This document shows, piece after piece, positions 1-33,876 of a stretch of DNA of 33,876 nt. This DNA is from Erysipelotrichaceae bacterium (GTDB taxonomy: Bacteria > Bacillota_I > Bacilli_A > RFN20 > CAG-826). Position 1 is the first letter of the stretch. Each line of letters begins with the position of its first letter. Position numbers and translations under genes: made by a program. The notes under the pieces were generated by a model, which was not told the origin of the DNA, made no database searches, and saw only the letters and a program-made list of their open reading frames with translations. The stretch covers positions 1-33,876 of the forward strand of contig JAAYSH010000036.1 of NCBI GenBank assembly GCA_012518415.1, in the 5' to 3' direction.

Positions 1-45
1 ACTGTTCCCAAGGGTTCTAAAAATAACGCGAAGACAAAGCACTAG
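1..45 (+). CDS. possible C-terminal tail of an upstream gene (partial)
   Basis: Frame 1 reads 14 codons (TVPKGSKNNAKTKH) and then TAG at 43-45. The lysine-rich, polar composition would suit the end of a protein entering from the left edge. Frame 2 is also open to about position 76, so the assignment is weak. No family can be recognised from 14 residues. Confidence 0.25.
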   Translation, partial: TVPKGSKNNAKTKH

Positions 46-199
46 TAAACGTAAATTATATTTCGTTTTAATATAGTAAATATCAAGCATCTAATAATAT
101 ACAAAACACTTATTTATTTAATTATATGACAAAGCGTTAAAAATAAGGATTTATAAAGTAATTATTTGCCTTTTATATTGATCAAATCAACGCCAAATG
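46..199. other. AT-rich intergenic stretch
   Basis: About 150 bases of very AT-rich sequence without an open frame, convincing hairpin or repeat. It ends at the leuS promoter. I see nothing else in it. Confidence 0.5.
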
Positions 200-229
200 T
201 TGCACTATTTATAGGACTTATGCTACAAT
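200..229 (+). promoter_or_regulatory. leuS promoter
   Basis: TTGCAC at 200-205 and TACAAT at 224-229 are 18 bases apart. TGC directly before the -10 makes an extended -10 element. Transcription would start near 236, just before the first base-paired arm of the T-box leader. Confidence 0.6.
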
Positions 230-235
230 AAAAAT

Positions 236-419
236 GATTTTGGTACCACTAAATTAAGGGAATGAATATAGCGACTTGCAGATGGTGAAAGCGCAAGCAG
301 GAACTTAATGTCTCAGGTATATAATAAATCAGTTACTTCACTTTAAGAAGAATGAGGCTAAGCAATTAGTAAAGTAAGGTGGTACCACGGGGAAACTCGT
401 CCTTCATACCATCTTTTTT
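236..419 (+). promoter_or_regulatory. T-box leader of leuS, specifier CUC (Leu)
   Basis: A tRNA-sensing transcription attenuator. Stem I pairs 244-247 with 316-319 and 253-258 with 304-309; the loop between them holds CUC at 312-314 followed by A, a leucine codon matching the downstream gene. The apex is a CUUGC/GCAAG hairpin (275-279/293-297) whose loop carries GGUGAAAG. The antiterminator is AAGG (376-379), bulge UGGUACC (380-386), ACGGG/CUCGU around a GAAA loop, and CCUU (401-404). The competing terminator pairs GGUGGUA with UACCAUC (407-413) and is followed by six U. Uncharged tRNA-Leu should favour read-through; this is known for the family, and the pairing is seen here. Confidence 0.9.
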
Positions 420-439
420 ATTTTAACAGGAGAGCACTT

Positions 440-2842
440 ATGGCATATGATTTTAAAAAGATAGATAAGAAATGGCAAGATATTTGGGAAGAAAAGAAAG
501 CATTCGCTACTGATGTTTGGGATTTTTCTAAACCAAAATATTACGTCTTAGATATGTTTCCTTACCCTAGTGGCGAAGGGCTTCACGTTGGTCATCCGCG
601 AGGCTATACCGCTAGTGATATTATTGCAAGAATGAAGCGGATGCAGGGGTATAATGTCCTCCATCCAATCGGATGGGATGCATTTGGATTACCTGCAGAA
701 CAATATGCACTTAGGACAAATAATCACCCCGCGACATTTACAAAGAAAAACATTGAAAATTTTACGAGGCAATTAAAATCACTTGGATTTTCTTATGATT
801 GGGATAGAACAATCTCGACCGCAGATCCAAAATATTATAAATGGACTCAGTGGATTTTTTCTGAACTATATAAAAATGATCTCGCCTATGATGATTATAT
901 TCCGGTTAACTTTTGTCCTGAACTTGGAACCGTTTTAGCAAATGAAGAAGTAGTTAACGGTCGCTCTGAAGTTGGAGGCTTTCCGGTTATCCGCAAACCA
1001 ATGCGCCAGTGGTTACTTAAAATAACTAATTATGCTGATAAACTTCTTGAAGGATTAGATAATCTAAATTGGCCAACCTCAACAATCGAAATGCAAAAAA
1101 ACTGGATTGGGCGCTCTGAAGGTGTAGAAATTACTTTCCTTATTGCTGATAGTGATTATGCATTTAATGTATTTACAACAAGAGTTGATACTTTATTTGG
1201 TTGTACATACACCGTCTTAGCCCCTGAGCATCCACTTGTTAGCAAAATTACTTCACCAGGACAAGCTAAAGAAGTTGAAGCTTATCAAGAAGAAGTCCAA
1301 ACAAAAAGTGACTTAGACCGGACCCAGTTAAATACAGATAAAACTGGTGTCTTTACAGGTGCGTATGCGATTAATCCTGTTAACGGTGATGAAGTACCAA
1401 TTTATATTGCAGATTATGTTTTATTAAGTTATGGGACTGGGGCAGTTATGGCTGTACCTGCTCATGATGAACGTGACTACGAGTTTGCTAAAAAATATGA
1501 CTTGCCAATTCGTCAAGTTGTTGAAGGTGATATAAGCGAGAATGCTTATATTGGCGACGGGAAACATATTAATTCTTCATTTGCAAACGGGCTAAATAAT
1601 GAAGAAGCACGTAATAAAATTGCTGATTATCTTACTTCAATTAATAGCGGTAAACGGAGTGTAAATTATAAACTTAGAGACTGGCTATTTTCGCGCCAGC
1701 GCTACTGGGGTGAACCAATCCCAATTATTCACTATGAAGATAAAACTAAACAACTTGTCCCATTAACTGAACTTCCACTTGAATTACCTGACTTAGTCGA
1801 ATTTAAACCAAGTGGCACTGGTGAATCACCTCTAGTTCACGCAAAAGAGTGGCTATATGTTGAAGTTAATGGTAAAGCTGGTAAACGTGAAACTAACACA
1901 ATGCCGCAGTGGGCTGGGTCATGTTGGTATTATATGCGCTACCTTGATCCAGAAAACGAACAGGCAATCGCTGATCCAAAGTTACTTAAACATTGGCTAC
2001 CAGTTGACTTATATATTGGTGGCGCTGAACATTCGGTCGGACACTTATTATATGCTCGCTTTTGGCATAAATTTTTATATGACCAAGGTGTCGTCTTTTG
2101 TGAAGAACCATTCGAGCGGTTATACCATCAAGGGATGATCTTAGGTGATAATAATGAAAAAATGTCAAAATCACGGGGTAATGTTGTTAACCCTGATGAT
2201 GTGATTGCAAAATATGGGACTGATTCACTAAGAATGTATGAGATGTTTATTGGTCCACTTGATGCCTCACTCCCTTGGTCTAATAGCGGCCTTGACGGAG
2301 CGAAGCGGTGGCTAGACCGGGTTGAAAGACTATTTAGTGACGAAGACTTACTGGCAAAACATTCAAATAAAAATTCTGGTGAATTAGATTATTCATATAA
2401 CTATTTAGTAAAGAAAGTAAGTGAGGACTTTGAAAATCTCCACTTTAATACTGCGATATCGCAGATGATGGTCTTTATTAATGACTGTTATAAGGCAAAA
2501 TCACTTTATATCCCTTACTTAGAAGGATTTACCAAGTTATTTTCTTGTGTATGTCCGCATTTAGGTGAGGAAATTTGGGAGCGACTTGGTCATGAAGAGT
2601 TAATTACTTACGCTTCATGGCCGACTGCCGATGAAAATAAACTTGTTTTAGATGAAGTAAATATCGCACTTCAAGTAAACGGGAAATTACGTGCAGTTAT
2701 CCAAGTAAGTAAAACTGCTACAAAAGCTGAACTAGAAGCAATTGCATTAGAAAATGAAGATGTAAAACGGCATATTGAAGGGAAAACAATTCGTAAAGTT
2801 ATTGTTGTCCCTGGGAAAATCGTCAATATTGTCGCTAATTAA
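440..2842 (+). CDS. leuS: leucyl-tRNA synthetase
   Basis: Class I aminoacyl-tRNA synthetase that charges tRNA-Leu with leucine in the cytoplasm. At 800 residues it has normal bacterial length. The HIGH motif appears as HVGH at residues 49-52, after [14 protein letters not shown] lies at about 574-578. The CP1 editing domain (about 220-400) has TTRVDT, where many homologues have TTRPDT, and [15 protein letters not shown], the hydrolytic editing core. The start is supported by AGGAG about 8 bases before ATG. The gene sits directly behind a leucine T-box, which also supports the identity, and is probably co-transcribed with tex 40 bases downstream. Confidence 0.97.
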
Positions 2843-2882
2843 AGGAAAGATTCGCTATTATATGTAAAGGAAGGTGTTGAAG

Positions 2883-5027
2883 ATGGAAATTATTAAAATT
2901 ATTGCAAAAGAATTTAATGTAAAAGAAAACCAAGTAAGCGCTGTATTTAATTTACTTGATGAAGGAAATACAATTCCTTTTATTGCCAGGTATCGAAAAG
3001 AAGCCCACGGAGCACTCGATGACAAACTACTCCGCGATATTTTTGAACGCCGGGAATATTTAAATAATTTTTTTGAACGCCGGGAAACAATAATTAATTC
3101 GATTACTGAGCAAGAAAAAATGACACCAGAAATTCACTCGGCCCTCTTAAAAGCGACCACACTCGCTGAATTAGAAGATATATACCGTCCGTATCGACCA
3201 AAGCGCAAAACTAGAGCATCAATCGCCAAAGCCAAAGGACTTGAACCACTCGCAGTTTACATAATGGAACAAAAAGAAAAAACACCATTAGAAGAAGTCG
3301 CCGCTACTTATATCGATGAAGAAAAAGACGTTAAAACGATTGAAGATGCACTTCAAGGTGCCTATGATATTATCGCTGAAGATATTGCTGATAATGCTGA
3401 ATACCGTGGTTATTTACGGAAGAAAATGTATAATGAAGGAAGAATTAACACATCACTTATCGGTGAAGATCCTCGTGGTATATATAAGATGTATTATGAT
3501 TACAACGAACCAATTCGTAATGTAGCAGATCATAGGCTTTTAGCAATAAGACGCGGTGATAAGCAAGGTGTTTTAAAAGTCGTTATAACCTTGCCAGAAG
3601 ATGAAGTTAAACGCTTTATCGCTTCGAGTGTTATTAAAGAAAACTCACCATTTGAAGAGCAATTATCAAATGTTATCGATGATGCATATAAGCGCTTAAT
3701 GGTTGGTCCTACAGAAACAGAAATTCGCAATGACCGTCTTGATATCGCTGAAGATAATTCGATGCGTGTATTCCAAGAAAACTTAAAACAACTATTACTA
3801 ACTGCGCCTTTAAAAGAAAAAGTCGTTTTAGGATTTGACCCCGCTTATCGCACCGGTTGTAAACTCGCGGTTTTAGATAAAACAGGTAAAGTTTTAGAAA
3901 CTGCTGTTATTTATCCGCATCAACCACGTAATCAAGTTGTCCAAAGTGAAAAAGTGCTTGAAAATTTATACAAAAAATATAAATATGACTACATTGCAAT
4001 TGGTAATGGTACAGCCTCAAGAGAAAGTGATATATTTGTGAAAAACTTTATTGAGAAAACTAATTATCCAATTAATAGTCTAATTATAAGTGAGGCGGGA
4101 GCATCAGTTTACAGTGCCTCAGATATTGGCCGCGAAGAATTTCCAGATTTTGAAGTTGAAGAACGGAGTGCAGTTTCAATTGGTCGAAGACTCCAAGACC
4201 CACTAGCAGAACTTGTTAAAATTGATCCAAAAGCAATTGGTGTAGGTCAATATCAACATGATATGAACCAAAAGAAACTCGGTGAGCGGCTTGGTGCGGT
4301 TGTCGAAGATACCGTTAACCAAGTTGGTGTTGATTTAAATAATGCCTCGCCCTCACTACTTAGTTACGTATCAGGTATTTCAATAGGCCAGGCAAAATCA
4401 ATTGTTAATTACCGGAATGAAAACGGACCCTATAATTCTAGAGATGAATTACTTAAAGTCCCAAGTTTAGGACCAAAAACATTCGAACAAGCTGCTGGGT
4501 TTTTAAGAATCCGGGATAATAACCCGCTTGATAATACTGGAGTTCACCCTGAAAGTTATGATGCTGCGCATGGTTTACTTAAGGAGTTAAAACTCGATGT
4601 TAGTGAAATTGGCTCACCACGGATGGAAATGGCCTTCTCCTTATTAAACGAAATCCAAAAAGAGCAACTAGCCGAAAAATTAGATGTTGGTCTTCTAACA
4701 TTAGAAGATATTTTAGCCGACCTTGCTCGGCCAGGAAGAGATCCCCGTGATGAAGCCGTATCGGCAGAATTACGTCATGACATTACTAATATTAAAGATT
4801 TAAAAGAAGGTATGGTGTTAAAAGGCACGGTCCGTAATATTATGGACTTTGGGGCATTCGTCGATATTGGTGTTGAAGAAAACGGCCTTATTCATATAAG
4901 CGAATTATCAAAGAAATTTATCAAACACCCGCTTGATGTCGTTAGTATTAATCAAATTGTAGAGGTTAAAATTATCGGCGTTGATTTAGAGAGAAAACGA
5001 ATATCTCTATCGATGAAACAAGTATAA
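2883..5027 (+). CDS. tex: Tex-family S1 RNA-binding transcription accessory protein
   Basis: Tex is a conserved nucleic-acid-binding protein linked to transcription; its exact task in Bacillota is unsettled. The 714-residue product has the family order: helical N-terminal region, a YqgF/RNase H-like domain starting near VLGFDPAYRTG, a helix-hairpin-helix region (SPSLLSYVSGIS to LGPKTFEQAAGF) and a C-terminal S1 domain (MVLKGTVRNIMDFGAFVDIG). I place the start at ATG 2883, because AGGAAGG ends 8 bases before it. In-frame GTG (2874) and TTG (2877) lie within or too near that ribosome binding site. It follows leuS by 40 bases with no terminator between. Confidence 0.93.
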   Translation: MEIIKIIAKEFNVKENQVSAVFNLLDEGNTIPFIARYRKEAHGALDDKLLRDIFERREYLNNFFERRETIINSITEQEKMTPEIHSALLKATTLAELEDIYRPYRPKRKTRASIAKAKGLEPLAVYIMEQKEKTPLEEVAATYIDEEKDVKTIEDALQGAYDIIAEDIADNAEYRGYLRKKMYNEGRINTSLIGEDPRGIYKMYYDYNEPIRNVADHRLLAIRRGDKQGVLKVVITLPEDEVKRFIASSVIKENSPFEEQLSNVIDDAYKRLMVGPTETEIRNDRLDIAEDNSMRVFQENLKQLLLTAPLKEKVVLGFDPAYRTGCKLAVLDKTGKVLETAVIYPHQPRNQVVQSEKVLENLYKKYKYDYIAIGNGTASRESDIFVKNFIEKTNYPINSLIISEAGASVYSASDIGREEFPDFEVEERSAVSIGRRLQDPLAELVKIDPKAIGVGQYQHDMNQKKLGERLGAVVEDTVNQVGVDLNNASPSLLSYVSGISIGQAKSIVNYRNENGPYNSRDELLKVPSLGPKTFEQAAGFLRIRDNNPLDNTGVHPESYDAAHGLLKELKLDVSEIGSPRMEMAFSLLNEIQKEQLAEKLDVGLLTLEDILADLARPGRDPRDEAVSAELRHDITNIKDLKEGMVLKGTVRNIMDFGAFVDIGVEENGLIHISELSKKFIKHPLDVVSINQIVEVKIIGVDLERKRISLSMKQV

Positions 5028-5037
5028 TGTATCCAAG

Positions 5038-5066
5038 TTGAAAACATATGTTAATCAAAATAAAAT
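5038..5066 (+). promoter_or_regulatory. candidate promoter of the coaX operon
   Basis: TTGAAA at 5038-5043 and TAAAAT at 5061-5066 are separated by 17 bases, each with one mismatch to consensus. The transcript would begin near 5073 and contain a small AAATGC/GCATTT hairpin (5070-5091) before the ribosome binding site GGAGG at 5102-5106. Confidence 0.45.
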
Positions 5067-5114
5067 AACAAATGCACGGTACTAAGCATTTAGACTGTAG
5101 CGGAGGTAGTAAAG

Positions 5115-5897
5115 ATGTTATTAGTTATTGATTTAGGGAATAGTGAAGTTAAGTTTGGCATCTTCTTAAAAGAAGAGCTAAAACACCGCTTCCAAGTTTC
5201 CACTGATTTAAATAAGTCAGTTGATGAATATGATGCTGCTTTAGCAAGCATTATCAAAAATAAAAATATCGACATTTCAAAAATTAATGGCGTTATTATA
5301 AGTAGCGTCGTTCCCCCTTTAAGTAGTGTATTTAAAAAGCTTATTAAGACAAGATTAAATATTGATCCACTATTTATTGGTCCTGGCGTTAAAACTGGGT
5401 TAAAAATAAAAATTGATCATCCAAATGAATTAGGTGCCGACTTAGTTGCTGATGCGGTTAGTGTAAAAGAGCGCTACGGCTATCCCGCAATTATTATTGA
5501 TTTAGGCACTGCTAATAAAATTATCGCCCTTGATAAAAATGGGCATTTTATTGGTGCAACATTTACTCCAGGAATTAAAGCAGGTGTTAATGCACTTATT
5601 TCTTCAACTGCACAGTTGCCAAAAGTTTCACTAGTTAAACCTAGTAAAATCCTTGGCAAAAATACTCCTGATTCAATAAATGCTGGGGCAATTTATGGCA
5701 ATTATGCGATGTTGAAAGGTTTAATTGAAATGATTGAAGCCGAGTTAGGGTATGAATGTAAGCGAGTTCTAACTGGCGGCGCTGCGCATTTATTTTATGA
5801 AGACGGTAACTTGCCAAGTAATCTAATTTTTGATGAGAATCTTGCCCTCCACGGGCTAAGACTAATTTATGAAAAAAATGTAGGTAAGCGAAAATGA
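5115..5897 (+). CDS. coaX: type III pantothenate kinase
   Basis: Phosphorylates pantothenate, the first committed step of coenzyme A synthesis. The 260 residues have normal length and show the family's ASKHA-type motifs: DLGNS at residues 6-10 (phosphate loop), GADLVADA (the GAD motif that binds pantothenate), IDLGTANKI (second phosphate motif) and TGGAA near the C-terminus. GGAGG stands 8 bases before ATG. It overlaps the following transporter gene by ATGA, so uptake and phosphorylation of pantothenate look translationally coupled. Type III kinases resist CoA feedback and usually need a monovalent cation; that is family knowledge. Confidence 0.93.
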   Translation: MLLVIDLGNSEVKFGIFLKEELKHRFQVSTDLNKSVDEYDAALASIIKNKNIDISKINGVIISSVVPPLSSVFKKLIKTRLNIDPLFIGPGVKTGLKIKIDHPNELGADLVADAVSVKERYGYPAIIIDLGTANKIIALDKNGHFIGATFTPGIKAGVNALISSTAQLPKVSLVKPSKILGKNTPDSINAGAIYGNYAMLKGLIEMIEAELGYECKRVLTGGAAHLFYEDGNLPSNLIFDENLALHGLRLIYEKNVGKRK

Positions 5898-6517
5898 GAA
5901 ACGCAAGAGTTCAGCGCATAAGTATTAATGCACTTTTCTTAGCAATTATAATGCTTATGTCATTTGTCCCGCAAATTGGCTTTATTACAATACCTGGTTT
6001 AGTCGAAATTACACTAATTCCAGTTGTTGTCTTTATTGGAGCATATTTTCTTCCCTTTTACGGCGGAATTTTTCTTGGTACATCATTTGGAATTCTTTCT
6101 TTAATTGTCGCATTTATCCGCGGTGCGGGTAATCCAACGGTCATCCCGTTTCAAAACCCGCTTGTTTCAGTTTTACCGCGTGTAATCGTTGGTTTACTTG
6201 CAAGTATTGTCTTTAACTTTGTCCGCAAGAAGTTTTACCACAATAAAAAACACATAGGTATTGCCCTAGGAATAAGCGGATTTAGCCTATCAATTATTCA
6301 TACAATCTTAGTATTAGCAATGTTAGCAATTGTTAATCAGTGGGGATGGGAATATTTTGTTAGTGTTATTACAATAAATAGTATAATAGAAGCAGGACTT
6401 GCTTTAGTCTTAGTTCCGCTTATTGGGGTAAGACTACACAGCTATGTACCAAAACTTAGCAACTTAAAAGTTAAACAACCAAAACGAGCTAATAAACAAG
6501 TAGAAAATATTAACTAA
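5894..6517 (+). CDS. panT: ECF transporter S component, probably pantothenate-specific (PanT-like)
   Basis: A membrane protein of 207 residues with about five or six hydrophobic segments: residues about 10-30, 35-60, 62-80, 95-115, 125-150 and 160-180. This is the size and form of ECF substrate-binding subunits, which work with a shared EcfT/EcfA module not seen in this window. The C-terminal tail is basic. Its ATGA overlap with coaX is the main reason for calling the substrate pantothenate; the sequence alone supports only the S-component class. There is no strong Shine-Dalgarno sequence, so it may be translated by ribosomes finishing coaX. Other vitamins remain possible. Confidence 0.75.
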   Translation: MRNARVQRISINALFLAIIMLMSFVPQIGFITIPGLVEITLIPVVVFIGAYFLPFYGGIFLGTSFGILSLIVAFIRGAGNPTVIPFQNPLVSVLPRVIVGLLASIVFNFVRKKFYHNKKHIGIALGISGFSLSIIHTILVLAMLAIVNQWGWEYFVSVITINSIIEAGLALVLVPLIGVRLHSYVPKLSNLKVKQPKRANKQVENIN

Positions 6518-6540
6518 ATTTCAGTTGAGGTAATTAAAGT

Positions 6541-7899
6541 ATGAAAATTGATTTTCAACAATTAGTCGCTCCATACTACAAAGATGCGACCCAAAAACTC
6601 CAAAAACTAGTCCAAATACCATCAGTTTATGACCGTAAGACAAAAAGGTCATCAATGCCTTTTGGTGAAGGAGTTGATAAGGCCCTCCAATACGTCGGTG
6701 CAATGGCAGAAAGAGACGGCTTTAGCGTCGATTACTGTGACGGATATTGTACAGAAATATCTTATGGAAGCGGACCAGTTACAGTCGGGATTTTTGCCCA
6801 TCTTGATGTCGTACCTGCGACTGGAAAATGGGATTATCCCCCTTTTGGTGGAGAAATCGATAATGAAATCATGTACGGACGTGGTACTAGTGATGATAAA
6901 GGACCGGGACTTGCGGCGTATTTTGCTCTACGCGCTCTTAAAGACGCGGGCTTAATCGATAATTATAAAGTTGTCCTAGTTTTTGGTGGTAATGAAGAAA
7001 CTGGAGCCAAAGATTTAGATTACTATTTTCAAAAACTTCATAAACCAGCACCAACATACGGATTTACTCCGGATGCAGAATTCCCGCTTATATACGGCGA
7101 AAAAGCAATCGCAACGTATAAACATCAAGGTGTTGCGAAACTTGAGCCAATTATTTCAATTGAAGCAGGTGAAGCGGCTAATTTAGTAATTGATGAAGCA
7201 ACGGCGATTTTAAAACTAGATAAAAATATTGAAAAAGCTCTAGTAAAAACTGCTTATAAATATGAAGTGAGTCACAGTGAAACTGAAACAACACTGACGT
7301 TTTTTGGCATAAGTGCGCATGGATCAATGCCTGAATTAGGAGAAAATGCCGGGTTAAAATTATTTGAGTTTTTAGGATCATATTATGGCTTAGATATTTT
7401 AAGTAAACTCGCTTCATTATACCAAGACAGCGGTGGAAGAAACTTTGATGGCTATTATAATTCTTCAAAACTAGGTGAAACAACTTATAATGTCGGCTTA
7501 ATTACGTACCGCAATGAAGTTTTATCACTTACGGTCAATTTCCGTTATCCAGAAATTACTAATATAAAAGAAATCATCGCGAAATTAAATGAATTAGATG
7601 TTTTAAAAGTTAGATTAGAAGGCATCTCACCCCATTTATACTTTGACCCAAATTCAGATTTTATTAAGTTATTATTAAGTGTATATCAACAAGAAACTGG
7701 TGACTATGAATCAAAGCCAAAAACTATTGGCGGCGGAACGTATGCAAAATCTGCACCAAACACGATTGCTTTTGGTAGCGCCTTCCCCGGGAGGAATGAT
7801 TTGATTCATGCACCAAATGAACACATTCATTTAGAAGATTATTATAAATCAATGGCAATATATGCTCATGCTATATATGCATTAGGGAGTGAATTATGA
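6541..7899 (+). CDS. pepV: M20 family dipeptidase (PepV-like)
   Basis: A zinc dipeptidase of the M20A/PepV group that releases amino acids from imported dipeptides in the cytoplasm. The 452 residues are close to PepV length. Metal and catalytic residues are visible: H87 and D89 in HLDVVPATGKW, D118/D119 in GRGTSDDKGP, the Glu pair at 152-153 in GGNEETG, D178 in TPDAEFP, and a late histidine in NDLIHAPNEHIH. GTYAKSAPNTIAFG is typical of the C-terminal catalytic part. A lid domain lies between about 190 and 330. It starts 23 bases after the S-component gene and overlaps trmB by ATGA. Confidence 0.9.
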   Translation: MKIDFQQLVAPYYKDATQKLQKLVQIPSVYDRKTKRSSMPFGEGVDKALQYVGAMAERDGFSVDYCDGYCTEISYGSGPVTVGIFAHLDVVPATGKWDYPPFGGEIDNEIMYGRGTSDDKGPGLAAYFALRALKDAGLIDNYKVVLVFGGNEETGAKDLDYYFQKLHKPAPTYGFTPDAEFPLIYGEKAIATYKHQGVAKLEPIISIEAGEAANLVIDEATAILKLDKNIEKALVKTAYKYEVSHSETETTLTFFGISAHGSMPELGENAGLKLFEFLGSYYGLDILSKLASLYQDSGGRNFDGYYNSSKLGETTYNVGLITYRNEVLSLTVNFRYPEITNIKEIIAKLNELDVLKVRLEGISPHLYFDPNSDFIKLLLSVYQQETGDYESKPKTIGGGTYAKSAPNTIAFGSAFPGRNDLIHAPNEHIHLEDYYKSMAIYAHAIYALGSEL

Positions 7900-8549
7900 G
7901 ATTAAGATACAAACGCTGGGCCCGTCCTTATATTGAGGCTCAAAAAAATGTTTACATTGATAGTAAGGAGTTAAAAGGTGAAGTATTTGCAAATATTATC
8001 GCCCGTGACAATGTTTACTTAGAAATCGGCGGAGGCCGCGGTGATTTTATTGTTGAAATGGCAACTAACAATGAAGATTTTACCTTTGTTATGGTCGAGA
8101 AAAATTTAAACGCTGCCGCAATGGCGATAAGAAAAATTGTCGATGCCGACTTAAAAAACGTTTATGTCATTATTAAAGACTTCTTTAGAATTAAAGAACA
8201 TTTTCCTAATGAAAGCATTAAGGGAATTTTCTTAAACTTCTCTGATCCTTGGCCAAAAACACGGCACGCAAAAAGAAGATTAACTCATGAAAACGCCCTT
8301 AAAGAATATCGCCGGATTTTAATTCCTAGTGGAAAGATTGCTTTTAAAACGGATAATGTTAATTTTTACACGTATTCAATTGGAAGATTTCGTGAATATA
8401 ACTGGGATATCGACTTTAATTCATATAATTACTCAGGTAAAGATGATTTCGATGCACAAAGTGAATATGAAAAAAACTTCCGTTATCAAAGAATTCCTAT
8501 TTGTCGTTTAATCGCTAGTAAAGGAGAAAACGTATATGACACTGAATAA
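7896..8549 (+). CDS. trmB: tRNA (guanine-N7-)-methyltransferase
   Basis: Makes 7-methylguanosine at position 46 of tRNA using S-adenosylmethionine. The 217 residues match single-chain bacterial TrmB. The SAM-binding loop is EIGGGRGDF at residues 43-51. The family signature FLNFSDPWPKTRHAKRR is intact, with the aspartate and lysine used in catalysis. FKTDN follows further on. AGGGAG precedes the start within the end of the dipeptidase gene. It overlaps its upstream neighbour by ATGA and its downstream neighbour by 14 bases, so it is firmly inside the operon. Confidence 0.95.
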   Translation: MRLRYKRWARPYIEAQKNVYIDSKELKGEVFANIIARDNVYLEIGGGRGDFIVEMATNNEDFTFVMVEKNLNAAAMAIRKIVDADLKNVYVIIKDFFRIKEHFPNESIKGIFLNFSDPWPKTRHAKRRLTHENALKEYRRILIPSGKIAFKTDNVNFYTYSIGRFREYNWDIDFNSYNYSGKDDFDAQSEYEKNFRYQRIPICRLIASKGENVYDTE

Positions 8550-9624
8550 AAGACAACTGCAAACTTTTAAACAATTAACCGAACTTAATGGTGTAAGCGG
8601 GCAAGAAAAATTAATAAATAAATATTTAACAAGTGAATATGAAAAGCTTGGCTTTAAAGTTGTCCGCGATAATCTAGGCGGAGTTTTTGCTTATAAACCA
8701 AGCAAAAAGAAAAATGCAAAAAAAGTTTTAATCGCTGGTCATATGGATGAAGTCGGACTTCAAGTAACTGAAATTAATAAAAATGGTTTACTTAAGGCGA
8801 CTGCGATTGGCGGATTAAATCCGCAGACGCTATTAGCCCACCGTGTCCATGTTGAGACAACTAAGGGTGAGTGGCTTCCTGGGGCAATTGATGCCACCCC
8901 GCCGCATTTAATGTCTAAAGAAGATAGAGGAAAACCGACACAAATTAAAGATATGTATTTTGACTTTGGTTTTATTAATGATGAAGAAGTCCGTGAAGCC
9001 GGAATTAAAGAAGGTAGTCAAATCGTTTTAGATGGCGACTTTGAAGTATTAAATAATGGCAAACGCTTACTAGCAAAAGCATTTGATAACCGCTACGGTT
9101 TAATTCTTGGACTTGATATTTTAAGCGAACTTAAAGATGAAGAATTGGATGTCGATTTATATGTCGGCGGCACGGTCCAAGAAGAAGTCGGACTTCGCGG
9201 TGCCGAAGTTGCAAGTTATTTAATTAATCCTGATTTAGCAATCGTATTAGATTGCTCACCTGCTAGAGACTCTAGCGGTAATAAAAACGAACAAGGTCAA
9301 CTAGGTGAAGGTATTTTAATTCGTTACTTAGATAGATCGATGATTGCTTTTAAAGAATTACTTGATTATCAAATCGAAGCTGCTGAAGCTAGCGGTGTTA
9401 AATATCAATACTACTCCTCACCTGGAGGGACTGATGCAGGCGCGATTCATAAAAAATATGCGGGAATCTTAACACTAACCCACTGTATATGCGCCCGTAA
9501 TATTCATACATGCTCGTCATTAATTGATACTGGAGACTATTTAGGGGCAAAGAAGACGCTGCTCTATATGATTAGAAACTTATCTGATGAAACATTTGAA
9601 AAATGGGCAAGGAGCAGACGGTGA
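8536..9624 (+). CDS. M42 family glutamyl/aminopeptidase
   Basis: A cytoplasmic metallo-aminopeptidase of the M42 (PepA/FrvX/TET) family that trims peptides from the N-terminus, often as a large oligomer. All five expected metal ligands can be placed: H69 in AGHMDEVG, Asp in KAFDNRYG, Glu in QEEVGLRG, Asp in VLDCSPARD and His in ARNIHTCSS. The stretch before the last histidine (ILTLTHCICARNIH) is richer in cysteine than the usual LGIPARYIH form. AAGGAG (8521-8526) precedes the chosen ATG. With the M20 dipeptidase it gives the operon two peptide-degrading enzymes. The stop overlaps the next start as GTGA. Confidence 0.9.
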   Translation: MTLNKRQLQTFKQLTELNGVSGQEKLINKYLTSEYEKLGFKVVRDNLGGVFAYKPSKKKNAKKVLIAGHMDEVGLQVTEINKNGLLKATAIGGLNPQTLLAHRVHVETTKGEWLPGAIDATPPHLMSKEDRGKPTQIKDMYFDFGFINDEEVREAGIKEGSQIVLDGDFEVLNNGKRLLAKAFDNRYGLILGLDILSELKDEELDVDLYVGGTVQEEVGLRGAEVASYLINPDLAIVLDCSPARDSSGNKNEQGQLGEGILIRYLDRSMIAFKELLDYQIEAAEASGVKYQYYSSPGGTDAGAIHKKYAGILTLTHCICARNIHTCSSLIDTGDYLGAKKTLLYMIRNLSDETFEKWARSRR

Positions 9625-10235
9625 GTTACGCAATATTTTATAACTATGAACTTTTTGGTGATGTGATTATTATTAAATTTGCTAATAAACCTGCCACCAA
9701 AGTTGAACAGCGAAATAATATAACGGTTATATATAACGATGAGGACATTATTGGTTATAACATTTTTAAAACCAAACATATCGTAAAAATAAAGGCAAAA
9801 GGCTTAATTCCGTTGCCCGCTGATTCACTTATTGATCTTATTAATGCTTTGCTTACTAATGAAAACCTCAACCCGCTTCCATATAAATTACAATCAGGTT
9901 TTGTCGTTGGTTATGTAAAAGAAGCAGTAAAACACCCTGATTCTGACCATTTAAGTTTAACGAAAGTTGATATTGGTGAAGAAGAGCTTCTCCCAATTGT
10001 TTGCGGAGCAAGTAATGTTGAAGCTGGTCAAAAAGTTGTCGTCGCTAAAGTTAATACATTTATGTTTGATGGCACTTTAATTGGCGAAGGCAAAGTACTT
10101 GGTGAAACAAGTAAAGGCATGATTTGTAGCGCCTATGAATTAAACTTTATTAGTGGACAAGATGACTCAGGCATTTTAATATTAGATGATGATGCGATAA
10201 TCGGTAGTGATATTTTCGCTTTAGAAAGAAGGTAG
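9621..10235 (+). CDS. ytpR: YtpR-like tRNA-binding domain protein
   Basis: A 204-residue protein with a small N-terminal domain (about 1-85) and a C-terminal OB-fold tRNA-binding domain (about 90-200) like the N-terminal EMAP/PheT domain: YVKEAVKHPDSDHL, KVDIG, IVCGASNV and GKVLGETSKGMICSAYEL are characteristic. YtpR is widely conserved in Bacillota; its function is not settled. I choose GTG at 9621, because AAGGAG (9609-9614) lies six bases before it and it overlaps the previous stop as GTGA; an in-frame ATG at 9603 lies before that ribosome binding site. It ends 4 bases before the next gene. Confidence 0.85.
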   Translation: MSYAIFYNYELFGDVIIIKFANKPATKVEQRNNITVIYNDEDIIGYNIFKTKHIVKIKAKGLIPLPADSLIDLINALLTNENLNPLPYKLQSGFVVGYVKEAVKHPDSDHLSLTKVDIGEEELLPIVCGASNVEAGQKVVVAKVNTFMFDGTLIGEGKVLGETSKGMICSAYELNFISGQDDSGILILDDDAIIGSDIFALERR

Positions 10236-10239
10236 TAAA

Positions 10240-11340
10240 ATGAGTAATGAAGTAAGTTTAAAAAAACAAGGAAAAATATCGCGTTTAACAAATAAGACGT
10301 TTAAATTTCCAAAAGAAATTGGTGAACACTTATTTAGTGCGAATTACTTTATAAAAAGTACCGATATTATCCGCCATTATGCCCCTAATCACCAGGTAAC
10401 GTGTCAGTGGTTTCAACGGGAAGATGATGTAATGCTTTGCGGCATTGATGAAGCAATTGCGTTAATTCATGAATTTGCGAGTAACCCAAGTGATTTAGAA
10501 ATATTAGCACTTCATGACGGCGATATTATTAATGCGCATGAACCAGTTTTAAAAGTAACAGGGAAGTATGAAGATTTTGGTTTTCTTGAAAGTTTAATTG
10601 ACGGTATTTTAGCAAGAAGAAGCTCCGTTGCGACGAATGTATATCGAACACTTAAAGTTGCTAACGGTAAAACCGTCTTTTCAATGGCGGACCGTCAAGA
10701 TGATTTTTTAACACAAATTGGTGATGGTTACGCCACATATATCGCTGGTGTTGACTTAGTTTCAACCGACGCACAAGGATTATGGTACGGCGGTAAAGGC
10801 TTTGGTACAACCCCACATGCTTTAATTCAAATTTTTAAAGGGGACGTTGTTAAAGCTTCAAAAGCTTATTTAGCGATGTATCCAAATGAAAAAGTTGCTG
10901 CCCTTGTCGATTATAATAACGATGTTATTGGTGATTCCCTTAAAGTCGCACGCGAGTTAAAAGATAAATTAGGTGCAGTAAGAATTGATACATCAAAAGC
11001 ATTAATTGATAAATACTTTGAAGATAAAGATACAAGTGGTTTTGACCCGCACGGTGTTAACCCCCAACTTGTGTTCGCACTTCGAGAAGCACTTGATCAA
11101 GAAGGTTTTGATCATGTGAAAATTACTGTATCAAGCGGATTTAATCCATCAAAGATCGAGTACTTTGAATCACTTAATACACCAGTCGATACCTACGGTG
11201 TTGGCTCATATTTTGTTAAAAATGATACGGTCGGATTTACTGGCGATTTAGTATCAATTGATGGCGAACCTGAGGCAAAAGTTGGCCGCAAAGAATATTC
11301 AAGCGACCGGCTTAAAAAAGTAAGCTATCCGATATATTAA
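10240..11340 (+). CDS. pncB: nicotinate phosphoribosyltransferase
   Basis: Joins nicotinate to PRPP to give nicotinate mononucleotide in the NAD salvage pathway. The 366 residues suit the shorter form of the family. Supporting segments are SANYFIKSTDII near the N-terminus, FLESLIDGILARRSSVATNV, FSMADRQDD, GTTPHALIQIFKGD (substrate pocket histidine), VRIDTS and TVSSGFNPSKI, with a phosphate-binding GVGSYFV near the end. AGAAGG stands before the start, four bases after ytpR. It closes the operon and is followed by a terminator. With coaX and the S-component it gives the unit a cofactor-salvage character. Confidence 0.9.
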   Translation: MSNEVSLKKQGKISRLTNKTFKFPKEIGEHLFSANYFIKSTDIIRHYAPNHQVTCQWFQREDDVMLCGIDEAIALIHEFASNPSDLEILALHDGDIINAHEPVLKVTGKYEDFGFLESLIDGILARRSSVATNVYRTLKVANGKTVFSMADRQDDFLTQIGDGYATYIAGVDLVSTDAQGLWYGGKGFGTTPHALIQIFKGDVVKASKAYLAMYPNEKVAALVDYNNDVIGDSLKVARELKDKLGAVRIDTSKALIDKYFEDKDTSGFDPHGVNPQLVFALREALDQEGFDHVKITVSSGFNPSKIEYFESLNTPVDTYGVGSYFVKNDTVGFTGDLVSIDGEPEAKVGRKEYSSDRLKKVSYPIY

Positions 11341-11372
11341 TGTAAATTCTTACATTGTTTATGAAAAAGTTT

Positions 11373-11402
11373 ACCGCCTTTTTACATTTTAGGCGGTTAT
11401 TT
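11373..11402 (+). terminator. terminator of the coaX-pncB operon
   Basis: ACCGCCT (11373-11379) pairs with AGGCGGT (11391-11397) around an 11-base loop; a T-rich tract follows. It stands 33 bases after pncB. Confidence 0.7.
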
Positions 11403-11413
11403 TCACGCTTTCA
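11400..11413. promoter_or_regulatory. cre-like operator before the LacI/CcpA-like gene
   Basis: On the minus strand the site reads TGAAAGCGTGAAAA, matching 12 of 14 positions of the Bacillus cre consensus TGWNANCGNTNWCA. It touches the -35 element of the next gene. Binding is an inference. Confidence 0.35.
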
Positions 11414-11442
11414 TTGCCTAAATAAGACAATTTTCGTATAAT
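11414..11442 (+). promoter_or_regulatory. promoter of the LacI/CcpA-like gene and tyrS
   Basis: TTGCCT at 11414-11419 and TATAAT at 11437-11442 are 17 bases apart. A start near 11449 would leave a leader of only about 22 bases before ATG 11471. Confidence 0.75.
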
Positions 11443-11470
11443 ATGATTGGACACTAAGGAGGTAGTCCCT

Positions 11471-12469
11471 ATGAGTAAAACAAAAGATCGGGTAACAATT
11501 TATGAAGTCGCTGCCGCGGCAGGTGTTTCACTTGCAACGGTGTCCAGAGTTATAAACAATCATAAAAATGTTACTCCGGCAACAAGGAAGAAAGTTGAAG
11601 AAGCAATCGAACGATTAGATTATCGTCCAAGTGGACTTGCACAAGCTCTTGCAACGAGTAAGAGTACAAACATCGGAGTTGTTATTCCGCGGGCAAATTA
11701 CGTTTATATCTCCAATATGCTTAATGGGTTAACCGAAGCAGCGCGTGACCGCGGCTATATGCTTTCAATTTTTGTTACATCACATAATAAAGAAGAAGCA
11801 GAAGCAGCAATGAACCGGGTTATTACATCTCATGTTGACGGCGCAATTATTTTTGATGATGAACTTGATGTTGGTGATTTACAACATATTTCATCATACA
11901 AAGTTCCAGTAATTGCAATTAATAATAAAATTACTGCTGATAAAGTCGGTTGTATTACTTTTGGTTATGAAAACTTATTTCGGCAAATACTTAATCGCTA
12001 CTTCGAAGAAGGCGATAAAAAAATGTATTTCCTCCACGTTCATAATGCCGGACGTTTACTTGCCCGGATTGAGCGCTCCTTCGTTACTACTCACATTGAA
12101 GCGGGAAGAAGTTATGCAATTTTAAGTAGCGATGATTCTTATACAAAGACGTATGTTGACTTTTTAGAGTTTTTTAAAACAACAAAATCTGGATATTTTC
12201 TAGCTTACCGTGACTCACTCGCAGCTGCGATTGCTAATGCTGCCCGTGACAGTGGCTTAAGAATTCCTGAAGATGTTGAAATCTTATCAATTATTGGGAC
12301 AAAATATGCTAATATTTTAAGGCCGACACTTTCATCAATGTTTATTGATATGCAACTCGTCGGACGCAAAGCAATGCAAATGTTAAGCGATTTGATGGAT
12401 GATAAACTTATTCAAAAACACCATAAAATTGAATCGACATTTGTTAAACGCGATACAACAATGTTTTAG
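11471..12469 (+). CDS. LacI family regulator, CcpA-like
   Basis: A DNA-binding regulator of 332 residues. The N-terminal helix-turn-helix and hinge (TIYEVAAAAGVSLATVSRVI, then ATRKKVEEAIERLDYRPSGLA) are close to CcpA, the catabolite-control regulator. The rest is a periplasmic-binding-protein-like effector domain starting at NIGVVIP. That part is less CcpA-like, so the Hpr-Ser-P partner cannot be assumed. ATG 11471 is chosen because AAGGAGGT ends 7 bases before it; an in-frame TTG at 11447 precedes the ribosome binding site. A cre-like site overlaps its promoter region. tyrS follows after 14 bases, so both probably share a transcript. Confidence 0.85.
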   Translation: MSKTKDRVTIYEVAAAAGVSLATVSRVINNHKNVTPATRKKVEEAIERLDYRPSGLAQALATSKSTNIGVVIPRANYVYISNMLNGLTEAARDRGYMLSIFVTSHNKEEAEAAMNRVITSHVDGAIIFDDELDVGDLQHISSYKVPVIAINNKITADKVGCITFGYENLFRQILNRYFEEGDKKMYFLHVHNAGRLLARIERSFVTTHIEAGRSYAILSSDDSYTKTYVDFLEFFKTTKSGYFLAYRDSLAAAIANAARDSGLRIPEDVEILSIIGTKYANILRPTLSSMFIDMQLVGRKAMQMLSDLMDDKLIQKHHKIESTFVKRDTTMF

Positions 12470-12483
12470 AAGGAGATATATAG

Positions 12484-13734
12484 ATGAAATTTTTCTTAGA
12501 ACTACGGGAACGTGGTTTAGTTAAAGATGTTTCAAATGAAGAAGCAATCAAAAAAATGCTTGAAACACCACAAACAATTTACTGTGGTTTTGATCCAAGC
12601 GCTACTTCAATGCACATTGGTAACTTTGTTCCGATTTCAATACTTATGCGCTTTCAACAAGCCGGCCATAAAGTAATTGCTGTTGTCGGTGGTGCAACAG
12701 GAATGGTCGGTGATCCAAGTGGCAAATCAAAAGAAAGAAACTTGCTCGATGAGGAAACTTTAGCAACTAATTATAAATTAATTAAAGCTCAGTTAGAGCG
12801 CTTTATTGATTTAAGCGATAAAACTAAAGGTGAAATAGTTAATAACTACGACTGGCATGGTGAAATAACCTATTTAGACTTTATCCGTGAATACGGAAAA
12901 TATTTTACAGTTAATTATATGTTAGCAAAAGATGTTGTCGCTTCGAGAATGGAAAGCGGTATTTCTTATGCTGAATTTTCTTACATGCTTTTACAAGCAA
13001 GTGACTTTTTAAACTTATATAGAAATTATGACTGTCACCTTCAACTTGGAGGAAGCGACCAGTGGGGTAACCTTACTGCGGGATTAGATTTAATTCGCCG
13101 GGTCGAAGGTCCAAAAGCAACCGCAGAAGCATTTACCGCCCCATTAATTACAAAAAGTGATGGGGAAAAATTTGGTAAATCTGAAGAAGGCGCACTTTAT
13201 TTAGATAGTGAACTTACTTCTCCATACCAACTATACCAATACTTTTATAATGCTAGTGATGAAGATAGTATTAAATACTTAAAAGTATTTACTTTCTTAA
13301 CACTCGAAGAAATTGAAAAAATCGCGCTTGAACATGAAAAAAATAAAGGAAGAAGACATGCCCAAAAAACACTCGCCTATGAAATAGTTAAAGTTATTCA
13401 TAGTGAAGAAGAAGCACTTCAAGCAATTAAGATGAGCGAAGTCCTCTTTAGCGGCAAAGTTAATGAACTATCACCAAAAGCAATTGAGCAATTATTTTCT
13501 GATGCTGTAATTGATTTAGAAGGTTCACTAAATTTAGTCGATGCCCTCTTAGAAGTTAAAGCCGCCTCAAGTAAACGTGAAGCAAGAGAATTTATTAACG
13601 GTAATTCAATTATGCTTAATGGCGAAAGAGTTAATGATTTAGACCTAGAAGTAAGTAAAGCAAACGCATTACACGGAAAATACAGCGTAATTCGCCGCGG
13701 TAAGAAGCGCTATTTCTTAATTCGCCATACCTAA
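12484..13734 (+). CDS. tyrS: tyrosyl-tRNA synthetase
   Basis: Charges tRNA-Tyr. The 416 residues contain the class I catalytic core with HIGH as HIGN at about 44-47 after YCGFDPSATSM, the tyrosine pocket (QASDFLNLY, LGGSDQWGN) and KMSKS as KFGKS near 229-233. A C-terminal S4 RNA-binding domain follows (KREAREFINGNSIMLNGERV). AAGGAG at 12470-12475 gives good spacing to ATG. There is no T-box before it, unlike leuS and thrS here; it follows the LacI-type gene by 14 bases and likely depends on that promoter. Confidence 0.96.
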   Translation: MKFFLELRERGLVKDVSNEEAIKKMLETPQTIYCGFDPSATSMHIGNFVPISILMRFQQAGHKVIAVVGGATGMVGDPSGKSKERNLLDEETLATNYKLIKAQLERFIDLSDKTKGEIVNNYDWHGEITYLDFIREYGKYFTVNYMLAKDVVASRMESGISYAEFSYMLLQASDFLNLYRNYDCHLQLGGSDQWGNLTAGLDLIRRVEGPKATAEAFTAPLITKSDGEKFGKSEEGALYLDSELTSPYQLYQYFYNASDEDSIKYLKVFTFLTLEEIEKIALEHEKNKGRRHAQKTLAYEIVKVIHSEEEALQAIKMSEVLFSGKVNELSPKAIEQLFSDAVIDLEGSLNLVDALLEVKAASSKREAREFINGNSIMLNGERVNDLDLEVSKANALHGKYSVIRRGKKRYFLIRHT

Positions 13735-13754
13735 TAAAATAAATGAATATTAAA

Positions 13755-13791
13755 AAAAGTGGAAGTAGTTAATTAACTACTTCCGCTTTTA
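13755..13791. terminator. bidirectional terminator between tyrS and the secreted-protein cassette
   Basis: A perfect 24-base inverted repeat (13761-13784, arms GGAAGTAGTTAA / TTAACTACTTCC) is extended by an A run on one side and CTTTTATT on the other. It gives a T tract on both strands, serving converging tyrS and the minus-strand cassette. Confidence 0.85.
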
Positions 13792-13809
13792 TTATTAAAA
13801 GTATTAAAA

Positions 13810-14481
13810 CTAAATTTCTACCCACGCTGAAGATGAGTCAGGGGTGTTATGTTGGTTAGGCTGAGTAACTGAGCGATACCAGCGGTAGTTTCCACTAGAT
13901 TGCCAGAATTTAACAACGTTACCCTCATAATATATCTTATAAGGATACCAAAAGTCATAATCTGGCGTATCACTTACTAACACCCAATTAATACGCCATA
14001 AACCGCCGCTTTCTGGTGGAACTCCACTTACTGTGTTTGGGTTATGACCGAAAAATCTATTAGCCCATCGATAAACGCGGTTATTATAAATAACTAAATC
14101 ATTAAGATTATAGTGGTGGTATGGACGGTATTCTTCTGTATCATTCTCGTAAAGCATTGGAAGCATGATGTGTTCATTAGGATTTTCTGGGTTATGGGCT
14201 GGGTTACCTGGTTCAATGTTGCGGCGGACCCAATAAGCCTGACCGTTATAAATAACAATATCACCAGGTGAATATGACGCATTAGGATCATACTCATAGA
14301 CTCCGTACCAAATCCAGTTCCCAGTATTACCTTGGAGTGTTTTCGTTTGATCTTCTGGTAACTCATCTCCGCCGATCCAATAAGCAGTTGTTAAAGAAGA
14401 GGCTGCAGTAAAAATGAGCGAACAAAGTAAAATTAATTTAGCAAATTTTCTTCTTTTCTTTATTTTAAACCTCCAATCCAA
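13810..14481 (-). CDS. secreted protein with three CBM5/12-like (chitin-binding type) repeats
   Basis: A 223-residue export-signal protein, counting from TTG 14481. A basic start (KIKKRRKFAK) is followed by LILLCSLIFTAASSL and TTAYW, a SipW-type signal end. Three tandem repeats follow at about 64-110, 118-163 and 175-221, each shaped like a CBM5/12 module: Y-x-P/W-x3-Y-x3-(G/N)-D/N-x-V-x-Y/F, an aromatic hairpin, then P and W. Tryptophan and tyrosine content is very high. There is no catalytic domain, so it probably binds a polysaccharide such as chitin at the surface; the ligand is inferred. The start is uncertain: GGAGG (14470-14474) is ideally placed for AUA at 14463-14461, whereas TTG 14481 has no ribosome binding site. 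Confidence 0.75.
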   Translation of the reverse strand: MDWRFKIKKRRKFAKLILLCSLIFTAASSLTTAYWIGGDELPEDQTKTLQGNTGNWIWYGVYEYDPNASYSPGDIVIYNGQAYWVRRNIEPGNPAHNPENPNEHIMLPMLYENDTEEYRPYHHYNLNDLVIYNNRVYRWANRFFGHNPNTVSGVPPESGGLWRINWVLVSDTPDYDFWYPYKIYYEGNVVKFWQSSGNYRWYRSVTQPNQHNTPDSSSAWVEI

Positions 14482-15124
14482 ATACTAAACAATATTGAAT
14501 TTGGGAAATTCTTACATGAGCATAATATGCTTCATAAGCCGCTATCTGCGCAGCATGGGTTGGGTTATTTGTATCAAATCCATCAACAGGAGGATCACTC
14601 ATCGTAATTTTAATGTGGACGTCAACATAAGAAGAAGGATCAATTGTAATTTCTTTTCCACCTGGATAAGTAATCTCAATATGTAAATATTCCCCGTAAG
14701 CGTGAACGCCATTTTTAATAAATGATTTCGCTGGTGTATTTTCAATCATATCGTTGCGGACATTAACATTAGCGACCATAGCCGTATTACCTGCAAGCGG
14801 ATTCCATTCAACCCGGTAAATAAAATTAAACGCATCACTTGCAGAACCACCCTCACCCAAGCAAGATGTTTCGTATTTAGAAGCAGGTACTAATCTACGA
14901 CCCTCACTATCATTTGATATTTCTGTAACAACAATTTGTGATTCAAACCCCTTTGCAACACCGATAATTGCACTTGGGTCACTGTCGACATTAATTGGTT
15001 GGGCAACACTACCTTGCCAATAAGCGTATGTTGACTGCAAACCAAAAAGAAGCAAAAGGATAAAAGCACCAGCTTTTGCTAGTAATTTCTTATTTTCAGT
15101 AAAAATTTTTTTTAAGCGTTTCAT
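14465..15124 (-). CDS. secreted camelysin/TasA-like surface protein (putative)
   Basis: A 219-residue exported protein of unknown function. The N-terminus is basic (MKRLKKIFTENKK), followed by the hydrophobic AFILLLLFGLQS and TYAYW, matching the T-x-A-(F/Y)-(F/W) ending of SipW-processed biofilm proteins such as TasA and camelysin. The mature part looks like a beta-sandwich: alternating strands, LVPASKY, FNFIYRVEW, HIEITYP and DVHIKITM are spaced as in camelysin-like proteins. This is pattern recognition, not a search result. It has two cysteines, in TSCLG and QYCLV. The ribosome binding site is poor, only an A-rich leader. Its last 17 bases overlap the longer form of the CBM gene. No SipW peptidase gene is in the window. 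Confidence 0.6.
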   Translation of the reverse strand: MKRLKKIFTENKKLLAKAGAFILLLLFGLQSTYAYWQGSVAQPINVDSDPSAIIGVAKGFESQIVVTEISNDSEGRRLVPASKYETSCLGEGGSASDAFNFIYRVEWNPLAGNTAMVANVNVRNDMIENTPAKSFIKNGVHAYGEYLHIEITYPGGKEITIDPSSYVDVHIKITMSDPPVDGFDTNNPTHAAQIAAYEAYYAHVRISQIQYCLVFGLEV

Positions 15125-15229
15125 ATTTACTATTTTTTTTCTTTAACTCTATATAAAATATGCGGCATGTAGTAATACCTACTTTTATTTAAGTAAATAA
15201 TCGCTAGATTGTCATGTATATAAATAAAA
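15125..15229 (-). other. upstream region of the secreted-protein cassette
   Basis: This region should hold the cassette promoter, but I cannot settle on one. TTTACT, 17 bases, TACTAC is weak, and TATATA near 15152 lacks a -35. An A8 tract (15131-15140 on the plus strand as T) lies close before the start codon. An imperfect inverted repeat TAGGTATTACTA lies at about 15169-15180. Confidence 0.3.
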
Positions 15230-15252
15230 AAGGATAGGTATAACCTATCCTT
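15221..15252 (-). terminator. rpsD terminator
   Basis: A ten-base-pair stem (15230-15239 with 15243-15252) with a three-base loop, followed on the minus strand by TTTTATTTA. It stands 22 bases after the rpsD stop. Confidence 0.85.
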
Positions 15253-15273
15253 AATTTTGATACTACATTGAGA

Positions 15274-15879
15274 CTAGAGTAAACGGTTGTAAAACTCGAT
15301 AATTTGACTCTCTTCAATACCTTCAGCGACTTCGCTTCTTTCTGGTAAACGAATATATTTTCCAGATTTCTTTTCGACGTCAACTTCGACGAATGGCTTC
15401 GTTGAATGCATCGCTTCGAGTGCTTCGGTAACTACCTTTAAGTTACGTGATTTTTCTGCTAGAGCAATTTCATCACCAACTTGGACAGTGTATGAAGGGA
15501 TATCGACTTTTTTACCGTTAACGGTAATATGACCGTGATTAACTAATTGTCTTGCACCAGCGCGAGTATTTGCAAATCCAAGTCGATACACTAAGTTATC
15601 AAGCCGAGATTCAAGTAATTGAATAAACGCGGTACCGGTAACTTCTTTTGACTTATTCGCAAGTAAGAAAATCCGTCTAAATTGACGTTCATTAACCCCG
15701 TATAAGTGACGGAGTTTTTGCTTCTCAGCTAATTGTTGGCCATATTCTGATTGACGGCGACGTCTTGATTGCCCGTGTTGACCAGGCGCGTAGTTACGTT
15801 TTTTAAGTTCGCGACCATCTTCAAGAATTGAATAACCTAAACGTCGGGAAAGTCTCCACTTTGGTCCAGTATATTTCAT
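15274..15879 (-). CDS. rpsD: 30S ribosomal protein S4
   Basis: Primary 16S rRNA-binding protein that nucleates assembly of the small subunit. The 201-residue product starts MKYTGPKWRLSRRLG, the usual S4 beginning, and carries the S4 RNA-binding domain (SRLDNLVYRLGFANTRAGAR, then VNHGHITVNGKKVDIPSY). It lacks a zinc-binding cysteine cluster at the N-terminus. ATG 15879 is preceded by GAAGGAGG. The frame stays open for 28 more codons upstream, but those lie in the leader and have no homology to S4. It has its own promoter, a leader of about 150 bases and a terminator. S4 autoregulates through its leader in Bacillus. Confidence 0.96.
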   Translation of the reverse strand: MKYTGPKWRLSRRLGYSILEDGRELKKRNYAPGQHGQSRRRRQSEYGQQLAEKQKLRHLYGVNERQFRRIFLLANKSKEVTGTAFIQLLESRLDNLVYRLGFANTRAGARQLVNHGHITVNGKKVDIPSYTVQVGDEIALAEKSRNLKVVTEALEAMHSTKPFVEVDVEKKSGKYIRLPERSEVAEGIEESQIIEFYNRLL

Positions 15880-16033
15880 ACCTTTTCTCCTCCTTCGATA
15901 TATTTGCAAATGAAGGACGGTGTAAATTCCATCTTGCGGGTGAGTAACTTCAGGGTTCGTCATTTTAGCTTAGATTACTACCTTAACATGCGTTATTCAC
16001 TAGACCAAGAGTATTTACATGCTACTTCGTTGC
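15880..16033 (-). promoter_or_regulatory. long leader of rpsD, probable S4 autoregulatory site
   Basis: The transcript from the rpsD promoter has about 150 untranslated bases. Directly before the start, CCUUC (minus strand 15916-15912) can pair with GAAGG (15896-15892), which is half of the Shine-Dalgarno GAAGGAGG, around an ATTTGCAAAT-containing loop. This would hide the ribosome binding site. S4 repression through the rpsD leader is established in Bacillus; the structure here is inferred. Confidence 0.55.
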
Positions 16034-16039
16034 TTAGTT

Positions 16040-16068
16040 ATAATATCAATGTATGAGGAAGTTGTCAA
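16040..16068 (-). promoter_or_regulatory. rpsD promoter
   Basis: On the minus strand a perfect TTGACA (16068-16063) and TATTAT (16045-16040) are 17 bases apart. It is among the strongest promoters in the window, as expected for a ribosomal protein gene. Confidence 0.85.
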
Positions 16069-16084
16069 ATATAAATTTTATACG

Positions 16085-16113
16085 TGTCATCACTTTATTT
16101 AGGATGCTATTAT
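16085..16113 (+). promoter_or_regulatory. candidate promoter of ezrA-desulfurase-thiI
   Basis: TGTCAT (16085-16090), 17 bases, then TATTAT (16108-16113) with TG one base before it (extended -10). The -35 is poor. It lies 58 bases before ezrA. Confidence 0.4.
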
Positions 16114-16170
16114 TTACAATTCATCCTTTAAAATATATACTTAATTATAGACTAAAAGGGAGTTGAGTTT

Positions 16171-17892
16171 ATGCGAATTTATCCAACGATTTATTTAGAT
16201 GCAGTTACGATTACGGTAATCGTCATTTTATCAATCGCCGTTATTGCTGTCGGACTTATTTTATTAAATGTTTTTGTCTTGAGACATAAAAAGGACGAAA
16301 AACTTGTAAGTGAATTAAGAAAGAAATATGAATATATTCATTCTTTACTAATTGGCCAAGATTCTTCGTATGTTAAACGACTTGAGCTATTAGGGGATGT
16401 GAATCTCCTTGTTTTGCCGATTTATGAAAAATATAATAAACGATATGAAAACTTACGTGATTATAATGACAAACTCGCACTTAACGCTCTTGTTAAATTA
16501 GAAACAGTTGTCAAAGAAAAAAACCATAAGGCGTTTATGGAAGAATACAATAAACAATACCCAATTATTATTGCTTATGAAAAGGAAGTGCTAGAGTTAC
16601 ACCGTGATTTAAAGGCGGTTATTAAACCTGAAGACGATGCGCGCGCAGCATCACTTGAAGTAAAAGAACAACTTCGACATGTAAAAGCGATATATCGTTC
16701 ACATTCAACCGAACTCGCGCCCCTCGATCAATCATTTAATAAGATGTTTGATAAACTCGAACAATATTTCCGTGACTATGAACGGCATGTTGAACTAGCA
16801 GGATATGATGAAGCTAATGAGATTATTGAAATGCTTGGACAAGTTGTTTCAACACTTAAGCAAGTTTTAACCACACTTCCTGATTTATGTCTAAGGACAT
16901 ATTCGGTATTACCGCAGAAGATTATCGAATTAAATGAAGCATATGAATCGATGGTAAAACAAAACTACCCACTTTTTCACTTACTTGTTAGCGCACATAT
17001 TGAATCAATGAATAAGACACTCGTGCAAATTGATGCTAAACTGCAAAAATTCGACCTTAAAGATGTCGATGAACTACTTAGTGCAATGGATGAAAAGATC
17101 GATGAATTGCATGAGCAATTCGCCAAAGAACGTAAGGAAAAATTCGAATACGATAATAAAAACGAACATATTTATGCAGATGTTACTTCCTTAGAGCGAG
17201 AGTTTGTAAAACTTGCAAACTTAATGCCAAAAATTAAACAAGTATATGATATCCCGCAAGCAAAACTTCAAATTGTTAGTGATTTGAAAATTAAAATTAA
17301 TGATTTAAATAATGCAAAACGTCAACTTGATACATTCGTCCACTCTGCGACTCAGCAACCTTATAGTGTTTTAGTTGAGAAGATTGAACAACTAAGTAAC
17401 GAATCAAGCAAAGTTAAAGCTGAATTAAACGATTACCAAGCATATATTAAATCGCTAAAAACCAATGTTGAAAAAGCAAATACATTAGTCCGCGATGTTT
17501 ACTATGAACTTAAAAACTTTGAACATAAACTTCGCGAATTAAACGTCGCCCCCTACAGTGCAAAACATAAAAACACCTTCGAAAAGTGTTACACACATAT
17601 TGAAAACATTAGAACTGCTTTAAGCATTCAACCGATGAATGTCGAAGCGATTAATAAAGACGCGAGTTTATTAAGTGAAACGGCAAAAACGTTATTTGAA
17701 ATACTAACTAGTGATTTAAACCTAGCCGCATTAACAGAAAATATTATCGTTAGTGCAAATGCATTCCGCCATCAATTTAGTGAAGCGCAAGCCAAACTTA
17801 ATCAATATGAAATCCTATTTTATCAAGGCAAATTCGAAGAAGCGTATAAAGCAGCAGGAAACTTACTAAAGGAATATTATAAAAATTCATGA
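16171..17892 (+). CDS. ezrA: septation ring formation regulator EzrA
   Basis: A membrane-anchored protein that limits FtsZ ring assembly in Bacillota. The 573 residues are near EzrA length. One N-terminal transmembrane segment (about residues 10-32, ITVIVILSIAVIAVGLILL) is followed by a long helical coiled-coil region to the C-terminus. The segment FRDYERHVELAGYDEANEII with VLPQKIIELNEAYESM resembles the repeated spectrin-like EzrA core. AAGGGAG precedes ATG. The downstream order of cysteine desulfurase and thiI is the usual ezrA neighbourhood in Bacilli, which strengthens the call. Its stop overlaps the next start as ATGA. Confidence 0.88.
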   Translation: MRIYPTIYLDAVTITVIVILSIAVIAVGLILLNVFVLRHKKDEKLVSELRKKYEYIHSLLIGQDSSYVKRLELLGDVNLLVLPIYEKYNKRYENLRDYNDKLALNALVKLETVVKEKNHKAFMEEYNKQYPIIIAYEKEVLELHRDLKAVIKPEDDARAASLEVKEQLRHVKAIYRSHSTELAPLDQSFNKMFDKLEQYFRDYERHVELAGYDEANEIIEMLGQVVSTLKQVLTTLPDLCLRTYSVLPQKIIELNEAYESMVKQNYPLFHLLVSAHIESMNKTLVQIDAKLQKFDLKDVDELLSAMDEKIDELHEQFAKERKEKFEYDNKNEHIYADVTSLEREFVKLANLMPKIKQVYDIPQAKLQIVSDLKIKINDLNNAKRQLDTFVHSATQQPYSVLVEKIEQLSNESSKVKAELNDYQAYIKSLKTNVEKANTLVRDVYYELKNFEHKLRELNVAPYSAKHKNTFEKCYTHIENIRTALSIQPMNVEAINKDASLLSETAKTLFEILTSDLNLAALTENIIVSANAFRHQFSEAQAKLNQYEILFYQGKFEEAYKAAGNLLKEYYKNS

Positions 17893-19016
17893 TTTATTTT
17901 GATAATGCAGCAACAACAAAAACTAGTCCCGACTTACTTGAACTAGTTGCTAAACTAGAGGCCGCATACTTTGCTAATCCTTCAAGTAAACACTCGCTTG
18001 GTTTAAAATCAAAGCGATTACTTGAACAAGGACGAAGTGAACTACTAAGCCATTTTGGGGAGCAATTTAAAGTTATTTATACAAGTGGCGCAACTGAGGC
18101 AAATAACTTATTTATTAAAGGCGCGGCCTTTAATTATAAAAACCGCGGTAATAAAATTATTACGACTGTAGGCGAGCATCCTTCAATTTTAAATGCATGT
18201 AAGCAGCTTCAGGAGCACTTTAATTATGAAATTGTTTGTTTACCTTTAAATGAAGAAGGAGTTATTAATTTAAACGACCTTGAAGAAGCGATAGATGAGC
18301 AAACAATCATTGTTTCAATTATTCATTGTTCGAGCGAAACTGGAGCAATTAATGATCTGCAAGCGATTAAAAACATTACGAAAAACTACCCAAAAGTTTT
18401 GTTTCATAGCGATGTAACTCAAAGTATTGGTAAAATCCCGGTTGATTTTGCTTGTCTTGATGCATTTAGTTTTAGTGCACATAAACTTCACGGCCTTAAA
18501 GGCTCAGGTGCACTTATATTAAAAAAAGAAATCGATTTACTTCCACTTTTTAGTGGCGGTAATCATGAAGGGGGACTACGCGCGGGAACAGAAAACTTTA
18601 TACCTAATGTATTACTTGCAAAAACACTTAGGCTTTCGCTAGAAAACTTAGAAAATAATTATGCTCATGTCGAAAAACTCAAGCAGAAGTTCCATGAAAA
18701 ATTAAATGAAGTCGAGGGAATTATTGTTAATTCGCCAACTAACTCATCACCGTATATTATTAATTTTTCTACATTAGAGCATAAATCAAGTATAATCGTC
18801 GAAGCTTTATCAAATGAAAACATTATGGTCAGTACAACATCCGCCTGTGATGCAAAAAGTGCCAAAATTAGTAAAGCTGTCTTCTCGATGTATAATGATG
18901 AACATCGCGCAAAAAATTCAGTTCGTATATCATTTAGCAAAAATAATAAACTTGAAGAAGTAAATATATTTATTGAAGCTCTAAAAAATATTTTAAAGCA
19001 GGTGAAAAAACTATGA
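17889..19016 (+). CDS. cysteine desulfurase (NifS/IscS family, NifZ-like)
   Basis: A PLP enzyme that takes sulfur from cysteine and carries it as a persulfide. The 375 residues show DNAATT at the N-terminus, TSGATEANN, H97 over the cofactor, the PLP lysine K199 in SFSAHKLHG, and GTEN. The catalytic cysteine is C320, in STTSACDAKSAK; the common form is SGSAC-S. Placed between ezrA and thiI, it corresponds to B. subtilis NifZ, the dedicated sulfur donor for ThiI in making 4-thiouridine in tRNA. That partnership is established in B. subtilis and inferred here. It overlaps both neighbours by ATGA. Confidence 0.93.
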   Translation: MIYFDNAATTKTSPDLLELVAKLEAAYFANPSSKHSLGLKSKRLLEQGRSELLSHFGEQFKVIYTSGATEANNLFIKGAAFNYKNRGNKIITTVGEHPSILNACKQLQEHFNYEIVCLPLNEEGVINLNDLEEAIDEQTIIVSIIHCSSETGAINDLQAIKNITKNYPKVLFHSDVTQSIGKIPVDFACLDAFSFSAHKLHGLKGSGALILKKEIDLLPLFSGGNHEGGLRAGTENFIPNVLLAKTLRLSLENLENNYAHVEKLKQKFHEKLNEVEGIIVNSPTNSSPYIINFSTLEHKSSIIVEALSNENIMVSTTSACDAKSAKISKAVFSMYNDEHRAKNSVRISFSKNNKLEEVNIFIEALKNILKQVKKL

Positions 19017-20200
19017 GTAATTTAAAACCACAGTTATTAATGATCCACTACGGCGAATTAACTCTAAAAGGTAAAAACCGCCGGTATTTTATTAATACGC
19101 TTGCAAGAAATATTAAACATGCACTTAAGTCATTTACTAAACTTACTTATAATGTCCGCTATGACCATACATATATTAATTTACACGGTGAAGATGAAGC
19201 ACCAATTTTAGAAATTCTATCTGAAATTGCCGGTATCTACGCGATTTCACCAGTTATTAAAGTTGATGCGGATTTAGAATTAATGGTTGAAGCCGCTCTA
19301 AATATCGCAAAAGCTAAAAACGCTAAAACATTTAAAGTTGAAACAAAAAGAAGCGATAAATCTTACCCATATAATAGCGATTATATTAACCGCTATCTTG
19401 CCGGACCAATCTTAAAAAATACTGACTATAAAGTCGATGTCCATAACCCAGAATTATTACTAAAATTAATAATTAAAAACGATGGCGCGTATTTTCTTGG
19501 TGATCAAACTAAAGGAGTTGGCGGCTTACCACTTGGTACAGGCGGGAAAGTATTAATGCTTCTATCAGGCGGGATTGATTCTGCGGTCGCATGCTATGAA
19601 TTAATGCGCCGCGGTATTGAAATTGAAGCAATCCATTTTGCATCACCGCCTTATACTTCAACTGGAGTTATTGATAAAATTACTGACTTACTCCGTGTGT
19701 TAAATAAGTTTCAACCACGAATTAAATTACATATAATGCATTTTACGGATTTACAACTAGATATATTTGAGCATGCTCCAGAAGGATATCCAATTACAAT
19801 TATGCGAAGAATGTTTTACCGGATTGCGACTAAGCTTGCGAAAAGCAAACGGATTGTCGCGCTTGCAACTGGAGAATCACTTGGCCAAGTTTCTTCACAA
19901 ACACTTAATAGTTTAAATGTCATTAATGAAGTAACAACTTTACCAGTTATTCGCCCGCTAATAGTTTTTGATAAACAAAAGATCATTAATAAGGCGGTTG
20001 ACCTAGGAACATATGAAATTTCAATCCGGCCATTTGAAGATGCATGTACAATTTTTGCACCCATTAATCCTAAAACCGCACCAAAGTTAAAAGTTGTCCG
20101 TAATAGTGAAAGTAAGTGGGATTATGAGAGTCAAATTGAAACAATTTTAAATACTTATAAAACGCTTATTATTGAAGAAGAAGATGAAAGCATCTTTTAA
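19013..20200 (+). CDS. thiI: tRNA 4-thiouridine synthetase ThiI
   Basis: Activates U8 of tRNA with ATP and inserts sulfur to form 4-thiouridine. The 395 residues hold an N-terminal ferredoxin-like plus THUMP RNA-binding region (about 1-165) and the PP-loop ATPase domain, with SGGIDS at residues 185-190. It ends after the core domain and has no C-terminal rhodanese domain, as in most Bacillota, so sulfur must be passed directly from the desulfurase encoded upstream. AGGTG stands before the start inside the previous gene, and the two overlap by ATGA. A terminator follows. Confidence 0.95.
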   Translation: MSNLKPQLLMIHYGELTLKGKNRRYFINTLARNIKHALKSFTKLTYNVRYDHTYINLHGEDEAPILEILSEIAGIYAISPVIKVDADLELMVEAALNIAKAKNAKTFKVETKRSDKSYPYNSDYINRYLAGPILKNTDYKVDVHNPELLLKLIIKNDGAYFLGDQTKGVGGLPLGTGGKVLMLLSGGIDSAVACYELMRRGIEIEAIHFASPPYTSTGVIDKITDLLRVLNKFQPRIKLHIMHFTDLQLDIFEHAPEGYPITIMRRMFYRIATKLAKSKRIVALATGESLGQVSSQTLNSLNVINEVTTLPVIRPLIVFDKQKIINKAVDLGTYEISIRPFEDACTIFAPINPKTAPKLKVVRNSESKWDYESQIETILNTYKTLIIEEEDESIF

Positions 20201-20218
20201 CGAAAAATAAATATTAAA

Positions 20219-20252
20219 AGAAAACCGCCTCATCAGTAAAGCGGTTTTTTAA
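20219..20252. terminator. bidirectional terminator between thiI and the Nup operon
   Basis: AAAACCGC (20221-20228) pairs with GCGGTTTT (20241-20248) around a 12-base loop. Plus strand ends in T6; minus strand continues TTTTCTTTTAAT. It can serve both converging units. Confidence 0.8.
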
Positions 20253-20269
20253 TTAATAAATAATCTAAA

Positions 20270-21271
20270 CTAACGAAGACCCTTATCATAAGGGATACCG
20301 ACAGCTTTTGGTGCCCGAGATTTCTTCGATGTAAAGACAAGAACAACCATCGTTGCGATATATGGAAGCATATCGAAGAACCACTTAATTGTTACCCCTT
20401 CAAAGATTGGGAACACGGTATAGCGGTTACCAATCGAGCGGGTAACACCAAAGAAAACTGCAGCCCATAAGATTTTATTTGGTTTCCACTGCCCAAAGAT
20501 TAAGACAGCAATTGCAAGGAAACCGTAGCCGTGGACATCGCCTTGCCATGATACACCGGTAGATTCAAATACATAAATCAATCCACCTAAACCCGCGAGT
20601 GCACCAGATAAGATAACACCTAAATAGCGATATTTATAAACATTAACACCAACTGAATCCACGGCTTGAGGGTGTTCACCACACGCACTTAATCTTAAGC
20701 CGAATCTTGTTTTATAAATTACAAAATACACGATTGCCCAAATAATGAAGCCGATAATTGTCATAATCGTAATATTTTGAAATAGAAGTGGGCCAATATA
20801 TGGTATTCGCCCTAAATAAGGAATTTGGTTATAAGTTACGCCGTCGACGACATCTTTAATGAAAAATGGTTCGGGGTTAAACTGAACGTTTTTAACTTGT
20901 CTTGTCGACATCGCAATATAAACTGTAAGTGCTGGAGCAAGCATATTAAGCGCCGTTCCGGCAATTGTTTGATCGGACTTCATATTAATTGCGGAAAAGG
21001 CAAGAAGTAGTGAAAACAGTGCTCCTGCAGCAGCAGCAATAACTCCGCAAATTAAATAAAGTAAATGCGGATTAATTGTTGATCCAGCTTCTTGGACACC
21101 GCGAAGTAAGATCGCCCCAACAAAAGCACCAAAAACCATCGTTCCTTCCATCGAGATGTTAACGACACCACTTTTTTCCGAAAACATCGCGCCAAGGGCA
21201 ACGATTAAAAGCGGAATCATAAATATGAAGGAACCATTTAAAACATAAATAATACTATTAATAATTTCCAT
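20270..21271 (-). CDS. nupQ: ABC transporter permease, nucleoside type (NupQ-like)
   Basis: Second membrane subunit of a BMP-linked importer of the BPD_transp_2 class. The 333 residues contain about eight hydrophobic segments and family features such as FSEKSGVVNISMEGTM near the N-terminus and GLRLSACGEHPQAVDSVGV, then YGFLAIAVLIFGQW. The context (lipoprotein, double ATPase, two permeases) matches the B. subtilis guanosine importer NupNOPQ and related purine nucleoside importers. The substrate is inferred from that layout. Its ATG overlaps the preceding stop by one base (TAATG). It is the last gene of the unit and ends before a bidirectional terminator. Confidence 0.88.
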   Translation of the reverse strand: MEIINSIIYVLNGSFIFMIPLLIVALGAMFSEKSGVVNISMEGTMVFGAFVGAILLRGVQEAGSTINPHLLYLICGVIAAAAGALFSLLLAFSAINMKSDQTIAGTALNMLAPALTVYIAMSTRQVKNVQFNPEPFFIKDVVDGVTYNQIPYLGRIPYIGPLLFQNITIMTIIGFIIWAIVYFVIYKTRFGLRLSACGEHPQAVDSVGVNVYKYRYLGVILSGALAGLGGLIYVFESTGVSWQGDVHGYGFLAIAVLIFGQWKPNKILWAAVFFGVTRSIGNRYTVFPIFEGVTIKWFFDMLPYIATMVVLVFTSKKSRAPKAVGIPYDKGLR

Positions 21272-22560
21272 TATTTGCTTCCTCCTTCATCAAAATAATC
21301 ACTAGCTTCGCTCTCCTCCACGTCTGGAAGATCACTCTCAAAGTCACCATCTCCAGTTTCAATAGCTAATCTAATGGCCTTTTTTCTTTGTCTCCTTTTT
21401 CTAAATCCAATTACATAATTACCAATTTGGGCCGAGAATGCCGAGAAGTAAATAATAACTGCAATAATAATATTAGCTAATTCTTCCTTAAATTCTGGTT
21501 GAATGTAGTAGCCACCACGATTTAAGAATGTAATAAAGAAGGTGGAGAAGATTGTCCCAATTGGATGAGAGTTACCTAAAAGTGCAACAACAATACCATT
21601 AAATCCAGCAGATTGGATGACGTTATCAGGTAAGTACTCAATTCCTGTTCCAACCGAGTCCTTTTTCAAAATAAAGAAGGCACCACCAAGCCCGCATAAT
21701 AAACCTGAGATTGCCATCGTTAAGATAATTGATTTCTTTTCGTTAATACCGCTATATCTTGATGCGTCACGGTTTGCCCCCGCGGCTTTTAGTTCAAAGC
21801 CAAACGTTGTTTTAGAAATAATAATCCACATAATAATTGCGGTAGCAATAGCAATAAAGAAGGTTGCGTCAACGTTTGAACCAGGAAACACTTTTTCTAA
21901 GCCAAGCGTGTTTGTCATCGCGTTTAAATTAATCGTTTGCGCCCTGCCACGTGCACTATTATATAAGGAGGCTGAGTTAACAATTACCGAGTCAACCATA
22001 TACATCCCAATATAGTTAAACATAATCGAAGTAATAACTTCGTTAATTCTAAATGTTGCCTTAAAGAAGCCGGGGAAAAAGCCCCAAATTAAGCCTCCTA
22101 GCGCACCAGCTAAAATAGCAACAATCCATTGGAAGTTACCAAGTGGTCCACCAAACATACCAACTAAATAAGCGAAGAACAGGCCAACAGTATATTGACC
22201 CGAGGCACCGATATTAAATAAACCGGCTTTAAATGATAAACCAACACCAAGACCACACATTAATAGGGGTGGAACTAGTTCAAGCCAGCGGCCTAAACCA
22301 CGTCTACCCGTGGTAGTAATCCATTGACCAAGTAAGATGGGAAACTTACTAAATGCGACATCTGGTCTTGTGGCAATCATAATAATTAAACCAAGAATTA
22401 AACCAATAACAACAGCAATTACGCTTGAAAATATTGATTGAAACCATGATTTTTGATAAAAAGGAGTACGTTTTGCTGTAGTTTCTCCGTTCTCTTCATT
22501 TGAAGGAGGTGGTGAAACGTTATTTGGTTTTTCAACGATTACTGTTTCATTACTACTCAT
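21271..22560 (-). CDS. nupP: ABC transporter permease, nucleoside type (NupP-like)
   Basis: First membrane subunit of the importer. The 429 residues begin with a hydrophilic, low-complexity tail (about 1-35, rich in Asn, Glu and Pro), followed by about nine to ten hydrophobic segments. Family features include GLSFKAGLFNIGASGQYTVG, FKATFRINEVITSIMFNYI and GFELKAAGANRDASRYSGI, the coupling region. The C-terminus is a further charged, acidic tail (about 390-429, DGDFESDLPDVEESEASD). Both tails are likely cytoplasmic or disordered. It overlaps the ATPase gene by 8 bases and NupQ by one, so synthesis is probably coupled. Confidence 0.88.
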   Translation of the reverse strand: MSSNETVIVEKPNNVSPPPSNEENGETTAKRTPFYQKSWFQSIFSSVIAVVIGLILGLIIMIATRPDVAFSKFPILLGQWITTTGRRGLGRWLELVPPLLMCGLGVGLSFKAGLFNIGASGQYTVGLFFAYLVGMFGGPLGNFQWIVAILAGALGGLIWGFFPGFFKATFRINEVITSIMFNYIGMYMVDSVIVNSASLYNSARGRAQTINLNAMTNTLGLEKVFPGSNVDATFFIAIATAIIMWIIISKTTFGFELKAAGANRDASRYSGINEKKSIILTMAISGLLCGLGGAFFILKKDSVGTGIEYLPDNVIQSAGFNGIVVALLGNSHPIGTIFSTFFITFLNRGGYYIQPEFKEELANIIIAVIIYFSAFSAQIGNYVIGFRKRRQRKKAIRLAIETGDGDFESDLPDVEESEASDYFDEGGSK

Positions 22561-24346
22561 GATTCTTTCCTCCTTTTTTATTCGTTACCGGTATATCTCT
22601 TAGCGCATTTTTTAGCGATTTATATACATTACTTGTTTGTTTTGATTTGAAGTTGACATTTACTTCAATTCGACCTTTGGGTGTTTTCACTTCCTCTTCA
22701 TCATATATTTCATCATATGCTGGTAAAGCTGATTTTGTTTTCTCATAGACGGGACGAATATTATCTAAAGTAGGTCGGTCCTTTCTTCCGCCTGCCATAT
22801 ATATGCCGATTTCTTCAACAGTCGTCTTTTTTGGATCAAGTTCAGCAACAATTTCACCCTCATACATAACTAAGATGCGGTCACTCATTGTCATAATTTC
22901 ATCAAGTTCAAGTGATATCATTAAGACTGCTTTACCAAAATCGCGTTGCCGGACGATTTCATTGTGAATGTATTCAATTGCACCAACATCAAGTCCGCGA
23001 ACTAATTGAACGGCAAGTAATACATTCGTATCTGTTGAGGCTTCTCGTGCAATAATTGCTTTTTGCTGATTACCCCCAGACATTGATCTAGTTTTCGTCA
23101 TCCCGCCTTGTCCAGCGCGAATATCAAACTTTTCGATTAATTCATTCCCATAAGTTGTAATATTTTTTTCACGAATAAAGCCCATCCGTTTAAAGCGTGG
23201 TTCATGCATTTGCTTTAGGGCTAAGTTATAAGAAAGGGGGAAGTCAAGAACAAGTCCAAATTTATGTCTATCTTCAGGAACATGAGCAAGCCCGTGTTCA
23301 TTTCTAAACCGAATTGATTTTTTCGTTACGTCAATTCCGTTTAAAATAATCCGTCCGCTATCAACAGGAATTAACCCATTAATCGCCATTGCAAGTTCAC
23401 TTTGTCCATTACCATCAATCCCAGCAATTCCGACAATTTCACCCTCACGGACAGATAAACTTAAGTTGTTAACAACTTCCTTGCCTGTATAGCGGTTTTT
23501 AATAACTAAATCTTGGACATCAAGGACGGTTTTACCTAAGATTGGATCAGACTTTTCAATATCCAAACTAACATCACGGCCAACCATCATCCGTGATAAA
23601 TCTTCCACGGTGCTATCTTTAACATCAACAGTACCGATATATTTACCTTTACGTAAGACAGTAACACGGTCAGCGATTGCCATAATTTCATTTAGTTTAT
23701 GTGTAATAAATAGCAGTGATTTACCTTCATCGGCAAGACCACGCATAATCCCCATTAACTCGGTAATTTCTTGCGGTGTTAAAACTGCCGTTGGCTCATC
23801 AAATATTAAAATATCGTTTTCACGATATAACATTTTCAAAATTTCGGTTCTTTGTTGCATCCCGATTGTAACATCTTCAATTATTGCATCAGGATCAACT
23901 TCTAGTCCATATGCTTTGGATAGTTCAATGAGTTTTTTTCTTGCTTCTTTCCGGTTAATAACCCCATTTTTAAGCGGCTCATCACCTAAAATAATATTGT
24001 CAAGTACAGTAAAAGTATCGACAAGTTTAAAGTGTTGGTGGACCATCCCAATACCTAAGTCATTAGCATCATTAGGATCATTAATTTGCACTAATTGACC
24101 ATCTTTATAAATTTCACCTTCTTCAGGTTGATATAACCCAAACAAGACACTCATTAAAGTTGATTTTCCTGCACCATTTTCACCTAGGAGTGCGTGAATT
24201 TCACCCCTTTTTAATGTTAAAGAAACGTTATCATTCGCGATAACGCCAGGAAATACTTTAGTTATATTCCGCATCTCAATAATATAATCATTAGAAGCAG
24301 AAGTTGGTTGGTAATTTTCTTTACTTGTTACTAATTTTTCAACCAT
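22553..24346 (-). CDS. nupO: ABC transporter ATPase with two nucleotide-binding domains (NupO-like)
   Basis: Powers the importer. Domain 1 (about 20-260) has Walker A GENGAGKS at 55-62, a signature region read as IGMQQRTEIL, and Walker B ILIFDEPTAVLTP. Domain 2 (about 270-530) has the degenerate Walker A GIDGNGQSE, signature MSGGNQQKAI and LLAVQLVRGLDVGAI; the degenerate second site is usual in this group, although homologues mostly have AQPTRGLD there. At 597 residues it exceeds the common 500-515 because of a tail of about 65 residues, acidic (YDEIYDEEEV) and then basic. A terminator lies upstream, between it and the lipoprotein gene. Confidence 0.92.
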   Translation of the reverse strand: MVEKLVTSKENYQPTSASNDYIIEMRNITKVFPGVIANDNVSLTLKRGEIHALLGENGAGKSTLMSVLFGLYQPEEGEIYKDGQLVQINDPNDANDLGIGMVHQHFKLVDTFTVLDNIILGDEPLKNGVINRKEARKKLIELSKAYGLEVDPDAIIEDVTIGMQQRTEILKMLYRENDILIFDEPTAVLTPQEITELMGIMRGLADEGKSLLFITHKLNEIMAIADRVTVLRKGKYIGTVDVKDSTVEDLSRMMVGRDVSLDIEKSDPILGKTVLDVQDLVIKNRYTGKEVVNNLSLSVREGEIVGIAGIDGNGQSELAMAINGLIPVDSGRIILNGIDVTKKSIRFRNEHGLAHVPEDRHKFGLVLDFPLSYNLALKQMHEPRFKRMGFIREKNITTYGNELIEKFDIRAGQGGMTKTRSMSGGNQQKAIIAREASTDTNVLLAVQLVRGLDVGAIEYIHNEIVRQRDFGKAVLMISLELDEIMTMSDRILVMYEGEIVAELDPKKTTVEEIGIYMAGGRKDRPTLDNIRPVYEKTKSALPAYDEIYDEEEVKTPKGRIEVNVNFKSKQTSNVYKSLKNALRDIPVTNKKGGKNHE

Positions 24347-24370
24347 ATACTAACCCTCGCTTACAAATAA

Positions 24371-24406
24371 TAAAAAAGAGACAGACTTTAAAAGCCTGCC
24401 TCTTTC
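24371..24406 (-). terminator. internal terminator between the lipoprotein and ATPase genes
   Basis: A ten-base-pair stem (24377-24386 with 24394-24403, two G-U pairs) extended by A-U pairs, loop about 7 bases, followed on the minus strand by TTTTTTATTAT. No separate promoter for the ATPase gene is visible, so the downstream genes would be reached by read-through. Confidence 0.8.
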
Positions 24407-24417
24407 ACTTTTAAATA

Positions 24418-25553
24418 TTAGCCTTCGTAAATTACTGTAACTTTGGCTAATGAACCTTCTCCGCTTCCGCCAAGGGTGTTTGCGGCATCTTCCTGAGGTG
24501 TTTCTAAGTAATCAGCTGGTAAGCGATCAATAATAGTAACACTCTCATCGGCGAGTTTGCCATAAATTTCATTGTATTCTTCAATTGAGAATGATTCAAA
24601 TCTCCATGATTCTTCAGCGGTTGGTAAGCCAACACCATCATTTGAAGCGTCTAAAACGGTAGTTTTTCCGCCTTCCCATTTATGACCTTCAAGTTCATAG
24701 TGTTGTTTAAGTGCGAGTTCAACAGATGCTGCTAAACCTTTAGTCGCACTTGTCATAACTGTTTCGTGGTCGCCTGCTTGGTCAACGTCGACACCGACGA
24801 CTTTACCATTTCTTTGTCCGGCAGCAGCCATGACTGATTGTCCGACTGAACCACCACATGCAAAGATAACAGTAGTACCCGCAACATACCATGAGTCAGC
24901 TTTCGCTCTTGCTTCTGGAGTAGCATCGAAGCCACCAGTATAGTGGTATTTAACTTCGATAGCATTATCTTCTAGTCCAAGTTCAACTGCGGCATCATGA
25001 GCGCCAACTAAATAGCCTAACCCGAAACGACGAACGGCTGGAACTGACATTCCACCCATATATCCAAGTTTACGGTGACCATCTTTAACGACACCATACC
25101 CTGCTAAGTAACCAGATTGCTCCTCAGCATAAAGAATCGAAGCAGTATTAGGTGCAGTGTAGTATTCATCAGTTTCTGGGTTTTTTGGAGCTGCGTCAAG
25201 TAAAATAAAGCGAACTTCAGGGTGCTTAATTTGCATTTCATGAACTGCAACTTCAAATAAGAAACCTGGTGTAACAACAATTGTAGCGCCTTGATCAATT
25301 GCTAATTCGATTGACTCAATATACGCTGCATTTGTACCTTCACTTGGCTTGTAATATTGATGGTCGACTCGGTATTGTTCATTAAATGCTAAGACACCTT
25401 CCCATGATCCTTGGTTAAATGATTTATCATCAATGTCGCCAAGGTCAGTAATAAGTGCGACTCTACCATCTAATTCAACTTGAGAACCGCCACCACAGCC
25501 AGCTAGCATACCAACAGTTAGTAATAAGGCAGCTAACGTTCTAATTTTTTCAT
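24418..25553 (-). CDS. nupN: BMP family nucleoside-binding lipoprotein, frameshifted at its start
   Basis: Extracellular substrate-binding lipoprotein of the importer (PnrA/TmpC/BMP family). The body reads VALITDLGDIDDKSFNQGSWEG, QGATIVVTPGFL and FACGGSVGQSVM, typical of purine nucleoside receptors. The lipobox LAGC with GGGS follows a hydrophobic signal (TLAALLLTVGM). GGAGG (25564-25568) is placed before ATG 25551-25553, but from that ATG the frame stops after six codons. Adding one A to the A6 run at 25545-25550 would join it to the signal peptide as MKKIRTLAALL, giving 378 residues. As written, the body frame begins only at ATG 25509, without an export signal. Sequencing error, natural lesion and slippage are all possible. 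Confidence 0.85.
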
Positions 25554-25562
25554 AAAATACTT

Positions 25563-25620
25563 TCCTCCTTTTTGTAATTATGAAAATTATTTGATTTTAC
25601 ACATATAAACTGCAGGAGGA
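25563..25620 (-). promoter_or_regulatory. anti-Shine-Dalgarno pairing in the Nup leader
   Basis: UCCUCCU (25620-25614) is an exact seven-base complement to AGGAGGA (25569-25563), the ribosome binding site of the lipoprotein gene. Its first bases also belong to the 3' arm of P3 and its last to P1, so hiding the binding site and forming P1/P3 exclude each other. Confidence 0.5.
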
Positions 25621-25711
25621 TGAATTAATAACTAATTTCATCATCCAAAATCGCGAGATAATTTATCTCTCTTTGCAATTATTGGCTGCTAATTTATAAT
25701 GTATGTTCATC
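25599..25711 (-). promoter_or_regulatory. structured leader of the Nup operon, candidate riboswitch-like element
   Basis: Minus-strand RNA. P1 pairs 25704-25693 with 25609-25599 (11 pairs, one bulged U) and continues as GCAG (25689-25686) with CUGC (25615-25612). Inside, P2 (25685-25645) is a long hairpin of 10 pairs plus GAGAUA/UAUCUC, with a five-base internal loop; P3 (25642-25619) pairs GAUGAA with UUCAUC and continues UUA/UAA. This is a three-way junction. I do not see the conserved bases of the purine, TPP or preQ1 classes. All pairing was done by eye in AT-rich sequence. Confidence 0.5.
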
Positions 25712-25717
25712 AATTTA

Positions 25718-25746
25718 ATAATAATGTTACAGACTAAAATAATCAA
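25718..25746 (-). promoter_or_regulatory. Nup operon promoter
   Basis: Minus strand TTGATT (25746-25741), 17 bases, TATTAT (25723-25718). Transcription would start near 25711, giving a leader of about 155 bases. A perfect palindrome TGTTTAAACA (25776-25785) lies about 30 bases upstream. Confidence 0.65.
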
Positions 25747-25861
25747 CCTTATTTAAAGAACTGGTAGAGTTTAATTGTTTAAACATTAGAATTTAACATG
25801 TAATTGTTTGTTTTTATATATAAATATAAGATATTAATTAAAATTTATAATTGTAAAGAAT
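25747..25861. other. AT-rich spacer between rplT terminator and Nup promoter
   Basis: Apart from the palindrome TGTTTAAACA at 25776-25785, which could be an operator, I see no gene, repeat or stable hairpin here. Confidence 0.4.
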
Positions 25862-25900
25862 AAAAAAAACTTACCTTAATGGTAAGTTGTTTTTTTTAAT
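25862..25900 (-). terminator. terminator of infC-rpmI-rplT
   Basis: AACTTACC (25868-25875) and GGTAAGTT (25881-25888) form an eight-pair stem with a five-base loop. On the minus strand it runs into T8; the opposite strand also has a T run. Confidence 0.88.
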
Positions 25901-25923
25901 TTTTGGCTTAGCTAAATCAAGTC

Positions 25924-26292
25924 CTATTTTGCTTGTTTCGCAATTGCATCTTTGCTTGTTTTAATTAAACTTGCAAATGTTTGATCATCATGAATTGCAA
26001 TTTCACTAAGCATTTTTCGGTTAATTTCAACGTTTGCTAACCGTAAACCATACATAAACTGACTATAGCTCATATCATGGTTACGTGAAGCAGCATTAAT
26101 CCGCTTAATCCATAATTTACGGAAGTCACGTTTAACGAGTCTGCGGTGAATGTATGCGTATTGAAGTGAACGCATAACTTGCTCTTTAGCAGTCCGATAA
26201 AGGAGCTTTTTTGATCCAAAATAACCTTTGGCTTGTTTTAATACTTTTTTACGACGTGCTCTTGTTTGAACACTACCTTTTACTCTTGCCAT
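25924..26292 (-). CDS. rplT: 50S ribosomal protein L20
   Basis: Binds 23S rRNA early in large-subunit assembly. The 122 residues start [19 protein letters not shown] and keep the basic N-terminal extension and the globular part ([19 protein letters not shown], then [12 protein letters not shown]). It ends with a few more residues than the common 118. It is the last gene of the infC-rpmI-rplT unit, 12 bases after rpmI. In Bacillota its product represses the operon through the leader upstream of infC, where a matching attenuator is seen here. Confidence 0.97.
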
Positions 26293-26304
26293 CTTACTAT
26301 CTCC

Positions 26305-26499
26305 TTAGTTTGAAATTAACGATTTAACTCGTTTGACATCTGATGGATGCATTTCCTTCGTTTTTCTTAATTTTCGCTTTTGTTTTTGGCTTTTATGCGT
26401 AGCTAAGTGCGAAGTATAACCTTGGGTACGCATAACTTTACCTTTTTTGGTAACTTTAATTCGCTTCATTAATCCGCGTTTGCTTTTCATTTTTGGCAT
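26305..26499 (-). CDS. rpmI: 50S ribosomal protein L35
   Basis: A small basic large-subunit protein of 64 residues, the normal length. MPKMKSKRGLMKRIKVT and the C-terminal region with KRVKSLI are typical. GGAGGG lies just before the ATG. It stands between infC (10 bases upstream) and rplT (12 bases downstream), the conserved order in bacteria, and shares their regulation. Confidence 0.97.
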   Translation of the reverse strand: MPKMKSKRGLMKRIKVTKKGKVMRTQGYTSHLATHKSQKQKRKLRKTKEMHPSDVKRVKSLISN

Positions 26500-26509
26500 A
26501 ACAACCCTC

Positions 26510-27067
26510 CTATTTTTTTACCTTCGATGATAAAAATGCATTTAGAAAGCGTCCTTCCATTACGGGTGGTTTTTCAACTTCACCGTAATCCTCTAACATC
26601 TTAATAAAGTCGTTCATTACTTTTTCCCCCACATCAATATGTGCCATTTGTCGACCACGGAAACGAACTGCGACTTTAACTCGATCGCCATTTTCTAAAA
26701 ACTTTTTTGCTTGTCTTGCTTTAGTTTCTAAGTCATGTGTATCAATGACTGGAGATAAGCGTATCTCCTTTAATTCGACTTGCCGTTGGGCCCTTCTTTG
26801 TTCTCTTAAGCGCTTTTGTTGCTCAAAGCGATATTTACCAAAGTCCATAATTTTAGCAACTGGTGGTTTAGCTTTAGGCGCAACTAAATATAAGTCCAAG
26901 TTATATTTTTCCGTAGCAAGATTAAGTGCACTGGTAGTATCCATTACTCCAAGTGATTCTCCATCAGGTGAAATAACTAACACCTCTTTTGCACGAATAT
27001 TTTCATTAACTGGGTCTTTGTTTACATCGGGTCTGCGCCGATCATAGCGTCTGTTGGAAATAAGCAT
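26510..27067 (-). CDS. infC: translation initiation factor IF-3
   Basis: Keeps 30S subunits free and checks start-codon pairing. The 185 residues contain the N-terminal domain (NENIRAKEVLVISPDGESLG), the linker KYRFEQQKRLREQRR and the C-terminal domain (KEIRLSPVIDTHDLETK, VKVAVRFRGRQMAH). The start is ATG with GAGGAGG a few bases upstream, not the rare AUU that lets IF-3 control itself in E. coli. Control here is more likely through the L20-type leader. It heads the infC-rpmI-rplT unit and has a perfect TTGACA promoter. Confidence 0.97.
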   Translation of the reverse strand: MLISNRRYDRRRPDVNKDPVNENIRAKEVLVISPDGESLGVMDTTSALNLATEKYNLDLYLVAPKAKPPVAKIMDFGKYRFEQQKRLREQRRAQRQVELKEIRLSPVIDTHDLETKARQAKKFLENGDRVKVAVRFRGRQMAHIDVGEKVMNDFIKMLEDYGEVEKPPVMEGRFLNAFLSSKVKK

Positions 27068-27094
27068 GTCCTCCTCATAATTTGTTTGTGTGAG

Positions 27095-27217
27095 TTAAAA
27101 AACGGACGCAAAGTGCGCCCGTAATAACCAAAAAGAAATATTGGTGTTTAGCCTTGTACCAATCTAAGTAATAGATCTGGTGAGAAGCGGGCGCCTCTAC
27201 TTTCTAAGTTTTCTAAC
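27095..27217 (-). promoter_or_regulatory. L20-type leader with attenuator before infC
   Basis: The terminator pairs ACGGGCGC (minus 27122-27115) with GCGUCCGU (27109-27102) and ends in seven U (27101-27095). Upstream GCGCCCG (27194-27188) is an exact seven-base complement of its 5' arm and can form an antiterminator instead. A further hairpin AUUGGU/ACCAAU lies between. Position and logic match the L20 leader of Bacillota, where excess L20 favours termination; that part is family knowledge. Confidence 0.8.
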
Positions 27218-27223
27218 GTGTGT

Positions 27224-27252
27224 ATAATACCACGATAAAATGAACGTGTCAA
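27224..27252 (-). promoter_or_regulatory. promoter of infC-rpmI-rplT
   Basis: Minus strand TTGACA (27252-27247), 17 bases, TATTAT (27229-27224). The start would be near 27217. Confidence 0.85.
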
Positions 27253-27276
27253 ATATAAAATGATTTTGTAAAAAAG

Positions 27277-29163
27277 CTAGGCTTTATGCGCGATTTCATC
27301 TTGGAGTAAGCTGATAAATTCGCTAAGTGTTACTTTAATTTGTGCTCTTTCACCAAAACGTCGATATGTAACTGCGTTATTTTCTAATTCACCATCACCA
27401 ATAACGACCGTATACTTAACTTTATCAAGTTGAGCATTACGCATCCGATAGCCAAGTTTTTCATTACTTGCGTCTAACTCCGCTCTAATTCCTGCCGCTT
27501 TTAGTGCCTCAGTAAGTTTATTACTACCTTCATAATGAATTTTTGAATTAACTGGTAATACTCTTACTTGCCGCGGTGCAAGCCAAAGTGGGAAATCACC
27601 GGCGTAGTGTTCAATTAAAATACCCATAAACCGCTCGAGTGAACCATAAATAGCTCGGTGTAACATAACCGGCCGTTTTTTCTCGTTATTTTCATCGATA
27701 TACGTTAAATCAAAGCGCTCAGGTAAATTCATATCTAATTGAATCGTTCCGCACTGCCATACTCTACCTAAACTATCTTTTAATTTATAATCAAGTTTGG
27801 GACCATAAAAAGCTCCATCACCAGGATTAACTTTAAAATCTTTATTAACTGCCTGGCATGCATCAGCAAGTGCCTTTTCACTTATATCCCAAGAAGCGAT
27901 ATCACCGATATAATTACTCTCAGGCCTTGTTGATAATTCAAGTTCATAAGATAAATCAAAGACCGAATACATTTCATCAAACAGATGAAGAAGTTTAATA
28001 ATCTCATCCTTTAATTGCTCAGGCGTACAATAAATATGCGCATCATCTTGAGTAAAGGCGCGAACTCTAAATAAACCATTTAAGGCTCCCGACGCCTCAT
28101 TGCGGTGGACTAAGCCTAACTCACCCATTTTTAAGGGGAGGTCATTATATGAATGTAAATCATTTTTATAAACTAAAATCGAACCTGGACAATTCATCGG
28201 TTTAATCGCGACTTCATTATTATCAACTTTGGAAATATACATATTATCTTTGTAATTATTCCAGTGGCCACTTAACTCCCATAATTGTTTATTTAACATA
28301 ATCGGAGTTTTAACGAAGATATAGCCGTTTTTTCGGTGTAAATCATACCAATATTGTTCAAGTTCTTGGCGAATAACTAAGCCAGCATCAAGTAAAAATG
28401 GTGATCCAGGCGCATATTCACTAATCATAAATAAACCAAGCTCACGGCCAAGTTTTCGGTGATCACGTTTCTTTGCTTCTTCAAGTAAATACAAGTGGTT
28501 ATCTAAGTCTTCCTTAAAGAAGAAGGCAGTCGCATATACTCTTGTTAGTTGCTTATTACTAGAATCACCGCGCCAGTAGGCACCTGCAAGGGAGAGAATT
28601 TTAAAGTGTTTAATATATCTCGTTGAGGGGACATGGGGTCCACTACATAAATCAACAAAATCACCTTGAGAATAAATACTAATCGGCTCCTCAATTTCTT
28701 TAATTAACTCGACTTTATACGGATTATCTTTAAATAACTCTAAAGCCTCATCCCGTGTAAGTACTTTTCGCTCGATTGGAAAGTCAGCTTTAACAATCCG
28801 CCGCATTTCTTGCTCGATTTTTAAAAAATCATCCGCACTAAGTGCCATCTCACCAAAATCGATATCGTAGTAAAAGCCATTTTCAATTGATGGTCCAAAA
28901 CCAAATAGAACATGCGGGTATAAATTTAAAATCGCTTGAGCGAGTAAATGTGAAGCCGAGTGTCTTAATATATCAAGTGCAGCTTCATCACCTTCACAAA
29001 TGAAATCAAGAACACCGTCTTCATTAATTTCGCTTTTTAAATCAAGCTTTTTTCCGTTAAAACTATAAGCGATTACTTTTTTTACACCGAAGTGTTTTGC
29101 TAAATCAAACCCATTAAGCGGGCCTTCAAGTTTTACTTGTTTATTTAAATATGTAACTAGCAT
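27277..29163 (-). CDS. thrS: threonyl-tRNA synthetase
   Basis: Class II synthetase that charges tRNA-Thr. The 628 residues show an N-terminal TGS domain (about 1-60), the editing domain with RHSASHLLAQA and CSGPHVPSTRY, the catalytic core with zinc-binding cysteine in KPMNCPGS, motif 2 (VHRNEASGALNGLFRVRAF), motif 3 (LHRAIYGSLERFMGIL) and a C-terminal anticodon-binding domain. AGGAG precedes ATG. A threonine T-box lies directly upstream. A short AAAGC/GCUUU hairpin with U's overlaps the stop codon and may be a weak terminator. Confidence 0.97.
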   Translation of the reverse strand: MLVTYLNKQVKLEGPLNGFDLAKHFGVKKVIAYSFNGKKLDLKSEINEDGVLDFICEGDEAALDILRHSASHLLAQAILNLYPHVLFGFGPSIENGFYYDIDFGEMALSADDFLKIEQEMRRIVKADFPIERKVLTRDEALELFKDNPYKVELIKEIEEPISIYSQGDFVDLCSGPHVPSTRYIKHFKILSLAGAYWRGDSSNKQLTRVYATAFFFKEDLDNHLYLLEEAKKRDHRKLGRELGLFMISEYAPGSPFLLDAGLVIRQELEQYWYDLHRKNGYIFVKTPIMLNKQLWELSGHWNNYKDNMYISKVDNNEVAIKPMNCPGSILVYKNDLHSYNDLPLKMGELGLVHRNEASGALNGLFRVRAFTQDDAHIYCTPEQLKDEIIKLLHLFDEMYSVFDLSYELELSTRPESNYIGDIASWDISEKALADACQAVNKDFKVNPGDGAFYGPKLDYKLKDSLGRVWQCGTIQLDMNLPERFDLTYIDENNEKKRPVMLHRAIYGSLERFMGILIEHYAGDFPLWLAPRQVRVLPVNSKIHYEGSNKLTEALKAAGIRAELDASNEKLGYRMRNAQLDKVKYTVVIGDGELENNAVTYRRFGERAQIKVTLSEFISLLQDEIAHKA

Positions 29164-29182
29164 ACCTTTCTCCTTTTTTAAT

Positions 29183-29400
29183 AAAAAAGCGTCCGCTAGG
29201 ACGCCAATTGACGCGGTACCACCTTGCTTTAGAATAAAACTATTCTACTCTTTAATTCGCGATAACGGGCGAAACCGCTTAACTTTTGCTTAAGTGCTCC
29301 GAAGTAGTAATTTACTAAGCGTTCTAGAAATCTTTCACCCGCATTTCCTCGCTTTAAGAACGTGATTTAGTAAACCATATCTTCATCTAAGCATTGTTTT
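29183..29400 (-). promoter_or_regulatory. T-box leader of thrS, specifier ACU (Thr)
   Basis: Minus-strand RNA. Stem I pairs GAAG with CUUC at the base, UUUACUAA with UUAGUAAA and ACGUUCU with AGAACG above it. The 3' loop between the lower stems reads UUACUA, presenting ACU (29308-29306) followed by A. The apex carries GGUGAAAG, as in the leuS leader. The T-box core AAGGUGGUACCGCG lies at 29225-29212. Antiterminator: AGG, bulge UGGUACC, GCGUC/GGCGU, CCU. Terminator: GCGUCC/GGACGC (29204-29189) followed by U6. I see no good promoter directly upstream, so read-through from degV is possible. Confidence 0.9.
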
Positions 29401-29407
29401 ATATAAG

Positions 29408-30265
29408 TTATTTTACACCAACTTTTTTACTCATGCCAAACCCAAATGTACCAGGTCCGGTGTGAGCCGCAACATTAATTGATAGTTGCGAATATTTTAC
29501 ATCATATTCCCCAAGATAATCTTCAACAACGCGTCTAATTAAATCTTTTGTTTTTTGACTTATATCAAAGTGAACAATATTTAAGTTCCATTCCTTTGGA
29601 TCATAGCCAATTTTTACAAGTCTTTTTGCATTTTCATGCAAAGTCTTTTTTACATTTCTTGTTGTGCCAATTTTTTCAATCGTTCCATTGACAAAGCCAA
29701 GCACTGGAACCATCCCAATTAAATTACCAAGGGCAGCGACAGTCGGAGAGACGCGGCCACCATTTTTTAGAAAAGTTAAACTTTCCGGAAGGAAAATAAT
29801 ATCTTCACTCCCTTTACGGCCATTAAATACTTCAACAACTTCATCAACACTCGCACCTTCATCAACCATCTTTTTCGCGGTTAAGACGTGTTCAGCCATA
29901 TAATAACAAACACTCCGAGAATCAAGGACAGTTACTTTCCCTGGCCATTTTTCTTCAGTTTGAACTTCAAATAACTGCGGCATTGAAGATAGTGAACCAC
30001 TGATTGTGAAGTGAATAACATGGTCATAACCTTCAGCAAATATTTTATCAAAGTACTCTTCAATCTCAAATGGTGTTGGGGTTGAAGTAGTAACCCGAGA
30101 ATTGCTTCTCATCATCGGCATTAACTTATCTAAATCAATCGTGACATCATCATGAAATTCTTCACCATCAACAATTACATTGAGTGGTAAAATGTATATT
30201 CCTAGTTGTTTCCCTTCTGCTTGCTTAATTGCTAATGTTGAATCACTGCTAATTGCAATTTTCAT
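29408..30265 (-). CDS. DegV family fatty-acid-binding protein
   Basis: DegV proteins bind fatty acids and, in several Bacillota, act as FakB partners of the kinase FakA for using external fatty acids. The 285 residues show the SSDSTLA start, RVTTSTPTPFEIEEYF (lipid-head contact region), FTISGSLSSM and SLTFLKNGGRVSP, all typical. I choose ATG 30265, seven bases after GGAGG; upstream in-frame ATGs at 30286 and 30271 lie before or against that site. It follows the ROK kinase gene by 59 bases. A FakA-type kinase gene is not in the window, so the role is inferred. Confidence 0.9.
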   Translation of the reverse strand: MKIAISSDSTLAIKQAEGKQLGIYILPLNVIVDGEEFHDDVTIDLDKLMPMMRSNSRVTTSTPTPFEIEEYFDKIFAEGYDHVIHFTISGSLSSMPQLFEVQTEEKWPGKVTVLDSRSVCYYMAEHVLTAKKMVDEGASVDEVVEVFNGRKGSEDIIFLPESLTFLKNGGRVSPTVAALGNLIGMVPVLGFVNGTIEKIGTTRNVKKTLHENAKRLVKIGYDPKEWNLNIVHFDISQKTKDLIRRVVEDYLGEYDVKYSQLSINVAAHTGPGTFGFGMSKKVGVK

Positions 30266-30324
30266 AATCATACCTCCAAAACCCATTTTAATACATTTTT
30301 ATAAAATTACCTAATTTATAACAT

Positions 30325-31161
30325 TTAGGCATTTTGAAATGCATATACTGCCGCACCAATTAAGCCGGCATCTTGTGAAAAGCCAGCAGTAGTAATTTTA
30401 GCGTTTTCAACGCGCTGTTTTAAATCATCAAGAAACACATCGCGTGAATACATTACACCACCTGATAAAACAAAAATTTCTGGCTCAAAAAATTCAATTA
30501 ATTCATTAAAGAAGTTTGAAATTAAAGTAAGCCATTCATGATAAAGTGGTAAAACAGTTTTATCATTAGCTTTAACCCGCTCGAAAAACTCTGCTGCGGA
30601 TGAAATTTCGATCCCGTTTAATTTAGCAAGAAGAAGTAAACCGTTCCCGCTTGCTAAATGTTCAAATTCATAAAGTTCATCTTTATATTTTATTAATGTA
30701 TGACCTGGTTCATCAAGTAGTTGTTTTAAGCGTTTATTTTCAACAAAAGCTGCACCAACACCAGTAGAAATTGTAACAAAATAAACGTTATTATAATTTT
30801 TTCCAGCACCGACAACAGCTTCACATAACCCTGCCATTTCGGCATCATTTTTTACATAAACAGGTAAATTAAAGTGGTTACTCACGTATTCCGCAAGCGG
30901 AATGTTTGATAAATAAATATTTGGCAGTGCATCGATAAACCCGTTTTTTCTAACGCGCCCCGGCACCCCAATTCCAATAACTTTTGGACCAAAGCGTTTA
31001 TATTCAAGGCGTTCAATAACATCGATTACTTGCGCTAAAAATTTATCGAGTGAATGAGTAATTGTTCGCTCTTTCACAACAGCGATTATTTCATAATTTT
31101 CATTAATGATCGCTGCCCGAATATTTGTCCCGCCAATATCTAAGGAAATAACATGTTTCAT
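30325..31161 (-). CDS. ROK family sugar kinase, probably glucokinase
   Basis: Phosphorylates a sugar, probably glucose, with ATP. The 278 residues contain the phosphate loop DIGGTNIRAAI at about 8-18, GVPGRV, the catalytic NDAEMAG and STGVGAAF, and a C-terminal SGG. The ROK zinc motif (CxCGxxGCxE) is absent: the region reads GHTLIKYKDELYEFEHLASGNG, keeping only the His and the Glu-xx-xSG end. It lies 2 bases after pyk and shares its transcript with pfkA, which supports a glycolytic role. A transcriptional-repressor ROK is excluded by the lack of an N-terminal helix-turn-helix. Confidence 0.82.
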   Translation of the reverse strand: MKHVISLDIGGTNIRAAIINENYEIIAVVKERTITHSLDKFLAQVIDVIERLEYKRFGPKVIGIGVPGRVRKNGFIDALPNIYLSNIPLAEYVSNHFNLPVYVKNDAEMAGLCEAVVGAGKNYNNVYFVTISTGVGAAFVENKRLKQLLDEPGHTLIKYKDELYEFEHLASGNGLLLLAKLNGIEISSAAEFFERVKANDKTVLPLYHEWLTLISNFFNELIEFFEPEIFVLSGGVMYSRDVFLDDLKQRVENAKITTAGFSQDAGLIGAAVYAFQNA

Positions 31162-31163
31162 CT

Positions 31164-32612
31164 TTAAATATCCTTAATTTTATTAACGTAAACAATTCGC
31201 ATAAAGTTTGTTTTACCGCTACCAGTCGGAGTACCGCCAGTAATAATAATTGGATCTCCGCTTTTTAAACCAACATCATGAGCTTTAACAAGCGAGACCG
31301 CTTCCATATCCTCAATAAATTGCGGCAAATGACGGATAAAAATCGAATTTACACCCCAATATAAGTTCATATTGAGTGCGGTTTCTCTTATATCAGTGAT
31401 TAAAAATATCGGGCAAATCGGGCGTGCTTTTGAAATTCTTGCCCCTGATCTTCCCGTTTCAGAAAAACAAAAAATTGCTTTAGCACCAATTAGATTAGCA
31501 GTATTTGCCACACTTGTCGCAATTGCATCAGAAACGCTACGGTTACTTGTTTCATATGCTTCCTCAGCTAATACTTTATAGTCGAGGAATTGTTCAATTG
31601 TTTCAGCAATTTTTGCTTGCATTTTTGTTGCTTCAACTGGATAGTCGCCTGATGCACTTTCTGCACTTAACATAACTGCATCGGTAGACTCTCTAATCGC
31701 AGTCGCAACATCACTAACCTCCGCTCTAGTTGGGACTGGGTGAGTTTGCATACTATCAAGCATCTGGGTCGCTGTAATAACTGGTTTACCTAAATTACGG
31801 CATTTCTTAATAATTAATTCTTGATAAACTGGGACAACTTCGGGTTCAATTTCAACACCTAAATCACCCCGGGCGACCATAATCCCGTCACTTGCCTCGA
31901 TAATTTCATCAATTTTATCAAGCGCTTCACGGTTTTCAATTTTGGAAATAATCCGCATATCTTCACGGCCAAACTCCGCACAGACTTTACGAATTTCTTC
32001 AACATCCTCGGGGCGTCTTACAAATGAAGCTGCAACCATATCGATGTGGTTTTTACAGCCAAATTCAAGATCATTGCGATCAGTTTCACTAATGTATGGC
32101 AAGGAAAGTCTTGCAAAAGGCGCGTTTAAACCTTTGCGGTTTGTTACGTAGTGAGTATTTTGAATCCGGCAAACTAATTCACGATTTTCTTCATCTTTTT
32201 CTTCAATAATTAAATTAAGTTTGCCATCATCAATTTTAATTAAATCGCCAATTGCAACATCATCAAAAAGACCTGGGTGCGTTACGGAAAATTTTTCTTT
32301 ACTACCTAAGACTTCCTTCATCGCAATCCGGATAGTCTCATCGCGTATTAATTCAACTCCGCCATCTTCAAATAAATGTGTACGAATTTCTGGACCACGT
32401 GTATCAAGCATAATTGGAACAAATAATCCGTGTTCTTTTTCAATTTGCAAAATATTATTAATTTTTAGCAAATGCTCATCATATGTCCCGTGCGAGAAGT
32501 TAAGCCGCATGACATTCATCCCGGCTTTAATTAAAGCACGTAATTGATCATATGACTCTGATGCCGGTCCAATTGTACAAACGACTTTAGTTTTTTTGCG
32601 AATGTTATACAT
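31164..32612 (-). CDS. pyk: pyruvate kinase
   Basis: Converts phosphoenolpyruvate and ADP to pyruvate and ATP. The 482 residues start RKKTKVVCTIGPAS and contain MRLNFSHGTYDEH, MLDTRGPEIRT, the catalytic lysine in IISKIENREA, MVARGDLGVEIE, and the potassium/PEP region ITATQMLDSM. It stops after the allosteric C-terminal domain and lacks the extra PEP-utiliser domain found in Bacillus enzymes of about 585 residues. It stands 10 bases after pfkA and 2 bases before the sugar kinase, forming a compact glycolytic operon. Confidence 0.97.
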   Translation of the reverse strand: MYNIRKKTKVVCTIGPASESYDQLRALIKAGMNVMRLNFSHGTYDEHLLKINNILQIEKEHGLFVPIMLDTRGPEIRTHLFEDGGVELIRDETIRIAMKEVLGSKEKFSVTHPGLFDDVAIGDLIKIDDGKLNLIIEEKDEENRELVCRIQNTHYVTNRKGLNAPFARLSLPYISETDRNDLEFGCKNHIDMVAASFVRRPEDVEEIRKVCAEFGREDMRIISKIENREALDKIDEIIEASDGIMVARGDLGVEIEPEVVPVYQELIIKKCRNLGKPVITATQMLDSMQTHPVPTRAEVSDVATAIRESTDAVMLSAESASGDYPVEATKMQAKIAETIEQFLDYKVLAEEAYETSNRSVSDAIATSVANTANLIGAKAIFCFSETGRSGARISKARPICPIFLITDIRETALNMNLYWGVNSIFIRHLPQFIEDMEAVSLVKAHDVGLKSGDPIIITGGTPTGSGKTNFMRIVYVNKIKDI

Positions 32613-32622
32613 AATTCCACCT

Positions 32623-33585
32623 CTATTTTAATGTTGATATTACATTAATTAATTCGATTCCAGATTTCTTTTTCATTGTAAGAGCTTGCTCAAATGGAAA
32701 CGAAGTAATTTGATTATTTACGATACCGACCGCATGGCCACTTTTACCTTCAAGAAGAAGATCAATCGCCTTAACGCCTAAGCGAGCTGCTAAGACCCGG
32801 TCACTAGCACTAGGAGAACCGCCGCGTTGGAGTCTACCTAAAACTTCAACTCGAGTATCAAAGCCAGTCTTTTGCCTTATTTCAGAAGCAAATCCTTCTA
32901 AATCAGGAATTAACTTCTCACTAACTAAAACAAGCGCATGACGGGCGCGGTTCATCCGAATATGTCTTAATTTGTTAATAACTTCCTCCATGGGAGGGTT
33001 ATATTCAGGTGATAAAATTAAGTCAACTCCGCAAGCAGTCCCGCCATAAAGGGCAAGATCACCATTAGTATTACCCATCACTTCAATAATTGAACACCTT
33101 TGATGTGAAGAAGTAGTATCGCGAAGTTTATCGACTGATTGGACAATTGTATTTAAACAAGTATCAAAGCCGATTGTAAAATCACTTGAAGCAATATCAT
33201 TATCAATCGTAGCAGGAATTCCAATCACATTAATTCCATGTTTAGCTAAGTCAAGCCCGCCTCGGTAAGTTCCATCTCCACCAATAACGACTAACGCATC
33301 GATTTTATGTGATTTTAATATTTCAATCGCCTTAAGCTGATAAGCTTCCTCTTTAAATTCTTTAAGCCTCGCTGAGCGCAAAATTGTCCCGCCCCGCATA
33401 AGAATCTCACTAACGAAGGTCCGATCAACTTCGATAATATCGTCATCAATTAAGCCTTTATAGCCCTCAAAAATGGCATACATTCGTAGCCCATTAATAA
33501 TGCCGGCCCGAATTACTGCCCTAATTGCAGCATTCATTCCTGGAGCGTCTCCACCACTTGTGAGCACTCCGACTCGTTTAACCAT
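32623..33585 (-). CDS. pfkA: ATP-dependent 6-phosphofructokinase
   Basis: Commits fructose 6-phosphate to glycolysis. The 320 residues match bacterial PfkA. Visible are the ATP-binding GVLTSGGDAPGMNAAIRA (GG at 11-12), IGGDGTYRG at 101-109, and the catalytic TIDND at 126-130, where the aspartates and GGDGT identify the ATP-dependent rather than the pyrophosphate enzyme. ATG 33585 is chosen because GGAGG ends about five bases before it; the in-frame ATG 33597 precedes it. It is the first gene of pfkA-pyk-kinase-degV, the order pfkA-pyk being common in Bacillota. Confidence 0.97.
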   Translation of the reverse strand: MVKRVGVLTSGGDAPGMNAAIRAVIRAGIINGLRMYAIFEGYKGLIDDDIIEVDRTFVSEILMRGGTILRSARLKEFKEEAYQLKAIEILKSHKIDALVVIGGDGTYRGGLDLAKHGINVIGIPATIDNDIASSDFTIGFDTCLNTIVQSVDKLRDTTSSHQRCSIIEVMGNTNGDLALYGGTACGVDLILSPEYNPPMEEVINKLRHIRMNRARHALVLVSEKLIPDLEGFASEIRQKTGFDTRVEVLGRLQRGGSPSASDRVLAARLGVKAIDLLLEGKSGHAVGIVNNQITSFPFEQALTMKKKSGIELINVISTLK

Positions 33586-33620
33586 AATTGCCTCCATTTG
33601 AATAAATCAAAGACAATTTA

Positions 33621-33629
33621 ATAATACCA
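33621..33629 (-). promoter_or_regulatory. extended -10 of the pfkA operon promoter
   Basis: The minus strand reads TGGTATTAT, an extended -10 (TATTAT at 33626-33621). No good -35 stands 17 bases upstream, which suits dependence on the TG motif or an activator. The start would be near 33614, with a leader of about 30 bases. Confidence 0.5.
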
Positions 33630-33684
33630 TACATCGAAACTTAAATACGGTTTTTTTCGTTAGGATTTAGGCAATCTAGTATGA

Positions 33685-33729
33685 TTGTTTACAATTAACA
33701 TAAAGGCTAATTTTGTTTAAGGTAAACAT
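33685..33729. repeat. two similar inverted repeats between pfkA and the divergent gene
   Basis: TTGTTTACAATTAACAT (33685-33701) and TTGTTTAAGGTAAACAT (33713-33729) agree at 13 of 17 positions and lie 28 bases apart. The second is an almost exact inverted repeat (GTTTA/TAAAC). They look like paired operator sites in the divergent promoter region; the protein is unknown. Confidence 0.45.
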
Positions 33730-33784
33730 ATTAAAAGCGATTAGTAAAAAAATAAGGTAGAATGTAATGGCTAAAGGGGTATAT

Positions 33785-33876
33785 ATGAAAGTAAATTTTA
33801 AACAAAAGTTACAAATTACGCTAGCGATTAAAATGGTTGTTGGGTTTATTTTGGCCTTTTTAATTGCGTATTTTGC
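33785..33876 (+). CDS. N-terminus of a membrane protein (cut by the window edge)
   Basis: Thirty complete codons are visible: a short basic stretch (MKVNFKQKLQ) and then a hydrophobic segment from about residue 11 (ITLAIKMVVGFILAFLIAYF). This suggests a polytopic membrane protein or an uncleaved anchor. The opening is reminiscent of FUSC/aromatic-acid-exporter proteins, but too little is present to call it. AAAGGGG five bases before the ATG supports this start; an in-frame ATG at 33767 precedes that site. It is transcribed away from pfkA and shares the intergenic region containing the two inverted repeats. Confidence 0.6.
   Translation, partial: MKVNFKQKLQITLAIKMVVGFILAFLIAYF

Follow-up and report, generated by a model that had tools for sequence, protein, structure and literature searches.

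The leader examined here lies on the minus strand of a 33,876-nt stretch of Erysipelotrichaceae DNA (contig JAAYSH010000036.1; hereafter the window), upstream of an operon in which bmp is followed by genes for an ABC ATPase and two permeases. The original prediction had placed it ahead of a nucleoside importer, and we found that the first gene product is indeed PnrA-like. The bmp open frame extends upstream to about 25596 on the minus strand. The promoter named in that prediction was also present and puts the predicted transcript start near 25711 (minus strand). Since a terminator lies upstream and the leader has this candidate promoter of its own, it probably represents an independent transcript start. 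The locus comprises, in window coordinates:

20270-21271, minus strand: importer permease 2 (PF02653)
21271-22560, minus strand: importer permease 1 (PF02653)
22553-24346, minus strand: importer ABC ATPase
24418-25509, minus strand: bmp ORF, a PnrA/Bmp-like lipoprotein, the substrate-binding part of the importer (Pfam PF02608, Bmp; E = 3.8e-40)
25718-25746, minus strand: best promoter candidate, TTGATT-17-TATTAT (9 of 12 consensus matches; identified by consensus match alone)
25868-25888, both directions: predicted two-way intrinsic terminator between rplT and the importer operon

The region 25554-25711 had been proposed, with no strand named, to fold into a P1 stem enclosing hairpins P2 and P3. 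Such a fold was obtained on the minus strand, and the predicted stems are listed below together with the elements of the start region.

25686-25704, minus strand: P1, 5′ strand, including GCAG (predicted fold)
25645-25685, minus strand: P2, a long hairpin with an internal loop (predicted fold)
25619-25642, minus strand: P3 hairpin (predicted fold)
25599-25615, minus strand: P1, 3′ strand, including CUGC (predicted fold)
25614-25620, minus strand: anti-Shine-Dalgarno (anti-SD) UCCUCCU, fully complementary to the Shine-Dalgarno (SD) sequence; it runs from the end of P3 through J3-1 into the inner end of P1
25578-25586, minus strand: anti-start segment, with UUUUCAUAA within it, whose predicted partner is UUAUGAAAA in the start-codon region; found in 1% of shuffled leaders
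25563-25569, minus strand: SD sequence AGGAGGA, read from the sequence
25551-25553, minus strand: start codon ATG, well spaced from the SD; translation in its own frame gives MKKLER-stop
25693-25698, minus strand: alternative -10 box TATAAA within P1, read off the sequence; poor -35 (TTATTA)

P1 consisted of 17 bp (6 + 7 + 4) interrupted by two bulged bases, and GCAG/CUGC made up its four innermost pairs; pair probabilities in P1-P3 were mostly 0.7-1.0. Few bases of the junction were left unpaired, with 0 nt in J1-2, 2 nt (AU) in J2-3 and 3 nt in J3-1. Fold significance was judged against dinucleotide shuffles. On the minus strand, 25554-25711 had a minimum free energy of -31.3 kcal/mol (z = -3.11), a value reached by 3 of 200 shuffles, and the plus strand was unremarkable (z = -0.95). 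The trimmed segment 25586-25711, whose boundaries were tuned within a region chosen because of its folding, reached -29.8 kcal/mol on the minus strand (z = -4.46), with none of 200 shuffles as stable, and a 106-nt leader core gave a z of about -4.0, a value equaled by 1 of 800 shuffles. When the whole window was tiled, z ≤ -4.0 was seen in 4 of 551 tiles of 126 nt, which places the leader in about the top 1%, and z ≤ -3 in 4.7% of 158-nt tiles; the other tiles scoring as well as the leader were mostly coding. The z of -4.46 (0/200), taken with the 4 of 551 tiles, suggests that the fold is more than chance. The comparison with shuffled sequence proposed in the original prediction thus came out in favor of structure, and on this computational evidence the predicted three-way junction is confirmed as a real structure that folds better than shuffles.

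A feature absent from the original prediction is the sequence UCCUCCU (25620-25614), a perfect 7-nt complement of the SD sequence AGGAGGA (25569-25563). It is made up of two bases of P3, three of J3-1 and two of P1. Among 5000 dinucleotide-shuffled leaders, the exact 7-nt word occurred in a fraction of 0.0004 (0.04%) and at least 6 nt of it in 0.0034, figures that apply to an element sought only once the fold had been seen. Because the anti-SD spans P3, J3-1 and P1, the three-way fold and an anti-SD:SD helix are mutually exclusive; computationally, then, the putative expression platform excludes the aptamer-like fold, as in a riboswitch. For a transcript beginning at 25711, the three-way fold was calculated at -35.8 kcal/mol vs. 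-29.0 kcal/mol for the alternative, and was therefore favored by 6.8 kcal/mol with no ligand; in it the SD was predicted to be about 99-100% unpaired. Pairing of UUUUCAUAA with the start-codon region was predicted to place the SD in a loop. A segment like UUUUCAUAA, 6-11 nt in length, was seen in the majority of the closest orthologous leaders and may be a terminator U-tract.

The ATG at 25553-25551 is one base out of frame with the signal peptide of the lipoprotein, EKIRTLAALLLTVGMLAGC. The same-genus orthologue, a protein with 68% identity, starts MKKIRKIASISLV in frame, so the A-run that follows the ATG has a one-base discrepancy in this assembly. This could reflect slippage, a genuine change of frame or an error in the sequence.

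The alternative -10 box would allow a hypothetical second start, from a weaker promoter, near 25690-25685, deleting most of P1. In an RNA modeled to begin near 25690, the anti-SD:SD helix was populated at 48-99%, varying with the 3′ end. The leader shortened in this way folded only modestly below shuffles (z = -1.61).

We then considered the purine riboswitch, with which the leader had been said to share its general topology, and found that the P1-P2-P3 three-way junction is indeed common to both. The ligand contacts of this class are U22, U51 and C74, and known variants of RF00167 include xanthine-II, guanine-II and 2′-dG riboswitches (PMC9295807). The original prediction held that the conserved bases of the class are absent, and inspection of the joining regions of the fold agreed, the contact bases U22, U51 and C74 being absent from the leader. 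It had also raised the possibility of a divergent purine riboswitch, which our searches contradicted. RF00167 was silent across 25480-25930 even at E ≤ 10; gathering-score matches to it were absent from the window, and the whole genome gave none either. The leader matched no Rfam family: at gathering score, Rfam cis-regulatory families gave no match on it, the sole match in the window being a T-box at 29194-29398, and sub-threshold snoRNA matches on the leader were to eukaryotic families and were set aside as chance. The T-box (minus strand, 96.6 bits) precedes the threonyl-tRNA synthetase gene and is ordinary.

Purine riboswitches were found in 38 of 114 relatives and were not detected in the host genome or its genus mate. 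Of the 57 orthologous loci examined, 20, in relatives of the same order, carried purine-like aptamers ahead of bmp, so RNA control of bmp is common in the order. From an alignment of these 20 aptamers we built a covariance model, R1. The aligned stems covary (62 two-sided cells vs. 21.5 in shuffles), sliding the pairing partners destroyed the pairing, and R1 recovered 20/20 of its own members. Run on the window leader with filters off, its best score was 4.2 bits, on the wrong strand. With Rfam and R1 silent, the signature bases missing and the junction nearly devoid of unpaired bases, the leader was rejected as a purine riboswitch.

Several of the orthologous loci deserve separate mention. 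Purine-like aptamers at L065 (2645-2722, minus strand), L066 (1233-1311, plus strand) and L067 (2668-2745, minus strand), all ahead of bmp, were missed by Rfam at E ≤ 1. They carry C at the position of the ligand-contact U51 (UUCCAG, not UUUCUAC) and a J3-1 of GGGCUAC, and by analogy are candidates for a changed specificity, which might be for nucleosides. In L048, L050, L052, L053, L055 and L056, purine-like aptamers about 150-260 bases before bmp, unreported by Rfam at gathering score, have a changed J2-3 (UCUCUAG, UAUCUAA, UAUCUAG), and most are then followed by terminators. Those of L042 (2691-2760, minus strand) and L046 (2648-2718, minus strand) have a canonical J2-3 (GUUUCUACC) and a P3 that, at about 2-3 remaining pairs, is not long enough for the usual loop-loop contact.

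Other leaders of bmp orthologues showed resemblances among themselves. L036 and L038, from two genera, have similar leaders (z = 4.7) about 180 bases before bmp, in which a 5′-end AAGUCGC can pair with GCGAUU directly before the U-tract; these are a possible separate leader RNA family. A resemblance between P2 of the window leader (CCAAUAAUUGCAAAGAG/CUCGCGAUUUUGG) and P1 of L036 (z = 2.9) was dropped as unproven. Upstream of bmp in L040, L041, L063 and L064, which belong to one genus (g34), a GGCUA-containing hairpin is shared (e.g., UUUCUUAAUCGGCUAUUAAGAAA). Against shuffles, two of these four leaders folded markedly better (z = -3.8 and -2.7); an alignment of the four yielded no consensus fold.

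A search for the leader itself at the DNA level in 113 relatives returned, besides itself, only short A/T-rich or SD-region matches. A single-sequence covariance model run against 57 orthologous loci and 39 genomes, including one of the same genus, gave weak matches (best 23.1 bits) that we took as noise. The leader of the same-genus orthologue showed no sequence similarity (z = 0.9), had no anti-SD and folded differently. Across the orthologous leaders of the family, fold z ranged from -0.04 to -3.8, and neither the anti-SD nor a common aptamer motif was found in them. A common motif sought among the seven closest orthologous leaders was likewise not found, except for the segment U4-6-CA(U), the complement of AUGAAAAAA, which could be a terminator U-tract or part of a start-codon hairpin. 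These missing homologues are weak evidence against a widespread class and none against a narrow one.

Taken as a whole, the results suggest that the leader is probably a lineage-specific regulatory element, with a regulatory role plausible and ligand sensing unproven. In the specific form that we tentatively prefer, at somewhat under an even chance, it is a cis-acting mRNA leader controlling the translation of bmp. With P1 and P3 closed, the anti-SD (25614-25620) would be tied up and the SD free, which would constitute the ON state; with P1 unformed or opened, the anti-SD would pair with the SD over 7 bp, turning translation OFF. Computation supplied the fold, the perfect complementarity of the anti-SD to the SD, the incompatibility of the fold with that pairing and the energies; we infer that the leader may switch between these states in the cell, driven possibly by a metabolite, by the choice of start site or by effects of translation or RNase. 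Because the three-way fold is favored by 6.8 kcal/mol, the OFF state would barely be populated unaided. With the closed form already so strongly favored, a ligand that merely stabilized it would change little, and a classical ON riboswitch is thus not the natural reading; in these models a ligand-driven ON switch lacks energetic support. A better fit would be an effector opening P1, an effect during transcription or a choice of start site.

The same energies bear on a simpler account, possible though unlikely, in which a constitutive structured leader keeps the ribosome-binding site clear or stabilizes the mRNA and senses nothing. The 6.8-kcal/mol lead of the ON fold and its unpaired SD are what such a leader would show, and conservation is not visible even within the genus, where some would be expected of a sensor that has a ligand pocket; a perfect anti-SD at the junction is nevertheless improbable by chance and would be pointless if nothing switched. 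That it precedes a nucleoside importer, couples its junction to an anti-SD, and belongs to a genome in which no purine riboswitch was detected while relatives use purine-like ones for bmp, has led us to consider a new riboswitch class whose ligand is probably a nucleoside or nucleobase. We regard this as doubtful, as a second example was not found in the relatives searched, junction strands of 0, 2 and 3 unpaired bases leave little room for the usual pocket, and the energies do not look bistable. Given how stable the closed junction is on its own, such a ligand would need either to take effect during transcription or to favor the open state, turning the importer off. A very narrow class, in which the tight anti-SD-coupled junction senses a nucleoside or nucleobase and has replaced the purine-like aptamers of relatives, is a shade more doubtful still.

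Chance folding of AT-rich sequence, leaving a leader without structural function, is also quite unlikely in our view. The frequency of comparable tiles (4-5% of 158-nt tiles at z ≤ -3, 4/551 of 126-nt tiles at z ≤ -4), the original choice of the region for its folding and the conservation not seen all speak for it, but it requires luck in both the fold (0/200) and the anti-SD (0.0004) within one leader of interest. Divergent membership of the purine class is highly improbable: the three-stem topology and type of gene are alike, and the class does occur upstream of bmp in relatives, yet RF00167 at E 10 and R1 with filters off were both silent and the signature bases of J1-2, J2-3 and J3-1 are missing. 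If the leader is regulatory, as we prefer, one nucleoside importer would, inside a single order, have exchanged control by purine-like riboswitches for control by structured leaders unrelated to them, and P1, the anti-SD and the SD would make up a small, directly testable construct. If it is not, it provides a clean example that a striking fold ahead of a plausible gene, without homologues, does not equal a riboswitch.

Like RF00167, the leader has a P1 enclosing two hairpins ahead of a purine-related gene, and in relatives RF00167-like aptamers stand ahead of bmp itself; unlike RF00167, it is without joining bases of the UAUA, UUUCUAC and GACUAU types, and its joining strands are almost absent. 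In translational ON riboswitches of the adenine add type, formation of P1 excludes sequestration of the SD and the anti-SD is itself sequestered. The predicted leader resembles these in that P1 formation and SD sequestration are mutually exclusive, and differs in that its closed state is favored by 6.8 kcal/mol in a ligand-free prediction in which a pocket is not apparent. In the pyrC type of E. coli, SD sequestration depends on the transcription start site, with starts 1-3 nt apart. A shift of start would likewise decide SD masking in the modeled leader, although here the starts would be about 20 nt apart, not 1-3, and the second promoter is weak and hypothetical.
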